Assembly (NCBI RefSeq): GCF_017115085.1
Contig: NZ_JABXKJ010000270.1
Location: 1-64,000 of the forward strand
Direction of reading: 5' to 3'
From: Nostoc sp. NMS7
GTDB lineage: Bacteria; Cyanobacteriota; Cyanobacteriia; Cyanobacteriales; Nostocaceae
Length of the DNA: 64,000 nucleotides
The translations under genes were made by a program, and so were the position numbers. Below the pieces are notes generated by a model. The model searched no databases. It was given only the letters and a program-made list of their open reading frames with translations, and was not told the DNA's origin. This document shows, in pieces, positions 1-64,000 of this stretch (positions are counted from its first letter, which is position 1; every line of letters begins with the position of its first letter).

Positions 1-2
1 TA

Positions 3-80
3 CTTAAGGAACCCAACGTACAGGTGTTAGCCGAAACATTGAGAAATTGCTTAACGCAGGCGCAGTCTCCAAAAAATTAA
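3..80 (+). CDS. possible 3' end of an upstream gene (partial)
   Basis: The third frame is open from the window edge and ends at TAA 78-80, giving about 25 residues that finish TQAQSPKN. No family is recognisable. The overlapping second frame also reads protein-like from position 8 to a TAG at 125-127, but it has a stop at 5-7 and no start codon. The true frame cannot be decided without upstream sequence. Confidence 0.25.
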   Translation, partial: LKEPNVQVLAETLRNCLTQAQSPKN

Positions 81-149
81 CGGTACGAGCGTCAGCCGAA
101 GCTTATCAACTCAGCACTACTGGGTAGTTTTGCCATTTTTTAGCCTAAC

Positions 150-263
150 AGGACTTACGCAAATCAATAGCCGAAACCGTGATTTTCTTCTTAGGGGCAA
201 TAGCCTGCGGTCAGCTAAAGCCACATGAATTGCCCTTACAGCGTGTCATTTTGCGTAAGTCCT
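150..263. mobile_element. MITE copy 1 (AGGACTTACGCAAA ends)
   Basis: A 114-bp element has terminal inverted repeats AGGACTTACGCAAA and TTTTGCGTAAGTCCT and no coding capacity. It is closely similar to the reverse complement of 40109-40223 and to the shorter copy at 52266-52359; shared internal motifs include ATAGCCGAAA and TTAGGGGC. The flanks GCCTAAC / ATCTAAA are only weakly alike, so this copy is probably old. Confidence 0.8.
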
Positions 264-373
264 ATCTAAAAACCAATTGGGAGAATAAGGGAAAAATGCT
301 TGCTTGTGGTAACTAGGATGAGATAATTACTCTGTGGAACAGGAATACTGATGTAGCGATTCTCTCTTGAGTC

Positions 374-427
374 AGGTACAAGAACCCCACCCCCAACCCC
401 TCCCCGCTAGCGAGGAGGGGCTATGAT
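374..427. repeat. C-rich hairpin repeat, copy 1
   Basis: The element reads AGGTACAAGAACCCCAC, then a CCCCAACCCC tract, then a CCCCGC..GCGAGGAGGGG hairpin. The same family occurs at 17983-18027, reversed at 33292-33353, and as a diverged copy inside priA at 30804-30847. Confidence 0.75.
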
Positions 428-591
428 CTAGATCATCTGATAGTTGAATAATCAAAAGACCTGACCGATTTAATAATGCGATGAATCTTGCTAGTGTTAC
501 AGATTGAACAGAGGTAATTAATGTGGTACTAGAAAGCTCGAATAACTGTCGTTTTTAGATTTTAAATTGGTAAGTAATCCCCAATCCACTG

Positions 592-1773
592 ATGCTATAT
601 AGACGATTTGGACGCACAGAATTACAGATGCCAGTATTTTCCTGTGGTGGCATGAGATATCAGTTCAAATGGCAGGATGTTCCCAATCATGAAATTCCTG
701 CTGATAACCAGGCGAATCTGGAAGCCACTATTAGAAGGGCTGTTGAGGTTGGAATTAATCATATTGAAACTGCTCGTGGTTATGGCACTTCCGAAATGCA
801 ATTAGGGAGAATATTGCCCAAGTTTGCCCGCGAAAAGTTGATTGTTCAGACCAAAATAAACCCAGAGGCAGATGCGAAAGAATTCCGGGAAAAATTTGAA
901 CAATCATTGAAAAATCTCCAACTAGATTATGTTGATCTTTTAGGGTTGCACGGTATCAATCATGATGAGTCATTAGATTACAGTATCCGTCCTGGGGGCT
1001 GTTTGGAAGTAGCCCAGCAGTTGCAAGCTGAGGGAAAAGTTAGATTTATTGGCTTTTCTACACACGGCTCAACAGATATGATTGTGCAGACAATTAATAC
1101 CAATCAATTTGATTACGTGAACCTGCACTGGTACTACATTAATCAATGGAATTGGGCGGCAATTGAAGCAGCTAAACGCCACGATATGGGGGTGTTTATC
1201 ATTAGCCCATCTAATAAAGGGGGTTTATTGTATGAACCTCCACAAAAATTAGTAAATCTTTGCGCTCCTTTGAGTCCAATGGTGTTTAATGATTTGTTTT
1301 GTTTGAGTCATCAAGAGGTGCATACCCTGAGTTTGGGAGCAGCAAAACCAGAAGATTTTGATGAACATTTGAAGACTTTAGAATTAGTAGATCAGGCATC
1401 GTCAATTTTGCCACCAATTTTAGCAAGGTTGGAATCAGAAGCGATCGCTACTTTGGGAGAAGATTGGGTAAAATCTTGGCAGACAAATCTACCAACCTTT
1501 GACCAAACCCCTGGTGAGGTAAATATTCGGGTGATTTTGTGGCTGCGGAATCTAGCGATCGCCTACGATCTGGTAGACTATGGCAAAATGCGCTACAACC
1601 TGCTTGGTAATGCTGACCACTGGTTCCCCGGTAACAAAGCTGATCGGTTAAATGAATTAAACTTGCGGCAATGTCTCGCCGGCAATCCCTACGCTGATAA
1701 AATCCCCCAACTTCTGGAACAAGCCCATCAGATGTTGGCGGGTGCAGAAGTGAAGCGATTGTCTCAGAGTTGA
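592..1773 (+). CDS. aldo/keto reductase family protein
   Basis: The 393-residue protein starts MLYRRFGRTELQMPVFSCGG, the usual entry into an aldo/keto reductase TIM barrel that reduces carbonyls with NADPH. Three of the four catalytic positions are visible: Tyr64 (ARGYGTSE), Lys88 (VQTKIN) and His120 (GLHGIN). The position usually held by Asp is Glu59 (HIETARGYG), so activity could be altered. The C-terminal third (from about residue 270) is a longer helical extension typical of this cyanobacterial/archaeal subfamily. The substrate is unknown. It stands alone, followed by a perfect hairpin. Confidence 0.85.
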   Translation: MLYRRFGRTELQMPVFSCGGMRYQFKWQDVPNHEIPADNQANLEATIRRAVEVGINHIETARGYGTSEMQLGRILPKFAREKLIVQTKINPEADAKEFREKFEQSLKNLQLDYVDLLGLHGINHDESLDYSIRPGGCLEVAQQLQAEGKVRFIGFSTHGSTDMIVQTINTNQFDYVNLHWYYINQWNWAAIEAAKRHDMGVFIISPSNKGGLLYEPPQKLVNLCAPLSPMVFNDLFCLSHQEVHTLSLGAAKPEDFDEHLKTLELVDQASSILPPILARLESEAIATLGEDWVKSWQTNLPTFDQTPGEVNIRVILWLRNLAIAYDLVDYGKMRYNLLGNADHWFPGNKADRLNELNLRQCLAGNPYADKIPQLLEQAHQMLAGAEVKRLSQS

Positions 1774-1782
1774 GGATTAGAA

Positions 1783-1810
1783 ACTTAGTATATTTGATGA
1801 TATACTAAGT
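1783..1810. terminator. perfect 11-bp hairpin after the reductase gene
   Basis: ACTTAGTATAT and ATATACTAAGT pair perfectly around a 6-nt loop, 10 bases after the reductase stop codon. There is no strong T-run, so it may be a weak terminator or an operator for the methyltransferase gene that starts 42 bases later. Confidence 0.5.
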
Positions 1811-1852
1811 GACTACATATCAATAGTTAGTTAATCAAGTTGGCTAACAAAA

Positions 1853-3220
1853 ATGAAATCTCTATTTTCGCAACATTCAAAACAAATAGAATTACCTCTA
1901 CAGTTAGTAACTTATCAAAATAAATTCGCTTTCATCGATCTATTTGCTGGTATTGGTGGATTTAGAATTGCTTTACAAAAACTAGGTGGTCAATGCTTAG
2001 GCTATTCTGAAATAGACAAACAAGCTATAAAAGTTTATCAACAAAATTTTATCAGCTACTTAAACAAAGATGAAATTGAATTAGGAGATATAACAAAAAT
2101 TAGTGAACTTCCTAATCATGTTGATATAGTAGTTGGTGGTGTTCCGTGTCAACCTTGGTCAGTCGCAGGTCGTTTAAAGGGATTTGAAGATCCAAGAGGA
2201 AAGTTATGGTTTGATGTAATTAGACTAGTCAATAAAAATAAACCTAAAGGCTTTATATTTGAAAATGTCAGTGGATTGGCAAGCCCGAAAAATATAGATA
2301 ACTTGGAACTGATTGTACATGAATTGGAAAGCATAGGATATTGTGTTAAATGGAAAGTCCTCAATGCTTATGATTTTGGTTTACCTCAAAATAGAGAGAG
2401 AGTTTTTATTGTTGGAATTAGAAATGATCTAGAAAAATGCCAAGAGTATAAATTTCCTATTCCTTTGAACATTCATCCAAAAGTTTTCGATATATTAGAT
2501 GATATTAAATCTGCAAAACTTATTGAAAAAGTCAAGCTAGATCGACATACCTTATTTAAAGGTATGATTCCACCATCAAGAACTCGATTTCAAAAAGATG
2601 ATGAATTAAATGATTTCTTCATTTTTTCTGATTTAAGAAATGGACACACAACAATTCATTCTTGGGATATTATAGAAACCAGTGATAGAGAAAAAATGAT
2701 CTGCTTAAGTCTTCTAAAAAATAGAAGAAGTAAAAAATATGGAGATAAAGATGGTAATCCCTTATCTTTTGATAATTTTAAACAGATAATATCTGATCTA
2801 GAGATAAATGAATTAAATGAATTAGTCGAAAAAGGAATATTCCGATTAACTGCTGATCATAAGTATGAATTTGTTAATTCTAAGAATATGACAGGTATTA
2901 ATGATATTTATAGAATTATTTTACCTACTGCTGATATTGTGCCAACTTTAACTGCTACTGGTGCTAAAGACTATATAGCTACAGTATCAATTCATGCTAG
3001 CGATCCACAGAAATATAAAAATATTTTCTTAGAAAAAATTTATAAACAGAAAAGATTTATACCAATTCTGGCAAAACACGCTTGTAAATTACAAGGTTTT
3101 CCTAGAAATTTTGAATATCACGAAAAAGATGATATTGCCAGAAAACAGTTTGGGAATGCTGTTCCTGTACCTGTTGTTGAGTATGTAGCTAAAGAATTGA
3201 TAAGTATTCTTGATATTTAA
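1853..3220 (+). CDS. DNA (cytosine-5-)-methyltransferase of a type II R-M system
   Basis: This 455-residue enzyme transfers a methyl group from SAM to C5 of cytosine in DNA. Motif I is FIDLFAGIGGF (28-37), the catalytic Cys99 lies in GGVPCQPWS (motif IV), motif VI is ENVSG (137-141), motif VIII is QNRERVFIVG (179-188), and motif X is FGNAVPVPVVEYVA near the C-terminus. The region between motifs VIII and IX is the variable target-recognition part. The gene is markedly AT-rich, has no GCGATCGC site, and converges on a nuclease gene whose stop lies one base away, so it is the protective half of an R-M pair, probably acquired horizontally. The target sequence cannot be read from the protein. Confidence 0.93.
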   Translation: MKSLFSQHSKQIELPLQLVTYQNKFAFIDLFAGIGGFRIALQKLGGQCLGYSEIDKQAIKVYQQNFISYLNKDEIELGDITKISELPNHVDIVVGGVPCQPWSVAGRLKGFEDPRGKLWFDVIRLVNKNKPKGFIFENVSGLASPKNIDNLELIVHELESIGYCVKWKVLNAYDFGLPQNRERVFIVGIRNDLEKCQEYKFPIPLNIHPKVFDILDDIKSAKLIEKVKLDRHTLFKGMIPPSRTRFQKDDELNDFFIFSDLRNGHTTIHSWDIIETSDREKMICLSLLKNRRSKKYGDKDGNPLSFDNFKQIISDLEINELNELVEKGIFRLTADHKYEFVNSKNMTGINDIYRIILPTADIVPTLTATGAKDYIATVSIHASDPQKYKNIFLEKIYKQKRFIPILAKHACKLQGFPRNFEYHEKDDIARKQFGNAVPVPVVEYVAKELISILDI

Positions 3221-3221
3221 A

Positions 3222-4031
3222 CTAATTTTGGTAAAAAATATCACTAAATTCGGCAGCAAAGTTTTCTTGTCCTAACTCAACAAAAAGTGCTTTTAATTGC
3301 TCAAATGTATTTTCAGTTCCAGAACAAAAATCCCAAAATTCATTTTCAACCCATATATCTTGGGCAATATCTAGAGGGCAGCTAGATAATTTACTTTTTT
3401 GGTGTTCATACCAAGATTTTTTAAAAGGATTAAAAGGAATAACAATACGAGCTTGTAACTTAGCATTTGTATCTTTAGCAAGTCTATAGGCGTACCACTG
3501 TAGCATTTGTTTGTTAAATCTAGATTGAAAATCGCCTAGATTTGACTGTGCAGTTTTTATATCAAAAAGATATTCAATTCCATCTTTAGATAAATGAATA
3601 TCAACTCCAGTTCCGGATGGAGGAGATTTATAGGTGTAGGCGGCAATGTCTTGGGGACTGATTTTTGCGGCAGCGTTTGTCAGCCTCTCTATACATTCTT
3701 TCGTTGAAATTTTCGTGTTTTTAGGCTTATTTTCACGTTCCTTAACCAATTTATCCAATTCATTCTGTAAAGCTTCAGGAAACTCAGTTGGAATTAATAT
3801 CTGCTTTGTGATGATTTGAAATCCATTGCTCTGAGCTAATATTTTAGCTATAGGTTCCCAAAAAGTTGTTCCTAGACTTGTTTCTAATCCACCTATTAGA
3901 GAACGTATTCGTCTTTCCTTAGGAAAAATTTCATCTAATATTTGGTAATTTTTGACTGCTTTATTCTTAAAAAATTTTCTAATTGAAATCTTAATATTTT
4001 CCTTTATTTTTTCTTTAAGATAGTCATCCAT
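3222..4031 (-). CDS. type II restriction endonuclease (probably TdeIII/MjaII-like)
   Basis: The 269-residue protein is encoded convergently to the C5-methyltransferase. A PD-(D/E)xK-type active site is visible: Asp144 in GTGVDIHL and the pair Asp157-Ile-Lys159 in YLFDIKTAQ, with a following LGDFQSRFNKQMLQWYAY helix. The overall look suggests the TdeIII family (GGNCC cutters), from memory of the family rather than from a search, so the specificity is tentative. Like its partner it is AT-rich and free of HIP1 sites. It is full length with an ATG start and no frameshifts, so the system may be active. Confidence 0.75.
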   Translation of the reverse strand: MDDYLKEKIKENIKISIRKFFKNKAVKNYQILDEIFPKERRIRSLIGGLETSLGTTFWEPIAKILAQSNGFQIITKQILIPTEFPEALQNELDKLVKERENKPKNTKISTKECIERLTNAAAKISPQDIAAYTYKSPPSGTGVDIHLSKDGIEYLFDIKTAQSNLGDFQSRFNKQMLQWYAYRLAKDTNAKLQARIVIPFNPFKKSWYEHQKSKLSSCPLDIAQDIWVENEFWDFCSGTENTFEQLKALFVELGQENFAAEFSDIFYQN

Positions 4032-4160
4032 AATTCAATTGTTTGGTCTTGATTAGGGCGGACAAGATAAGATGCGCAACCGACAAGCTGGTAGGGTAGA
4101 TTACGGGTTTAAGCTAGCACACCATCTAACATTGGGCAAAGTTCATGGAAAATATTAACA

Positions 4161-4201
4161 ATAATTATCAATTACCAATGCCCAATGCCCCATTCCCAAT
4201 A
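4161..4201. repeat. short tandem repeat tract (CCAATGC type)
   Basis: The tract between the nuclease and CBS-protein genes repeats CCAATGCCCAATGCCCC-like heptamers. The same heptamers occur at 17161-17215 and 42747-42780. Confidence 0.6.
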
Positions 4202-5530
4202 CTAGTCAGATTTTTTCGTATCTGCTGATTTACTTGCCTTGGGTATGACTAGCACTTTATCAACGCGATTACCATCCATATCCATAACCTCAATTCGCAT
4301 ACTTTGCCATTCAAAATAATCTGCTGCGGCGGGAATACGTCCTAAATTGGTGATCACAAAACCGCCTAAAGTTTGATAACTACCGCGTTCATCGGGTTGC
4401 CACTCTTCCATACCGAAAAGTTCCAAAAACTCCTCTACAGGCAACATCCCATCCAAAAGCCAGGAACCATCTTCGCGTTGCACAGCTTGTGGTTGATCTT
4501 GCCCATCTGTGGAAGGAACGTCACCCACGATTTCGCTCATGATGTCGTTGAGAGTGACTAATCCTTGAATCACGCCGTATTCATCGACTACTAGCGCCAT
4601 GTGAGTGATGGTTTGCTTGAACAATTCCAAAACTTTTAAGCCACGGGTGCTTTCTGGCACAAATACGGGCTGTCGCAATCCGATCGTCAAGTCTAGCGGT
4701 TCTCCTCGGAAACTCCTAGCTAATAAGTCGGTGACAGGGATAACACCCAGCACATTGTCAAGTCCTCCCTGACAAATTGGGTACCGAGAATAGGCACTAT
4801 CAACCATTTTTTGGCGATTTTCTTCGGCAGAGTCGTCTAAGTCTAGCCAGACAATATCCGGGCGGGGTGTCATTAAGTAGCTGACAGGGCGATCGCCCAA
4901 ACGAAAGACTCGCTCTACCATATCCTGTTCGGCTTCCTCAAAGGTTCCCGCCTCAGTGCCTTGCTCAATTAAGATTTTAATTTCTTCTTCAGTGACTTGC
5001 GGCTCGGTAGAAGCTGTAATTCCTAGTAATCGCAGAATCAAATCTGTAGAAGCGCTTAAGAGAAAGACTACTGGAGAAGCGATCGCCGCCAAAGCTTGCA
5101 TTGGAATAGCTACAATTGATGCAATCTTTTCTGGGTTGTTTAATGCCAGACGCTTCGGTACCAATTCGCCAACTATCAGTGAAAAATAGGTAATCAGCAA
5201 AACCACTATTCCGAAAGATAGCGGTTCACTATAAGGTGCTAACAAGGGGACACGTTTTACATCGATTGCCAGTCGGTTGGCAATTGTTGCTCCTCCAAAA
5301 GCACCAGTCAGGATACCGATCAGCGAAATACCCACTTGAACGGTTGACAGAAAATGATTTGGAGACTCAGCTAGTTTCAATGCTACCTTTGCCTTGGCAT
5401 CTCCTTGATTGGCAAGCTGCTGTAGCCTAACTTTCCGTGCTGAGACGATCGCCATCTCAGACATAGAAAATACACCATTGGCAATAATTAGCACCAAAAT
5501 GATTAAAATTTCAAAAGTGATGGAGGACAT
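4202..5530 (-). CDS. CNNM/CorC-type membrane protein with CBS pair (hemolysin family)
   Basis: The 442-residue protein has an N-terminal DUF21/CNNM membrane domain with several hydrophobic helices (about 5-25, 60-85, 95-120, 130-155), then a cytoplasmic CBS pair (about 205-330, beginning near RPVSYLMTPRPDI) and a C-terminal CorC/HlyC domain (about 350-430). Relatives are linked to Mg2+ or Co2+ efflux; the hemolysin name is historical. It stands alone on the minus strand, divergent from mfd with about 240 bases between the start codons. The product is intact. Confidence 0.88.
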   Translation of the reverse strand: MSSITFEILIILVLIIANGVFSMSEMAIVSARKVRLQQLANQGDAKAKVALKLAESPNHFLSTVQVGISLIGILTGAFGGATIANRLAIDVKRVPLLAPYSEPLSFGIVVLLITYFSLIVGELVPKRLALNNPEKIASIVAIPMQALAAIASPVVFLLSASTDLILRLLGITASTEPQVTEEEIKILIEQGTEAGTFEEAEQDMVERVFRLGDRPVSYLMTPRPDIVWLDLDDSAEENRQKMVDSAYSRYPICQGGLDNVLGVIPVTDLLARSFRGEPLDLTIGLRQPVFVPESTRGLKVLELFKQTITHMALVVDEYGVIQGLVTLNDIMSEIVGDVPSTDGQDQPQAVQREDGSWLLDGMLPVEEFLELFGMEEWQPDERGSYQTLGGFVITNLGRIPAAADYFEWQSMRIEVMDMDGNRVDKVLVIPKASKSADTKKSD

Positions 5531-5769
5531 GTTTAAAATTGCGGCTTATCAGAGCGAACGTAGCTCAATTCCTAGTATCTAGTATTAAAGGTGTTTCGAT
5601 AAATGCTTTAAGTGTACACAAAGTAATAGTTATAGTTCTTAAGTTTATTAATTGCTGTGCATTATTCTTTAACCAAAGGAGCAAGAAAGCTGTTAACACT
5701 TTTAAAATGGTTGACATAAACTGCCCCTAGATTTCCTCACCTACAAAGCTCCCATCCCTAGTAGTACTT

Positions 5770-8700
5770 ATGTCATTTTCTTCTATTGTGCGTGCCTTAG
5801 GGCGATCGCCGCTAACCACTGAATTTATTTCTAAGCTAAACCGACAACAAGAATTGCGGTTAAATGGCATTCCCCGGCTGCCCAAGGCTCTGGTGGCTTC
5901 GGCATTAGCGCAGGCTATGGGCAAGGATTTGTTCGTGGTTTGCGCCACTCTGGAGGAAGCTGGACGCGTTTACGCACAACTGGAGGCAATGGGATGGCAA
6001 ACAGTACATTTTTACCCCACATCCGAGGCTTCTCCCTACGAACCTTTTGACCCGGAAACTGAGATGAGTTGGGGGCAAATGCAGGTATTGGCGGATTTGA
6101 GCATGGGGCATGGGGAATGGGGCATGGGGCATGGGGAAGAAAACCAGATCCGAAATCCCAATTCTCAATTATCCACGATGGCAATTGTGGCTACTCAAGG
6201 GGCGCTGCAACCCCATTTGCCTCCACCAGCAGCTTTTGGGCAATTCTGTCTTACCCTGAAGCGGGGCATGGAATTAGACTTGAATGCCTTCAGTGAGAAA
6301 ATAACTATTTTGGGGTACGAACGGGTACCTTTGGTGGAAACAGAAGGACAGTGGAGCCGGCGGGGCGATATTGTTGATGTGTTCCCGGTTTCATCTGAGT
6401 TCCCAGTCCGGTTGGAATGGTTTGGCGATGAAATCGAGCAAATGCGGGAATTTGATCCCGCAACCCAACGTTCCGCCCTCGACAAAGTTAACCAGTTAGT
6501 TCTTACCCCCACTAGCTTTGCTCCCGTAGTGATGGCGGCACTGAAGAATAGTTCTGAGTTAGGAGTTAGGAGCGATGCCCTGAGCTTGCCGTACCACTTC
6601 GTGGAAGCAGGCTACGCGCAGCGTCTCGTAGAGAAGGGTCTCGTAGAGAAGGGTTATGAGTTAAATTCTGACTTAGAACTCAAAACTCAGAACTCATCAC
6701 TCTTGGAGGGTAGTCGTCGCTTTTTGGGGTTAGCGTTCGAGCAACCAGCATCTCTGCTAAACTACTTAGCAGAAAACACCCTAATTGCTATTGACGAGCC
6801 AGAACAGTGTCATGCTCATAGCGATCGCTGGGTAGAAAATGCCGAAGAACAATGGGGCATTGGGCATGGGGAAGAATCTAATCCCTTAACATTGCCGAAG
6901 ATTCACCGGTCTTTTGATGAGTGTCTGGCTGACGTTGCCAAATTTAAAACATTATACTTATCAGAACTGTCAGAGGAAAATGCTGGGATCAATCTGGCCA
7001 GCCGACCTGTTCCAGTCATGCCACACCAGTTTGCTAAACTAGCTGAGACTATCCGCCAACAACGCGATCGCAATTTCTCGATCTGGCTGCTTTCTGCTCA
7101 ACCTTCGCGTTCCGTCTCGCTTTTGCAAGAACATGATTGTCCGGCTCAGTTTATCCCGAATCCCCGCGACTACCAAGCGATCGATAAGCTGCAAATCAAC
7201 CATACTCCCATAGCTCTAAAATATTCGGGTCTTGCGGAACTAGAAGGTTTTATCCTGCCTACCTACCGTTTGGTAATCGTTACAGATCGGGAATTTTTTG
7301 GGCAGCATTCCTTGGCGACTCCCGGCTATATCCGCAAGCGTCACAAAGCTACTTCTAAACAAGTTGACCCCAATAAACTGCGTCCAGGCGATTATGTAGT
7401 TCACAGAAATCATGGTGTTGGCAAATTTGTCAAGCTGGAAAGTTTGACGATTAATCACGAAACCCGTGATTATTTAGCGGTGCAGTATGCTGACGGGTTA
7501 CTCAGAGTTGCAGCCGATCAAGTCGGGGCTTTATCGCGGTTTCGCGCCGCAGGTGATAAAGCACCGGAACTTAACAGAATGACCGGTAAAGCTTGGGAAA
7601 ATACCAAGAATAAAGTCCGCAAAGCAATCAAAAAATTGGCGGTGGACTTGTTGAAACTGTATGCAGCGCGATCGCAACAACAAGGTTTTAGCTTTCCAAA
7701 TGATATGCCTTGGCAGGAAGAATTGGAAGATTCTTTCCCCTACCAACCCACAACGGATCAACTCAAAGCTGTCCAAGATGTGAAACGAGACATGGAAAGC
7801 GATCGCCCAATGGATCGCTTAGTTTGTGGCGATGTCGGTTTCGGAAAAACGGAAGTGGCGATTCGTGCTATTTTCAAAGCAGTCACCGCCGGTAAACAAG
7901 TGGCACTCCTTGCGCCGACGACTATTTTAACACAGCAGCATTACCATACACTCAAAGAACGTTTTGCTCCTTACCCGCTAAATGTCGGTTTACTCAACCG
8001 TTTTCGTTCGGCTGAAGAACGCCGCGATATTCAAAAGCGATTGGCAACGGGTGAATTAGATGTAGTGATTGGTACACATCAACTTTTAGGTAAAGGCGTA
8101 ACATTCCGGGATTTAGGACTGTTGGTGGTGGATGAAGAACAACGATTTGGGGTAAACCAAAAAGAGAAAATTAAAAGCCTGAAAACTCAGGTAGATGTGC
8201 TTACCCTCTCCGCCACTCCCATTCCCCGGACTTTGTATATGTCCTTGTCGGGAATTCGAGAAATGAGTTTGATTACCACGCCACCCCCAACCAGACGCCC
8301 AATTAAAACCCATCTTTCACCGATTAATTCCGAAAGTATCCGCACTGCAATTCGTCAAGAATTAGACAGAGGCGGACAGGTGTTTTATGTAGTTCCACGG
8401 GTGGACGGAATTGAAGAGACAACAGCGAATTTACGAGAAGTGATTCCGGGAGCGAGGTTTGCGATCGCTCACGGTCAAATGGATGAAAGCGAGTTAGAAT
8501 CAACTATGCTCACCTTCAGTAATGGCGACGCAGACATCCTCGTTTGTACGACAATTATTGAATCTGGTTTAGATATTCCGCGAGTCAACACCATTTTGAT
8601 TGAAGATGCTCATCGCTTTGGATTGGCACAGCTATATCAATTACGCGGTCGTGTGGGACGTGCAGGTATCCAAGCTCATGCTTGGTTATTTTATCCGAAG

Positions 8701-9393
8701 CAACGGGCATTATCTGATGCGGCACGGCAACGTTTACGAGCGATTCAGGAATTTACTCAGCTAGGTTCTGGGTATCAGCTAGCGATGCGCGATATGGAAA
8801 TCAGAGGTGTGGGTAACTTGCTAGGTGCAGAACAATCCGGTCAAATGGATGCCATCGGTTTTGATTTATATATGGAAATGCTAGAAGAAGCAATTCGGGA
8901 AATCCGAGGACAAGAAATTCCGCAAGTGGAGGATACCCAGATTGACCTCAACCTGACGGCATTTATCCCAGCAGATTATATTACCGATTTAGATCAAAAG
9001 ATGAGTGCTTATCGGGCGGTGGCCACAGCTAAATCTAAATCAGAATTAAAGCAGATTGCAGCCGAGTGGAGCGATCGCTATGGTAGTTTACCAGTGCCTG
9101 CAAATCAACTTTTGCGAGTCATGGAACTCAAGCAGCTAGCGAAAAAAATCGGATTTAGTCGGATTAAACCAGAACAAAAGCAGCACGTCGTTTTAGAAAC
9201 ACCGATGGAGGAACCAGCTTGGAATTTGTTGGCGGCGAATTTACCGGAAAATCTGAAGACGCGCTTTGTCTATTCTCCAGGTAAAGTGACGGTGCGCGGG
9301 TTAGGAGTTTTTAAGGCGGATCAACAATTGCAGAGTTTGATTGATGCTTTCGGGAGAATGCAGGGTGCGATTCCAGAGGCGGCTGTTGTTTGA
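5770..9393 (+). CDS. mfd: transcription-repair coupling factor Mfd
   Basis: This 1207-residue SF2 translocase removes stalled RNA polymerase and recruits UvrA. Domains in order are a UvrB-like N-terminus (about 1-440), an RNA-polymerase-interacting CarD-like domain (about 538-600, [17 protein letters not shown]), a RecG-like translocase with Walker A GDVGFGKT (687-694) and DEEQ box at 788, and the TRCF C-terminal domain. The N-terminal part carries three in-frame stretches that look like translated intergenic repeats: residues 112-135 (repeating MGHGE), about 260-312 (containing [10 protein letters not shown]) and about 357-375 ([10 protein letters not shown]). Catalytic regions are not touched. 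A decayed fragment resembling codons near 8975-9072 is found at 13992-14085. Confidence 0.96.
6103..6141 (+). repeat. GGGGCAT tandem repeat read in frame within mfd
   Basis: ATGGGGCATGGGGAATGGGG and a further copy encode a repeating [13 protein letters not shown]. The same heptamer is purely intergenic at 42747-42780 and also occurs at 6850-6876 of this gene. Confidence 0.85.
6552..6705 (+). repeat. composite repeat insertion within mfd
   Basis: The stretch combines GAGTTAGGAGTTAGGAG heptamers, a GCGATGCC..GGCTACGCG palindrome module, two copies of GTCTCGTAGAGAAGGG, and an ACTCAAAACTCAGAACTC tail. Each part has intergenic relatives (15043-15103, 52505-52560, 60766-60822). It is translated without stops as about 51 low-conservation residues. 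Confidence 0.75.
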
Positions 9394-9428
9394 TCAGTAG
9401 AAAAAGATTAGTCATCAAGTGAAAACCT

Positions 9429-9653
9429 ATGTCAGACTTACTTAGAAGAATTACAGTTAATCCCAAACAATGTGGCGGTCGCCCATGCATTCGGGGCATG
9501 AGAATTCGGGTGTCAGATGTACTGGACTTGTTTGCATCTGGACTTAGTGCTGAACAAATCTTGGAAGAAATGCCCGATCTTGAGGCCGATGATCTTAAAG
9601 CAGCACTTCTATACGCCTCGCGTAAGCTTAATCATCCAGTGTTAGTAGCATGA
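9429..9653 (+). CDS. DUF433-family antitoxin
   Basis: The 74-residue protein contains the DUF433 signature GGRPCIRGMRIRV near residue 16 and a helix-turn-helix-like middle (VSDVLDLFASGLSAEQILEE). DUF433 proteins pair with DUF5615 PIN-like toxins, and here the stop codon overlaps the ATG of such a gene (ATGA at 9650-9653), the usual translationally coupled module. The antitoxin is intact, whereas its partner carries an early stop. Confidence 0.85.
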   Translation: MSDLLRRITVNPKQCGGRPCIRGMRIRVSDVLDLFASGLSAEQILEEMPDLEADDLKAALLYASRKLNHPVLVA

Positions 9654-9988
9654 CCATCTGAGTAGACGCCCATTTGTCACCTATGATTGCAACTTGGATT
9701 ACTAGCACTTTTGGGATAACAGCATTATCTTTACGCGATGTTGGGCTGAGGGATGCTGATGACCTTGAGATTTTTGAAGTAGCCAAAGCTAGAGGAGTTA
9801 TCTTTCTAACCAAGGATAGTGACTTTGTTGACTTGGTTGATCGTCTTGGATCACCACCACAAATTATCTGGTTGACGTGCGGGAATACATCCAATACTCG
9901 GTTGCAAGAAATTTTGAGTGCTACTTTGCTAGAAGCATTAGAGCTTTTGCGGACAGGTGAAGCGTTAGTCGAAATCAGCGGGAAGTAG
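9650..9988 (+). pseudogene. DUF5615 PIN-like toxin with nonsense codon 4
   Basis: Starting at the ATG overlapping the antitoxin stop, the frame reads M-T-I-stop-VDAHLSPMIATW. Relatives begin M-x-I-W-VDAHLS, so codon 4 is a TGG-to-TGA change (9659-9661). The rest is open to 9988 and keeps LRDVGLRDADDLEIF, LTKDSDF and IWLTCGN. Re-initiation is possible at TTG 9674 or ATG 9683, but either product would lack the first conserved Asp of the PIN-like metal site. The simplest reading is an inactivated toxin with its antitoxin retained; a sequencing error cannot be excluded. Confidence 0.75.
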
Positions 9989-10079
9989 GAATTGTAATGA
10001 GTTAATGTAGTTTTATTTCCCTACTCTTTTTCCTCAAGTTTCTATCAATTTAGAACCAAACCTACACAGGATAACCAGA

Positions 10080-10340
10080 GTGAGTATTAATCTTGATTTG
10101 CCGCCAGAGCTAGAAAATGAGCTTTTTACTGAAGCTTCTCGGCTAAATCTGCCTCTTTCTGAATACATTCTTCGGATTCTTTCTGTGAGGCAGGTTTTAG
10201 CAAATCCTCCCAAGACAGGAGCCGAACTGGTTGCTTATTGGCAGAGCGAAGGTGTGATCAACTCACGACCTGATATTACAAATAGTCAAGCATACTCTCG
10301 CAAGTTACGCCATGAGTCCCAAACTCGTGAGCGAGAATAG
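10080..10340 (+). CDS. antitoxin-like small protein (PIN-toxin partner)
   Basis: This 86-residue protein starts at GTG with AGGAT about 10 bases upstream. It begins VSINLDLPPELENELFTEA, like the short strand-helix-helix of antitoxins that pair with PIN toxins in cyanobacteria. Ten bases after its stop a PIN gene starts but is cut after 13 codons (10350-10391), so this antitoxin appears orphaned. The family assignment is by general resemblance. Confidence 0.65.
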   Translation: MSINLDLPPELENELFTEASRLNLPLSEYILRILSVRQVLANPPKTGAELVAYWQSEGVINSRPDITNSQAYSRKLRHESQTRERE

Positions 10341-10349
10341 GTAAAGTAG

Positions 10350-10391
10350 ATGTATTTGCTAGATACTGACGTTTCGATTGATATTCAATGA
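10350..10391 (+). pseudogene. PIN-toxin N-terminal remnant
   Basis: ATG at 10350 opens the peptide MYLLDTDVSIDIQ followed by TGA. MYLLDTD is a typical beginning of VapC-like PIN nucleases (first metal-binding Asp), and the position directly after an antitoxin gene fits. Nothing downstream continues the fold, so the gene is truncated. Confidence 0.65.
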
Positions 10392-10558
10392 GCGCTTTTT
10401 TTCCACGTTAGGTGATCGCAGCTACACCGTTATTTCCGCAGATTAGATACCCGATTTGGATCAAAATTTTATTTTACCTACGTTAGATAGCTTGAGAATC
10501 TTGGGAATACTGATCAAAGAACTCAATTGTCTAAACCGCAGAAAGCTTGGAGGAGCTT

Positions 10559-12148
10559 ATGAATCAATCATGGTATCCAGCTCATACATTCAATGGTGAC
10601 TCTAGTTGGTTCGGTGGTGTGCGCTCCCTATCCATAAATCCAAGCCGCCAAATTATTGCTTGTGGCAGCGATGACAATACAATTAGATTATGGGATCTAA
10701 ATAATGGTCAACTTTTGACCTATCCGTTTGAACATACAAAATCTGTTCGCTCCATTACCTTTACTCGCAAAGGAAATGGTTTGATTAGCGGTGGCGATGA
10801 TGCCACCATTAGAGTTTGGGATTTAAGAACATCTCAGGAATTATTAACTTTTAATACTCATTCTCAACCAGTGACGGCAGTTGCTGTGGTTCCAATTTAT
10901 GATTTTGTTGTAAGTGGAAGTGATGACTATACAGTTAAAATTTTTAGTTTGAAAGAAAGGAAGGAGATTCAAACCCTTCGAGGACATTCAAATTACGTGC
11001 AGTCTGTTTCTGTGAGTCCTGATGGTTCATTGATTGCGAGTGGTGGTTGCGATCAGAAAGTTAAGATTTGGAGAACCAACATACACGATGAGATTTTCTC
11101 ATTTTCAACCCATTCAAAAGATGTACGTGTAGTTGTATTTAGCCCTGATGGAAAAATTCTTGCAAGCAGTGATGATAATGGGGACATCATTCTGTGGGAT
11201 ATGCAAACTGGATTATCTAAATGCACTATTCAGGGGCATTCAAGTAGTGTGCGTAGTCTAGGTTTCAGTTCTAATGGTGAGTTTCTCGTAAGCGGTGGTG
11301 ATGACGGCTACGTCAAGATTTGGAATCTGACGACAGGTACTCTAGATTCCTCTTTCTGTGCTCACTCAGCAGGAGTTAGCTCAGTCGCTTTTTGTTTTAA
11401 TAATCAGGTACTTGTAAGTAGTAGCTGGGATAAGACAGTCAAACTTTGGGTTCTCGAAACCGCAATTCCTAAACCTTCAAAAATCGGTTTTTTTAAAGGA
11501 CTTTTTGGGAAAAAGCAGCCTGAACCTGAGCTTGTTTCATCTTTGCCAAATTTTATTCTTCAACAAGTTCAAGGAAATAGTGAAAAGCTAAACGAGTCTA
11601 TGTTTAGTTCCGTTGGTGCTAACTTTGAAACTGAGGTTTATAGCTTTTGTTGGGAAACATCTCAGCCTCCAGTCAAGAATCCTCAGTTAGGTTTGGAGGA
11701 TTGGGAGCGATTATTGAGAGACTGGAAACGCCAAGAAGAAGAGCGCAAGAAAGAACAACGTGCAAAAGAGAGACTTCGCTTGCGAGAGCAACGTTTGAGA
11801 TTAGAGAAACAGAAAGAAGAACGTCTCAACACAGAGCAGCAACTACAGGCAGAGAAACTAAGACAAGAACAGCGGCAGCAAGAGAAAAAACTCAAACAAG
11901 TAAATCAACTTGGTGCAGTGATTGAATTACTTAATACATCGCTTACGCAGCAAGAGGAAAAACCCAAACAAGTAAATCAAGACCGAACTACTAATAATTA
12001 TCGGGATAACAGTACATCTAACCAGCAACGGACTACGACTAACTTCTGGGGCAGTAATTCATCAAGTAACTCAAGTGGAAAAGTCTATGTTCAAGGTTAT
12101 CGTCGTAAGGATGGAACCCATGTTGAAAGACATTGGCGCAAAAAATAA
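10559..12148 (+). CDS. WD40 repeat protein with coiled coil and basic C-terminal motif
   Basis: I place the start at ATG 10559, preceded by GGAGGAG; a TTG 12 bases earlier is also in frame. About seven WD40 repeats fill residues 15-300 (DDNTIRLWDLNNG, DDATIRVWDL, DQKVKIW, DKTVKLWVLE), forming a beta-propeller. A linker follows (FFKGLFGKKQPEPE), then a long charged coiled coil (about 365-450, rich in R/E/K/Q), an Asn/Ser/Thr-rich stretch, and a C-terminal YVQGYRRKDGTHVERHWRKK tail. That tail resembles a small conserved motif (Y-V-x-G-Y-x-R-x-D-G-T) seen at the ends of unrelated bacterial proteins. No enzyme domain is present; a scaffold role is inferred. Confidence 0.8.
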   Translation: MNQSWYPAHTFNGDSSWFGGVRSLSINPSRQIIACGSDDNTIRLWDLNNGQLLTYPFEHTKSVRSITFTRKGNGLISGGDDATIRVWDLRTSQELLTFNTHSQPVTAVAVVPIYDFVVSGSDDYTVKIFSLKERKEIQTLRGHSNYVQSVSVSPDGSLIASGGCDQKVKIWRTNIHDEIFSFSTHSKDVRVVVFSPDGKILASSDDNGDIILWDMQTGLSKCTIQGHSSSVRSLGFSSNGEFLVSGGDDGYVKIWNLTTGTLDSSFCAHSAGVSSVAFCFNNQVLVSSSWDKTVKLWVLETAIPKPSKIGFFKGLFGKKQPEPELVSSLPNFILQQVQGNSEKLNESMFSSVGANFETEVYSFCWETSQPPVKNPQLGLEDWERLLRDWKRQEEERKKEQRAKERLRLREQRLRLEKQKEERLNTEQQLQAEKLRQEQRQQEKKLKQVNQLGAVIELLNTSLTQQEEKPKQVNQDRTTNNYRDNSTSNQQRTTTNFWGSNSSSNSSGKVYVQGYRRKDGTHVERHWRKK

Positions 12149-12281
12149 GCGCCAAACTAAAAAATTTGCCTGCCAATGAACAAGATGCGGCGGGCTAGTT
12201 CCTGTGTACAAGCGTAAAAATCAGTTTCGTAGAGGCTTGGTGAAGGGATTGATATCTTTGGATTTGTTTCAGGTACACCCA

Positions 12282-12432
12282 TTAGGTTAGTTCAACCTCA
12301 ACATCTTTGCTTTTATTGTAGAACTGTCTCAAATCGAGGTGATCAATTAAGACGACAAAGGTGTTTGCACAACCGGGGTCTAAGATTTCGGTTGGTGCGA
12401 TCGCAATTATGTGAGTATTATCTATAGGCGAT
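12282..12432 (-). pseudogene. possible C-terminal fragment of an unknown protein
   Basis: On the minus strand the frame ending at TAA (12282-12284) reads about 48 residues including AIAPTEILDPGCANTF and HLDLRQFYNKSKDVEVEL. The composition is protein-like but no family is recognised, and no start or upstream part is present. It is probably debris. Confidence 0.3.
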
Positions 12433-12437
12433 CGCTA
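12396..12437. repeat. HIP1-bounded direct repeat, copy A
   Basis: TGCGATCGCAATTATGTGAG continues to a second HIP1-like site. It is repeated with few changes at 12718-12758, 322 bases downstream. Confidence 0.7.
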
Positions 12438-12474
12438 TATTCATCTGAAGTTAGGCGAGCGCTACAGACTTGTG

Positions 12475-12558
12475 TTCTGAACCAAGAGGCTCGTCTTCTG
12501 AACCAAGAGGCTCGTCTTCTGAACCAAGAGGCTCGTCTTCTGAACCAACGGACTTGTG
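12475..12558. repeat. four tandem copies of a 21-bp unit
   Basis: The unit TTCTGAACCAAGAGGCTCGT plus C is identical in copies 1-3 (starts 12475, 12496, 12517) and diverged in copy 4 (12538). The array is bordered on both sides by GACTTGTGTT (12467-12476 and 12551-12560). Confidence 0.9.
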
Positions 12559-12717
12559 TTGTCTACCAATCATTACGCACATAATAGCCAATTTATGAAG
12601 TGCGTAAGTCCTAAATTTAATCATTTGATCTGAGCAAAATAGGTAATGGCTCTTTATAAAAACTTTCCCAACTTGCCCACACTATCTTCGATCAAACAAT
12701 TCGCTGGTTTCTAGGAG

Positions 12718-12758
12718 TGCGATCGCAATTATGTAAGTATTATTTATAGCGATCGCTT
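12718..12758. repeat. HIP1-bounded direct repeat, copy B
   Basis: Second copy of the element at 12396-12437; it differs mainly by transitions and one missing G. Confidence 0.7.
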
Positions 12759-12843
12759 GTATTTTGAAAGAGTGGCAGACTGCCGCAAAGTTTTTGAGCA
12801 GGCGGGAATTCCAGACCCAGCCTTTTGAGTCTAGTTGGTAAAA

Positions 12844-13095
12844 TTAACTGTAAGGACACTCTACCGGAAAAGTCCGCTTGGGCAAATCTGTTTCTCCAAC
12901 AGCTAATTCGACACCTTTAAGATAGGCTTTGCGAAGTGCTTCTTCAAGGTAGGGTTTTAAGCTAGGATTGTCTTCGAGTAGTTTAGCATTGCAGAATGCA
13001 GCATAAGAAGGGAATGGTTGACCGTTTTCATCTATCAACTGACGATATCCAGCGTGTTCCTCTATGCCCTTGAGCCAAGTTCGTAGATGTTTGAC
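12844..13095 (-). pseudogene. truncated gene fragment (unknown)
   Basis: On the minus strand a frame without a proper start reads VKHLRTWLKGIEEHAGYRQL then IDENGQPFPSYAAFC and ends PKRTFPVECPYS. The N-terminus merges in another frame with the helicase fragment upstream. It looks like the C-terminal part of a conserved protein often found on mobile DNA, but I cannot name it. Confidence 0.5.
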
Positions 13096-13612
13096 ACTGC
13101 TTGTTCATTACCAGAGTTACCTGATTGATTCCTGAGCTTTTCTTGTTGTTCCCTTAAAAAAGGTTCTTGTTCCACTTGAATGCTAGCAATACAATCTTGA
13201 AACAATTGATCATCTGGAGCGTAAATGTATCCCAGTTGGTGTTCATAAATTAGAGCGCCTGAACCACGATCAACACGCGCAGCCCGCGTTACCATTTGCT
13301 CAATCCAAGGAGTACTTCTAATATGGGTCAAACAAGCAATATGGGTTACAGCAGGTATATCTAAACCCTCGTATGCCATTGCCACTGTTACTAAAATATC
13401 TACAGAATTTTTACCGTGAGTTTTGAAACGTTCAATTGCTTTCTTTGCTTCTTTGGTATCATAACTCGTAGCGATAGCAGCCATAACATTCATGTTTTTA
13501 AGCCACTCAAGGAAACGCTTTGCATTAGAAATGTTGGCGGCTACTACCAGCATCCTGGCTCGTCCATTTGACTGTTTATGAGCTTCTGCTATCGAGAGCG
13601 ATCGCGCTTTGC
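13062..13612 (-). pseudogene. SF2 (DEAD/DEAH) helicase C-terminal fragment
   Basis: The minus-strand frame opens near 13612 and ends at 13062. It carries the second RecA-like domain of an SF2 helicase: MLVVAANISNAKRF, then motif V-like MAYEGLDIPAVTHIACL, and motif VI-like WIEQMVTRAARVDRG. The Walker A and DEAH half is absent upstream, where a TAG stop and HIP1-rich DNA lie. It is therefore a remnant, perhaps of a defence or mobile-element helicase. Confidence 0.75.
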
Positions 13613-13700
13613 TCTTACCCTAAGCGATCGCAACCTAACAACCCCAACAGAGTGTAAGCAGAGATAATTTATAGTATGAGTTTCCTAACGATTCACAGCT

Positions 13701-13940
13701 ATGACAGAGCTACTTGAACAAGCGATCGCTAAACTAAAAAACTTGCCTGCTAATGAACAAGATGCGTAGGCGTAGCCCGCTACAGGCATCGCGGGGATGA
13801 TTTTGGAAGAACTAGAAGATGAACGCCGTTGGGATGAAGCTTTCGCCCGTTCCCGTGACGTACTCGCTTTCCTGGCAACTGAGGCAATGGCTGAATACCG
13901 TGCAGGAAAAACCCAATAGTTAGATCCAGATGCCTTGTAA
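13701..13940 (+). pseudogene. antitoxin-like gene broken by a 21-nt repeat and a nonsense codon
   Basis: The frame reads MTELLEQAIAKLKNLPANEQ-D-A, then a 21-nt insertion with TAG stops, then resumes in frame as IAGMILEELEDERRWDEAFA and AMAEYRAGKTQ. A second TAG (13917-13919) replaces what is probably a Glu codon before LDPDAL-TAA. Proteins of this shape are antitoxins of RelE-type toxins in cyanobacteria; no toxin follows. A shorter copy of the 5' part lies at 12149-12186. Confidence 0.75.
13767..13787. repeat. 21-nt element inserted in a HIP1 site
   Basis: The element lies between GCG and ATCGC, so removing it restores GCGATCGC and the open antitoxin frame. It begins TAGGCGTAGCCCG and ends CAGGC. 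Related elements are at 25394-25414 and 22055-22075. Confidence 0.85.
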
Positions 13941-13991
13941 AGTCACGTATAACAAGTTGCTCTCTCGGTTGTAGCTACACAGTGCGATCGC

Positions 13992-14085
13992 ATTCCCGAT
14001 TTTGATTAAAAGATGAGTGCTTATCGTGCGGGAACGGTGGCGAAATCTAAAGCAGTATCAACGTAGATTGAAGTTGATTGGAGCG
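13992..14085 (+). pseudogene. decayed fragment resembling mfd
   Basis: The sequence ATTCCCGATTTTGATTAAAA then GATGAGTGCTTATCGTGCGG parallels mfd near 8975-9072 (ATTACCGATTTAGATCAAAA, GATGAGTGCTTATCGGGCGG). The likeness continues through AAATCTAAA, AGATTG and TGGAGCGAT with small indels. It is non-coding and short. A still shorter similar piece is at about 10437-10465. Confidence 0.6.
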
Positions 14086-14104
14086 ATGTCTTTTTCCAGA
14101 TGAT

Positions 14105-14536
14105 TTATAAATAATCAAAAAATACTTCAGGTACTAATCGGAATTCCCCAGATTTCAAGCGAGAAATATCTATCCATAAGGCTCTATGTTTATGATTTGG
14201 TGATTCTGAAAAAACTAAACTTTCCAGTTGATAAAATTTGGAATCAGCAAAGTCACATTGATAAAGCTGAATAATTTCATGACCTTGCCTACCATTAAAT
14301 GTAAACAGGTTCTCTATACAACCCAAATAGCGAATATTCATTAAGTCTGCCTGAATTTCCTCTTGAAACTCCCGTTGTAAGGCGACGCGGCTGGTTTCGC
14401 CAAATTCAACACCACCCCCCAAAGCCCGATAAAATCTTTCTTGCTTTACGGGATCGTAGCCTTCAGAAAGAAATATGCGTCCGCCATGCCGAATTAGCCC
14501 CAAGACTATTACCCGAATTTCGCCTGCTTTATTCAT
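14105..14536 (-). CDS. Nudix hydrolase
   Basis: The 143-residue protein carries the Nudix box GGGVEFGET then REFQEEIQ at about residues 40-63, the Mg2+-binding helix that hydrolyses nucleoside diphosphates linked to another moiety. Residues 1-35 form the expected beta strands (EIRVIVLGLIRHGGRIFLSE). The substrate is not predictable. It starts 8 bases after the stop of the DUF3531 gene upstream on the same strand, so the two are probably co-transcribed. Confidence 0.88.
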   Translation of the reverse strand: MNKAGEIRVIVLGLIRHGGRIFLSEGYDPVKQERFYRALGGGVEFGETSRVALQREFQEEIQADLMNIRYLGCIENLFTFNGRQGHEIIQLYQCDFADSKFYQLESLVFSESPNHKHRALWIDISRLKSGEFRLVPEVFFDYL

Positions 14537-14544
14537 TGTTGTAA

Positions 14545-14997
14545 CTAATTATCGTAAATAGACTGAGGACGACTTTCGCTATTCTCGACAGGCCAATCGG
14601 AATTTTCGCCACCCATATATAACTCTTCAATGGTGACATATTCCTCACTTAGCTGGGTGAGGGCGTTGATTAAAATATCCAGAGCGATCGCATCACTGGT
14701 TCCTAAGTCAAACCAACAACGCCCCCACTGACCCTCATATTCAAACTCACCGATGTTGTGCATCAGTGCTAACAGGCTTTTGTCATACCCTTGTGCATCA
14801 TAATTCATGTAGCTGATATCGAGTCCAGTATCCTGCACCTGAAGATTCTCAGCATTAAATGCACCCAATTTACCCAGATAAAACCAGGAATTGAAAACTT
14901 CTTCTACAAACTGCTTTTCACGCGCCGAAGGATTTGTGCTGAATTTTAGCCAAATCCACATATCAAAAGGATTAATTTCGCGGAACTGAATCTCCAT
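14545..14997 (-). CDS. DUF3531 family protein
   Basis: A 150-residue acidic, soluble protein conserved in cyanobacteria and plastid-bearing eukaryotes (DUF3531 by recognition). It begins MEIQFREINPFDMWIWLKF and contains WGRCWFDLGTSDAIALDILI. No catalytic motif or membrane segment is apparent, and the function is unknown. It is first in a likely two-gene operon with the Nudix hydrolase. Confidence 0.75.
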   Translation of the reverse strand: MEIQFREINPFDMWIWLKFSTNPSAREKQFVEEVFNSWFYLGKLGAFNAENLQVQDTGLDISYMNYDAQGYDKSLLALMHNIGEFEYEGQWGRCWFDLGTSDAIALDILINALTQLSEEYVTIEELYMGGENSDWPVENSESRPQSIYDN

Positions 14998-15042
14998 TTT
15001 GGTCTAATATCTCAATTACTGTTCTGAAAATAAGCATATCAA

Positions 15043-15103
15043 AATGGGGAGTAGGAAGTGGGGAGTGGGGAGTTAGGAATTAGGAGTTAGGAGTTATTAT
15101 TTA
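15043..15103. repeat. GGGAGTG / GAGTTAG short tandem repeats
   Basis: Heptamers GGGGAGT and GAGTTAG are iterated between the DUF3531 and TPR genes. The same family appears at 17098-17125 and inside mfd. Confidence 0.7.
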
Positions 15104-15122
15104 CCGCCTGCCCTATGCCCAA

Positions 15123-16055
15123 TTATCTAGGATTGTTCAGGCTAACAGCAGTGCTGCGTTCATGCTCAATTTGTTTGACTAAATCGCCTGGGAGTTGGGA
15201 TTTTTTAGTCAATGCTTTGTCAAAATTAGCGATCGCTTCTTGGAACATCTGCTGGCTTTTTTGTTTTTGCCCCAATTCTTTCAGGATCTGGGCTTTGAGA
15301 TAATAAATTTCTGGATTATCGGATGTGCTTTTGATCGCCCGGTTGACATACTCTAGTGCCTGTGAATACCGTTTTAAATCTCGGTAAGCAAGAGCAATAC
15401 CCCGATCTACTAAATACCGAGGAGCCGCATTTTGTTCTAACCGTCCAATTGCCTGATCTGGGCTAGCAAAAGGCAAATTAACCGCCAACAATAAATCCAT
15501 ATAACCTTTGATTAAATTTAGTTCTGGATCGTTGGCGGAAACTGCTTCGGCTTTGTCTAAATATTCATAAACTTGCCGCAACTGACTAAAGACTTGCGGC
15601 ACACCCTTGACTGTACCCTCACGGCTGATAACTACTGCACCCTCTAAAAAATGACCAACAGCAGTGTATAAATTACCACGCAATGGATCGGTAGAAATCA
15701 ATTTTTGTCCGGTTTCTAGAGTTTTTTGGCTGTAGGTGTCCAGTTTAGCCCAATCCTTATTTCCGTATGCTAAAGATGCCTTGATAGCATAAGCTAGAGG
15801 TTCATTTGGCTCTTTGGATAGTGCTTGATCCAGATAACGCTCTGCGGCTGGATAGTTGCCCTGTTGGAAAATCGCTTTAAAAGCTGCTTCTGTTTGGTCG
15901 CCAATTTGATGAGGTTCACGATTGCGAAACGGATCGCCAGCCAGGGAGGGATTTACACACAAATTAAGTGCGAACGCAGTGGCAAAAGCAGTCTGAGCAA
16001 GGGTAGTCAGTCTAGCTGACACTACTAATCGAGCCGAAGATAATTTTTTAGTCAT
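15123..16055 (-). CDS. exported TPR-repeat protein
   Basis: This 310-residue protein has an N-terminal signal-like stretch (about 1-40, with TAFATAFALNLCVNPSLAGD, likely cleaved after SLA). TPR motifs follow: about 55-120 (GNYPAAERYLDQALSKEP) and 220-290 (KRYSQALEYVNRAIKSTSDN). The middle has a long helical segment with GTVKGVPQVFSQLRQVYEYL. It resembles a conserved cyanobacterial periplasmic TPR protein of unknown role; the location is inferred from the signal peptide. Confidence 0.75.
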   Translation of the reverse strand: MTKKLSSARLVVSARLTTLAQTAFATAFALNLCVNPSLAGDPFRNREPHQIGDQTEAAFKAIFQQGNYPAAERYLDQALSKEPNEPLAYAIKASLAYGNKDWAKLDTYSQKTLETGQKLISTDPLRGNLYTAVGHFLEGAVVISREGTVKGVPQVFSQLRQVYEYLDKAEAVSANDPELNLIKGYMDLLLAVNLPFASPDQAIGRLEQNAAPRYLVDRGIALAYRDLKRYSQALEYVNRAIKSTSDNPEIYYLKAQILKELGQKQKSQQMFQEAIANFDKALTKKSQLPGDLVKQIEHERSTAVSLNNPR

Positions 16056-16420
16056 TTTAACCCTCAGAATAATTGCGGTTGAAATAGTCGTATGTGTTAC
16101 TTAGAATCCAAAAAACGCTTAATTTTTACACTGAGCGACTTGCCTTGAGCGCAGTCGAAAGGAGTCGAAGTGTTAACTTGCCTCTGCTTCCAGGAAAATT
16201 TTCTTATATAAAGGTTGACTTTGGTAATTTTTCCATGTTCCCAGGCTTGTTATAGAGAATGTTTAAGGGTGAAAATGCCACAATGGAGAAAAACTGGATG
16301 ATTCTTGCTGCTAAATTAAAGTGTTAATCCAGATAATGCGCGAGAAAATTTTCCAGAATTTTCTAGATGCTCTCAGTGTAGCTAATCACTAATTTGCTGA
16401 CTTTTTGGTAATCTTAACAA
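16056..16420. other. divergent intergenic region
   Basis: About 365 bases separate the start codons of the TPR gene (minus) and the ABC ATPase gene (plus), and would hold both promoters. A GAGCGACTTGCCTTGAGCGC stretch followed by GTCGAA repeats near 16133-16168 looks like a dispersed repeat. No gene or tRNA is seen. Confidence 0.5.
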
Positions 16421-17095
16421 ATGCTCTATCTCCGAAATCTAATTTATCATCCTACAGCTTGCCCGACAGCGATTCTCAAATCGCTCAACATGGAATTAGC
16501 ACCGCAGCAGCTAGGTCTGATTATTGGCCCGAGTGGTTCTGGTAAAAGTACCTTATTAGAAATTTTGTCAGGACTAGCCGAACCCACTAGTGGCGGACTC
16601 TTCTGGCGGGAACAAGAACTTATAGCCGAACAGCTACAACAATTGGCTGGGTTAGTATTTCAGTTTCCAGAGCGACACTTTTGCGGTGGTTCGATTTTAG
16701 AAGAATTGCGTTTAGGACATCCTGAGTTAGGGTCAGAACGAGTCACACAGGCACTAACTGAGGTGGGATTAGAGCATTTATCGCTTTCGGCTGCTCCCCA
16801 TGCTTTGAGTGGTGGTCAGCAACGACGTTTAGCTTTGGCAGTGCAATTGATTCGCCAGCCAAATTTACTGTTATTGGATGAACCCACAGCTGGGTTAGAT
16901 TGGTCAATGCGTCGGCAACTGGTAAATTTATTAGCGAAACTGAAACAACATTGGACACTGTTGATAGTGACACACGATGCTGGGGATCTGCTAGCGATCG
17001 CAGACCGTTGCTGGACACTCAACCACGGTGAACTAGAATCAGTAGATCCAAGGACACTAGAGGCCAAAGTTAAAGAACCTCTACCAGCTGTATGA
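16421..17095 (+). CDS. ABC transporter ATP-binding protein
   Basis: The 224-residue ATPase has Walker A GPSGSGKST (36-44), a Q-loop at VFQFPER (79-85), signature LSGGQQRR (129-136), Walker B LLLLDEPTAGLD and the switch HD in IVTHD. It resembles the stand-alone CbiO/ECF-like ATPases of cyanobacteria and chloroplasts. No permease gene is adjacent, so the partner and substrate are unknown. It is followed by repeat DNA and then rsmG on the same strand. Confidence 0.85.
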   Translation: MLYLRNLIYHPTACPTAILKSLNMELAPQQLGLIIGPSGSGKSTLLEILSGLAEPTSGGLFWREQELIAEQLQQLAGLVFQFPERHFCGGSILEELRLGHPELGSERVTQALTEVGLEHLSLSAAPHALSGGQQRRLALAVQLIRQPNLLLLDEPTAGLDWSMRRQLVNLLAKLKQHWTLLIVTHDAGDLLAIADRCWTLNHGELESVDPRTLEAKVKEPLPAV

Positions 17096-17097
17096 AA

Positions 17098-17221
17098 AAG
17101 GGAGTGGGGAGTGGGGAGTGGGGGAGATGAGGGAGACAAGGGGGACAAGGAGAAAATAACTAATGCCCAATGCCCAATGCCCAATACTTCGACTTCGCTC
17201 AGTACAAGTGCCCAATGACTA
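17098..17221. repeat. short tandem repeat tract upstream of rsmG
   Basis: Successive arrays of GGGGAGT, GGGAGACAAG, TGCCCAA and AATGACT fill the whole gap between the ABC ATPase and rsmG. The last AATGACT unit supplies the apparent rsmG start codon. Confidence 0.8.
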
Positions 17222-17959
17222 ATGACTAACTTATTGCCTGAGATGGCAGAAATTTGGCAGCAAACTCTCAATTGGGAACCAACAGCCCAACAGCAAGCGC
17301 AATTCCAGAGACTTTATGAGTTAATCCTAGAAGGTAATCGCCAACTAAATTTAACTCGGATCACTGACTCCCACGAGTTTTGGGAAAAACATCTCTGGGA
17401 TTCTCTGCGAGGAATTGCGCCACAGGGGGAATTTATCCCGTCTTTTCAAGAAGCTGCATCTGTGATTGATATTGGCACGGGTGCAGGTTTTCCGGGTGTT
17501 CCAGTGACAATTATTGCACCTAATTGCAAAATTACTCTGATGGATTCAACCCGGAAAAAAATTACTTTTATCGACAATATATTAACTGAACTTGCCCTGA
17601 CTAATGCCAAAACTCTTGTTGGTAGGGCTGAAGAAATCGGTCAGCAACCCCAGCACCGACAAGCTTATGATATTGCCTTGATCCGCGCTGTTGGGACAGC
17701 TTCTGTTTGTGCAGAATATGCCTTACCATTACTCAAACGAAGTGGTTTAGCGATAATTTATCGTGGGAATTGGACAGAGGAAGAAACCACAGTTTTGCAA
17801 AATACTGTTAACCAGCTAGGTGGTGTGATTGAATTAATTGAAAAATTTACCACACCTATAAGTGATAGCATCCGTCATTGCCTTTATGTGCGTAAGGTAG
17901 CAAACACACCAGCTAATTTTCCCCGTGCTACAGGTGTACCTTCTCAAAACCCGCTTTGA
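17222..17959 (+). CDS. rsmG: 16S rRNA (guanine-N7) methyltransferase RsmG
   Basis: The 245-residue protein methylates N7 of G527 in 16S rRNA. The SAM site DIGTGAGFPGVP is at about residues 80-91, preceded by the family N-terminal pattern NRQLNLTRITDSHEFWEKHLWDS (split by helices) and followed by LMDSTRKKITFI. The start ATG at 17222 lies inside an AATGACT tandem repeat without a clear ribosome binding site; ATG 17243 (MAEIW) is an alternative. The C-terminal tail past about residue 228 is variable. Confidence 0.93.
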   Translation: MTNLLPEMAEIWQQTLNWEPTAQQQAQFQRLYELILEGNRQLNLTRITDSHEFWEKHLWDSLRGIAPQGEFIPSFQEAASVIDIGTGAGFPGVPVTIIAPNCKITLMDSTRKKITFIDNILTELALTNAKTLVGRAEEIGQQPQHRQAYDIALIRAVGTASVCAEYALPLLKRSGLAIIYRGNWTEEETTVLQNTVNQLGGVIELIEKFTTPISDSIRHCLYVRKVANTPANFPRATGVPSQNPL

Positions 17960-17982
17960 GGAGGGAGTGCGAGAATATAATA

Positions 17983-18027
17983 AAAGAACCCCACCCCCAA
18001 CCCCTCCCCGCCGGCGGGGAGGGGAGC
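17983..18027. repeat. C-rich hairpin repeat, copy 2
   Basis: AAGAACCCCACCCCCAACCC is followed by a CCCCGCCGGCGGGG stem and AGGGG. It lies shortly downstream of rsmG and could serve as a terminator. Same family as 374-427. Confidence 0.75.
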
Positions 18028-18084
18028 TAAGGCGCGGCTTTTGCGGGGTCGGGTTCCGGGTATTATGCTTAATTGCCCGGAATC

Positions 18085-18350
18085 ATATTAGCCACTTCTG
18101 AGTTCAGAAGGGGAATCGTGAGGGTTTTAAGTGGAGCGATCGCTCCGACGAGCTACACCTACGCCCTTTTTACTCAACAATTGGTGTTAAAAGGTGCAAC
18201 TTCTGAGTTGAGATGGGGAATGGTGAGGCTTTGAAGTCAAGCGATCGCTCCGACGGGCTACACCTACGCCCTTTTTACTCGACAATTGGTGTTAAAAAGT
18301 GCAACTTCCGAGTTCAGAACCTCAATGGTAAAGCTTTGGGGTCGAGCGTA
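18085..18350. repeat. HIP1-containing repeat array upstream of the ROCO gene
   Basis: Three units share CAACTTCYGAGTTSAGA followed, with GGAATSGTGAGG spacers, by GCGATCGCTC and TTTTTACTCGACAATTGGTG. Two units (GCGAT at 18136-18140 and 18241-18245) carry a 21-nt element between GCGAT and CGCC. The same unit recurs at 21713-22120. Confidence 0.85.
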
Positions 18351-18766
18351 GACGCGCAACGGGTTGTCATTACCAACATTTTTCTAAATTTTGCGCTTCG
18401 TTGTCATCCCGCCTTGGAATAAATTCCCAGGCTAATAGCTAAAGTCCTCTCAAGAGGACTAAATATCAGATTTTAAGCGATGTAGATAGTTATAACTCTG
18501 TGAAAGTGAAAATTTCAGTCCACTTGAGTGGACTTGAGCTATTAGCCCCGAACTTCAGTTCTGGGCGGGATTGCCTGTCAGCGCGACATTCTGACTATTA
18601 CAAAAATGTGGGTAATCACAAGACTTGAGATCACGAGTAGACACGTAGCAGCTTTGATCGCACATTGCCTCAATTGCAATCCAGGCTAAATTATTATTAG
18701 CTCAATTTCTCTGCTGCGCGTCCAAGCAGCAACTCCTCGTCAGGCATCGCCTCTATAAAACCCGAA
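18351..18766. other. intergenic region before the ROCO gene
   Basis: It contains a hairpin-rich MITE-like element (18429-18552) and otherwise no gene. The ROCO promoter would lie in the final 200 bases; no strong ribosome binding site precedes ATG 18767. Confidence 0.5.
18429..18552. mobile_element. MITE-like element with GGCTAATAGCT ends
   Basis: The left end AGGCTAATAGCTAAAGTCCT pairs with the right end GGACTTGAGCTATTAGCC. Internal hairpins are GTCCTCTCAAGAGGAC and GTCCACTTGAGTGGAC. A half copy lies at 37085-37117, and a related hairpin, CAGTCCTCTAAAAGAGGA, at 63888-63910. Confidence 0.7.
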
Positions 18767-21682
18767 ATGACTAACGAAGAACTGCTGCAAATTATTGAAC
18801 AAGCTGCCAGAGACAAGGTGACAGAATTAGACCTTTCTGGGGAAGGTTTAACAACGCTGCCACGGGAAATTGTCCAACTCACCAACCTGCAATCCCTCGA
18901 CCTCAGCATTAATCGACTGAGCAGTCTGCCACCGGAAATTGTCCAACTCACCAACCTGCAATCCCTCTACCTCACCGACAATCAACTGAGCAGTCTGCCA
19001 CCGGAAATTGTCCAACTCACCAACCTACAATCCCTCAACCTCAGCATTAATCGACTGAGCAGTCTGCCACCGGAAATTGTCCAACTCACCAACCTGCGAA
19101 CCCTCTACCTCTTCAGTAATCAACTGAGCAGTCTGCCACCGGAAATTGTCCAACTCACCAACCTGCAATCCCTCGATCTCAGCATTAATCGACTGAGCAG
19201 TCTGCCACCGGAAATTGTCCAACTCACCAACCTGCAATCCCTCGACCTCAGCGACAATCAACTGAGCAGTCTGCCACCGGAAATTGGCCAACTCACCAAC
19301 CTGCAATCCCTTGCTCTCCGCAGTAATCAACTGAGCAGTCTGCCACCGGAAATTGTCCAACTCACCAACCTGCAATCCCTCGCTCTCCGCAGTAATCAAC
19401 TGAGCAGTCTGCCAAGAGAAATCAGGCAACTATCAAAGCTGAAAAAGCTGGATATTTGTAGAAATCCAGTCCCTATTCCACCTGAGATTTTGGGGTCGAA
19501 GAAGTTATATGAAGATCCGGGTGATGTGAATGAAATTCTCGATTTCTATTTTCGGGTGCAAGACCCAGCCGAAACAGAACCCTTCTACGAAGCAAAATTC
19601 TTAATTATTGGCGAAGGAGGGGCCGGTAAAACCTCTTTAGCCAAGAAAATTGCAGATGAAACCTACAAACTCCAGCCAGAAGAGAAATCAACCCAAGGCA
19701 TTGAAGTGATCCAGTGGCACTTTACACAGCCAAATGGCAAAGATTTTCGCGTCAACATCTGGGATTTTGGCGGTCAGGAAATCTACCACCAAACCCATCA
19801 GTTTTTCCTCAGCAAGCGATCGCTCTATGCTTTAGTTGCCGACACTCGCAAAGAAAACACCGATTTTTACTGGTGGCTGAAGGTTGTCGAACTCTTGAGT
19901 GACAAAAGTCCAGTTATCATCATCAAAAACGAAAAACAAGACCGTGATTGCCCAGTTAATGAGCGCCAGTTACGAGGAGAATTTAGCAACCTGAAGGAAA
20001 CACTGGCAACCAATTTAGATACTAATCGCGGTTTAACAGAGATTAAAGACGCGATTCAGCTATACATCAGCAGACTTGACCACGTTGGTACACCTTTACC
20101 AAAACTCTGGATAAGAGTCAGAGCCGCATTAGAGAACGATTCTCGAAATTACATTAGCTTTGAAGAATACTCTACCATTTGCCGAGGTAATAAATTAACA
20201 GACCGTAAAGATATGCAGCGCTTGAGCAACTATCTTCATGACCTCGGCGTTTGCCTGCATTTTCAAGACGATTCTACACTGAAACACTACGTCATCCTCA
20301 AACCCGAATGGGGAACTACTGCCGTCTACAAAGTTTTGGACAATGACAATGTTAAGAAAAAGTTGGGTTGTTTTACCAAAGACGCCCTCAAAGATATTTG
20401 GAAAAGCGGCGAATATGCAGATATGCGAGATGAACTACTGCAATTAATGATGCAGTTCAAGCTTTGCTACGAAATTCCCGGTCGTCCTGCTACTTATATT
20501 GCGCCTCAATTGCTCTCTATTGAAAAAGCTGATTATACCTGGGGCGATCGCAATAATCTCATCCTGCGCTACACCTATGACTTTATGCCCAAAGGTATCC
20601 TCACCCGCTTTATTGTCGAGACGCACCCTTGGATTGAACAGCAAAAACTCGTTTGGAAAACAGGTGTTGTTCTCAACAAAGACCAAACTCGTGCAGAAGT
20701 CATTGAAAACTACAATCAACGGGAAATTAAAATCCGTGTGACCGGAAAGCGCAAAAAAGAATTGATGGCTGTTGTCACCCATGAACTGGAAAAAATCCAC
20801 AACTCTTACGAACGTTTGGAATATCAAACCCTAGTTCCGTGTAACTGTGAGACTTGCAAAAACCTGCCGACACCTCATTCCTATTCTCTGGACTCACTCA
20901 AAAAACGCTTGGATGCTAGCCGCTACAAGATTGAGTGCGAGAACAGCTATGAAATGGTAGATATCCGCAGGTTAATTGATGATGTCATGTTCCAACCCGC
21001 TAGAGAAGATGGGGAAATCAACCCCCAAGTTGCACAGTTGCAAAGCGAACTGGAGCAAAAGCGAGATGAATCATTGACGCATCGGTTACGAGATAGCAAA
21101 ATCAATAGTCAATCTGTAATGAAGTTCGAGAAGGAAATCTTCATCTCCTATGCTTGGGGTAGAGAAAGTGAGCAATTTGTCAACCAACTAGATCAGACTT
21201 TGCAGGCTAAAGGGATCACAATCATTCGGGACAAACGCGATTTGGGCTACAAAGGACTAATTAAACCCTTCATGGAACGGATTGGACGCGGTAAATGTGC
21301 GATCGCGGTTATTAGTGACAAGTATTTAAAGTCTGAGAATTGTATGTTTGAGCTAGTGCAAATTGCTAAAAACGGGGAATTTTATGATCGTATTTTCCCG
21401 ATTGTGTTACCGGATGCCCAAATTTATAAGCCTGTTGCAAGACTTAAATATATTAAGCATTGGGAAGAAGAAATTAAAGATTTAGACGAAGAGATGAAAG
21501 GGGTTTCCGCAGCTAATTTACAGGGATTTCGTGAAAAAATTGACCAGTACACCGAGATTCGCAAAATGATCGCCGAACTCACCAACCTGCTAACAGATAT
21601 GAACACGTTGACTTCTGATATTCACAGCGAATCAGACTTTGAGGACTTGATTAATGCGATCGCAGTCCGTCTAGATGAGTAA
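18767..21682 (+). CDS. LRR-Roc-COR-TIR (ROCO family) protein
   Basis: This 971-residue multidomain protein has nine 23-residue leucine-rich repeats (31-237, consensus LPPEIVQLTNLQSLxLxxNx), a Roc GTPase (about 275-440; P-loop GEGGAGKT at 282-289, switch II WDFGGQE, base-recognition IIIKNEKQD), a COR region (about 450-700), a short coiled coil (about 755-780) and a C-terminal TIR domain (about 788-930; EIFISYAWG, then NCMFEL with Glu862 at the place of the TIR NADase catalytic Glu). Eight of the LRRs are almost identical at DNA level, so the array has expanded or homogenised recently. TIR domains attached to sensor and NTPase modules occur in bacterial immunity and cell-death proteins; a similar role here is inference. 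No helper gene is adjacent. Confidence 0.92.
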   Translation: MTNEELLQIIEQAARDKVTELDLSGEGLTTLPREIVQLTNLQSLDLSINRLSSLPPEIVQLTNLQSLYLTDNQLSSLPPEIVQLTNLQSLNLSINRLSSLPPEIVQLTNLRTLYLFSNQLSSLPPEIVQLTNLQSLDLSINRLSSLPPEIVQLTNLQSLDLSDNQLSSLPPEIGQLTNLQSLALRSNQLSSLPPEIVQLTNLQSLALRSNQLSSLPREIRQLSKLKKLDICRNPVPIPPEILGSKKLYEDPGDVNEILDFYFRVQDPAETEPFYEAKFLIIGEGGAGKTSLAKKIADETYKLQPEEKSTQGIEVIQWHFTQPNGKDFRVNIWDFGGQEIYHQTHQFFLSKRSLYALVADTRKENTDFYWWLKVVELLSDKSPVIIIKNEKQDRDCPVNERQLRGEFSNLKETLATNLDTNRGLTEIKDAIQLYISRLDHVGTPLPKLWIRVRAALENDSRNYISFEEYSTICRGNKLTDRKDMQRLSNYLHDLGVCLHFQDDSTLKHYVILKPEWGTTAVYKVLDNDNVKKKLGCFTKDALKDIWKSGEYADMRDELLQLMMQFKLCYEIPGRPATYIAPQLLSIEKADYTWGDRNNLILRYTYDFMPKGILTRFIVETHPWIEQQKLVWKTGVVLNKDQTRAEVIENYNQREIKIRVTGKRKKELMAVVTHELEKIHNSYERLEYQTLVPCNCETCKNLPTPHSYSLDSLKKRLDASRYKIECENSYEMVDIRRLIDDVMFQPAREDGEINPQVAQLQSELEQKRDESLTHRLRDSKINSQSVMKFEKEIFISYAWGRESEQFVNQLDQTLQAKGITIIRDKRDLGYKGLIKPFMERIGRGKCAIAVISDKYLKSENCMFELVQIAKNGEFYDRIFPIVLPDAQIYKPVARLKYIKHWEEEIKDLDEEMKGVSAANLQGFREKIDQYTEIRKMIAELTNLLTDMNTLTSDIHSESDFEDLINAIAVRLDE
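18857..19477 (+). repeat. 69-bp tandem repeats encoding the LRRs
   Basis: Nine units of 69 bp follow one another. CTGCCACCGGAAATTGTCCA and CTCACCAACCTGCAATCCCT recur nearly unchanged from unit to unit; variation is concentrated in the codons for the LxLxxN strand, the usual ligand-facing positions. The first and ninth units diverge most. Confidence 0.95.
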
Positions 21683-21712
21683 AACTAGACTATTGCTGAG
21701 GTTGATAGGTGG

Positions 21713-22120
21713 AGCGATCGCCCTTTTTACTCGACAATTTGTGTTATGAGGTGCAAGCTTCAAGTTCAAAACTCAAATGATTAGGGTCAAAGCTGCAAGT
21801 CCGAGGGTTAAAGGTGCAACTTCGAGGATCAAAGGTGCAACTTCCGAGTTCAGAGGTCGAGCGATCGCTCTTTTAGCTTGACAACTCATGTTCAAAGGTG
21901 CAACTTCCGAGTTCAGAGGTTGAGCGATCGCTCTTTTAGCTTGACAACTCATGTTCAAAGATGCAACCTCCGAGTCCAGAGGTCGAGCGATCGCTCTTTT
22001 CACTCGACAACTCATGTTCAAAGATGCAACCTCCGAGTCCAGAGGTCGAGCGATGCCTGCGGCGGGCTGCGCCAACGCTCTTTTCACTCGACAACTCGTG
22101 TTCCAATTACGAATTAGTCT
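21713..22120. repeat. HIP1-containing repeat array downstream of the ROCO gene
   Basis: Units of about 63 bp contain GCGATCGCTCTTTT, TTGACAACTCATGTTCAAAG and TGCAACTTCCGAGTTCAGAG. HIP1 cores start at 21861, 21923, 21987 and (interrupted) 22050. The last copy is split by a 21-nt element at 22055-22075. It is the same family as 18085-18350. Confidence 0.88.
22055..22075. repeat. 21-nt element inserted in the last HIP1 site of the array
   Basis: The sequence GAGCGAT + 21 nt + CGCTC compares with GAGCGATCGCTC in the neighbouring units. The insert (GCCTGCGGCGGGCTGCGC...) is the reverse-complement relative of the 13767-13787 element. Confidence 0.88.
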
Positions 22121-22140
22121 TACTGCCAAAATTTTATCGT

Positions 22141-23184
22141 TTATGTTTTCTGCTGAGATAAATCCATCAAGTTTGCCAGCTTGTAAACTACCCGCGCTCC
22201 AACATTACCATCCCACTCCCCATCACCGACTTCGCAGATATCAAAGCCAATAATTTTTTTCCCACTATTCACCAATTCTCGGAACAGACAAAAAGTTTGC
22301 TCTAATTCCAACCCACCGGGAACAGGAGTACCTGTACTCGGACAGAGTTTTGGATCTAGACCATCTGCATCAAAGCTAATGTAAACATACTCAGGTAAAT
22401 GACTGATAATTTCTCGGCACAAATCAATCCAAGTTGTTCCAGAGTAAAGCTTTTGTTTAATCGCTGGGTCATAATAAGGAATAATGCGATCGCTAGATTG
22501 GTCAATCATTTCCACTTCATCATGACTAATATCACGCAAACCCACTTGCACTAACTTAGAAATTTGCGGTATTTTCATCGCATTAAACATAATAGACGCA
22601 TGGGAAAACTCAAATCCCTCATAGGCATCGCGTAAATCTGCGTGGGCATCAATGTGCAAAATGCCATAGTTTTGGTAGTTAGCCGCTAATGCTTGGAAAT
22701 AACCTAAAGGCGAACTATGATCTCCACCAATGACTGCAACTCGCTTACCATGATTAATTGCTTGTTGACAATTTTCAAATAGCCATTTATTCACCTGTTC
22801 ACCAGCCTGATTAATTTCTGTCAGCACAGGTGTTAAATCTGGTGTATCTGAGAGTTGTTTACCTTGGGCTAATCGCTCAATAATTTTTGCTGCTAAGACG
22901 CGATAGTATGTATTCTTCTCTACAATATCCTGGGGAATTTCCACCATAAAAATTCCCTGCTTCCAACCATCAGGATTATCAAAATCGAACAAATCTAGTT
23001 GAGTCGAAGCATCGAGAATTCGCTGTGGGGCATTAGCAGTGCCTGCACCATAGGAAACAGTAACTTCCCACGGCACACCAAAGACAACCAACTTTGCAGA
23101 CTCGTAATCGCCAGGCAAACCTAAGAGGTTGCCATTTACTTCACCTACGCCGCTAGGATTGTAGTCTTTTAATTGATTACTCAT
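22141..23184 (-). CDS. ureohydrolase (agmatinase/arginase superfamily)
   Basis: A 347-residue metal-dependent ureohydrolase. The binuclear metal motifs are visible: GGDHSSPLG, HIDAHADLRDAYEGFEFSHAS (read as two parts) and SFDADGLDP. I start at ATG 23184 (MSNQLKDYNPSGVGEVNG), because the 22 extra upstream residues are Arg-rich and unconserved. Members cleave agmatine, arginine or guanidine; cyanobacteria also carry a guanidine hydrolase of this superfamily, and the substrate cannot be fixed by eye. The 3' end lies 21 bases from the repeat array downstream of the ROCO gene. Confidence 0.85.
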   Translation of the reverse strand: MSNQLKDYNPSGVGEVNGNLLGLPGDYESAKLVVFGVPWEVTVSYGAGTANAPQRILDASTQLDLFDFDNPDGWKQGIFMVEIPQDIVEKNTYYRVLAAKIIERLAQGKQLSDTPDLTPVLTEINQAGEQVNKWLFENCQQAINHGKRVAVIGGDHSSPLGYFQALAANYQNYGILHIDAHADLRDAYEGFEFSHASIMFNAMKIPQISKLVQVGLRDISHDEVEMIDQSSDRIIPYYDPAIKQKLYSGTTWIDLCREIISHLPEYVYISFDADGLDPKLCPSTGTPVPGGLELEQTFCLFRELVNSGKKIIGFDICEVGDGEWDGNVGARVVYKLANLMDLSQQKT

Positions 23185-23299
23185 TGAGTATCTTCTGGAT
23201 TTATGTGGATAGACAGCACGCCGCCTAGTGGACATCTGCATTGTAATCAAAATTTTTCACAGGCGGTAAATTACTATTTTCCAAATACACAACTCCAAA

Positions 23300-23358
23300 C
23301 TCCTGTACAGACGCGATTAATCGCGTCTCTCCAAACAGACACGATTAATCGCGTCTCT
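23300..23358. repeat. two copies of an AGACGCGATTAATCGCGTCT palindrome
   Basis: A 20-nt palindrome occurs at 23309-23328 and, with one change, at 23337-23356, overlapping the 3' end of the FAD monooxygenase gene. A third copy is at 41467-41490, preceded by the same CTGTAC. Confidence 0.9.
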
Positions 23359-24940
23359 TCTGCTCAATTAATTGATCGAAATTGGGACAATACACCTGTT
23401 CTCCATATTCTTGCCACTCTTTGTCTGACGAGTAGGGTGAAGATTTTAATGTTGCCTCTTGGACGTATGCCATCAATGGGCGACGAAGACACTCATATTT
23501 CTCGAAAGCTGTGGCTATAGCTTGCGTATTATCCCAGTTATTCTCCTCGGCAATTTTAGCGATTAGTGTTGCAATCAAGAGTGCATCTTCAAATCCTTGA
23601 TTAGCTCCTTGAGCCATGAAGGGAGGCATTCCATGTGCGGCATCGCCAACTAATACGATTCGCCCTAAACTCCAGGCTGGTGGAATTTTGACAGCATCAG
23701 CTTCTGTATTGGCGTCAATTGTGCTAGGAACTTGTACAGAATCTGAAATAGTAGCGCGGTGAATATAGTATGGGCGTTGCTGCATCTTCGCAGGAGGAGA
23801 TATACGTACTAATTGCTTAAGTGCATCAGGAAAGCCTGCCTTCTCCAACTCCTGGATAGCTAAGTCAATTAAAGAGTTTTCAGACTTTTCTTGCAACAAG
23901 TCCAAAGGTAAAGCAAGATGTATCACGTACCTTAGTTCACCAATTGATCTGCGAAATAAAATCATCCTGATGTTATTTATACAAACAGAATTTCCAGATA
24001 TTTCATCATTAGTGATTGTTACAATTGGTGAGTCTTGAAAGAAATATTCTTCTAATTTCGTCCACAGTTCAGTTGTTATGTCGCCTATTTCTCTACAAAA
24101 TATAGCTGCAAACCCGGAGTATTCAGGTCGAGCAAAATCATGGTATTGACTATCTGTGTAAAGCAGTCTACGAACTGTAGAATTAATCCCGTCTGCTGCA
24201 ACAATTAGTTTAGCTCGAATCGATTTTGTTGCTAATTCTTGGGGGGCAGCATCCGATTTCTGGGGCTGTGTATCATTCTGTTTCTGCGCATCTGTCCAAT
24301 AAGCATAGGGGTTGGCTTCAGTGTCAGATAAGCAATCTATGCGCACAGAATCGTTTTCCGGCTCATTGACAATATTAATACAACGGTGATTAGCTTTAAC
24401 TTGGTCTTCGGGAAGTAGCTGTCTGAGGGTTGTCTGCAAATTGTACCAAGAAATTGACACTCGACCCTCGCCATAATCTTTAAACCAGTCATCAAAACTA
24501 AGCGAGATTGACCGAATTATCTGTCCCTGCAAATTTTTGTAAGTCCATTGGGGTGAAGTCTTTGAAGGTTGTTGCTTTTGAGTAGGTTCGACAGTTTTCT
24601 GGTCATTAGACTGCTGGGGATTCAATAAACCAAGTCCAGTTTTTTTGACTTCTTCGTAGGCGTTAGGATCTAAATATTTGAGAGCCTTTAATCCATTTGG
24701 GAGAAGATCCAACCCCTGGCCAACTTCACGAAAGGCGCGAGTTTGATCGATGACAAGCACATTTTCAATACCACGTTTACGTAAGCCGATAGCAGTTGCT
24801 AACCCAATAGGCCCAGCGCCAACCACTACAACATCATAGATTTCTTGCGGAGCAGAAAATGAGACAACAGAGCCAGTTAAGGTATCAGCTTTGGTTGATC
24901 TGTCTGTATATGTATGAGGACTTGATTTAGTTTCTAGCAT
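23345..24940 (-). CDS. FAD-dependent monooxygenase (UbiH/PHBH-like)
   Basis: A 531-residue flavoprotein from ATG 24940 (MLETKSS); 12 more residues are possible upstream. The FAD-binding GxGxxG is VVGAGPIGLATAIGLRKRG (about 38-56), the DG motif is IVAADGINSTVRRLL (about 245-260), and the GD motif is LVGDAAHGMPPFMAQGANQG (about 435-455). It hydroxylates an aromatic or isoprenoid substrate with NAD(P)H and O2; the substrate is unknown. A low-complexity linker (about 110-130, rich in Gln/Lys/Thr) interrupts the usual spacing. The last codons run into the palindromic repeat. Confidence 0.85.
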   Translation of the reverse strand: MLETKSSPHTYTDRSTKADTLTGSVVSFSAPQEIYDVVVVGAGPIGLATAIGLRKRGIENVLVIDQTRAFREVGQGLDLLPNGLKALKYLDPNAYEEVKKTGLGLLNPQQSNDQKTVEPTQKQQPSKTSPQWTYKNLQGQIIRSISLSFDDWFKDYGEGRVSISWYNLQTTLRQLLPEDQVKANHRCINIVNEPENDSVRIDCLSDTEANPYAYWTDAQKQNDTQPQKSDAAPQELATKSIRAKLIVAADGINSTVRRLLYTDSQYHDFARPEYSGFAAIFCREIGDITTELWTKLEEYFFQDSPIVTITNDEISGNSVCINNIRMILFRRSIGELRYVIHLALPLDLLQEKSENSLIDLAIQELEKAGFPDALKQLVRISPPAKMQQRPYYIHRATISDSVQVPSTIDANTEADAVKIPPAWSLGRIVLVGDAAHGMPPFMAQGANQGFEDALLIATLIAKIAEENNWDNTQAIATAFEKYECLRRPLMAYVQEATLKSSPYSSDKEWQEYGEQVYCPNFDQLIEQKRRD

Positions 24941-25393
24941 ATTTATACACAGTAATCTGAGATAGAAGCTGGGCAATGTGGAAAGCTATTAGCTATCAAC
25001 TAAGATACCATAGCGATAACGAGCTACTCCCCAATTAACATAAGCCTGGGCATTACTGGGGTTAAGTCTGATGACTTGGGAAAAATCACGCACTGCACCA
25101 AAGTCATCTCCATTTTGTCCACAAACACAACCCCGGTTAAAGTACGCTCTATTATCGTTAGCATTGAGACGAATTGCGAGATTAAAGTCAAGCATAGCTG
25201 CTTGGGTATCTTGCAAGACAAAATGCGCCAAACCTCGGTCATTGTAGATATCTGCAAGCAGTAAGCTGCTTATTTGGGGGATTTGAGTTAGAGCTAAATT
25301 AAAGTCAACAATTGCCTCAAAGTCTTTCCCATCCCCAGCATGGGCTAGCCCTCGGTTGTAGTAAGCTCAAAAATCATCGGGTTTAAGTGCGAT

Positions 25394-25414
25394 GTCTACG
25401 ACGGGCTACGCCTA
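25394..25414. repeat. 21-nt element in a HIP1 site of the TPR pseudogene
   Basis: The sequence GCGAT + 21 nt + CGCTCG: removing the insert restores GCGATCGC and the residues RAIALKP on the minus strand. The insert brings TAG stops in the coding orientation. Confidence 0.85.
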
Positions 25415-25534
25415 CGCTCGATTATGATCAACAATGGCAGTTGGATATCCCCTTGTCTGTAGAGTGCGACTCCCCGGTTCAGATAAGCCTCAAAATTATC
25501 AGGTGCAAAATTTATTGCTTGAGTACAATCTGCG

Positions 25535-25561
25535 TAGACGCGAAGCGGCTTGTCGTCAGAC
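25535..25561. repeat. 27-nt element in a HIP1 site of the TPR pseudogene
   Basis: On the minus strand CAAGCGAT + 27 nt + CGCAGATTGT; excision restores CAAGCGATCGCAGAT (QAIAD). The 27 nt keep the frame and encode nine residues. Confidence 0.82.
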
Positions 25562-25918
25562 ATCGCTTGATGGTAATCTTCTAATTGGAGATCAGCAAGA
25601 GCGCGATCGCTATAAGCTACAGCAAAATCTTTCTTAAGTTCAATCGCCTGGTTGAAATTTTCTATTGCTTGCTGGTAATTACCACCCCGCATCTTATCTA
25701 CACCCAATTCCAATAAATCACCAGCTGTAATTTGCGTAATTAAAATCGGTGATGAATGTGCGGATGGAGTCAAACAAATGAAAGATAAAGCAATAATTAC
25801 ACTGAGAAATAATCGCCAGAAACTAGTCATAAACATCCTATTTGACAATTTCGGCAACCCGAAAATTAGCGGGACAAAAAGCCCCGCAAATTGTTAATTT
25901 TTGAAGTTAGATTTTAGT

Positions 25919-26254
25919 CTACTTCCAGTCCTTATCTGCTTGTGAAAGCACATAAGCCGCTACATCTTCAATTTGGTTAGGTTTCAAGCGTTTGCCGAAG
26001 GCGGGCATGGCATTTTTACCTTTTGTAACTTGGGCAATAATCGCCTCTGCTGAGTACAAACCATACTTTTCCAAAGCATCTTTCTTCAGGTTTTTGTTAG
26101 CTTGAACCAGATTCTTCCCTCCGGCGTGACAAGAGGCACAATTGGCACTAAATACTTTAGCTCCACTAACAGCATCTGCTGCCAATGCTGGACTACTGAA
26201 GACAAAGGTGAAGATTGCTATGCCTAACAGCATCACTGTAATAATTTTTTTCAT
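25919..26254 (-). CDS. petJ: cytochrome c6
   Basis: A 111-residue precursor from ATG 26254, with GAGGGAAC upstream. The 25-residue signal peptide ([23 protein letters not shown]) precedes the mature protein [20 protein letters not shown]; the heme is attached at CASCH (39-43) and the axial Met is in [11 protein letters not shown]. It carries electrons in the thylakoid lumen from cytochrome b6f to photosystem I, as an alternative to plastocyanin, and is often copper-regulated. It is a single-gene unit. Confidence 0.95.
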
Positions 26255-26634
26255 TTCGTGTTCCCTCTGCAATAACGGCTTATTCGGTGCAATATCCTCC
26301 ATAATTGTCAGTTGAGACGTTGCCTTAGTCAAATGACAAACTGTCAAACTTCAGTTTATTAAAGTTTCGGGATTTTGAATCTTCGGGTTTTTATAGGAGT
26401 TTTAATTTATTTGAAGCACATTTGTTGTCGGGGCACAGCATGGTTTATTTACGTGAAAATAGCTATAAATTTAGGGTTGTTAGTACAGAGCGATGTTTGG
26501 CGACAAGCTGCTTCTCTACCAGACGCATTGCGAAAGCATCTACGTCGATGATCACAATGCAAATTTATTTGAACAATGAAATATAAAAGATGAAAATTAT
26601 GCTGTTTGATCTTTTACATTTCATCCTTTGTTAT
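26255..26634. other. intergenic region upstream of petJ
   Basis: About 380 bases lie between the GNAT gene and petJ. A GCGATG..TTGGCGACAAGCTGCTTCTC palindromic module at about 26489-26545 belongs to the small dispersed repeats. The petJ promoter would lie just above 26255; no confident regulator site was found. Confidence 0.5.
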
Positions 26635-27129
26635 TTAGTTGACAGCCCCTAACTGAATAAGCGTATCTTCTGTAACACGACAAATTCGCCAATCATCTAA
26701 TATAGATGCTCCCATACTACGGTAGAATGCTTGGGCTGATTCGTTCCAATCCAACACACTCCACTCTAACCGCCCACAATCACGTTCTATCGCTATTTGG
26801 GCTACTTTAGTAAGGAGAGCCTTACCAATACCGAGCCGACGATATTCTGGTAAAACAAATAAATCTTCCAGATAAATTCCTGGCTTCGTCAGAAATGTTG
26901 AATAATTATGAAAAAATAGGGCAAAACCAACAGCTTGACCCGCAGATTCTGCTAAAATTGCCTCTACATACCTCCGTGAACCAAATAAATGTTCCTTGAG
27001 TGCCAGAGGATTGCCAGTAATCGCGTGTGATAATTTTTCATACTCTGCAAGTCCCTGAATTAATTTAAACAGTACGCTATAATCGGCTGGTTCAGCAAAA
27101 CGCACAATCAAATTGCTACGCGAAGTCAT
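26635..27129 (-). CDS. GNAT N-acetyltransferase
   Basis: A 164-residue GNAT-fold protein with start at ATG 27129 (MTSRSNLIVRFAEPADYSVL). The upstream codons are a translated GACTATA-type tandem repeat and are excluded. The acetyl-CoA-binding motif A is YLEDLFVLPEYRRLGIGKAL (about 90-109), followed by WSVLDWNESAQAFYRSMGA. The Pfam-type pattern fits diamine or thialysine acetyltransferases, but the substrate is uncertain. Confidence 0.85.
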   Translation of the reverse strand: MTSRSNLIVRFAEPADYSVLFKLIQGLAEYEKLSHAITGNPLALKEHLFGSRRYVEAILAESAGQAVGFALFFHNYSTFLTKPGIYLEDLFVLPEYRRLGIGKALLTKVAQIAIERDCGRLEWSVLDWNESAQAFYRSMGASILDDWRICRVTEDTLIQLGAVN

Positions 27130-27421
27130 TAATCTATAGTCCATAGTTGATAGTCCATAGTCTATAGGCAACTGGGCAATTTTTTTGAGTAATGACTAAA
27201 AAAAAGCCGAAAAAAGGTACAAAACGCCCGGTTTTTGCAACTTGCAGTAGCTGAAGCTCAAGAAATATACAGATACAATTTGCTACAACGGATAGCGACT
27301 CATTGAGCGTCGGGAACCTCCGCAAGGCACTGGCTGCCCTACGAAATTTCAAGTTTTGCACTTTATTTGATCGATATTCGTTAGTGAAGCTAATTAGATC
27401 ATTCTACGTTGATCAATGTAA

Positions 27422-28558
27422 TTAAATCAACCAACCTTTTAAACGTTTGGCTATGTGGGGACGCCGCAATTTACGCATGGCTTTGCTTTGAATTTGTCGC
27501 ACTCGCTCACGAGAAAGATTGAACATATTGCCAACTTCTTCTAAAGTACAGGGTTCGCTGGTTGTCAAACCATAACGCAGAGAAATCACATCTTTCTCTC
27601 GTGGAGTTAATACGTCACCTAAGACTTCCCAAATCTCCTGACGCATCATGTTTTCATTCATTTTTGCTTCTGGAGACAGGTTATCTTCATCTTCTAGCAA
27701 GTCCATCAATTCCGTGTCTTCTTCTTTACCAACGCGGTGGTTGAGAGAAAGTGCTTGACGCCGTAGTTGTTGTAGCTGGCGTAATTGTTGCACACTAATT
27801 TCCAAAGCTTCTGCCATTTCCCCTTCGGTGGGATTACGACAGAGTTTTTGTTTGAGTTCGCGTTGGGCTTTTTTCAGCTTGTTAAGCTTTTCAACAATAT
27901 GAATAGGTAGCCGAATTGTTCGCGCATCATTAGCTATAGCCCTGGTAATCGCTTGTCTAATCCACCAATAGGCGTAAGTAGAAAACTTATATCCTTTATC
28001 GGGATCGAACTTTTCTGTAGCGCGATTTAAACCCATTGCTCCTTCCTGAATTAAATCCAGAAAAGGCACTCCCCGATTTAGATATCGCTTGGCAATAGAA
28101 ACTACCAATCTGAGGTTCGAGCGAATCATTTTGCGTTTCGCTACTCTACCTTGATACAAGCGACTTTCTAATTGCTTTTCGGTCATTTCTAGCTCGGAAG
28201 CTACTTCTAGCTTGCTAGGTTCTTGTCCCAGTTTTAATTGTAAAGCAGCTTGTAATTCCCTAACTTCTTCTAAAAACCTGACTCGCCGCGCTAACTCTAC
28301 TTCTTCATCAGGTTTTAGAAGCGGATAACGCGCCATTTCCTTAAAAAACGCGCCTACAGCATCATCATGTTCGGTTTTATTGTATCCCGAAGGACGAGCC
28401 GCCGCCATGTCATCCCCATCCCGTTCGTCTGATTCGGGATTTTCTACTACAATTGGAGATTCTTGATCTGCTACAGCATCTAAACTTTCGAGTGATGGTT
28501 CTTCGCTATCAGCAGTGTTCTCCAGTATTTCCATTTTTCCCAATTCAACAATATTCAT
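27422..28558 (-). CDS. RNA polymerase sigma factor, group 2 sigma-70
   Basis: A 378-residue sigma factor with an acidic N-terminus, region 1.2 (GAFFKEMARYPLLKPDEEVE, about 69-88), region 2 (NLRLVVSIAKRYLNRGVPFL; YAYWWIRQAITRAIA), region 3 (LPIHIVEKLNKLKKAQREL) and region 4.2 (TLEEVGNMFNLSRERVRQIQ). It lacks the long region 1.1 of the main factor, so it is one of the alternative group 2 factors that cyanobacteria use for stress, carbon/nitrogen balance or circadian output. The exact paralogue (SigB to SigE) is not assigned. Confidence 0.92.
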   Translation of the reverse strand: MNIVELGKMEILENTADSEEPSLESLDAVADQESPIVVENPESDERDGDDMAAARPSGYNKTEHDDAVGAFFKEMARYPLLKPDEEVELARRVRFLEEVRELQAALQLKLGQEPSKLEVASELEMTEKQLESRLYQGRVAKRKMIRSNLRLVVSIAKRYLNRGVPFLDLIQEGAMGLNRATEKFDPDKGYKFSTYAYWWIRQAITRAIANDARTIRLPIHIVEKLNKLKKAQRELKQKLCRNPTEGEMAEALEISVQQLRQLQQLRRQALSLNHRVGKEEDTELMDLLEDEDNLSPEAKMNENMMRQEIWEVLGDVLTPREKDVISLRYGLTTSEPCTLEEVGNMFNLSRERVRQIQSKAMRKLRRPHIAKRLKGWLI

Positions 28559-29393
28559 AGTTTCCTTTAGGGATTGTTGTTTTGTTTGGTACCTAATTTA
28601 CTTACAGCTACTCGTTTGAGGCTTGGTAGTTTTCCCTAAGGGACGAATGCACCCGTTTATATAGCGAAATTCAAGCTTCTGCTAATTTATCTTCAGAAAT
28701 AAAAATCCGTATCTACCTACCAACTATAGGTTACGGTTAGATACAACCTATAACTAAACTCGCCTTGACACCCAAGAAAACTTTCTTCTCAGACTGACAA
28801 CATATATATTCTTCATTTTTTTCGGAATTATCAAATATGTCAAATCCTCCTCAAACTTTCTCAACCTTAACAAATATAAAAATCTCAGCTAATCATCCCA
28901 ATTTCTTAAACTTTCATATATTTTTCTAAATAATTTTAATGTTTAGGGGTTGAAAATCACTGGATAAATCGAAAATCTGCTGCTGGGGTTATGCATTGGC
29001 GATTAAAAGTTACCTAGATGATACAAATTACAACAACGCCAGCTTAATTTGGGGATGATCTTATTTGTATAAAATAATCTCATATACAGAAAGGGTTGAA
29101 TATCTATCGATAGGCGGAAAAAGACTACTCCCTATTTAGTAGTTAGAGCAACTGTTGCAGCAAGATCGGACATACTTTTATTTGTATAATGGGCATCAAA
29201 TATTTATTGCACGTATAGAAGAGGCGAGATTGTCTAGTAGATTACATAAGAGGAAACTTATCAAGTATTATGAAGGATAACAGTATTGAGAAATACCATT
29301 TAAGTCTAAGAAAAGAAAAAGTTAGAGTTTAATTGGCTAGGTTAATTTTGACCAGCTATGTGAGTAAAGTGTTAAACTATAAAGTCAGCAATT
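28559..29393. other. long divergent intergenic region between sigma factor and priA
   Basis: About 835 bases of AT-rich DNA without a gene. Two direct copies of TTATTTGTATAA lie at 29061-29072 and 29178-29189; the second reads TTTGTATAATGGG and looks like an extended -10 element on the plus strand. The length suggests a long sigma-factor leader or an unannotated small RNA, but no terminator-like hairpin was recognised. Confidence 0.5.
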
Positions 29394-31964
29394 ATGTATA
29401 TTAATCAAGTAAATTTCTCTCCTTTAGTGGTAGCCGAGCCTAGTGAATCGTACCAGTCGGGTGCAACTCTTAATAGGTGGGTTGAAGTACTGGTAGACTG
29501 TCCAGGAAGTACAGGACTATTTACTTATCGATTGCCAGCCCAGTTAGAAATCAAACCAGGGGATATTTTGAGCGTGCCATTTGGGGCACAACAATTGGGA
29601 GCGATCGCTATTCGGTTACTGTCACAACCAAATATCGATTTACCACCAGAAAAAATCCGGGAAGTAGAAGATATAGTCAGCGTTGGATTTTTCCCAAGTG
29701 CTTATTGGGAATTACTCAATCGAGTCGCTGCATATTACTATACGCCCTTGATTCAAGTGATCCGGGTTGCTTTACCACCAGGGTTGCTGGGGCGATCGCA
29801 GCGTCGTATCCGCATCATTAGAGGCACAGCAGAAGACGAAAGTAATTATTTACTTACATCTGGCAATCCTTCAGCTTTTCTGACTCCAACTGCGCGGCAA
29901 ATTTGGGAACTTTTACAAGGGCAGCCGGCGGGAAACTACAGTTTCGCCTACCTCCAACAAAAAGTCAAATTTGCTTATCGGGGAATTCGGGAGTTGTTGC
30001 GATTTGGTTTAGTAGAAAGCTATTTAGAACCACCACGGCTAACTCGACCAAAACTGCAAAAAGCAGTCACGCTGATAGCTACAATCGATGACGAGTTAAC
30101 TACTCGCCAACGAGAAATTTTGGAAGTACTACGACGGCGGGGTGGTGAATTGTGGCAAAATGAATTACTGGTAATTTGCAATGCTAGTTCCTCTATCCTG
30201 AAGACGTTGGCACAAAAGGGTTACATTGTCATCGAAGAACGGGAAGTATTGCGAACAGAACAGGGTCCACAATTAGTCGGTGATGATGCTAAATCCTTAA
30301 CTGCTGCCCAAGCTAGCGCCCTAGAAACAATCCAGGCACTAGATGGATTTGCTGAAGTTTTGTTGCATGGAGTCACAGGTTCGGGAAAAACCGAAGTATA
30401 TTTGCAAGCGATCGCACCTCTCCTGAATCAAGGCAAATCCGCCCTTGTCTTAGTTCCAGAAATTGGACTCACACCCCAGCTAACTGATCGTTTTCGCGCC
30501 CGGTTTGGGAATAAAGTCAGCGTCTATCACAGCGCCCTCTCCGATGGTGAACGTTACGACACTTGGCGGCAAATGCTCATCGGAGAACCCCAAGTTGTCA
30601 TTGGTACCCGCAGCGCCGTTTTCGCTCCTTTACCTAAATTGAGTTTAATCATTTTAGATGAAGAACACGACAGCAGCTTTAAACAAGACTCCCCCATTCC
30701 CACCTATCACGCCCGCAGCGTTGCCCAATGGCGAGCAGAATTAGAAAATTGTCCCTTGGTGTTGGGTTCCGCTACGCCTTCCTTGGAGAGTTGGATAAGC
30801 GTCAGAACCTCACCCCCTAGCCCCCTCTCCGCAAGCAGAGAGGGGGGACAGGAAATAAATTTTAACTCGGCAGGCAGGAGTTATTACTTAAGTTTACCGG
30901 AACGGATCAATTCCCGCCCTTTACCACCGGTGGAAATAGTCGATATGCGGCAAGAGTTGCAGCAGGGAAATCGCTCTATATTTAGTAGATCGCTGCAAGC
31001 AGCTTTGCAAGAGTTGCAAGAGAGAAAACAACAGGGAATTTTATTTATTCATCGTCGGGGACACAGTACTTTTGTATCTTGCCGCAGTTGTGGATATGTG
31101 TTGGAATGTCCCCACTGTGATGTGTCGTTAGCCTATCACCACACTGAAGAAAAAGCACCGGAATTATTGCGTTGTCATTATTGTAACTATGCGCGATCGC
31201 ATCCCAAATTCTGCCCTGATTGTAGTTCCCCTTACCTAAAATTTTTCGGTAGCGGCACTCAACGAGTCACGCAGGAACTAGCGCGACAGTTCCCAAATTT
31301 GCGCTTGATTCGTTTTGATAGCGATACCACCCGCAACAAAGGTTCACACCGGACTCTACTCACCCAATTTGCCAACGGCGAAGCAGATTTATTAGTCGGA
31401 ACGCAAATGCTTACCAAAGGTTTAGATTTACCACAGGTAACACTTGTGGGTGTCGTTGCTGCCGATGGATTGCTAAATTTATCAGACTATCGCGCCAGTG
31501 AACGGGCATTTCAAACCTTGACTCAAGTAGCTGGACGTGCTGGGAGAGGCGACGATCCGGGTAGAGTAATTGTGCAGACTTATACTACAGAGCATCAGGT
31601 AATTGCAGCAGTGCGATCGCACGATTATCTGTCTTTCTCTGAAGCTGAGTTAGAACAACGCCAAGCACTCAATTATCCTCCTTATGGACGCTTAATTTTA
31701 TTGCGTTTAAGTAGTCTCGACGCGATTCAAGTGCAGAATACGGCGCAAATTATTGCTACAGCCTTGAGTACAGAAGAAGAATTTGAGATATTAGGCCCAG
31801 CACCAGCGAGTATTTTACGAGTAGCTAATCGTTATCGCTGGCAGATATTGATTAAATTTGCCCCGGATGCATTGCCAAAATTGCCAGATTGGGAAGAAGT
31901 GCGATCGCTTTGTCCGCCATCTGTTAGTTTGACAATTGATGTAGATCCATTAAATATTATGTAG
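29394..31964 (+). CDS. priA: primosomal replication helicase PriA
   Basis: The 856-residue helicase restarts stalled forks. It has an N-terminal DNA-binding domain (about 30-140), Walker A GVTGSGKT (326-333), DEEH box (LDEEHDSSFKQ), a zinc-binding insert with paired cysteines (CRSCGYVLECPHC and CHYCNY..CPDCSS) and the helicase C-terminal motifs (GTQMLTKGLDLPQV; QVAGRAGRGDDPGR). Between residues about 471 and 495, after SLESWISV, lies an in-frame stretch RTSPPSPLSASREGG derived from the C-rich hairpin repeat. It lies between helicase motifs and appears tolerated. Confidence 0.95.
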   Translation: MYINQVNFSPLVVAEPSESYQSGATLNRWVEVLVDCPGSTGLFTYRLPAQLEIKPGDILSVPFGAQQLGAIAIRLLSQPNIDLPPEKIREVEDIVSVGFFPSAYWELLNRVAAYYYTPLIQVIRVALPPGLLGRSQRRIRIIRGTAEDESNYLLTSGNPSAFLTPTARQIWELLQGQPAGNYSFAYLQQKVKFAYRGIRELLRFGLVESYLEPPRLTRPKLQKAVTLIATIDDELTTRQREILEVLRRRGGELWQNELLVICNASSSILKTLAQKGYIVIEEREVLRTEQGPQLVGDDAKSLTAAQASALETIQALDGFAEVLLHGVTGSGKTEVYLQAIAPLLNQGKSALVLVPEIGLTPQLTDRFRARFGNKVSVYHSALSDGERYDTWRQMLIGEPQVVIGTRSAVFAPLPKLSLIILDEEHDSSFKQDSPIPTYHARSVAQWRAELENCPLVLGSATPSLESWISVRTSPPSPLSASREGGQEINFNSAGRSYYLSLPERINSRPLPPVEIVDMRQELQQGNRSIFSRSLQAALQELQERKQQGILFIHRRGHSTFVSCRSCGYVLECPHCDVSLAYHHTEEKAPELLRCHYCNYARSHPKFCPDCSSPYLKFFGSGTQRVTQELARQFPNLRLIRFDSDTTRNKGSHRTLLTQFANGEADLLVGTQMLTKGLDLPQVTLVGVVAADGLLNLSDYRASERAFQTLTQVAGRAGRGDDPGRVIVQTYTTEHQVIAAVRSHDYLSFSEAELEQRQALNYPPYGRLILLRLSSLDAIQVQNTAQIIATALSTEEEFEILGPAPASILRVANRYRWQILIKFAPDALPKLPDWEEVRSLCPPSVSLTIDVDPLNIM
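30804..30847 (+). repeat. C-rich hairpin repeat within priA
   Basis: AGAACCTCACCCCCTAGCCC followed by a CCCTCTCCGC..GCAGAGAGGGG stem is a diverged copy of the intergenic family at 374-427, read here in frame as part of PriA. Confidence 0.75.
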
Positions 31965-32001
31965 TCAATTGCGGTTAAACCATCTTGTAGTTCACATACT
32001 T

Positions 32002-33189
32002 CTACATCAACTGCATCTCCCGCAACCCCTGGCGTAGTCTTTTGGCCTCTTCGGGATTATAGCTTTCATGAAGGGCGATCGCTTTTCTAAAAGCTGTTAA
32101 ACTATCTTGATGATTGCCAACTTTCAGCAACACTACCCCTAAATTTTGATAGGCTTCGGCATAGTTGGGATTTAAGCTGATTGCATTTTGATAATATGCG
32201 ATCGCGTCTGTAAATAAACCCAAAGCTTTAAATATCATCGCTAAATTATAATGTCCAACAACAAAAGTCGGGTCAATTTTCAAAGTTGTGGCGTAAGCAG
32301 TTTTTGCACCGTTGAAATCTCCTGCTGCTTTGAGTAAGTTACCCAAGTTGTTGTATGCTCCTAATTTGAGCATCGGGTAAATTGGCAATTTGATCGCAGC
32401 TTGATAGTGCGAAATAGCCTGTGGGGATTTTTGCAATCGACTGTAGGCAATGCCTAAATGATAGTGGAGTTCATATAAAATATCGTAGTTTTCTTCAGCC
32501 GCAGTGATTCCTCGTCTCAGCAACTCCATACCTTGGGAAATTTTACCAGTTTCCACATACAATGCCCCTAATTTACTGCAAACATAGGGATCATCAGGAT
32601 GAGTGGCGAGAAACCCTGACATCGCCGTAGCTGCTTTAGCATATTTGTTATTTTGAGCGATCGCACTTTTTTGATATCCTGTGTGTAAAAGTGCTACCCC
32701 TGGTAAATAACCTACTTGCCAATGGGGTTCTTTGGTTAAAATTGCTGACACACTATCATCTACCAAGGCATGGTAAGGACGGTCAAAATGAATATCTGGA
32801 TGATTACGGAACAGCCTGGAAACCAGAGAATAAGGAGATTGTTCTGCACCAACTTCCTGGCGAACGAGGTTGATCAGCAGGTATTCATCTCTAGCGATCG
32901 CCTCTCGCAACTGCGATACAATTGCTGATGTCAGAGTTTCATCAGCATCTAATACCAAAATCCAATCACCAGTGACATATTTTAGAGCGGCATTGCGGGC
33001 AGCACTGAAGTCATTACACCATTTAAAATGATGGACTTTTGCACCGAGTTGTTGGGCAATATTGGGAGTGCGATCGATTGAGCCTGTATCCAAGACTACC
33101 ATTTCATCCACTACTTTTCTGACACTGTTCAGGCATTTGGGTAGTGTTGCTGCTTCGTTTTTCACAATCATGCACAGACTGAGTTTCAT
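32002..33189 (-). CDS. glycosyltransferase family 2 with TPR repeats
   Basis: The 395-residue protein has an N-terminal GT-A domain (1-about 150; MKLSLCMIVKNEAATLPKCL, then DTGSIDRT and the metal-binding LDADETL) and a C-terminal TPR array (about 190-380; GAKTAYATTLKIDPTFVVGH, YQNAISLNPNYAEAYQNLG). This fusion is common in cyanobacteria and probably transfers a sugar to a cell-surface or protein acceptor. Donor and acceptor are unknown. It converges with priA. Confidence 0.85.
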   Translation of the reverse strand: MKLSLCMIVKNEAATLPKCLNSVRKVVDEMVVLDTGSIDRTPNIAQQLGAKVHHFKWCNDFSAARNAALKYVTGDWILVLDADETLTSAIVSQLREAIARDEYLLINLVRQEVGAEQSPYSLVSRLFRNHPDIHFDRPYHALVDDSVSAILTKEPHWQVGYLPGVALLHTGYQKSAIAQNNKYAKAATAMSGFLATHPDDPYVCSKLGALYVETGKISQGMELLRRGITAAEENYDILYELHYHLGIAYSRLQKSPQAISHYQAAIKLPIYPMLKLGAYNNLGNLLKAAGDFNGAKTAYATTLKIDPTFVVGHYNLAMIFKALGLFTDAIAYYQNAISLNPNYAEAYQNLGVVLLKVGNHQDSLTAFRKAIALHESYNPEEAKRLRQGLREMQLM

Positions 33190-33690
33190 ATTGCCAATAA
33201 ATTCTGGGTTGCGATTTTTTGCTTGCTGTTGTTACCAACTGTTATTTGTGCCGATATAGGATTCAGATGATATCTGGCGATTTTTATAACAAGGTACATC
33301 ATAGTCCCCTCTCGAAGAGCGGGGAGGGGGTTGGCGGTGGGGTTCTTGTACCTCACAACGGACGAGAAGCGCTATATTTGCCATCAAAAATCCTTAAGTT
33401 CTACTTGTTAGAGAAGCTTACTGAAACTAAGTCAAGATATATCTATTTTACTTCCTTGACAATTTTTCTAAATAAGGCTAAAAAATCTTAACAGGGTGAG
33501 GTGTCATAAAGCCTCCTATATCAAGCTGTAAAGTGTAATTTTGAAGCGTGTTACATTATTTACACATCATCTACATAGTAGTGAAAACAAGTAATTTCTC
33601 ATAGTTAATTTTCTGTGACAAAAATCGGATACACGACTTTTTTCCGGTTTTTATAATTATAATACACATTATATAAAGAGTCATATATGT
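33190..33690. other. divergent intergenic region
   Basis: About 500 bases between the GT2-TPR gene and pcxA, containing the hairpin repeat at 33292-33353. A TATAATTATAATACACATTA-rich stretch lies 20-50 bases before pcxA and may hold its promoter. Confidence 0.5.
33292..33353. repeat. C-rich hairpin repeat, reversed copy
   Basis: AGGTACATCATAGTCCCCTC ... GGGGTTCTTGTACCT; the ends AGGTAC/GTACCT are inverted. It is the reverse complement of the element at 374-427. Confidence 0.78.
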
Positions 33691-34974
33691 ATGAGAGATT
33701 CATTCGCCAAAACAGCAAATTTAGTTCGCCGAAATATCAAAGAATATTTGCGATCGCTTAACAATTGGTTTTTAGATACACCAGAAAGGGCACTCTTAGA
33801 AGCTCAACAAGCAGCTCAAAGAATTAAAAATATTGAGAGAGAACATTTTGATAACAAAAAAATATCTTCAGAATCAGTAAAATATACTGAAACCGTGATG
33901 TCTTACTGGCAAGTATACCTTGATAAAAACTTAACTATTATCAAGCTCAGACTTGCAGAATTCCGGCTTAGTCGGGGAATTGTCAATATATCTAATTCTG
34001 TTTTATTAGAAAAGCTGAAGATTATTGATGAAGTTGTCGAGAAGTACGCTATCAAAGATAAACTAATTGCTCCTAGCGAATTAGTATCAACTTCTCAAGC
34101 CAGACAAATTAACCGAATCAAAATCAATAAACAGCCAGACTTAGCTAATATTAATGATATTGAATCAACATCTCCATCTCAAACAACTGGAGCCGTTCCG
34201 AGGTCTATAGGCCAAACAGTTAATAGAATTAAAGCAGATTTTGCCCCGCAGACAGAAGAAGAATTTATCAGAAATTACCGAAATTCTCGAAATCGGACAA
34301 AAATTGCTCTGAGATTTCTCATAACTCTAATTATTGTACCCCTTTTAGCTCAGAACTTATCTAAATATTTTTTAGTAATTCCCATACTAGAAAGGATTAG
34401 AGGAGATAATCAAATTCAAATTTTCATCAATTCTGATCTGGAAAAAGAAGCTCTCCTGGAATTACATAATTTTGAGCAAGGATTGAGATTTGAATATTTA
34501 CTCAAGCAAGCACCTCCACTTGATTCAGAGGTAATCAAAGAAAAGATTAAAGACAAAGCAATGGAAATAGCTGAGGGATCTCACATTAAGAGTAATAGCG
34601 CTCTTAGCAATGTTTTTGCAGATTTAATCTCACTATTTTCTTTTGGTATAATCATCGCTCTGAACAAAAGAGAAATTGTGATTCTCAAGTCTTTTATGGA
34701 TACCATTGTCTATGGTCTAAGTGATAGTGCAAAAGCTTTTTTAATTATTCTGTTTACAGATATATTTGTCGGATTTCACTCACCAGATGGGTGGGAGGTC
34801 ATTCTTGAGGGGTTTGCAGAACATTTAGGTCTGCCAGCCACTAGAAATGCAATCTTTTTCTTTATTGCGACATTTCCGGTGATTTTAAACACTATCTTTA
34901 AATACTGGATATTCCGCTATCTAAGTCGTTTATCCCCATCGGCATTAGCGACATTAAAAGAGATGGACGAGTAA
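33691..34974 (+). CDS. pcxA: proton extrusion protein PcxA (CemA homologue)
   Basis: A 427-residue inner-membrane protein homologous to chloroplast CemA, needed for light-induced Na+-dependent proton extrusion and pH balance linked to CO2 uptake. The N-terminal half (1-about 200) is hydrophilic. Four membrane segments follow, the first at about 207-230 (FLITLIIVPLLAQNLSKYF) and others near 310-330, 345-365 and 385-410. The C-terminal WIFRYLSRLSPSALATLKEM is typical of the family. It is a single gene. Confidence 0.9.
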   Translation: MRDSFAKTANLVRRNIKEYLRSLNNWFLDTPERALLEAQQAAQRIKNIEREHFDNKKISSESVKYTETVMSYWQVYLDKNLTIIKLRLAEFRLSRGIVNISNSVLLEKLKIIDEVVEKYAIKDKLIAPSELVSTSQARQINRIKINKQPDLANINDIESTSPSQTTGAVPRSIGQTVNRIKADFAPQTEEEFIRNYRNSRNRTKIALRFLITLIIVPLLAQNLSKYFLVIPILERIRGDNQIQIFINSDLEKEALLELHNFEQGLRFEYLLKQAPPLDSEVIKEKIKDKAMEIAEGSHIKSNSALSNVFADLISLFSFGIIIALNKREIVILKSFMDTIVYGLSDSAKAFLIILFTDIFVGFHSPDGWEVILEGFAEHLGLPATRNAIFFFIATFPVILNTIFKYWIFRYLSRLSPSALATLKEMDE

Positions 34975-35127
34975 TTGATAGTTCATAATACCCTAGCCGA
35001 TTTAGTCATTGGTACGTTCTCGTAGCCGTAAGATGAGTTAAAATTCTTTAATTAATAAATCATAACTTTTAGAAATTAGCACTTTAAAATGTGCTTGGGT
35101 ATAAACAGCCGTTAGGAAATTTTATAC

Positions 35128-35997
35128 ATGAATCACGATGCTTTCATTGTTACACCAGGTTCAAAGATTTCTCTGAAAAAAAACTATGACCCAGCCTATA
35201 AGACCGATTTTCATCAAAAAACTGATGCTGCAAGCAAATTACAGGCAGATATTGAACGAATAGCAAATTACCAAAATATTCTTTATGCTCAAAATACTTA
35301 TGCCTTACTGATTATTTTTCAGGCAATGGATGCTGCTGGCAAAGATAGCACAATTAAACATGTGACCTCTGGTGTGAACCCGCAAGGATTTCAGGTGTTT
35401 AGTTTTAAAAGTCCCAGTGCAGAAGAATTAGACCATGACTACCTGTGGCGAACAACGAAGGCTTTGCCAGAAAGAGGTCGAATTGGGATATTCAACCGTT
35501 CATATTATGAAGAAGTGCTTGTGGTTCGTGTCCATCCAGAAATGCTTAATAAACAAGAACTTCCCCACTTACCTGAAGGAAAGAAGATATGGAAACAGCG
35601 CTTTGAAGAAATCAATAATTTTGAAAAGCATTTGGTAAACAATGGTGTAATCATCCTGAAGTTTTTTCTAAATGTCTCGAAATCAGAGCAGAAAAAACGC
35701 TTTTTAGAACGGATTGAATATCCTGAAAAAAATTGGAAGTTTTCAGATAGCGATGTTCGAGAACGAGCTTTTTGGGATGATTATATGAATGCTTATGAAG
35801 AAGTTTTTAACTATACTAGTACTAAATGGGCACCGTGGTATATTATTCCTGCCGATCGCAAATGGTTTACACGTCTGGCAGTGGCGAATATTATCTGCAC
35901 AAAATTACAAGAACTAAATCTGCAATACCCGACAGTTAGTGAGGAACATAGGCAACAACTTTTACAGGCGAAACGCATTCTAGAGGAGGAAGATTAA
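35128..35997 (+). CDS. PPK2-family polyphosphate:nucleotide phosphotransferase
   Basis: This 289-residue kinase transfers phosphate between polyphosphate and nucleotides. Walker [16 protein letters not shown] is at about 64-78 and Walker [19 protein letters not shown] at about 113-130. The lid module follows ([18 protein letters not shown]). Length and motifs match single-domain PPK2 enzymes; whether it works on mono- or diphosphates is not visible. It has its own upstream gap of about 150 bases after pcxA. Confidence 0.9.
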
Positions 35998-36139
35998 GAC
36001 ATAAATTTGATAGTTAAGGCAAAAAATCCTGAATTACAATATCCTGTATAATTAATTTAAACAACGATAAAAAATTGTAACTTTATTAATTGCTGTTTGT
36101 AACTAAAGAAGTTACCTAGATAGTTATAGCTGCAAAATC

Positions 36140-36763
36140 ATGATTCAGATGGCAGAAGATGGCAACAATCATCTACCTCACTTTACTAATGCTGCCTTTG
36201 ATATTGTGGCGATCGCAGCCTCAGCAGGCGGTCTAACTGCTTTAATTAAGGTGCTATCGACTCTACCCAAAGAATTTACAGCCGCGATCGCCATTGTCCA
36301 ACACCTCGGTCCCCAACACCGCTCGTTCATGGCAGAAATTCTCAGTCGGCGCACGGATATTAGTGTGAAACAGGCAGAAGAAGGAGATTGCCTTACCCCA
36401 GGAAAGGCTTACATTGCTCCACCTAATCATCATCTGTTAGTTAACAGTGACGGCACACTTTCCTTATCACAGTCAGAATTAGTACATTTTTTACGTCCTG
36501 CGGCAGACCTGTTATTTGAATCAGTTGCAGCCACTTACAAAGACAGAGCGATCGCTATTGTGCTAACTGGAACGGGTAGCGACGGCGCGATGGGAGTAGA
36601 AGCAATTAAAAAAATGGGCGGTACTATCATTGTCCAAGATGTAGAAACCGCCGAATTTTCCGGGATGCCCTCCGCCGCAATTCAAACTGGCAACATAGAT
36701 TTTATTCTTCCCCTTGATCAAATCTCCAGCGCCCTGATGACTTTGGTCATGGGAGAATGTTGA
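36140..36763 (+). CDS. CheB-type methylesterase domain protein
   Basis: The 207-residue protein is a bare CheB methylesterase domain. The catalytic triad is visible as Ser in AIAASAGG, His in AIVQHLGP and Asp in TGTGSDGAMGVEA. No receiver domain is attached, so control must come from a partner. A CheR-PAS protein is encoded 404 bases downstream on the same strand; in many bacteria the two are fused as CheB-CheR-PAS sensors. Targets are unknown, since no MCP gene is nearby. Confidence 0.87.
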   Translation: MIQMAEDGNNHLPHFTNAAFDIVAIAASAGGLTALIKVLSTLPKEFTAAIAIVQHLGPQHRSFMAEILSRRTDISVKQAEEGDCLTPGKAYIAPPNHHLLVNSDGTLSLSQSELVHFLRPAADLLFESVAATYKDRAIAIVLTGTGSDGAMGVEAIKKMGGTIIVQDVETAEFSGMPSAAIQTGNIDFILPLDQISSALMTLVMGEC

Positions 36764-36784
36764 AATATAATTGAGATATTATAT

Positions 36785-37059
36785 AGGACTAGTATTTGAT
36801 TTTTGAAATGCACGTAGTAGACCCTCTAGGCTAAAATAGTGCATTAGACGTAGGTTGGGTGGAACGGAGCGCAACCCAACTGATTATCAGGATGTTGGCT
36901 TTGGCAAAGCCTCCAACGCCACTTGCTACAACGCTCTTAACCCGCGCAACGCAGTGGCTCCCCAACCGACAATTTTTTTGCAACATTCTAGCCAAGAGGG
37001 TCTACTACAAGACTACCGAGATTTTTTCAGAAATCAAATATGATTCCTATACCAGTCCT
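36785..37059. mobile_element. 275-bp MITE between cheB-like and cheR-like genes
   Basis: The ends AGGACTAGTATTTGATTTTT and AAATCAAATATGATTCCTAT..CCAGTCCT are inverted. A second inner pair is GTAGTAGACCCTCTAGGCTA and TAGCCAAGAGGGTCTACTAC. The core holds a GTAGGTTGGGTGGAACGGAG / CGCAACCCAAC repeat. No transposase is present and no clear target duplication was seen. Confidence 0.72.
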
Positions 37060-37167
37060 AACAACTGCCTCAGAATGAATTCTAAGGCTAATAGCTAAAG
37101 TCGTCTAAAGACGACTGAATAAAAAGACTTTTAATCTAAAATCGCAAATCTAAAATCCAAAATTGGT
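37060..37167. repeat. half copy of the GGCTAATAGCT hairpin element and AATCTAAAAT repeats
   Basis: 37085-37117 reads AGGCTAATAGCTAAAGTCGT then an AAAGACGACT stem, matching the left end of 18429-18552. It is followed by AATCTAAAATCGCAAATCTA-type tandem repeats directly before the cheR-like start. Confidence 0.65.
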
Positions 37168-39063
37168 ATGACTTCCGCAGAAATAAATCCCGAATTTGAA
37201 AATCTCCTGATTTATCTCAGACAAAACCGGGGATTTGATTTTACAGGCTATAAGCGCTCGACTTTGATGCGTCGGGTACAGAAGCGGATGCAGTCATTTA
37301 ACATAGAGAAGTTTGAAGAATATTTAGATTTTTTAGAAGTTCATCCAGAAGAATTCAATTATCTTTTCAACACTATCCTAATTAACGTTACCGCTTTTTT
37401 TCGAGATTCATCAGCTTGGGAATACATAGCAGAGCAAATACTGCCTAATCTGATTAGGAATAAAAAAACTTCTGACCAAATCCGCATCTGGAGCGCTGGC
37501 TGTGCTTCTGGGGAAGAAGCTTATACCCTGGCAATGTTGATGGCTGAAATGTTGGGAGCAGACGAATTTCGCCAACGAGTTAAAATCTACGCCACAGATG
37601 TAGATGAAGATGCTCTCAACCAGGCACGTCTTGCTGTGTATTCAGCAAAAGATATCCAGACAGTGCCAGATGAACTGCGGCAGAAATACTTTGAGGTTGC
37701 CGGCAAGTGCTATGTCTTCCGCCCAGACTTGCGCCGCTCAGTAATTTTTGGTCGCCACGATCTGCTTCAGGATGCGCCGATTTCGCGCTTAGATTTGCTG
37801 GTTAACCGCAATACATTAATGTATTTTAATTCTGAGACTCAAGGGCGAATTTTAGCCCGGTTTCATTTTGGATTAAATGATAATGGCTATCTGTTTTTGG
37901 GGAAAGCAGAGATGCTACTGATGCATTCTAATTTGTTTACGCCACTGGATTTAAAAAACCGGATATTTACTAAGATATCGTCGGTGAATATCCGCGATCG
38001 CCTCTTAATTATGGCAAATTCAGTAGATGAAGAATCTAGCAGCCGTTTGTCTCGACACCTCCGGCTGCGAGATATGGGTTTTGACACAGCACCAATCGCC
38101 CAATTAGTCATTGATATCAATGGCACTCTGATCATGATGAACGAGCAAGCGCGGAGTTTGTTCGCCCTTTCCACCAAAGATTTAGCCCGTCCCTTCCAGG
38201 ATTTAGAACTTTCCTATCGACCAGTTGAGTTGCGATCGCTAATTGAACAGGCTTATACTGAACGCCGCCCGATCACTCTGACAAATGTAGAGCGCCATTT
38301 GTCAAACACAGAAACCCAATATCTGGATGTGCAAATTACGCCTTTGCAAGAAACAGACACCAGTTTCTTAGGTGTCAGCATCGCCTTTGGTGATGTCACC
38401 CGTTACATTAAACTCCAAGAGGCGCTGCAACGCTCCCAACAGGAATTAGAAACTACCAACGAAGAACTACAATCTACTAATGAAGAATTAGAAACCACCA
38501 ACGAAGAACTACAATCTACTAATGAAGAATTAGAAACCACCAATGAAGAACTACAATCTACTAATGAAGAATTGGAGACGATGAATGAAGAGTTACAATC
38601 TACTAATGAAGAATTACAAACAATTAATTACGAACTGAGCGATCGCACCACAGAACTTAATCGCACTAACATTTTCCTGATCTCTATTCTCAGAAGTCTC
38701 CAAACTGGAATAGTGGTAATTGACAGCAGCTTTAAGATTTTAATTTGGAATTACATGGTAGAAGATTTATGGGGCTTACGAACTGATGAAGTTCTAGGAC
38801 AGTCTATCTTCAGCCTAGACATTGGGCTACCCGTCGAGCAGTTGCGATCGCCCATCCGCGAATCCCTATCGGGGAAAAAGCTTTTTCAAGAAATGATCCT
38901 CAATGCTACCAATCGTCGGGGTAGACAAATAAAATGTTATCTGGCAATTACTCCTCTGCTTGGGATTGAAATGCAGGGAGCAGTTTTGATGATGGCAGAT
39001 GTAGAGAGAGTCAATAGTATGATTTCTACTCAAGATATGGAGTCACGGCGGCACCAGGATTAA
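37168..39063 (+). CDS. CheR-type methyltransferase with coiled coil and PAS domains
   Basis: The 631-residue protein has an N-terminal CheR helical domain and a SAM-dependent methyltransferase (about 1-275; motif I WSAGCASGEEAYTLAM), a first PAS-like segment (about 305-420; MGFDTAPIAQLVIDINGTLI), a coiled coil (about 426-490) built from a tandem 14-residue unit (ELETTNEELQSTNE), and a second PAS domain (about 505-620). The usual N[PI]xxY-type catalytic stretch reads LLVNRNTLMYFN. With the CheB-like gene upstream it probably forms a non-chemotaxis methylation sensor module. Confidence 0.88.
   Translation: MTSAEINPEFENLLIYLRQNRGFDFTGYKRSTLMRRVQKRMQSFNIEKFEEYLDFLEVHPEEFNYLFNTILINVTAFFRDSSAWEYIAEQILPNLIRNKKTSDQIRIWSAGCASGEEAYTLAMLMAEMLGADEFRQRVKIYATDVDEDALNQARLAVYSAKDIQTVPDELRQKYFEVAGKCYVFRPDLRRSVIFGRHDLLQDAPISRLDLLVNRNTLMYFNSETQGRILARFHFGLNDNGYLFLGKAEMLLMHSNLFTPLDLKNRIFTKISSVNIRDRLLIMANSVDEESSSRLSRHLRLRDMGFDTAPIAQLVIDINGTLIMMNEQARSLFALSTKDLARPFQDLELSYRPVELRSLIEQAYTERRPITLTNVERHLSNTETQYLDVQITPLQETDTSFLGVSIAFGDVTRYIKLQEALQRSQQELETTNEELQSTNEELETTNEELQSTNEELETTNEELQSTNEELETMNEELQSTNEELQTINYELSDRTTELNRTNIFLISILRSLQTGIVVIDSSFKILIWNYMVEDLWGLRTDEVLGQSIFSLDIGLPVEQLRSPIRESLSGKKLFQEMILNATNRRGRQIKCYLAITPLLGIEMQGAVLMMADVERVNSMISTQDMESRRHQD
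38441..38630 (+). repeat. 42-bp tandem repeat encoding the coiled coil
   Basis: About four and a half near-identical copies of a 42-bp unit containing GAAGAACTACAATCTACTAA and GAAGAATTAGAAACCACCAA. Each encodes two heptads, so copy-number change would keep the coiled-coil register. Confidence 0.92.
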
Positions 39064-39116
39064 CTAGCGATCGCACTAGAATCATCTTTAACATTTAATA
39101 GAAATGTATTTATTAT

Positions 39117-39317
39117 TTAGCCGATTGTTTCTTTTCTAATTTCTTCAATATCTTGCCAAAATTCTGCTCTTCTTACATTTTTTAGAGACTCTTGGCGTTC
39201 TTTTGTATAATTACCAGAACCCCAACCCATTTCTTGTAAAAAGCGAATTGTGTCAAGTTGTCCCAACTCTTTAACTAAGGCTTGATAACCTTTTGTGCGT
39301 AATTCAATGAGTGTCAT
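39117..39317 (-). CDS. small protein partner of PIN-domain gene
   Basis: A 66-residue protein (MTLIELRTKGYQALVKELGQ...) whose start lies inside the 3' end of the PIN gene, so the two are translationally coupled; five more residues are possible upstream (ATG 39332). The helical N-terminus (LDTIRFLQEMGWGSGNYTKE) is recognisable from other cyanobacteria, where it also accompanies PIN genes. An antitoxin role is inferred from the position only. The pair is AT-rich and without HIP1 sites. Confidence 0.65.
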   Translation of the reverse strand: MTLIELRTKGYQALVKELGQLDTIRFLQEMGWGSGNYTKERQESLKNVRRAEFWQDIEEIRKETIG

Positions 39318-39789
39318 TTTCATCATCTCCATTTAATAGAAAAGTATTCATTAACCAAGTAACAGGGTTTTCTAATTTAACTTGTAATATATTACTATAT
39401 TTAATTGCTTTTTTGAGTAATCTATCATCAGTTGTTAATAATATATCTATTTTAGCAGATTCAGCACAAGCGACATGAAAAGAATCATAAAGACTAAACC
39501 CTAACTTCTCTAATTCTTGGGAACGTTTATCTATTTGTTCATTTAAAATTATTTGAGAATTAACTAACTTTAATAGTTCTCTAATTTCTTTGAATTTATC
39601 AAGATTAGTCATTTTTCTTAACTCTGCTTCAATAGCTTCGCTACTGACTAATTTATATTTTCCTGATTTAACCTGCTTTAAAATTTTAAGAACTGCTTCA
39701 CCTTCTAAACGATTTCTATCATAACTCCAATCATCAAAAGGGCGATTTAAACAACAAACATCAAGATAAATAAAATAAGATTTGCTCAC
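39304..39789 (-). CDS. PIN-domain protein (probable toxin or RNase)
   Basis: I take GTG 39789 as start: it overlaps the stop of the WD40 fragment (GTGA), and the residues before it are WD40 sequence in another frame. The 161-residue product begins VSKSYFIYLDVCCLNRPFDD (first PIN Asp) and keeps the Glu-containing VSSEAIEAEL, the SLYDSFHVACAES region (conserved D) and LLTTDDRLLKKA. The acidic cluster suggests an intact Mg2+-dependent RNase. The overlapping small gene downstream is the likely antitoxin. Confidence 0.75.
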   Translation of the reverse strand: MSKSYFIYLDVCCLNRPFDDWSYDRNRLEGEAVLKILKQVKSGKYKLVSSEAIEAELRKMTNLDKFKEIRELLKLVNSQIILNEQIDKRSQELEKLGFSLYDSFHVACAESAKIDILLTTDDRLLKKAIKYSNILQVKLENPVTWLMNTFLLNGDDENDTH

Positions 39790-39948
39790 TCTATATCTTC
39801 TCCTTCCAACCGCAGGAAATGAACACGCCCTGATGTGTCTCCTGCTATAATCATGAATCCATCTGGGGAAATAGCACAACAATTTATAGGACTGTCACCA
39901 GTAAAAGTAGAGATTGCCTTTCCTGTTTCCAAATCCCACAGCCTCCCT
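39786..39948 (-). pseudogene. C-terminal WD40 repeat fragment
   Basis: On the minus strand the frame reads RLWDLETGKAISTFTGDSPI, then NCCAISPDGFMIIAGDTSGR and ends RLEGEDIE. This is the last WD40 blade of a larger protein. The sequence turns into miaE on the other strand near 39950, so the rest of the WD40 gene has been lost by a rearrangement. Confidence 0.75.
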
Positions 39949-39957
39949 ATGGCAGGG

Positions 39958-40383
39958 GTTTAAAAACTCAAGTACGCCCCAAAGAACCTGAACAATTTCT
40001 GGATTCCTTACTAGTCACTGGTTTAATTGAAGCTCGCTCTCATGAACGCCTGGGACTATTAGCTGCTCACTGCCCAGAGGCAGAGTTAGCAAAATTTTAT
40101 TGTGAGTTAGGACTTACGCAAAATGACACGCGCTCTGGGACAATTCATGTAGACGAAGGCTGACCGCAGGGTATCGCCCCTAAAAAGAAAATCACGGTTT
40201 CGGCTATTGTTTGCGTAAGTCCTGTGAGTTAATGGCATCCGAAGCGCGTCACTACGGTATATATTGGGTTTTAGCTGCTACTTACTTCGACAAAGAAATT
40301 GTCATGCAACAGCTTGATCAATTAGCAATTGTCGAAAGTGAGTTGCTGGCGACTTTGCACCCAGAACCTAGAATTCACAGTTA
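39958..40383 (+). pseudogene. miaE: MiaE-like tRNA hydroxylase fragment interrupted by a MITE
   Basis: The plus-strand frame starts abruptly (LKTQVRPKEPEQFLDSLLVT), continues GLIEARSHERLGLLAAHCPE and AELAKFYCEL, is cut by a 115-bp MITE, and resumes MASEARHYGIYWVLAATYFD to the stop at 40383. MiaE hydroxylates ms2i6A in tRNA; the EARSHERLGLL and EARHYGIYW motifs carry ferritin-like iron ligands. The first part of the gene (about 75 residues) is missing at the junction with the WD40 fragment. Confidence 0.8.
40109..40223. mobile_element. MITE copy 2, with target duplication in miaE
   Basis: A 115-bp element with ends AGGACTTACGCAAA / TTTGCGTAAGTCCT. It is flanked by perfect direct repeats GTGAGTT (40102-40108 and 40224-40230). 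Removing the element and one repeat restores the miaE reading KFYCELMASEARHY. Confidence 0.93.
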
Positions 40384-40402
40384 GTAGACTAACCCAACAG
40401 AT

Positions 40403-40807
40403 ATGAAGCTTCAGTTAACACACCTGAGACTACTTGTCTCCAACTACAAAGATTCTTTTCTGTTCTACCGGGATTTGCTGAAATTTGATGTCGATTGGGG
40501 CGATGAAGATAGCGGATATGCTGAGTTTAATACCGGATATCTCAAGCTGGGTTTGTTCAAAAAGGAATTAATGGCTGAAGTAGTCCCAAGAATCGAACAG
40601 CCTTCATACGTTGCCAATCGAGATAAAATTGTCTTGATTTTCGCAGTCGATAACGTGGATGAGGTCTATGAGCAACTAAAAGATCACAATGCGATCGTTG
40701 TGACTCAACCACAAGATCGCCCAGCCTGGGGAATCCGCACAGCTCATTTTCGCGATCCTGATGGCAATCTCATCGAAATCTACAACAATCTCGGAATTAT
40801 CAGTTAA
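40403..40807 (+). CDS. VOC (glyoxalase/bleomycin-resistance fold) protein
   Basis: The 134-residue protein has two beta-alpha-beta-beta-beta modules: MKLQLTHLRLLVSNYKDSFL with FYRDLLKFDV, and IVLIFAVDNVDEVYEQLKDH with HFRDPDGNLIEIYNNL. The metal-binding pattern (His7 and the terminal Glu) is compatible with a dioxygenase-like or lactoylglutathione-lyase-like enzyme, but many members only bind ligands. The function is unassigned. Confidence 0.82.
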   Translation: MKLQLTHLRLLVSNYKDSFLFYRDLLKFDVDWGDEDSGYAEFNTGYLKLGLFKKELMAEVVPRIEQPSYVANRDKIVLIFAVDNVDEVYEQLKDHNAIVVTQPQDRPAWGIRTAHFRDPDGNLIEIYNNLGIIS

Positions 40808-40912
40808 AGATGACTTTTTTCAGTACTGGCAGAATTCACGCCTTGAGAGTACCGCCTGAAATCGACTCTGCCAGAAAAGCTATTTGCTGGGTAAATTGGA
40901 ATATAGATATAG

Positions 40913-41452
40913 ATGCGGAAAAATTTTCTGTGTAAACTTGACCAGCAAATGGTGATGAAAAACTATTATCAAGATTTTATAATTCGTGATTGGGTGGAAA
41001 GCGATCGCACTAGAGCCGCCGAAGTCATCAGTTATGTATTATCAGAATACGGTCTAGGTTGGGAACCAAAGGGCGCTGACCGAGATGTGTTGCAAGTAGA
41101 GGAATATTATTTAGCCACTGGGGGAGAGTTTTGGGTAATTGAACACCAAAGCCAGTTAGTAGGTACTGGAGCATACTATCCTATACAGCGTGGCGAAAAA
41201 GCTGTAGAAATCCGCAAAATGTATCTTTTGCCCAGCATTAGGGGTTTGGGACTGGGGAAATATTTGTTACAACAGCTAGAAGTAGCGATCGCAGCGCGTG
41301 GTTTTGGGCAAATTTGGATTGAAACCGCCAGCGTTTTGGTGGAAGCAGTCAAGCTATATGAAAGCAACGGCTACACTCCAGCAACAAAAGTAGAAACGCC
41401 AAGGTGCGACCGCGTGTATGTTAAGTCACTGCACAAGAGTTATGAAGTTTGA
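40913..41452 (+). CDS. GNAT N-acetyltransferase
   Basis: Up to 179 residues; the start may be ATG 40913, 40949 or 40955 (MKNYYQDFIIRDWVESDRTR), since no start has a strong ribosome binding site. The acetyl-CoA motif is KMYLLPSIRGLGLGKYLLQQ, preceded by the strand WVIEHQSQLVGTGAYYPI and followed by IWIETASVLVEAVKLYESNG. The substrate is unknown. It is followed by repeat DNA and comF on the same strand. Confidence 0.82.
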   Translation: MRKNFLCKLDQQMVMKNYYQDFIIRDWVESDRTRAAEVISYVLSEYGLGWEPKGADRDVLQVEEYYLATGGEFWVIEHQSQLVGTGAYYPIQRGEKAVEIRKMYLLPSIRGLGLGKYLLQQLEVAIAARGFGQIWIETASVLVEAVKLYESNGYTPATKVETPRCDRVYVKSLHKSYEV

Positions 41453-41521
41453 ACTCCTAACTCCTGTACAGACGCGATTAATCGCGTCTCTGCTGCTAAC
41501 TTCTAACTCCTAACTCCTAAA
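41453..41521. repeat. TAACTCC heptamers and AGACGCGATTAATCGCGTCT palindrome
   Basis: The whole gap between the GNAT gene and comF consists of AACTCCT-type heptamers on either side of a third copy of the palindrome described at 23309-23356. Confidence 0.85.
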
Positions 41522-42199
41522 ATGCACACTTGGATTAAAAATCTCACAGGCTTACTCAATCTTTTTCTCCAATCCCATTGCCCCCTATGTCAACGCGCAA
41601 CTTCCCAAGAATTCTGTCAGAACTGCACCAGACAACTGCAAAAATGTCAACGGAAAGACCCGATTTCTCTATGGCAAGAGCCAATACCAGTGTTTGGCTG
41701 GGGGGAGTATATTGGCCCGGTGAAACGGGCGATCGCGGCGATGAAATACGAAAATCAACCCCAAATAGCTCGTCCTTTAGGTCAATGGTTAGGAGAAGCA
41801 TGGTTGTTAAATTCACCGAGGCGAGATAGCCGGGCTGTGGTAGTTCCCATCCCACTTCACCCTAGCAAACAAAAGCAACGTAAATACAATCAAGCCGCAC
41901 TGATAGCACAAAGCTTCTGCGAAATAACTGGATTAAAATTGAAACTAAACGGTTTAGCAAGAGTGCGAGAAACTGAAGCGCAGTTTGGTTTGTCGGTATC
42001 TAAACGAGAAAAAAACTTGGATAAAGCTTTTGCTGTTGGGCAAGAATTTCGCGATCGTCCTCCAAATGTCCCAGTGCTGTTAGTTGACGACATTTATACT
42101 ACTGGTGCTACTGCCAGGTCTGCTGTGCAAACACTTCGTCAGCATGGAATTGCAGTTTTAGGATTAGTAGCAGTAGCCACTACGGTTAAAGACGGATAA
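41522..42199 (+). CDS. comF: ComF family phosphoribosyltransferase-like protein
   Basis: A 225-residue protein with the N-terminal zinc-finger of ComF (HCPLCQRATSQEFCQNC) and a C-terminal PRTase fold with the PRPP loop VLLVDDIYTTGATARSA. The middle VVVPIPLHPSKQKQRKYNQA is also typical. ComF is needed for DNA uptake in competent bacteria, and cyanobacteria use it with type IV pili; whether this strain is competent is unknown. The start lies directly after repeat DNA. Confidence 0.9.
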   Translation: MHTWIKNLTGLLNLFLQSHCPLCQRATSQEFCQNCTRQLQKCQRKDPISLWQEPIPVFGWGEYIGPVKRAIAAMKYENQPQIARPLGQWLGEAWLLNSPRRDSRAVVVPIPLHPSKQKQRKYNQAALIAQSFCEITGLKLKLNGLARVRETEAQFGLSVSKREKNLDKAFAVGQEFRDRPPNVPVLLVDDIYTTGATARSAVQTLRQHGIAVLGLVAVATTVKDG

Positions 42200-42285
42200 A
42201 TCAAGAATTAATGGGCAAGCTTTGGCAGAGAATCATATAAATTGACCGAATTACTCTATTTTTGGGGAAAAATTGCTTGAAATGT

Positions 42286-42741
42286 ATGAATAAAGTTTTT
42301 GAGGCAGGTTTAAAACAACTGATTATCATTCCTGCCACATTGCTGGCAATAGGCATAAGTACAAGCGCAGCTTTTGCTCAAAATAAGTTGTATAGTCCAA
42401 TCCCTTTATCTAGCAGTAGTGAAATTACTGATAGCCTCTCAGACAAAGACATTCCTACAGGTCAAGGTGGGTTTGCCCGTGATTACACAGTGAAGTTAGA
42501 GAAGGGCGATAATTTAGCAGTTGACCTGTCATCAGAAAACTTTGACACCATGATCATACTGCTGGCACCTGATGGTTCGACTTTGGCAGAAAATGATGAT
42601 GGCCCTGATGGTACTAGTAATTCCCTACTATTTACTCGCATCGTCGAGACAGGGAATTATGTTATTCGTGTCCGGTCTTTTGGGGAAACTGGGGTTGGGG
42701 CTTTTAAACTCAAGGTGACAAAGTTGCAACCGATTAAATGA
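42286..42741 (+). CDS. exported protein with PPC (pre-peptidase C-terminal) domain
   Basis: A 151-residue protein from ATG 42286 with a signal peptide (QLIIIPATLLAIGISTSAAFA, about 10-31). The PPC domain (about 55-145) reads GFARDYTVKLEKGDNLAVDL, DTMIILLAPDGSTLAENDD and GNYVIRVRSFGETGVGAFKL. Such domains are beta-sandwiches often attached to secreted proteases; here the domain stands alone, so its role is unknown. Confidence 0.8.
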   Translation: MNKVFEAGLKQLIIIPATLLAIGISTSAAFAQNKLYSPIPLSSSSEITDSLSDKDIPTGQGGFARDYTVKLEKGDNLAVDLSSENFDTMIILLAPDGSTLAENDDGPDGTSNSLLFTRIVETGNYVIRVRSFGETGVGAFKLKVTKLQPIK

Positions 42742-42744
42742 AAT

Positions 42745-42821
42745 GAGCATGGGGCATGGGGCATGGGGCATTGGGCATGGATTATTTTCCTCATCCCCCT
42801 TATCCCCCTCATCCCCACATC
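42745..42821. repeat. GGGGCAT / CCCTTAT short tandem repeats
   Basis: GCATGGGGCATGGGGCATGG followed by TCATCCCCCTTATCCCCCTC arrays fill the space between the convergent PPC-protein and cobS genes. Confidence 0.8.
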
Positions 42822-43595
42822 TTAAAAAACGGTTAGCAGGCAGAGAAATAAGGCTTCAGTCCACTCAACGACTGCGCCGTAGGTATCTCCAGTGTGTCCG
42901 CCTAATTTGTGGTTGAACCATACACCAGTTAAAGTGGCGATCGCACTTCCAGCGACTATCATTGTCAGTGCGAGAAATAACTGCTGTTTATCTATCAGCC
43001 AAAGTAAACCACTCAAACCAAACAACAAAAATAATCCCGGTAACAAATCTTTGTAAGAACGAATCGCTTGTTTGTGAAATGCACCTTTACCAGTTGGTTT
43101 CAGATAAGGATATCGTGCGATCGCTAGCTGTTGTCCCCAGCGTCCCCAGCCACAAGCAGCCATCAGCAATAACCAACGGTTTTCTGGCATATCTGTCAAA
43201 GCTGTTATTTTCAGTGTCACCAAGGCGATCGCTGTCATTGCCCCAAATGCACCTGTAGCACTATCTGCCATCACCTCCAGTCGCCGATCTGGGTCGCCCA
43301 CTGCCAAACCATCGGCAGTATCCATTGCCCCATCTAAGTGTAGTCCTCCAGTTATGGCAATCCAAACACTTACTACCAAAGCACTACGAGTTAACACTGC
43401 CATACCAATGTAACCCATCCCGGTATCTAGTAATCCTAAAATTCCCCCAATTATCAACCCTACAAGCGAAGCAAGACGCGCCACTCCCCGAAAGTCCAAT
43501 CCGTTCAAATACGGCATTGGAATAGTAGTGTAAAATATAATACTAGCTGCCAACTTTAACAGCAGCTTTTTCCACCACTGTTGCTGTTTCGTCAT
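42822..43595 (-). CDS. cobS: adenosylcobinamide-GDP ribazoletransferase
   Basis: A 257-residue integral membrane enzyme that joins alpha-ribazole to adenosylcobinamide-GDP in the last steps of cobalamin synthesis. The signature [20 protein letters not shown] lies near residues 84-103, and several hydrophobic segments follow. The C-terminal [20 protein letters not shown] is also family-typical. No cobalamin riboswitch was recognised upstream. It is a single gene. Confidence 0.92.
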
Positions 43596-43971
43596 CTGAA
43601 TTACATTAATATTTGGTTAATTGCTGGATAATAGTTTAATTTCGGTACAAGCGACATAAGCGGACTTTAAAGCTTTAGATAAGATTTACTTCATATTAGA
43701 AATTCTCACTGAAAATTTTGTTATCCTGATCTAAGTGGTAACTAAATACAGCTTAGTTATTTTTTATACAAAAGAATGTGATTTAGGAAATTACAATTCC
43801 ATCAGCGATCAAAATTTGAGTTTTGTATTTGTTAATTAAAAACTTACTCCAAATTAATTAGACGATTGCCCCACAAAATTGATATTTTTTTAAATGTGGG
43901 AGTAAGCAAGCTATTCAATTATGACAGTTTAGCTATGTTGTCACTCTCCTTAGCTCAATCGCTATTTTCCT
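43596..43971. other. divergent intergenic region
   Basis: About 375 AT-rich bases between cobS and the conserved gene at 43972. No gene, repeat or riboswitch was recognised; promoters of both genes must lie here. Confidence 0.5.
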
Positions 43972-44424
43972 ATGAGTCACCATCTACCCGACATCAGGAT
44001 ACCAGCCCCGTGCATTATTAACACGGGCATCATTGTAAATAAGCTCGACATCCGGCGATTGCTGACAGATTTAGGTCGAGTCCACTACATCTACACCCAA
44101 GAAGATAAGGTACTGAGCGAGGGTGAAGGGGATGTGATGGAAGTTTTTGCTAATCCGCAAAGGTCTACTTTAGTGGCTAACCATGCGCTATATTTGAATG
44201 TTTGTAGTTTTGATTACTTGGAATTAAAACAGTCGTCGCAACAAGAAACCTATTTTGATTTGATGCAGGATGGGGTTTGTCTGCGGTTGATTCCCCGCTC
44301 AACCCCTTTACAAGAGCGACGAGAGCGAAACTTCAATGTCAGCGCCATAGAAGCGATGATGGAGCAAGTACTCTCAGCTAGGTGGGATGCAGAAATTGAC
44401 GATGACTGTTCTGATTCTTTCTAA
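43972..44424 (+). CDS. conserved cyanobacterial protein of unknown function
   Basis: A 150-residue soluble protein beginning MSHHLPDIRIPAPCIINTGI. It contains RSTLVANHALYLNVCSFDYL and ends in an acidic tail (DAEIDDDCSDSF). No domain is recognised and no membrane segment is present. It lies upstream of tgt on the same strand, with 258 bases between, so they may be separate units. Confidence 0.6.
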   Translation: MSHHLPDIRIPAPCIINTGIIVNKLDIRRLLTDLGRVHYIYTQEDKVLSEGEGDVMEVFANPQRSTLVANHALYLNVCSFDYLELKQSSQQETYFDLMQDGVCLRLIPRSTPLQERRERNFNVSAIEAMMEQVLSARWDAEIDDDCSDSF

Positions 44425-44637
44425 ATAACAATTATTCCAGTATATACTCGTAAAGTTGGTAACTAAGTTAGTCGTGAGTGCTTAAGTGTTCATTAAACCT
44501 CAATTACCAGTTTTTATGTTTGTCCATAATTTAGCCAAATAATCTTAATTTTGCCCTAATACCATTTGGTTTTATGGCTGCTAGTTATGGATTTCTGAAA
44601 CTCTTTACCGATTAGCGTCTCACAATCCAAAATCTAA

Positions 44638-45831
<1,194 letters not shown>

Positions 45832-45909
45832 CCAATGACTAAGACCCAAACCATGTTAAAATATATCTCAATTATGAAAGCTGTGTTGGATAGGTGGATT
45901 TAAACAAAC

Positions 45910-46047
45910 ATGGAAGCAGCACTTTTATTAGCAAAACTGCCTGAAGCTTACCAAATCTTCGATCCTTTGGTAGACGTTCTCCCAGTCATCCCTGTATTCT
46001 TCTTGTTGCTTGCTTTCGTTTGGCAAGCAGCCGTGGGATTTAGGTAA
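45910..46047 (+). CDS. psbK: photosystem II protein PsbK
   Basis: A 45-residue peptide, [20 protein letters not shown] then [20 protein letters not shown] and AVGFR. The N-terminal eight or so residues are removed in mature PsbK, leaving KLPEAY at the N-terminus. One membrane helix is present. PsbK binds near CP43 at the edge of the PSII core. TAGGTGG lies 15 bases upstream and a strong terminator follows. Confidence 0.95.
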
Positions 46048-46069
46048 GTTAATCATTTTTGAATTTATA

Positions 46070-46100
46070 GGACAGGTAGTTTACCTGTCTTATTTTTTTG
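46070..46100 (+). terminator. rho-independent terminator after psbK
   Basis: The stem GACAGGTA / TACCTGTC with a 3-nt loop is followed by TTATTTTTTT, 23 bases after the psbK stop codon. Confidence 0.9.
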
Positions 46101-46231
46101 TGACACCATATTTGATAAAATTAATATTTATTAATATTTTGTAATGAATTAAGATAATAAATAAGATATGAATCAAGCTATGTCAATATGAAGCCTTGAA
46201 AGCCAAGCTTAGAGTCAAGGAGGAAACAGTT

Positions 46232-46528
46232 ATGGGTAATATCAAATTCGTTAAAGAAAATAAAGAAGTAGTGGCGGCGGATGGTGCAAATCTCCGGCTC
46301 CAAGCGATGCAAAATAACATTGATATATATACATTAATTGGCAAGATGACGAATTGCGGTGGTAATGGTCAGTGTGGCACTTGCGTTGTCGAGATAGTCG
46401 AAGGACTAGAAAATCTTTCCCCTCGCACAGACGTAGAAAACCGGAAATTCAAGAAAAAGCCGGAAAATTACCGCCTTGCCTGTCAAACTTTAGTGAATGG
46501 CTCTGTAACTGTAGTCACCAAGCCTTAA
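46232..46528 (+). CDS. [2Fe-2S] ferredoxin-like protein
   Basis: A 98-residue protein from ATG 46232, preceded by AAGGAGG at the ideal distance. The cluster ligands are in [20 protein letters not shown] and the distal [10 protein letters not shown]. The cluster loop spacing (C-x5-C-x2-C) differs slightly from photosynthetic PetF (C-x4-C-x2-C), so it belongs to the other ferredoxin-like proteins of cyanobacteria. The redox partner is unknown. It lies between psbK and psbM. Confidence 0.85.
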
Positions 46529-47031
46529 ATTCTCAAATCTGCCATTGCTTCCACTTCTATCCAGTCAGTAGTCAAAATACTTACCAAAATTGAGTTTCCT
46601 CTCTACGAGACGCTACGCGAAAATTTTGAATTGGTATTGGTAAACTTCTCTGATTTTATAGACAGACTTTGCCATTCATGGTAAATTATCTATAAAATAA
46701 AACTATATTCTCAAGAGTCGAAGACATCTGAATGTTGGGTGAGAATCCTTTTGGGGTGCGAAGTCGGTAAACAATCCGAATCTATAGGAACTAAAAAGTA
46801 AATCACATCAGATCGAGATAATCAATCAGAGAATAAAAGGCAAGAAAGAATAAAAGCAATCCCTAATGCTTTGGTTGATGGGATAAAGGGGATTGTAGTT
46901 TCCCCAGTAAGGGTAAAAACTTACAAACTAATTAAATAGATATTTGTCTATATAATTAGAAACTATAATTCTGTCATTGATGATGCTATCCTAATGTTGT
47001 TGACTGGAAATTTAAGAGAGGTTTTCTTGCC
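46529..47031. other. intergenic region between ferredoxin and psbM
   Basis: Contents: a small dispersed repeat TCTCTACGAGACGCTACGCG at about 46602-46621 and a G-rich stretch at 46735-46795 (GGTGAGAATCCTTTTGGGGT). A GGGGATTGTAGTTTCCCC hairpin lies at 46888-46905. The psbM promoter must lie in the last 100 bases. A structured leader or small RNA is possible but unproven. Confidence 0.45.
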
Positions 47032-47148
47032 ATGCAAGTTAATGACCTGGGGTTCATAGCGAGCATTTTGTTCGTACTGGTTCCCGCCGTGTTTTTACTA
47101 ATTCTGTACATCCAAACTGCTAGCCGCGAAGGTGGAAAAGATAGTTAA
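47032..47148 (+). CDS. psbM: photosystem II protein PsbM
   Basis: A 38-residue peptide, [20 protein letters not shown] then [18 protein letters not shown]. The single membrane helix and the conserved MQVNxLGFIA start identify PsbM, which lies at the PSII dimer interface. AGAGAGG is a good ribosome binding site upstream, and a strong terminator follows. Confidence 0.96.
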
Positions 47149-47170
47149 GAGTTCCTGTATAAAATAAATA

Positions 47171-47206
47171 ACCCCTGCACTATTAGTGTAGGGGTTTTTA
47201 TTTTTT
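47171..47206 (+). terminator. rho-independent terminator after psbM
   Basis: ACCCCTGCAC / GTGTAGGGGT with a 5-nt loop is followed by TTTTATTTTTT, 22 bases after the psbM stop. Confidence 0.92.
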
Positions 47207-47228
47207 AACTGCTAACTCTATTTTGACT

Positions 47229-48080
47229 TTAAGCGATTGTCCGCGCCAACAATACCGGACAAGTCGCATTGACTCGAACATAGTCAGATAAGGAAGAACC
47301 GATGAGTCTATCTATATCAACAAAACTCTTAGCGATGGATGGACGACGATCTGGAGAACCGAGCAATAATAAGTCTATATTCAACTGTTCTGCCAACCGA
47401 CAAATTTCTTCACCGGGTTTGCCACTGCTGATATAAGAACGAGATTGAATGCCCTGTTTTTGCGCTTCTGCAACTGCGGCTGCCAAAACTGGATTTTTGT
47501 CTGAGTTAACCTCGGTTATTTCCGATTTTTTACCGCCTAAATCTGTATTAATATTTGCCAAAATTAACTGGCCGCCCTGAATATCTCGCAACAAGAATAG
47601 AGCCAATTTCAAGCAATTTTTTGCTGAATCTGAGTTATCTATTGCCACCATAATGCGCGTAATTTTTTTCACATAAATGTCATCTTTTACCAGCAACATG
47701 GGGCGAGAAGATAGTTGGAAAACATACTGACTAACTGAGTTCGATAAAATCGATTGCAACCGCTTCAGCCCGCGTGAACCCATAATAATCAAGTCAGCGT
47801 CGATTTCATCAGCTACTTGGCAAACCACATCTTTGGGGTCGCCTTCACGCAAAATTGAAGAAACCTGGCTAGGATCTAAGTTCAAAGTTTGAATGGCATT
47901 CGCCAGAATTTTACCACCATTTTCCCATTTAGCTGTCATGTTAGCAGCAGCATTTTGTGCAGAAACAACATGCAAAATTGTAACTTTTGCAGATTGAATT
48001 GAAGGGATTTCTTTTAGGGTTTTGAGCATTTCTTCTGCGTGTCCCAATCCCGATACAGCCAGCAAAATTCTTCTGATCAT
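47229..48080 (-). CDS. tandem universal stress protein (UspA x2)
   Basis: A 283-residue protein with two Usp domains. The first (1-about 135) begins MIRRILLAVSGLGHAEEMLK and ends IMGSRGLKRLQSILSNSVSQ. The second (about 140-283) begins ITRIMVAIDNSDSAKNCLKL and ends LLGSPDRRPSIAKS..LIGSSLSDY. The ATP-binding G-2x-G-9x-G(S) pattern is best preserved in the first domain. It probably acts in stress adaptation; the trigger is unknown. It converges with psbM. Confidence 0.88.
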   Translation of the reverse strand: MIRRILLAVSGLGHAEEMLKTLKEIPSIQSAKVTILHVVSAQNAAANMTAKWENGGKILANAIQTLNLDPSQVSSILREGDPKDVVCQVADEIDADLIIMGSRGLKRLQSILSNSVSQYVFQLSSRPMLLVKDDIYVKKITRIMVAIDNSDSAKNCLKLALFLLRDIQGGQLILANINTDLGGKKSEITEVNSDKNPVLAAAVAEAQKQGIQSRSYISSGKPGEEICRLAEQLNIDLLLLGSPDRRPSIAKSFVDIDRLIGSSLSDYVRVNATCPVLLARTIA

Positions 48081-48635
48081 CTTACGTAATTTTTGTTAAG
48101 TTTACTGCCTTGCTCGACAACGTAGTTAGTAGTTGGCACAAATAAACTTTGTTTTTTAGTATTTAACACTCAAACGAATGGTAAAGTATAAAAAACTAAA
48201 CAAATATTTAAGTTTATTTGCACTTAGTTACTTAAATTATCAACTAGATTTCACTTATTAAGCATACTCTCAATTTAGCGTGAAGAACTTAATAAATTAT
48301 GATGTTAGTTATCATTTTTAATCTATGTTTACTTTTGTTAATTAATTTTTTTGAGAGTTAGTTAAACGAAGATTCGATTAATTAAGCAGGAGTAAATAAA
48401 ATGAAAAATGGAATGCGGAAAATATTCTGAGTCCAAAAGGAAGAGTAGCAATTGTTACAGGTTCGAGTAGTGGCATCGGTTATGAAACGGTGCGGGTTTT
48501 AGCCCTGAGAGTGTCAATATCCCTTTCCCCCCTAAGAACTGTGCTTGGCAAATACGCTAAGTCAATAGTTTTGACGTATTATATATTAGATACACAAATA
48601 TTAGGTCAGATAAAAAACTATATGTGAGGTAGCAA
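48081..48635. other. intergenic region with a dehydrogenase remnant
   Basis: 555 AT-rich bases. Apart from the short-chain dehydrogenase fragment at 48401-48517 no gene is seen. Confidence 0.5.
48401..48517 (+). pseudogene. short-chain dehydrogenase N-terminal remnant
   Basis: CAGGAG precedes ATG 48401 (MKNGMRK), after which a frameshift leads to NILSPKGRVAIVTGSSSGIG and YETVRVLA. TGSSSGIG is the nucleotide-binding motif of short-chain dehydrogenases. The remaining 200 or so residues are absent. Confidence 0.72.
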
Positions 48636-49511
48636 ATGGTTCAATCACAAGCAAGCTCTTTTGATGCAATTAGTCCAACAGCTTTGATGGTAGCTTATAC
48701 TAGGCAGTTTACTGATATACCTTATGGCAAGGAATTAGCTCAATTAGTTAATGCCGAAAGCTTCATAGAACAACTACAACAAAAAAAATTAACTCAGCCT
48801 GCGGAAGTGTCTGTTCTTGTTGAGGCCCGTTACAAAGCTGTTAATCAAGTAATATCTCAACACTTGCAATTTGAGACTACCCAAATTATCGAGTTAGCAT
48901 CTGGATTATTACCTCGTGGTATGGCAATGTCTCAAAATAAAAATATCACTTTTGTTGAAAGTGATTTACCTGCAATGATTAGTCAGAAGCAGCAAGTAGT
49001 AAAACGATTGATTGGAGAACAGCAGAATTTGTATTTTGAAGCAATTGATGCTACTAACCAACCTAGTCAGTTTCCTTTGAACGTAAATTATTTACATCAA
49101 AACCAACCTGTAGTTGTTTTATGCGAAGGATTGTTAACATACCTAACCTTAGCAGAAAAGCAAAAGGTGTTTGCTAATGTTCGTGAGATACTGCGAGTTT
49201 ACAGCGGTGCATGGATTACACCTGACCTAACCACTTTTGATGGCTTGAATCAACTACGGCAAATTAGTCCTGGGTTGCAAAGACTCAATCAAACTGCAAG
49301 TAATGTCTCAGGTCGAGCTATTAATAATTATCACTTTGAAAACATCGACCATGTGAAACAGTTCGCTTATGAACAAGGGTTTGATATTAAAGAATATAGT
49401 ATGCTCGAAGTGATGAATCAAATTACTTGTTTAAAGCCTTTAGGGATTGAGCTGGAGGTTGTTAAATCAATGTTGGCTATTGGCTCTACTTTTGTTTTAA
49501 CCATTATTTAA
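48636..49511 (+). CDS. class I SAM-dependent methyltransferase (LCMT-like)
   Basis: A 291-residue protein resembling the leucine-carboxyl-methyltransferase/PPM family. The SAM motif I is IIELASGLLPRGMAMS (about 84-99), the acidic end of strand 2 is FVESDLPAMI, and VVVLCEGLLTYLTLAEKQKV fits the conserved central strand. The substrate is unknown. Its stop overlaps that of proA by 4 bases (convergent). Confidence 0.8.
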   Translation: MVQSQASSFDAISPTALMVAYTRQFTDIPYGKELAQLVNAESFIEQLQQKKLTQPAEVSVLVEARYKAVNQVISQHLQFETTQIIELASGLLPRGMAMSQNKNITFVESDLPAMISQKQQVVKRLIGEQQNLYFEAIDATNQPSQFPLNVNYLHQNQPVVVLCEGLLTYLTLAEKQKVFANVREILRVYSGAWITPDLTTFDGLNQLRQISPGLQRLNQTASNVSGRAINNYHFENIDHVKQFAYEQGFDIKEYSMLEVMNQITCLKPLGIELEVVKSMLAIGSTFVLTII

Positions 49512-50773
49512 AACCTGCCATTTCCCTGAACAATGTGCTTAACGGTGGTCAAAGTTTCCAGGCTGATAAATCCCCGGCGATGACCTTTTTGGTTAGACAT
49601 GCCGAGAAACACTGAATCTCCCCGCGAAGGATTGCGGGAAAAACGCGGGGAAGTGTTGATGTAGGTAGAGGCACTGTTAACTCCCAAGGCAAACTGCCGA
49701 CTTTCCTGGTAAGATTCAGTCACGATAGAGTCGGCATGACCACTGCTGTATTCATTAATCCAGGCGATCGCAGTCTCTAAGCTATCCACTAGTTTAAAAG
49801 CTACTGTCCTAGTTAAATAAGCGTTTCCCCATTCGCCTTCTTTCACTAGCTGCAACTGCGGAAAGGCTTTTACCAGTTCTGCATCCCCTTTAATTTCAAA
49901 GCCTTTTTCCATCAAGCTATTCCACAGAACGGCTAAAGATGATGGCAAGGCTTGGCGATGAATCAGTACCTTTTCAATGCCATTAACTTGGTCTGGTTCG
50001 CTCTGATGGCTATCAAGAATCATCAAGCGCACCATTTCCAAGCTGCTATTGGGCGACCAGTAGAGATAACAGTTACCCATCGCCGACTTTAAAACTGGGC
50101 AAGTTGACTGTCGTACTACCTGCTGCACTAAGCTAGAACGTCCGTAGGGAATCACTAAATTCACGTACTGGTCTTGGGTGACTAAATCCCGAATTGAAGC
50201 ACCATGTTCGGCTGTGATCAGTTCTAGACAGCCCGGAGGTAGTCCAACTTCTGCGATCGCATTTTGCAGTACTTCAGCGATCGCCGCGTTAGAATGGCTA
50301 GCTTCAGTACTGCCTTTGAGAATTAGACAATTGCCAGTTTTGATACAAAAACCCGCTGCGATCGCCCCTAAATCGGGAAACGCTTCATAAATAAATCCAA
50401 TCACTCCCAAGGGCATTAACTGGGTGTAACTCTGGGAATCTGCCAGTTGATAATCAGCAGTTCTGACGCGCCGCAGCGGATCTGATAATTCCCCCAACCG
50501 TTGTAAAATGTCTACTGTCATCTCTAGCCTTTTGGGAGTCAGCTTCAGCCAGTCTAATATCAACTCTGGCACTGCCATTTCCCGACTGGCTTCTAAATCC
50601 AAGGTATTGGCTTCTAGAATGTCGTCAAATGAGCGCTCAAGGGCTTGTGCCATCGCCAATACTGCACGACTCCGGTCTGCTCCCTTTGTGATCCCCAACT
50701 TTCGGGAAGCTTGATAGGCTCGTTGGGCGCTAGTAATCGGTTCGGGGTAATCATCCAAAACTTCAACAGTCAT
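49508..50773 (-). CDS. proA: glutamate-5-semialdehyde dehydrogenase (gamma-glutamyl phosphate reductase)
   Basis: A 421-residue enzyme for the second step of proline synthesis. Typical stretches are PLGVIGFIYEAFPDLGAIAA, ILKGSTEASHSNAAIAEVLQ and the catalytic-region PVLKSAMGNCYLYW. The C-terminal GPxGL-like part reads NQKGHRRGFISLETLTTVKH. Cyanobacteria often have two proA paralogues and this form (EAFPDLGAIA instead of EARPNVT) is one of them. A short membrane-protein gene lies 4 bases upstream on the same strand. Confidence 0.92.
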   Translation of the reverse strand: MTVEVLDDYPEPITSAQRAYQASRKLGITKGADRSRAVLAMAQALERSFDDILEANTLDLEASREMAVPELILDWLKLTPKRLEMTVDILQRLGELSDPLRRVRTADYQLADSQSYTQLMPLGVIGFIYEAFPDLGAIAAGFCIKTGNCLILKGSTEASHSNAAIAEVLQNAIAEVGLPPGCLELITAEHGASIRDLVTQDQYVNLVIPYGRSSLVQQVVRQSTCPVLKSAMGNCYLYWSPNSSLEMVRLMILDSHQSEPDQVNGIEKVLIHRQALPSSLAVLWNSLMEKGFEIKGDAELVKAFPQLQLVKEGEWGNAYLTRTVAFKLVDSLETAIAWINEYSSGHADSIVTESYQESRQFALGVNSASTYINTSPRFSRNPSRGDSVFLGMSNQKGHRRGFISLETLTTVKHIVQGNGRF

Positions 50774-50777
50774 TGAG

Positions 50778-51185
50778 TTAACGTCTGTAGGTAAGCCAGA
50801 CCATTAGTGCTGGTAAGATAGCCAACAGCACCGCCACCATTGCCCAAGCAATAATGCTGGAACCATTTGCTAATCGCAGTGCTAATGGTAGCCATATAAT
50901 CACTAGCACGAAAATAATCCCCAGCGCTATAGGTAGATAGCTTTCTCCCAAGCGGGGATGGACAACATGCCAACTATTTCCCATCCAACGCCAAGCCCGC
51001 TTGTAGGGATAGGTGGTAGAAAGCTGTTCTAGGACATGACCATTATCTTCTACGACAAAGATTTGCTGACAGCGATCGCAACCAAATGCATCTGTCAGCG
51101 TAATCGGAATTAACTGACCCCGGCGACGACAGGGACAGGGGTATTCAGCATTGAAGTCGATTTTTTCGGGTTTTTGAGATTGCAC
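50778..51185 (-). CDS. small membrane protein with Cys pairs, in operon with proA
   Basis: The 135-residue protein has an N-terminal zinc-ribbon-like part (YPCPCRRRGQLIPI then FGCDRCQQIFVVE) and two membrane helices (about 82-103 and 110-132). Its stop is 4 bases before the proA start, so the two are probably co-transcribed. No family name is recognised; it appears conserved in cyanobacteria. Confidence 0.7.
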   Translation of the reverse strand: MQSQKPEKIDFNAEYPCPCRRRGQLIPITLTDAFGCDRCQQIFVVEDNGHVLEQLSTTYPYKRAWRWMGNSWHVVHPRLGESYLPIALGIIFVLVIIWLPLALRLANGSSIIAWAMVAVLLAILPALMVWLTYRR

Positions 51186-51192
51186 AAGCGTT

Positions 51193-51465
51193 CTAATAAC
51201 TTGAGCGTGTTTTACATGAACTGCGAGAATATAATCCTTTGGTAAATGCCTTGAAGGCTTCTCTATTTATATCAATAGCCAGGCTAGGCAAACATCGCCA
51301 TGATTGCAAACCATAGATAGAATCATCTTTGAGTGTTGTAATTGCCGTATCCACATGGGGATATCTGTTTGTAGTTTTTCCCTGTAGCTGGCAATCTTGT
51401 TTAAAAATTTCCTTCTCTCCATCTGTCGCTTCAAAGGTAATGTGGTTGCGTTTTTGGGCATTCAT
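51193..51465 (-). pseudogene. antitoxin-like gene, N-terminus preserved and remainder degraded
   Basis: The first 33 residues (MNAQKRNHITFEATDGEKEI, FKQDCQLQGKTTN) look like the start of ribbon-helix-helix antitoxins of cyanobacteria. The rest (TNRYPHVDTAITTLKDDSIY...) has no likeness to that family and is probably a shifted or replaced frame. No toxin is nearby. Confidence 0.5.
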
Positions 51466-51904
51466 TGTACTGATATACCTGTTAAAATTCTAAGCCTACG
51501 TGGCGATAAGCACTCCTAAAACAAATCCTTTGGGAAGGCTACGCTTATAAACAACAGATACAAGCAAACCCTAGATTTTACTTTCGCTCACTATATATTA
51601 CTATCCACTTATCAAGGTTAGATCGGGATTATTTCCAATCTGTATTCCTTGTAGTTAACAAGCGTTGCGAGAGCGGGAATTCTCAAAACATCTAGAGCGT
51701 GTGTGTTGCTCTTTTCCCAAATAGATTGTGGAGCTTCACTGCTAAAAGACGCTTTGCACCTGACAATACTACTATTTAACTAGCCACCTTTAGTCTAGTG
51801 TAATACATACACTTACATAAAACGAATTGATTACACCTATAAAGATTGTAGTCAAACTAATGGATATCTAGACTAGTCTAGAGCTGGGTTTTATATTTCT
51901 TAGC

Positions 51905-51943
51905 AAGTAGGTAACGTGATTTGAATCCACAATATTCAAATTT
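51905..51943 (-). pseudogene. decayed 3' half of a tRNA-Gly
   Basis: Aligned without gaps to 52085-52123 (the 3' part of tRNA-Gly), 26 of 39 positions agree and nine of the thirteen differences are transitions, for example GTAACGTGATTTGAA against GCAACGCGATTCGAA. Orientation is the same as the intact tRNA. It is a short direct repeat of a tRNA 3' end about 180 bases away. Confidence 0.5.
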
Positions 51944-52044
51944 AGACAGTAGATGATTTTTTTGTTTAAACTGTCCACATTGGGAGTGGTTCACAGGAGG
52001 GTAGCGCAAATCGACGAAAAACTTAAATGCACCTTAAAAATACT

Positions 52045-52077
52045 AAACCTCTTAGAATTTTTAACTCTAAGAGGTTT
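52045..52077. terminator. bidirectional hairpin terminator next to tRNA-Gly
   Basis: AAACCTCTTAGA and TCTAAGAGGTTT form a perfect 12-bp stem around a 9-nt loop, 8 bases beyond the 3' end of tRNA-Gly. On the minus strand it is followed by AGTATTTTT. Confidence 0.85.
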
Positions 52078-52085
52078 TAGTTGGA

Positions 52086-52157
52086 AGCGGGCAACGCGAT
52101 TCGAACGCGCGACATTCACCTTGGCAAGGTGACGCTCTACCACTGAGCCATGCCCGC
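52086..52157 (-). tRNA. tRNA-Gly(GCC)
   Basis: On the minus strand the acceptor arm GCGGGCA pairs with TGCCCGC. The D-arm GCTCAGTGGTAGAGC, anticodon stem-loop CACCTTGCCAAGGTG (anticodon GCC) and T-arm CGCGTTCGAATCGCG are complete. CCA is not encoded. Confidence 0.97.
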
Positions 52158-52583
52158 ATTTATCATCTGAATATCAATATCCCAGATTTATCTCTAATTG
52201 TCAACCCATTAATTTGGTCATTAGTGAATAAGAAAGGACAAATGACAAATGACGCACTATGTAACAGGACTTACGCAAACAATAGCCGAAAAGAATGATT
52301 TTCTTCTTAGGGGCAATTGATGAATTGCCCCAGAGTGCGTCTAGTTTTGTGTAAGTCCTATGTAAATACAGCACGGCGGAAATAAACCACCTATTCCAAA
52401 TCAATACAACTCTTGGAGAAGCTACGCCAACCGCAAGCTCAGTAACCATAAAACGCTTACGCTGTATACCTGTTTGAATTTTGTTAGCGAGTCCGCGTAT
52501 TCCTGCAAAGAAACAAGCTACGCGCAGCCTCTTGTAGATAAGGGTCTCGTAAAGAGCGTCATTTTGAATTCCGCCTTGCGGTA
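52158..52583. other. intergenic region with MITE copy 3 and small repeats
   Basis: About 425 bases between tRNA-Gly and ribH. Besides the MITE (52266-52359) it contains GAAGCTACGCCAACCGCAAG (about 52420-52439) and the module AGCTACGCGCAGCCTCTTGT with AGATAAGGGTCTCGTAAAGA (52506-52557), relatives of the insert in mfd. Confidence 0.65.
52266..52359. mobile_element. MITE copy 3
   Basis: A 94-bp, internally shortened copy: AGGACTTACGCAAACAATAG ... TTTTGTGTAAGTCCT. The flanks ATGTAAC / ATGTAAA match at six of seven positions, consistent with a 7-bp target duplication. Confidence 0.85.
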
Positions 52584-53162
52584 CTAGCCTAGTTCTTCTG
52601 ACTCCGCAGTTAAATTGCCGAGGCTGGCACTTTGAAAAGAGGCCGGCAAAGAGTGGCTATTACCAGAATATGGTTCTGCCAGATTAGAACGCAGTTGCCG
52701 CATGAGGCTGGCCATTTCTAGGGCATTCATAGCATAATCCCAGCCATGATTACCTTTGATGCCTGCCCGTTCTAAGGCTTGCTGCATAGTATCTACTGTC
52801 AAAATGCCAAAAATTACTGGCACCCCAGTTTGAAAGCTAGCGGCGGCAATGCCTTTAGAAACTTCTGAAGATACGTAATCAAAATGGGGTGTTTGCCCTC
52901 GAATGACTGCACCTAGACAAATTACCGCATCATAACGATGGGAAAGAGCTAGTTGACGAGCTACTAGAGGTACCTCAAAACTTCCCGGAACCCAAACATA
53001 GTCCACCTGATTACCGTGGGGGTTAGGGTCTACACCGTGGCGTTTCAAGCAATCTTGACATCCCTCTAGCAGCTTTCCGGTAACAAGGTCATTGAATCGA
53101 CCAATCACCACTGCAAACCGCAAAGGCTCCGTTTGGGTAAAAGTTCCCTCGAAAACTGCCAT
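52584..53162 (-). CDS. ribH: 6,7-dimethyl-8-ribityllumazine synthase
   Basis: A 192-residue enzyme for the penultimate step of riboflavin synthesis. Typical motifs are [50 protein letters not shown] and [16 protein letters not shown]. The C-terminal 30 residues or so are a variable tail. It lies downstream of psbZ on the same strand, separated by a large hairpin, an arrangement often seen in cyanobacteria. Confidence 0.95.
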
Positions 53163-53216
53163 GATTGCCTCTTAATGAACTATACTTCTGGCCAATATAC
53201 ATTTCTTCTTTAAATG

Positions 53217-53311
53217 TAGAGGAGCAGGAAAGCACTGTCAGAAAAAAGGAAATCCGAAAAAATTTCTCCTTTTTTCCTTTGGTCTTTGACTTTGGCTTTT
53301 CTGCTCCTCTA
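53217..53311. terminator. large hairpin between psbZ and ribH
   Basis: TAGAGGAGCAGGAAAGC (53217-53233) pairs with GCTTTTCTGCTCCTCTA (53295-53311) with one mismatch. An inner stem, AAAAAAGGAAATCCGAAAAA against TTTCTCCTTTTTTCC, lies within. It may terminate psbZ or process the psbZ-ribH transcript. Confidence 0.7.
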
Positions 53312-53351
53312 GTTCTTATATTATGTGGCTGCGCCAGAGCGAAGCCGTCGC

Positions 53352-53540
53352 CTACACGACAAAAAAGTTTAAGAAACCAACTAAAAATACCAAACCAATC
53401 CAGACGCCGGAACCAACCCAGAGTAGTTTTTTAGATTCAACCCAATTTTGGGGAGTCGCGTAAGCAACGGGAACCCCAACAACCAGGACAAAAGACAATA
53501 GGACTAGACCTATCAAGGCAAATTGGAATATTATAGTCAT
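53352..53540 (-). CDS. psbZ: photosystem II protein PsbZ (Ycf9)
   Basis: A 62-residue protein from ATG 53540 ([32 protein letters not shown], then a second helix ending VGFLNFFVV). Two membrane helices are connected by a short loop. It stabilises the PSII periphery and non-photochemical energy dissipation. The TAG stop is the first base run of a small repeat (GTCGTGTAGGCGACGGCTTC on the minus strand). Confidence 0.95.
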
Positions 53541-53844
53541 TTTTGCTTCTCCCAATACAGCTAAACAGTGATATATCCTACACTAACAGTAAGCTGTACA
53601 GTGTAGGCAACGAGCTTGACTCTTGCTATTGCATAGGAGACTTCCAGAAGCTCTGGTTTTATGTCCCCGTGATGCCCTACAGCCGACAGTTTGATTTTTT
53701 CTTCCTTTTAGTACCGCTTCTAAAAATCTCTGCACCCATTTTAGCTAAAGATCGACACTGACACTTTTTTCTTGTTTTTAAATTACCAGAAATTACTACA
53801 TTTGAGTCCTTTGTCTAAGTACTAATGACCAATGACTAATGACT
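53541..53844. other. divergent intergenic region
   Basis: About 300 bases. An inverted repeat CCTACACT ... AGTGTAGG (53577-53607) lies about 37 bases above the psbZ start and could be a regulator site. AATGACCAATGACTAATGAC heptamers (53823-53844) run directly into the start of the next gene. Confidence 0.55.
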
Positions 53845-56574
53845 ATGGATTTAATTCTTTGCCACACAACAGCAGATTTTGACGCACTAGGAGCAGCAGT
53901 AGGGCTAACACGCCTACTACCGGGAAGTAAGATTGTGCTGACTGGCGGTTCTCACCCTGCTGTACGGGATTTTTTGGCATTGCATCGGGATGAATATCCG
54001 TTGATTGAACGCCGTTCGGTGAATCCAGAAAAAATTCGTTCTCTGACTGTGGTGGATACGCAACAGCGCGATCGCTTGGGTAAAGCTGCCGAGTGGTTAG
54101 ATTTGCCCGATTTAAAAGAGATTATAGTTTATGACCATCACTTAGGACAAGAATCAGATATTCCCGCCACGCGATCGCATATTTCCTCAGTGGGAGCGAC
54201 TACAACTTTAATTGTTGAGCAATTGCAACAACAGCAAATTTCCCTGACTCCTGCCGAAGCAACTGTGATGGCTTTAGGTATCCACGTTGACACTGGCTCT
54301 TTGACCTTTGACCAGTCTACACCACGGGATGCTTTAGCTTTGGCTTGGTTGATGCAACAAGGTGCCAGTTTATCAGTAATTTCTACCTACCGTGACCCTG
54401 GCTTGTCTTTACAATTGCAGCAGCTATTAACTGAAGCGCTGGAAAATTTAGAATATCTCTATCTACATGGATATACGGTTGCTTGGGTAACTCTGAAAAC
54501 AGATAGTTTTGTGCCGGGGTTATCGAGTCTAGCTTCGGAACTCGTGGAATTAACCGAGATTGATGCCATACTATTAGCGAATGAGTATCCTTTGGGTGAA
54601 AGTGATTCACGCTTAACAGTAATTGGGCGATCGCAAATTCCCAAAACAAATCTCAACCTATTATTCCAACTCTTGGGCGGCGGTGGTCATTCCCAAGCCG
54701 CATCATTGAACTTACGTAAAGTAGATTCGCAGGCAATATTAAAACAACTCCTGGACGGAGTAAAAGCACAAATTCCCCATCCCCCCACTGCTAGGGATTT
54801 GATGTCTTCTCCTGTCCGCACTATTCTGCCTGAAACCACAATTGCCGAAGCCCAGCGCATTTTATTACGCTATGGACACTCTGGTTTATCTGTAGTTGAT
54901 GCTCAAAAGCAACTGGTAGGTATTATTTCGCGACGGGATATTGATATCGCCTTGCACCACGGATTTAGTCATGCGCCAGTTAAGGGTTACATGACAAGAA
55001 ATCTGAAAACAATTATGCCAGATACAACACTGCCAGAAATTGAGTCGGTGATGGTGACTTATGATATCGGACGCTTACCAGTACTGGAGAATGAGCAGTT
55101 AGTTGGTATTGTCACTCGTACTGATGTATTGAGAGAATTACATCAGGAAAGAGAAGAGGAGAGGGGAAGAGAGGAACAGACAAAGACGGGAAGAAGGGGG
55201 GAAAGTAATCTTAATCTCCCTGAATTGCAGAATAAACTTGCTCCTCGATTGTGGCAACTACTTACGACAGCATCGCAAGAGGCAGAAAAAAGGGGTTGGC
55301 ATCTTTATCTAGTGGGGGGTGCAGTGCGCGATTTGCTATTAGCCCAAGCATCGGGCACTTTGATGATTAAAGATATTGACCTTGTGGTTGATGGTTTTCA
55401 CAAATCAGCAGATGTCGGTGCTGGTGTGGAATTAGCAAAGGCACTACAACAACTTTACCCTGCGGCTCGCTTAGAAATTCACGGGGCTTTTCAAACTGCC
55501 GCTTTGTTGTGGCACAAAGACCCGGAATTAGATTCTCTATGGGTAGATATTGCCACCGCTAGAACAGAATTCTATCCTTATCCAGCCGCAAATCCAGAAG
55601 TTGAGGCGAGTTCCATTCGCCAAGATTTGTATCGCCGAGATTTTACCATCAACGCCCTCGCCTTGCGCCTGACTACTCCCCGTGCTGGTGTAGGGGCGCA
55701 GGCTGCTGCACCCCTACTTGACTTCTTTGGGGGCTTAATCGATTTACAAGCTAAACAAATTCGGGTTTTACACGCCAATAGCTTTATCGAAGACCCCACC
55801 CGGATTTATCGTGGTGTGCGCTTTGCTGTGCGCTTCGGATTTCAGATTGAACCGCAAACTGAAGAGTTTATCCGCTATGCCATCAACAGTGGCGTTTACG
55901 ATCGCACTGCTCAAGAGAATAGCAGAACTCCAGCCTTGCAAACTCGACTGAAAACAGAATTAAAGCACATCCTAGAAGCCCGCTACTGGAAATCGGCTTT
56001 GCAGTTACTCGATAATTTAGGGGCGTTGCAATGTATCCATCCTAGCCTGAAGCTAGATATGGAAGTCATACGACAATTACGTTTGCTAGAACGCTGTTTG
56101 CGGCGATTTGACCCGCAACCAACCCTTATCCATTGGGAAATGCGCTTAGAAACGTTAATCGCCCACCTAGCACCAGAATATCGGCCGAAAGTAGCAAAAA
56201 ATCTGCAATTACCAGAGGATAGCATTGCTAGGCTGAAGAACTTAGCTCAAGTGCAAACTGAGGTGATGACATTATTACCCACTTTGCAACGCCCCAGTCA
56301 AGTAGTGCAGTTGTTGCGACAGTGCGATTTATCAATACTAATTTTAATCGCAGTGCAAAGTCCGCGAGAGATTAGACATCAGATTTGGGAATATTTGACT
56401 GTTTGGGCGAATGTGCAGCCACTATTGAATGGCAATGATTTAAAGAAACTTGGTTACAAACCAGGGCCGCAGTATCGGCAAATCTTAGATGATCTACTTG
56501 CTGCTACCTTAAATGGAGTAATTAAAGATAGATTTGAGGCTGAGGAGTTTTTAGCACAACACTATCTTAAATGA
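53845..56574 (+). CDS. DHH phosphoesterase-CBS-tRNA nucleotidyltransferase fusion
   Basis: A 909-residue protein from ATG 53845 (an ATG 6 bases earlier lies in a tandem repeat). Domains are a DHH phosphoesterase (1-about 150; [22 protein letters not shown]), DHHA1 (about 190-310; [16 protein letters not shown]), a CBS pair (about 320-435) and a class II nucleotidyltransferase head (about 480-640; [21 protein letters not shown]) with tRNA-binding helices to the end. It adds A or CCA to tRNA 3' ends. Two low-conservation inserts are seen: about 437-457 (charged, [10 protein letters not shown]) and 616-625, the latter from a palindromic repeat. Confidence 0.92.
55690..55717 (+). repeat. palindromic repeat within the nucleotidyltransferase gene
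   Basis: GTAGGGGCGCA / TGCACCCCTAC flank a 6-nt centre and are translated in frame as VGAQAAAPL. It resembles the GTAGGGGCGCA palindromes common between cyanobacterial genes. Confidence 0.75.
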
Positions 56575-56826
56575 ATTAGTGAAGCGATCGCACATGTATT
56601 TGGGGAGTGTTGAGCAACTATCTGACTGAGGAGAATTAAATCTTAACATTATTTTTAAAATAGAAATCGCACTATAATTAACGCTTTGTAAAGACAGGCG
56701 ATCGCCTATGACATTATATGCGATCGCAATAGTCTAAATTGTAGGGCTATTTTATTCTATTTTTTCTTAGCCTAATTTGATTTGGATAGATAGGATTGAC
56801 ATTTTCATCAATCAGATATTTCAGCG
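56575..56826. other. intergenic region rich in HIP1 sites
   Basis: About 250 bases with two partial HIP1 motifs (GCGATCGC near 56584 and GCGATCGC near 56720) and no gene. Confidence 0.4.
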
Positions 56827-57434
56827 TCATGCTTGCTGTTTAGCTTGTCTTTCAATTCGGAGTTGGCGCAGTTTTTCTGACACTGGTGGGGGATTAAGCC
56901 TCTGTTCTTCCCATGGAAAATGCAGGTAAACTGGTTCCGGTTAGTGCTAACAAAATAAATGGATTGAGAAAGCTTGCTATTATCCCAGTTCCTACGCTAG
57001 CTCCAAATCCTAATGTTAGTAGTATTAGTACAGTTGTAAATGAGTCTTCAGCCAAATTTATAACCCAATCCACAGCCATAAACACAGCCATAAACACAGC
57101 TAAACCCACAGCCGTACCCACAGCCGCATCCACAGCCGTAACCACACCCATAGACAGATACAGCATTAAAGCCAAACCCACAGCCGTACCCACAGCCGCA
57201 CTCACAGCTACAGCCACAGAGTCTCCTCGCTTTAGTGCGGAATAACCCATCCAAGACCCCGGCATAAGTGAGACAACAGACAACACCCAAAAATAGATGT
57301 AATAACCAATTTATTACCATCTGTTCCCCTGTATCAACTTTTGCTGCTAGCCAAGTAATCCTTCCTCCTTCCCGATTACGTCCCAATTCTCGTAAAACTT
57401 GATAGCCGTATTCGCTGAAATCTCGATAGCTCAT
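56827..57434 (-). pseudogene. kinase-like N-terminus joined to a membrane repeat region, frameshifted
   Basis: On the minus strand ATG 57434 opens MSYRDFSEYGYQVLRELGRN then REGGRITWLAAKVDTGEQMV, like the first lobe of a cyanobacterial Ser/Thr kinase. The kinase fold then stops and a different frame carries a membrane part with repeated GTAVGLA / AVDAAVG units and NLAEDSFTTVLILLTLGFGA. Near ACCTGCATTTTCC a further one-base shift leads to FPWEEQRLNPPPVSEKLRQL and RIERQAKQQA, ending at 56827. At least two frameshifts or deletions break the gene; homopolymer sequencing error could explain the last. Confidence 0.6.
57065..57215. repeat. degenerate CCACAGCCGTA repeats
   Basis: ACCCACAGCCGTACCCACAG-type units of 12 bp recur through the membrane part of the disrupted gene and encode A-V-G/D repeats on the minus strand. 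Confidence 0.8.
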
Positions 57435-57819
57435 AGTTCAAGGGCAACAAATATGGTATGTTCACATCTTGCAGCAGACGATTAAAATCGCGGCTAGCCG
57501 TAGCTTCCTTCCCGGAGGGTACAAAGCCTACCGACCCAAGCTAGAATATTTAGTCCGCGCAGGCGGACTTGGTTTGTGTAGCCGCGACTTCCAGTCGTTC
57601 GGCCTTGTTTTTGTAATACGCAAATACACTTAAGCTATCAGAGACACATCAATTAATCAATATATTTTTAACAATAGTTATTTAACTGTTTGTGAGGAAA
57701 AATAGAGATGGAGAAATAGAAAAAGCGATCGCCAACCCCAAATTTCTAACTCTTCAGCAGAAGCCGTAAAGCATACAGGCAAGCTATAATTCTCTTGCGG
57801 TGCAACGTAACAAAAATTT
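57435..57819. other. intergenic region with a dispersed repeat
   Basis: 385 bases. The element at about 57551-57605 (TAGTCCGCGCAGGCGGACTT, then GTGTAGCCGCGACTTCCAGT) is a recognisable Nostoc intergenic repeat. No gene is seen. Confidence 0.6.
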
Positions 57820-58146
57820 ATGAGTAACCCCCTTGTGCAAGCCTTTTTCGTAGGCAGAGCGGTAGCTGAAGTAGTTAATGAGCGTTTAGAGGTCGCCTTG
57901 ACCGATGCTTTGAGTGATCTGGGCAAATTTGATGCCGAAGCTAGAGAGCAGTTGCGCCAGTTTACAGAAGAAGTCCTGGAGCGGGCAAATCGGGCAGCAG
58001 AAGCAGCTAATGCTGGTCAATCTACCACAGGTAGTAGGCAAGCCAGTTCTGATTCAGGTGACTTGCAAGCAGATATTGATGAATTGCGAGCAGAAATTGC
58101 CCTGTTGCGAACAGAATTGCAACATTATCGCCGAACTTCTGCATAA
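57820..58146 (+). CDS. conserved small cyanobacterial protein (DUF6825-like)
   Basis: A 108-residue acidic protein ([20 protein letters not shown]) with two predicted helical parts: about 1-70 ([40 protein letters not shown]) and a coiled coil at about 80-105 ([20 protein letters not shown]), joined by a Ser/Gly-rich linker. It is conserved in cyanobacteria; a thylakoid association has been suggested for relatives, but the function is not established. The family name is from memory. Confidence 0.7.
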
Positions 58147-58290
58147 ATTTTGTCATTAGTCATTGGTCATTAGTCATTAGTAAAAAAAATATACGCAAAT
58201 GACAAATGATACTTAAGAAAAAACAGTTTGGGAATCAGAGTGTCTTTTCTTCCAGGTGATTCGATCGCAAACCAACGGTACACAAAGCAT

Positions 58291-59976
58291 ATGGAACAAG
58301 GTTATTCAGAGAAAGCATACCGTTGGAATCGGGAAAACTACTCTAGCAGACGGCGTTTTGTGGACATTTGGTCTTTTGTCTTGACCTTAATGTTCAAGCT
58401 TTGGCTATACAACAAATCTTGGAGTTACGCGGGTGGAGTAACAGAAGTAAAGCAAGCCGCAAGACGCAAAAGTCAAGCTGTCTGGATTCGTAATACCCTG
58501 CTGGATTTAGGTCCAACCTTCATCAAAGTCGGGCAATTGTTTTCTACCCGTGCTGATATATTCCCTGGTGAATATGTAGAAGAACTAGCCAAATTACAAG
58601 ACAAAGTACCGGCATTTAGCTATGAGCAAGTAGAAGCGACCATTGAGAAAGAACTAGGCAAGAAAATTCCTGAACTATTCCATAATTTTGAACCTATTCC
58701 CTTAGCTGCTGCTAGCTTAGGGCAAGTACACAAAGCTGTACTGCATAGTGGGGAATCAGTTGTGATCAAGGTGCAACGTCCTGGACTAAAGAAGTTATTT
58801 GAAATAGATTTACAAATTCTCAAGGGAATTACCCGCTACTTTCAAAACCATCCCAAATGGGGAAAAGGGCGAGATTGGTTAGGTATTTACGAAGAGTGTT
58901 GTCGCATTCTTTGGGAAGAAATTGATTATCTTAACGAAGGTCGTAACGCCGATACTTTTCGCCGCAACTTTCGCGGCTACGATTGGGTAAATGTTCCCAG
59001 AATATATTGGCGTTACGCCACGTCCAGAGTACTGACTTTGGAATATCTCCCTGGAATTAAAATTAGCCAATACGAAGCTTTAGAAGCAGCAGGTTTGGAT
59101 CGAAAGGCGATCGCTCGTCAAGGCGCTCAAGCCTACTTGATACAGTTACTTAATAGTGGCTTTTTCCACGCCGATCCCCACCCAGGCAATATTGCCGTTA
59201 GTGCAAGTGGGGCTTTAATATTCTACGATTTTGGCATGATGGGACGGATTAAAGCCAATGTCCGCGAAGGATTAATGCAAACCCTGTTTGGGATTGCCCA
59301 AAAAGATGGCGATCGCGTTATTCAGTCTCTGATCGATTTAGGTGCGATCGCCCCAACGGATGACATGGGACCAGTGCGGCGTTCCGTCCAGTATATGCTG
59401 GATCATTTCATGGATAAGCCCTTTGAAAATCAATCCGTCGCCGCAATCAGTGACGATCTTTACGAAATAGCTTATAATCAGCCATTTAGATTTCCAGCAA
59501 CTTTTACTTTTGTGATGCGAGCCTTTTCTACTCTCGAAGGGGTAGGCAAAGGTTTAGATCCAGAATTTAACTTTATGGAAGTTGCCAAACCATATGCAAT
59601 GCAGCTTATGACCGATATGAATGGTTCTGAGGGGAATAGCTTTATTAACGAATTAAGTCGTCAAGCAGCTCAAGTAAGTAGTACTGCCTTTGGTCTACCA
59701 CGTAGATTAGAGGATACGCTAGAAAAGCTTGAGCGAGGAGATATCCGCCTCCGCGTTCGTTCTATAGAAACTGAACGGCTGTTGCGGCGGCAGAGCAGTA
59801 TTCAACTTTCAATAAGTTATGCTCTGTTAATCAGTGGTTTCACACTTTCAGCTACGATCTTAGTGGTTAGCAATCATGCATGGTGGGCACTAGTCCCTGG
59901 TTTAATTGCAGCAGGGCTTTCAGTGATCCTAATCCGACTACTTTTCCGCCTCGACCGTTACGATCGTATGTATTAA
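58291..59976 (+). CDS. ABC1/UbiB/AarF-family atypical kinase
   Basis: I start at ATG 58291 (MEQGYSEKAYRWNRENYSSR), giving 561 residues; TTG 58228 or GTG 58240 would add up to 21. Family motifs are the KxGQ helix (FIKVGQLFSTRADIFPGEYV), the A-rich loop AAASLGQVHKAVL, the lysine VVIKVQRPG, the catalytic HADPHPGNIAV and metal-binding YDFGMMGRI. Two membrane helices close the protein (about 510-550). Relatives act in quinone or lipid metabolism and in plastoglobule regulation. A PP2C phosphatase gene follows after 22 bases. Confidence 0.9.
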   Translation: MEQGYSEKAYRWNRENYSSRRRFVDIWSFVLTLMFKLWLYNKSWSYAGGVTEVKQAARRKSQAVWIRNTLLDLGPTFIKVGQLFSTRADIFPGEYVEELAKLQDKVPAFSYEQVEATIEKELGKKIPELFHNFEPIPLAAASLGQVHKAVLHSGESVVIKVQRPGLKKLFEIDLQILKGITRYFQNHPKWGKGRDWLGIYEECCRILWEEIDYLNEGRNADTFRRNFRGYDWVNVPRIYWRYATSRVLTLEYLPGIKISQYEALEAAGLDRKAIARQGAQAYLIQLLNSGFFHADPHPGNIAVSASGALIFYDFGMMGRIKANVREGLMQTLFGIAQKDGDRVIQSLIDLGAIAPTDDMGPVRRSVQYMLDHFMDKPFENQSVAAISDDLYEIAYNQPFRFPATFTFVMRAFSTLEGVGKGLDPEFNFMEVAKPYAMQLMTDMNGSEGNSFINELSRQAAQVSSTAFGLPRRLEDTLEKLERGDIRLRVRSIETERLLRRQSSIQLSISYALLISGFTLSATILVVSNHAWWALVPGLIAAGLSVILIRLLFRLDRYDRMY

Positions 59977-59998
59977 TTGTTAGTTGCAAAAAAAATTT

Positions 59999-60736
59999 AT
60001 GAAACTTAATTTCACGGGTTTTAGTGATCCGGGACTTATTCGTTCTAATAATCAGGATGCTTACTATATTGACCCAGATGGGCGATTTTTCGTTGTGGCC
60101 GATGGCATGGGTGGTCATGCGGGAGGTGAGGAGGCAAGTCGGATTGCCACTAAGGAAATTCAGGCGTATTTAGTGGCAAATTGGCAATCTTCTAAGTCTT
60201 CCCAAGAATTGTTAGAGCAAGCTTTGTGGGGTGCCAACCAAGCAATTTTGCACGATCAGCAAAATCATCCCGAACGCGCCGACATGGGTACAACGGTTGT
60301 AGCGGTAATTTTTCGCTCCCCAGAGTCGCCCTGGTGCGGTCATGTTGGCGATTCGCGCCTCTATCGCTTTCGAGAGTCGCAATTAGAACAGGTAACGGAA
60401 GACCACACTTGGGTAGCACGGGCAATCAAAATCGGTGACATCACCTTAGATGAAGCCCGGTTACATCCTTTTCGTCATGTATTATCTCGCTGTTTGGGGC
60501 GTGAAGACTTGCATCAGATTGATCTGCAACCACTGGATGTAAAAGTTGGCGATCGCTTGCTCTTATGTAGTGATGGTCTTACAGAAGAACTTGTGGAACA
60601 GAAGATTGCTAGCTGCCTCCAAGACATCCCTTGGGTTGATAAAGCCGCCATTTCTCTAGTTGAGGCTGCCAAAGAGCATGGAGGGCACGATAACATCACA
60701 GTTGTCATCGTCTCACTCGAAGAAAATAGTCATTAG
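59999..60736 (+). CDS. PP2C-type Ser/Thr protein phosphatase
   Basis: A 245-residue phosphatase from ATG 59999 (MKLNFTGFSDPGLIRSNNQD). The metal-binding residues are in SNNQDAYY, FVVADGMGGHAGGEEA, LLLCSDGLTEEL and GGHDNITVVIV, so it is catalytically complete. It is encoded 22 bases after the ABC1-family kinase, so the pair is probably co-expressed and may oppose each other, but a direct relation is inference. Confidence 0.92.
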   Translation: MKLNFTGFSDPGLIRSNNQDAYYIDPDGRFFVVADGMGGHAGGEEASRIATKEIQAYLVANWQSSKSSQELLEQALWGANQAILHDQQNHPERADMGTTVVAVIFRSPESPWCGHVGDSRLYRFRESQLEQVTEDHTWVARAIKIGDITLDEARLHPFRHVLSRCLGREDLHQIDLQPLDVKVGDRLLLCSDGLTEELVEQKIASCLQDIPWVDKAAISLVEAAKEHGGHDNITVVIVSLEENSH

Positions 60737-61461
60737 TTATTAGTCATTTGTCACTTGTACTGAGCGAACGCGAACAGCGTCTGGTAGAGAAGCCGTTGGC
60801 GCAGCCTCTCGTAGAGAAGTATTTGTCATTTTCCATTGCTTATTGTCCAAGGACAAATGACTAATCCGGTAAATATACTCAGCAATTTGTTCAGCGTGAG
60901 CATTTTTCCTTTTTACAATTTGATACAAATACTTTTAGCATGCAAAGTGACCTAATGAGGCTAAATTTGCATAAATTGGTAAATTGACTTCTTGCACGTA
61001 ATAAGGTAAAGCGGCTATAATTCACGCTTATTACCATTAATTCCCCAACCTGCTTAAAATTCCAACCCTGCCAAGTTTCCTCAAGATTGGGGGAGACAGC
61101 ATATTAGCTTTTCTGTTTAAGAAAAACTATCCAGGGTTAAGGATAGCATCTGCTCTTCTCCTCAAAGAAGAGTTGTGCAAAGCAGCAAGGAGTCAAAGAG
61201 GTAGTTATACCTATCTGAGTCCAAATAGAGCCTATTTTCCGGAATATGGTTGCCTGACTTGGGTGGTATATCAGTAGGATTAGGTGCAAAATATCAGATC
61301 AGAAAAATTCCGCATTTCGGATGTGGGCAAACCTGTCAAACAATTGTTATCTTTCTTAATACGGAGGAACAAATGTTGGACAGTTACAAGTCCAACTCTT
61401 ATCCCATTTGGACTTCTGTGAGCGATATCACCTTTACACGTTGTTTTTTCGGAGTTAAGTT
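60737..61461. other. long upstream region of nblA
   Basis: 725 bases. It begins with TTAGTCAT heptamers and a small-repeat module (60766-60822: GAGCGAACGCGAACAGCGTC, GTAGAGAAGCCGTTGGCGCA, CTCTCGTAGAGAAG). TTGACT (60984-60989) and TATAAT (61016-61021) occur but are too far apart for one promoter. The length suits a regulated nblA promoter; no canonical NtcA site GTA-N8-TAC was found by eye. Confidence 0.5.
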
Positions 61462-61659
61462 ATGAACCAACCAATGAAACTGTCCTTGGAGCAGCAATTC
61501 AGTATCTGCTCGTTTTCTACTCAGGTGCAAAATATGAGCCACGATCAAGCTAAAGACTTTTTGGTGAAGCTTTATGAGCAAATGGTAGTACGCGAGGCAA
61601 CTTATCAAGAGCTTCTTAAGCACCAGTGGGGCTTAGATTCAGGTTCCACTATGGCATAG
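61462..61659 (+). CDS. nblA: phycobilisome degradation protein NblA
   Basis: A 65-residue protein, MNQPMKLSLEQQFSICSFST then QVQNMSHDQAKDFLVKLYEQ and MVVREATYQELLKHQWGLDS. The N-terminal LSLEQQF helix and LVKLYEQMVVREATYQELLK match NblA adaptors, which bind phycobiliproteins and present them to Clp protease under nitrogen or sulfur starvation. The length is typical. It is a single gene with a long leader. Confidence 0.93.
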   Translation: MNQPMKLSLEQQFSICSFSTQVQNMSHDQAKDFLVKLYEQMVVREATYQELLKHQWGLDSGSTMA

Positions 61660-62131
61660 AGTCGTTCTGATGTCGCAGTGGACGACCTCCTTCTCTTGCT
61701 TGGTTCCAAAGAGGAAAAGAGCTGGGGCTGTCGGGGCGTCAACTTCGATAAATAATTCCACAAAAGCCGCGCAAAATTTCAATTACCGAAATTAACTAAG
61801 AATTAAGTAAACATTGCCTACGGCATATTTGCTGGAGTCTAGACCCAAGTTTAGATTTATCGGCTAAATTTATTGTTTGCTTTAGCCAAACTTCTTTTTG
61901 TTTCGTCTAGTCTGAGAATCACACCTGCGTAAATTTATACTCATCTAGAATATGTACACAGGAATAGCCAGAGAGAATTTAGATAGCACTGCTTTGGCAG
62001 CTAGTTATTTCGCTCTTTATACATATAACCGGAACTTACATATTTATATATATTTTGTTTATAAAAGTTTACATACTTGGAGTTGCCACATCAATCTTCC
62101 ATCTCAAATATGTAACATTAGGAAATTATGC
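61660..62131. other. convergent intergenic region between nblA and the kinase gene
   Basis: About 470 AT-rich bases. No gene, tRNA or recognised repeat is seen. No clear hairpin with a T-run follows nblA. Confidence 0.45.
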
Positions 62132-63688
62132 CTAGCTGCAAAGATCGTGTGGAGAATCTGTATCAATACCTTCCAGTTTTGCCAGAATTTGAGGCTTAAT
62201 CTTTTCGTACTCGCTTTTGAGTAACCTTTTACTAAATTGCGGGTCGCCAGAGGACATCAATGTATTGCTGATTGCGACCCACTCTTGTAGTCGTTGGCGC
62301 TGGGCAGAAGCGATGCTGGAAAATAAGATATGGGTACAGTGATTTGGTGCTTCTCGTCCAAAGAACAACAGGCGGTAATAACCTGTATGCTGTAGTAACC
62401 GGACAATTTGTTGACCAAGACTGGTTTTGAGATCAAGGTAATAAGGTAACCATTTAGCGCCATGTTTGCGGTTGTAGATCACAGTAATCCATAGCAGCAT
62501 GGGATGAGGAATAGAAATGAAAAGAAATTGGTTATAGCGGGTACAGAGTAAGCGCTTTTGAATTTCCTCTTGCGGTAGCATCACCCACAGAGCCGGTAAA
62601 ACCTCCCCATTGGTATGAATGGGCTGGGGAAACACAATATCGGCAATTGGTTTATTTTCAGGCCATGAAATAGCCCTAGCTATTTCATCGTTTGACCCGG
62701 ATGCGTGCAAATCGGCTTTTGTCTTTTGTTCAATAAGCTTAGGGCTAACTGTAATAGCAGGAACTAGGGCATGGCTGTCTTGCTTAAGCATGGGTGTATG
62801 CTCAGGCTTTTCTAGAGATGCTAAAACTCTGAGGATTTCAGCGATATTTTGGGGGCGATCGCGTGGTATTTTAGCTAGACAACTCATAACCAAATTTTCG
62901 ATTTCTTTTGGTAGTTCTAATCCCGGCGCAATCTCAGCAAAAGAACGTGGTTTTTGATAATGATGTATTTTATACCACGCTCCAAAAGAGTGAGTTGATG
63001 CCATTAGTGGCATTTTGCCTGTGAGCATCTCAAACATCATCACGCCCAAACTATAAATATCAGAACGGTTGTCTAATTCTTTACCCTCCATCTGTTCGGG
63101 AGAAGAATAAGCCAATGTCCCCAAATAAAATTTTGTCTGGTCGCCATCTGAGTGTAATAACTTAGCAATACCAAAATCTAGAACCTTGACCAATTCTCCG
63201 AAACTGTGATCTTGAATCACCAGTATATTGCTTGGCTTGACATCACGATGGATAATTGGGCAAATTGTACCATCAACTGGGATACCATCATGAGCGCACT
63301 GTAACCCCAGGCTAAGTTGACGCGCCATGCTCAGGAATCTTGGTAAAGGCAGTCGTTGCTTGCGAATAATATTGTTCAGGCTTTGTCCTTGTAAATATTC
63401 CATCACGTAGAACGGCGTATTATTGTCATCTACGCCATAGTCCATAACTCGGACAATGTGGATGCTTTTTTGCCCTAGTAAAGCACAGGTTTTTGCTTCT
63501 CGCTCAAAGCGGTCTTGCAATCGCAGCTTTTCATTTTGGATTGACAGGGCAAGAAACTTAACGGCAACGGGTACACCTCCCAACAAAGTATCTTTAGCAC
63601 GATAAACCTGACCCATTGCTCCAGTACCGATTAACTCCTGGAGTTGGTAGCGTTTGCTGAGTAAGCGACCAATGTTGGGGTCTGACAT
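62132..63688 (-). CDS. Hanks-type serine/threonine protein kinase
   Basis: A 518-residue kinase. The N-terminal catalytic domain (about 10-290) has the Gly loop GTGAMGQVYRAKD, Lys in VAVKFLALS, HRDVKPSN, the metal-binding DFGIAKL and SSPEQMEGKELDNRSDIYSL. The C-terminal part (about 300-518) has no membrane segment and no known domain; it includes PALWVMLPQEEIQKRLLCTR and a hydrophobic strand region that may be a regulatory domain. The substrate is unknown. It starts at ATG 63688. Confidence 0.9.
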   Translation of the reverse strand: MSDPNIGRLLSKRYQLQELIGTGAMGQVYRAKDTLLGGVPVAVKFLALSIQNEKLRLQDRFEREAKTCALLGQKSIHIVRVMDYGVDDNNTPFYVMEYLQGQSLNNIIRKQRLPLPRFLSMARQLSLGLQCAHDGIPVDGTICPIIHRDVKPSNILVIQDHSFGELVKVLDFGIAKLLHSDGDQTKFYLGTLAYSSPEQMEGKELDNRSDIYSLGVMMFEMLTGKMPLMASTHSFGAWYKIHHYQKPRSFAEIAPGLELPKEIENLVMSCLAKIPRDRPQNIAEILRVLASLEKPEHTPMLKQDSHALVPAITVSPKLIEQKTKADLHASGSNDEIARAISWPENKPIADIVFPQPIHTNGEVLPALWVMLPQEEIQKRLLCTRYNQFLFISIPHPMLLWITVIYNRKHGAKWLPYYLDLKTSLGQQIVRLLQHTGYYRLLFFGREAPNHCTHILFSSIASAQRQRLQEWVAISNTLMSSGDPQFSKRLLKSEYEKIKPQILAKLEGIDTDSPHDLCS

Positions 63689-64000
63689 AGAGAATTTAAA
63701 TCTAAAAGCAGATTGTAAGTGTTTGGGAGTAAAAGTGCATTCAAACTGATATCTGAATTATTGCGCCTATAAATGACTTTCTAGACTCGTACCGCCAGAC
63801 AGAAATCGGAGGGGAAAGAGCTTATAGGATAAGCTTTTGTGTGATTTCCAATCGTTGCTCTGTTTCGGCGGTGCTGTACTAGATTTTTCAGTCCTCTAAA
63901 AGAGGATTTAAACCACGATCTGCCAGTTTGGAGCCGAGATGGTTATTACAACTGGTGCAACATCCTAAATCAAACAAGCAGAAAGAGTATATTTATCATG
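63689..64000. other. upstream region of the kinase gene
   Basis: About 310 bases to the window edge. A hairpin CAGTCCTCTAAAAGAGGATT (63889-63908) is related to the GGCTAATAGCT elements at 18429 and 37085. No gene is seen. Confidence 0.45.

What the first reader, a model, noticed from the sequence alone, without database searches (positions are those of the whole stretch)
18767..21682. LRR-Roc-COR-TIR protein as a possible NLR-like immune or cell-death sensor
One protein combines a leucine-rich sensor array, a Roc GTPase with intact P-loop (282-289), a COR region and a C-terminal TIR domain with a Glu (862) at the NADase position. The order is like plant and animal immune receptors but with a Roc-COR switch. 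Bacterial TIR domains in defence degrade NAD+. No helper or regulator gene is adjacent, so it could act alone. Function is inference; the architecture is seen directly.
Basis: partly seen in the sequence, partly recalled or inferred. Interest (0 to 1): 0.8.

Follow-up and report, generated by a model that had tools for sequence, protein, structure and literature searches.

The report
Bacterial LRR-Roc-COR-TIR immune-like receptor
A Nostoc-like cyanobacterium carries one large protein that joins a sensor array, a GTP-driven switch and a probable NAD-destroying domain; its relatives change the sensor surface and swap the last domain, as immune receptors do, although what it detects is not known.

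The parts
18767..21682 (+). LRR-Roc-COR-TIR gene, 971 aa
18878..19429 (+). Eight near-identical 23-aa LRR units (residues 38-221); in the family, unit positions 6, 8, 10 and 11 vary most
   Evidence: pooled analysis; modelled strands at unit positions 6-8
19595..19933 (+). Roc GTPase domain (residues 277-389)
   Evidence: PF08477 4.1e-25; aligned to solved Roco proteins
19610..19633 (+). P-loop GEGGAGKT (residues 282-289)
20099..20515 (+). COR-A domain (residues 445-583)
   Evidence: PF16095 5.2e-50
20552..20983 (+). COR-B domain (residues 596-739)
   Evidence: PF25497 7.9e-51
20996..21127 (+). Helical linker (residues 744-787); effector types change around or after it in relatives
   Evidence: Low-confidence helix in the model; sequences listed
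21137..21469 (+). TIR_2 match (residues 791-901)
   Evidence: PF13676 3.2e-14; model and fold search
21350..21352 (+). Codon of Glu 862, aligned with RUN1 E100
   Evidence: invariant in 54 aligned TIR sequences, window included
21431..21676 (+). Helical extension of the TIR (modelled helices 889-911, 921-944, 955-970)
   Evidence: comparable helices in the TIR-only model
18675..22122 (.). Segment between two aligned blocks; relative G175 has about 160 bp at the same place
   Evidence: gene order

Best explanation
A self-contained intracellular conflict receptor that works like an NLR. Shown: the domain anatomy, the variable LRR concave face over a constant framework, repeated exchange of the C-terminal domain, and presence/absence at fixed sites. 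Inferred: an invader-derived ligand (a phage protein is the likeliest) binds the concave face of the LRR horseshoe; binding moves the LRR away from Roc-COR and lets the GTPase change state; this frees or clusters the TIR domains, which cleave NAD+ with Glu 862 and stop or kill the infected cell of the filament. Because the framework repeats stay almost identical, unequal exchange could reshuffle them and create new binding faces quickly, while swapping the C-terminal cassette changes the response.
Confidence: 0.6

Rival explanations
1. The TIR makes a signal molecule (a cyclic ADPR isomer or a plant-like nucleotide) or only scaffolds a partner, and a separate effector encoded elsewhere does the killing.
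For: Nearest TIR structures are plant TIRs, whose products act as signals (recalled). The same TIR subfamily occurs in proteins with EAD-type adaptor domains.
Against: The adjacent genes do not look like partners. Other Roco relatives in the genus carry CHAT or apparent membrane segments in the same position, which read as direct effectors.
Confidence: 0.2
2. It senses endogenous or social cues (filament self/non-self, symbiosis, developmental or stress death) rather than phages.
For: Roco genes are commoner in the window's family (75 of 145 genomes with COR-A) than in a phylum-wide sample (35 of 292 with COR-B; a different Pfam model). Fungal NLR and brown-algal ROCO repeats diversify in a similar way, the former in genes linked to non-self recognition (PMC4986451, PMC11378527, passages).
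Against: Gain and loss at fixed sites and exchange of effectors fit invader conflict better than development (inference).
Confidence: 0.15
3. The LRR pattern is neutral: unequal crossing-over and gene conversion homogenise the framework, and the exposed positions are simply unconstrained.
For: Copies differ in number and identical units recur inside arrays. Face pN/pS against its own pS is 0.77.
Against: Homogenisation would erase face differences as well; face pN exceeds the pS of the other 19 positions in 20 of 22 arrays with at least five units.
Confidence: 0.15
4. An ordinary regulatory GTPase scaffold with no conflict role.
For: Sits beside housekeeping genes; Roco proteins elsewhere have cell-biological roles.
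Against: Patchy at its sites, exchanged effectors, relatives with a broken or remnant copy (L073; L216).
Confidence: 0.05

Closest known systems
Prokaryotic LRR-AP-GTPase-COR counter-invader systems predicted by Kaur, Iyer, Burroughs and Aravind 2021 (PMC8195603; section 15 read, passages of the rest; author names partly recalled)
   Same: N-terminal LRR described as rapidly evolving, AP-GTPase (Roc) plus COR, variable C-terminal domain of at least 24 kinds including TIR and caspase; several copies per genome with different effectors
   Different: Nothing in the architecture. Added here: where in the unit the LRR varies, effector exchange on a tree within one genus, and occupied/empty sites
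CtRoco of Chlorobium tepidum (3dpu, 6hlu, 8r4b) and Methanosarcina barkeri Roco2 (that 4wnr is this protein is recalled)
   Same: Roc-COR core, E 2.8e-48 and 6.9e-59; LRR in CtRoco
   Different: Described as core LRR-Roc-COR without a further domain (PMC11052575, PMC6337361, passages); this one ends in a TIR
Plant TIR-NLR receptors (RPP1, Roq1, RUN1, RPV1)
   Same: TIR fold, aligned glutamate; nearest solved TIRs by sequence and fold; LRR sensor (recalled)
   Different: Switch is an NB-ARC ATPase in plants, Roc GTPase here; domain order reversed, TIR first in plants (recalled)
Fungal NLRs with high internal repeat conservation (PMC4986451, passages)
   Same: Highly conserved repeats, copy-number variation, changes on the concave binding face, modular effectors
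   Different: WD, ANK or TPR repeats and STAND switches; its abstract says that no LRR motifs were found
Bacterial TIR defence proteins (Thoeris ThsB, SpbK)
   Same: TIR domain; SpbK is an NADase (PMC12847820, abstract in listing)
   Different: Sensor here is an LRR with a Roc-COR switch; no ThsA-like gene adjacent

Membership tests
Roco family (LRR-Roc-COR) | Roc GTPase domain directly followed by COR | tested here: met
   PF08477, PF16095, PF25497 in order, all above cut-off; homology to solved Roco proteins
Roco family (LRR-Roc-COR) | GTP-dependent dimer/monomer switching and GTPase activity | not testable with these tools
   P-loop and DxxG motifs intact; activity needs biochemistry
Prokaryotic AP-GTPase counter-invader systems (PMC8195603) | N-terminal LRR, Roc-COR, effector-type C-terminal domain | tested here: met
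Prokaryotic AP-GTPase counter-invader systems (PMC8195603) | C-terminal domain exchanged among relatives; several copies with different effectors in one genome | tested here: met
   63 proteins, 9 types, 16 changes; genome G134 holds TIR-A, TIR-B, CHAT and TM1 types
Prokaryotic AP-GTPase counter-invader systems (PMC8195603) | Action against invaders | not testable with these tools
   A prediction in the paper as well
NLR / STAND receptors | STAND ATPase (NACHT or NB-ARC) switch | tested here: not met
   No NACHT or NB-ARC among the 24 families at E up to 1; the switch is Roc
TIR domain NADases | TIR fold with the aligned catalytic Glu | tested here: met
   invariant in 54 sequences; that the RUN1 residue is catalytic is recalled
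TIR domain NADases | NAD+ cleavage | not testable with these tools
   Needs an enzyme assay
Thoeris | Adjacent ThsA effector | tested here: not met
   Flanking genes are rsmG and an agmatinase-like gene; no Thoeris name among the PADLOC rows shown for this protein or for 10 other window proteins
LRRK-type Roco kinases | Protein kinase domain after COR | tested here: not met
   No kinase family

The most novel reading that the evidence does not exclude
Nostoc-type bacteria run a diversifying receptor repertoire: the Roco genes keep their switch, reshuffle near-identical LRR units so that related proteins carry largely different binding faces, and exchange TIR, CHAT and membrane effectors behind it. 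This would be a bacterial counterpart of fungal and plant polymorphic immune receptors, built on a Roc GTPase and generated by recombination of repeats within the gene.
Probability: 0.4. Interest if true: 0.78.

Novelty: new member of a known kind. Interest (0 to 1): 0.55.

Why it matters
Bacterial relatives of LRRK2 serve as structural models, but their biological role is open. If these proteins are NLR-like receptors, they give that role, show LRR sensors coupled to a Roc GTPase in bacterial immunity, and offer natural sets of proteins with related switches but different sensors and effectors, so that ligand choice and output can be tested separately. The concave-face pattern turns 'rapidly evolving LRR' into a specific, testable prediction about which residues bind the trigger.

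Tried and rejected
Defence island: not supported for this locus. Of 10 window proteins scanned with PADLOC only a type II restriction-modification pair at 1853-4031 stands out, about 15 kb away; the other hits are weak or generic ATPase similarity.

Virus-borne copies: a Roc-COR query against viral contigs gave 4 pattern matches, none a relative. Such a query finds close relatives only.

Functional link to NAD+ synthetase: of 16 Roco proteins within 10 kb of nadE or of the neighbouring PG-binding gene, 15 carry this TIR type, against 11 of 47 elsewhere (Fisher p 8e-7), and the slot also holds other TIR genes. [quoted passage not shown] I read it as an insertion slot; a functional link is not excluded. 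In the window's own genome nadE lies at a contig end, so its slot could not be seen.

Link to the FAD-binding oxidoreductase: 12 of 19 orthologues lie within 10 kb of a listed Roco, but Roco is also found beside the agmatinase-like gene without it, so a shared variable region is enough.

A donor of repeats elsewhere in the genome: a 24-base framework pattern, up to 3 mismatches, occurs 7 times in the assembly, all inside this gene. Diversity-generating retroelements were not searched for.

The full-length model has pTM 0.50, so the arrangement of the domains was not interpreted.

One search loaded 3 of 60 loci only; it was repeated, and no number is taken.

Rows dropped or limited: one Roc-COR fragment with an alignment under 380 aa (L066) is not among the 63. 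The LRR analysis uses the 29 of 63 proteins with Roc-COR identity of at least 79%, and only units that fit a strict pattern; per-array comparison uses the 22 of 29 with at least five units. L053, L058, L060, L062 and L077 run off contig ends and L073 is broken, so their unit counts are lower bounds. Alignment A2 uses 53 of 80 TIR loci plus the window; A3 uses 26 of 28 long Roco rows plus the window. One of the nine C-terminal types ('split') is a Roco whose TIR lies on the next ORF.

Full report
Observation. The ORF at 18767-21682 (+) encodes 971 aa without interruption. Pfam places LRR, Roc (277-389), COR-A (445-583), COR-B (596-739) and TIR_2 (791-901), each above its cut-off. Roc-COR is homologous to solved Roco proteins (4wnr 6.9e-59; 3dpu 2.8e-48). 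Chance is excluded.

Organism and setting. The genome is an 8.29-Mb assembly. Contigs of same-genus genomes reappear under Nostoc names (for example the 310,156-base contig of L055 and L132), so the host is a Nostoc or close kin; that is inference. Upstream is rsmG; downstream, convergent, an agmatinase-like gene and a FAD-binding oxidoreductase. A type II restriction-modification pair lies at 1853-4031.

Where else this TIR subfamily occurs. A scan of one genome for each of 84,980 species gave 133 relatives; the best 80 were kept, in Cyanobacteria, Chloroflexi and, by title, Desulfobacterales, Gemmatimonadetes, a Thiotrichaceae and a Deltaproteobacterium. 32 of 80 sit in proteins with a Roc-COR match, some of them partial. 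Of 10 representatives of the rest, Pfam finds EAD1 with TPR, EAD7 (30.5 bits, cut-off 32), AAA_35, NB-ARC with TPR, a caspase domain, a kinase with GUN4 and a Cap17-like domain; one shows TPR with only weak ATPase matches, and two show only the TIR. EADs and STAND NTPases are the company described for conflict systems in PMC8195603.

Sensor. The window's eight units share nearly all codons, silent positions included, except mainly at unit positions 8, 10, 11, 13 and 22. Among 29 proteins with Roc-COR at least 79% identical (window included), 237 units matched a strict pattern, 0 to 23 per protein; 0 is the broken L073, and arrays cut by contig ends are lower bounds. The four most variable positions are 10, 11, 8 and 6 (entropy 3.03, 2.72, 2.23, 2.16); of 1365 sets of four among the 15 non-fixed positions only this one reaches their sum (for the window's array alone, 5 of 1365); positions 19 and 22 follow (2.10, 1.69). 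There are 150 distinct four-residue signatures. By eye L063/L064, and less so L074/L075, share runs of signatures; I saw no other long shared run in that listing. The full-length model (pLDDT 79.0, pTM 0.50) puts short strands at unit positions 6-8, so these residues lie on or beside the strands that form the concave face of an LRR. Within arrays (1175 pairs) face pN is 0.342 and pS 0.444; framework pN 0.031 and pS 0.195. Face pN exceeds the pS of the other 19 positions in 20 of 22 arrays; L077 and L078 are the exceptions. Roc-COR pN is 0.066 and pS 0.296 over 231 pairs of 22 sequences. Uncorrected counts, shared ancestry between pairs, and silent change inflated in multiply hit codons limit this; it is a pattern, not a codon-model test.

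Effector. In 63 Roc-COR proteins the C-terminus falls into nine types: this TIR 26, a second TIR 21, a membrane type 7, a GDN-motif type 3, CHAT 2, and four single ones, one of them a Roco whose TIR is on the next ORF. Types were assigned by BLAST and by motifs that I chose; Pfam confirms TIR_2 and CHAT and recognises none of the other five tested. The Roc-COR tree needs 16 changes (least possible 8; shuffled mean 31.3), with at least 5 for this TIR type forced by starred branches. It is a quick tree with 16 of 60 inner branches open, and it warns of long branches at L107, its partner L099, and L111. L099 and L107 are 85% and 80% identical to the window in the TIR but 33% and 34% in Roc-COR. 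Genome G134 carries four types.

Gain and loss. Relative G175 has the same gene order without the Roco; window 18675-22122 (3448 bp) faces about 160 bp there, between blocks that are 89% and 93% identical. Three relatives (L128-L130) lack the gene between neighbours that flank it in L057 and L068. In 17 of 50 genomes with the agmatinase-like gene a listed Roco lies within 10 kb, about 0.2 expected if independent; common descent accounts for part. A second slot, hemJ-like gene - PG-binding gene - nadE, holds 16 of the 63 (within 10 kb of nadE or the PG-binding gene), 15 with this TIR, and in some genomes TIR-TPR and small TIR genes or a TIR remnant. nadE encodes NAD+ synthetase (PF02540). Outside Nostoc none of 11 Roco loci has it in the fetched flanks, so I regard it as an insertion slot.

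Mechanism. In CtRoco, GTP opens the protein: the LRR swings about 135 degrees away and the dimer separates; a nanobody in the LRR curvature stabilises the extended form (PMC11052575, passages). By analogy a ligand on the variable face would open the switch and release the TIR. How a monomerising switch leads to TIR assembly is the weakest link.

Prior art. PMC8195603 (section 15 read; passages) predicts this class, notes rapidly evolving LRRs and lists TIR among at least 24 C-terminal domains. PMC6337361 (passages) states that the prokaryotic Roco proteins identified by then were of the LRR-RocCOR group. Searches of the held library listed no experimental test of a bacterial Roco in phage defence and no description of face-restricted LRR variation in bacterial Roco proteins. 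For most papers only the listing was seen, each listing was cut, and the library lacks most subscription journals.

Verdict. Observation confirmed; interpretation plausible and strengthened by evolution, but the kind is known. Score 0.55.

Noticed in passing
window 1853-4031: Type II restriction-modification pair: cytosine-5 methyltransferase (TIGR00675 7.4e-78) with a weak REase_II match beside it; the 2001-4000 block has 30.5% GC.
   Followed up: partly
L054, L055, L058, L059, L063-L066, L072, L073, L099, L107, L214, L216, L220, L224, L226: A slot next to NAD+ synthetase (nadE) repeatedly holds TIR genes: Roco-TIR, TIR-TPR, small TIR proteins and TIR remnants.
   Followed up: partly
window 23345-24976: FAD-binding oxidoreductase found as a close orthologue in 19 of 53 same-genus genomes (one partial), 12 of them within 10 kb of a listed Roco gene.
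   Followed up: partly
L226:2265-4106: 614-aa protein that starts like the Roco N-terminus with LRRs and matches the second TIR type, with no Roc-COR match.
   Followed up: no
L076:3480-7388: Roco and TIR on two adjacent ORFs; in the TIR protein the match starts at residue 259, after a part of its own.
   Followed up: no
L052:494-4101 and L082:7869-11662: The Roco gene is next to a T4 gp19-like tail tube gene and a large ORF; the L052 pair was scanned with Pfam (gp19 2.8e-40; no family for the large ORF), the L082 pair matches it by BLAST.
   Followed up: no
window 18094-18319 and 21829-22054: Tandem intergenic repeats (105 bp and 63 bp) on both sides of the gene.
   Followed up: no
window 13062-13553: 163-aa helicase-like fragment with weak similarity to RadD and type I restriction subunits, possibly a remnant.
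   Followed up: no
window 10547-12148: 533-aa WD40-repeat protein about 6.6 kb upstream.
   Followed up: no
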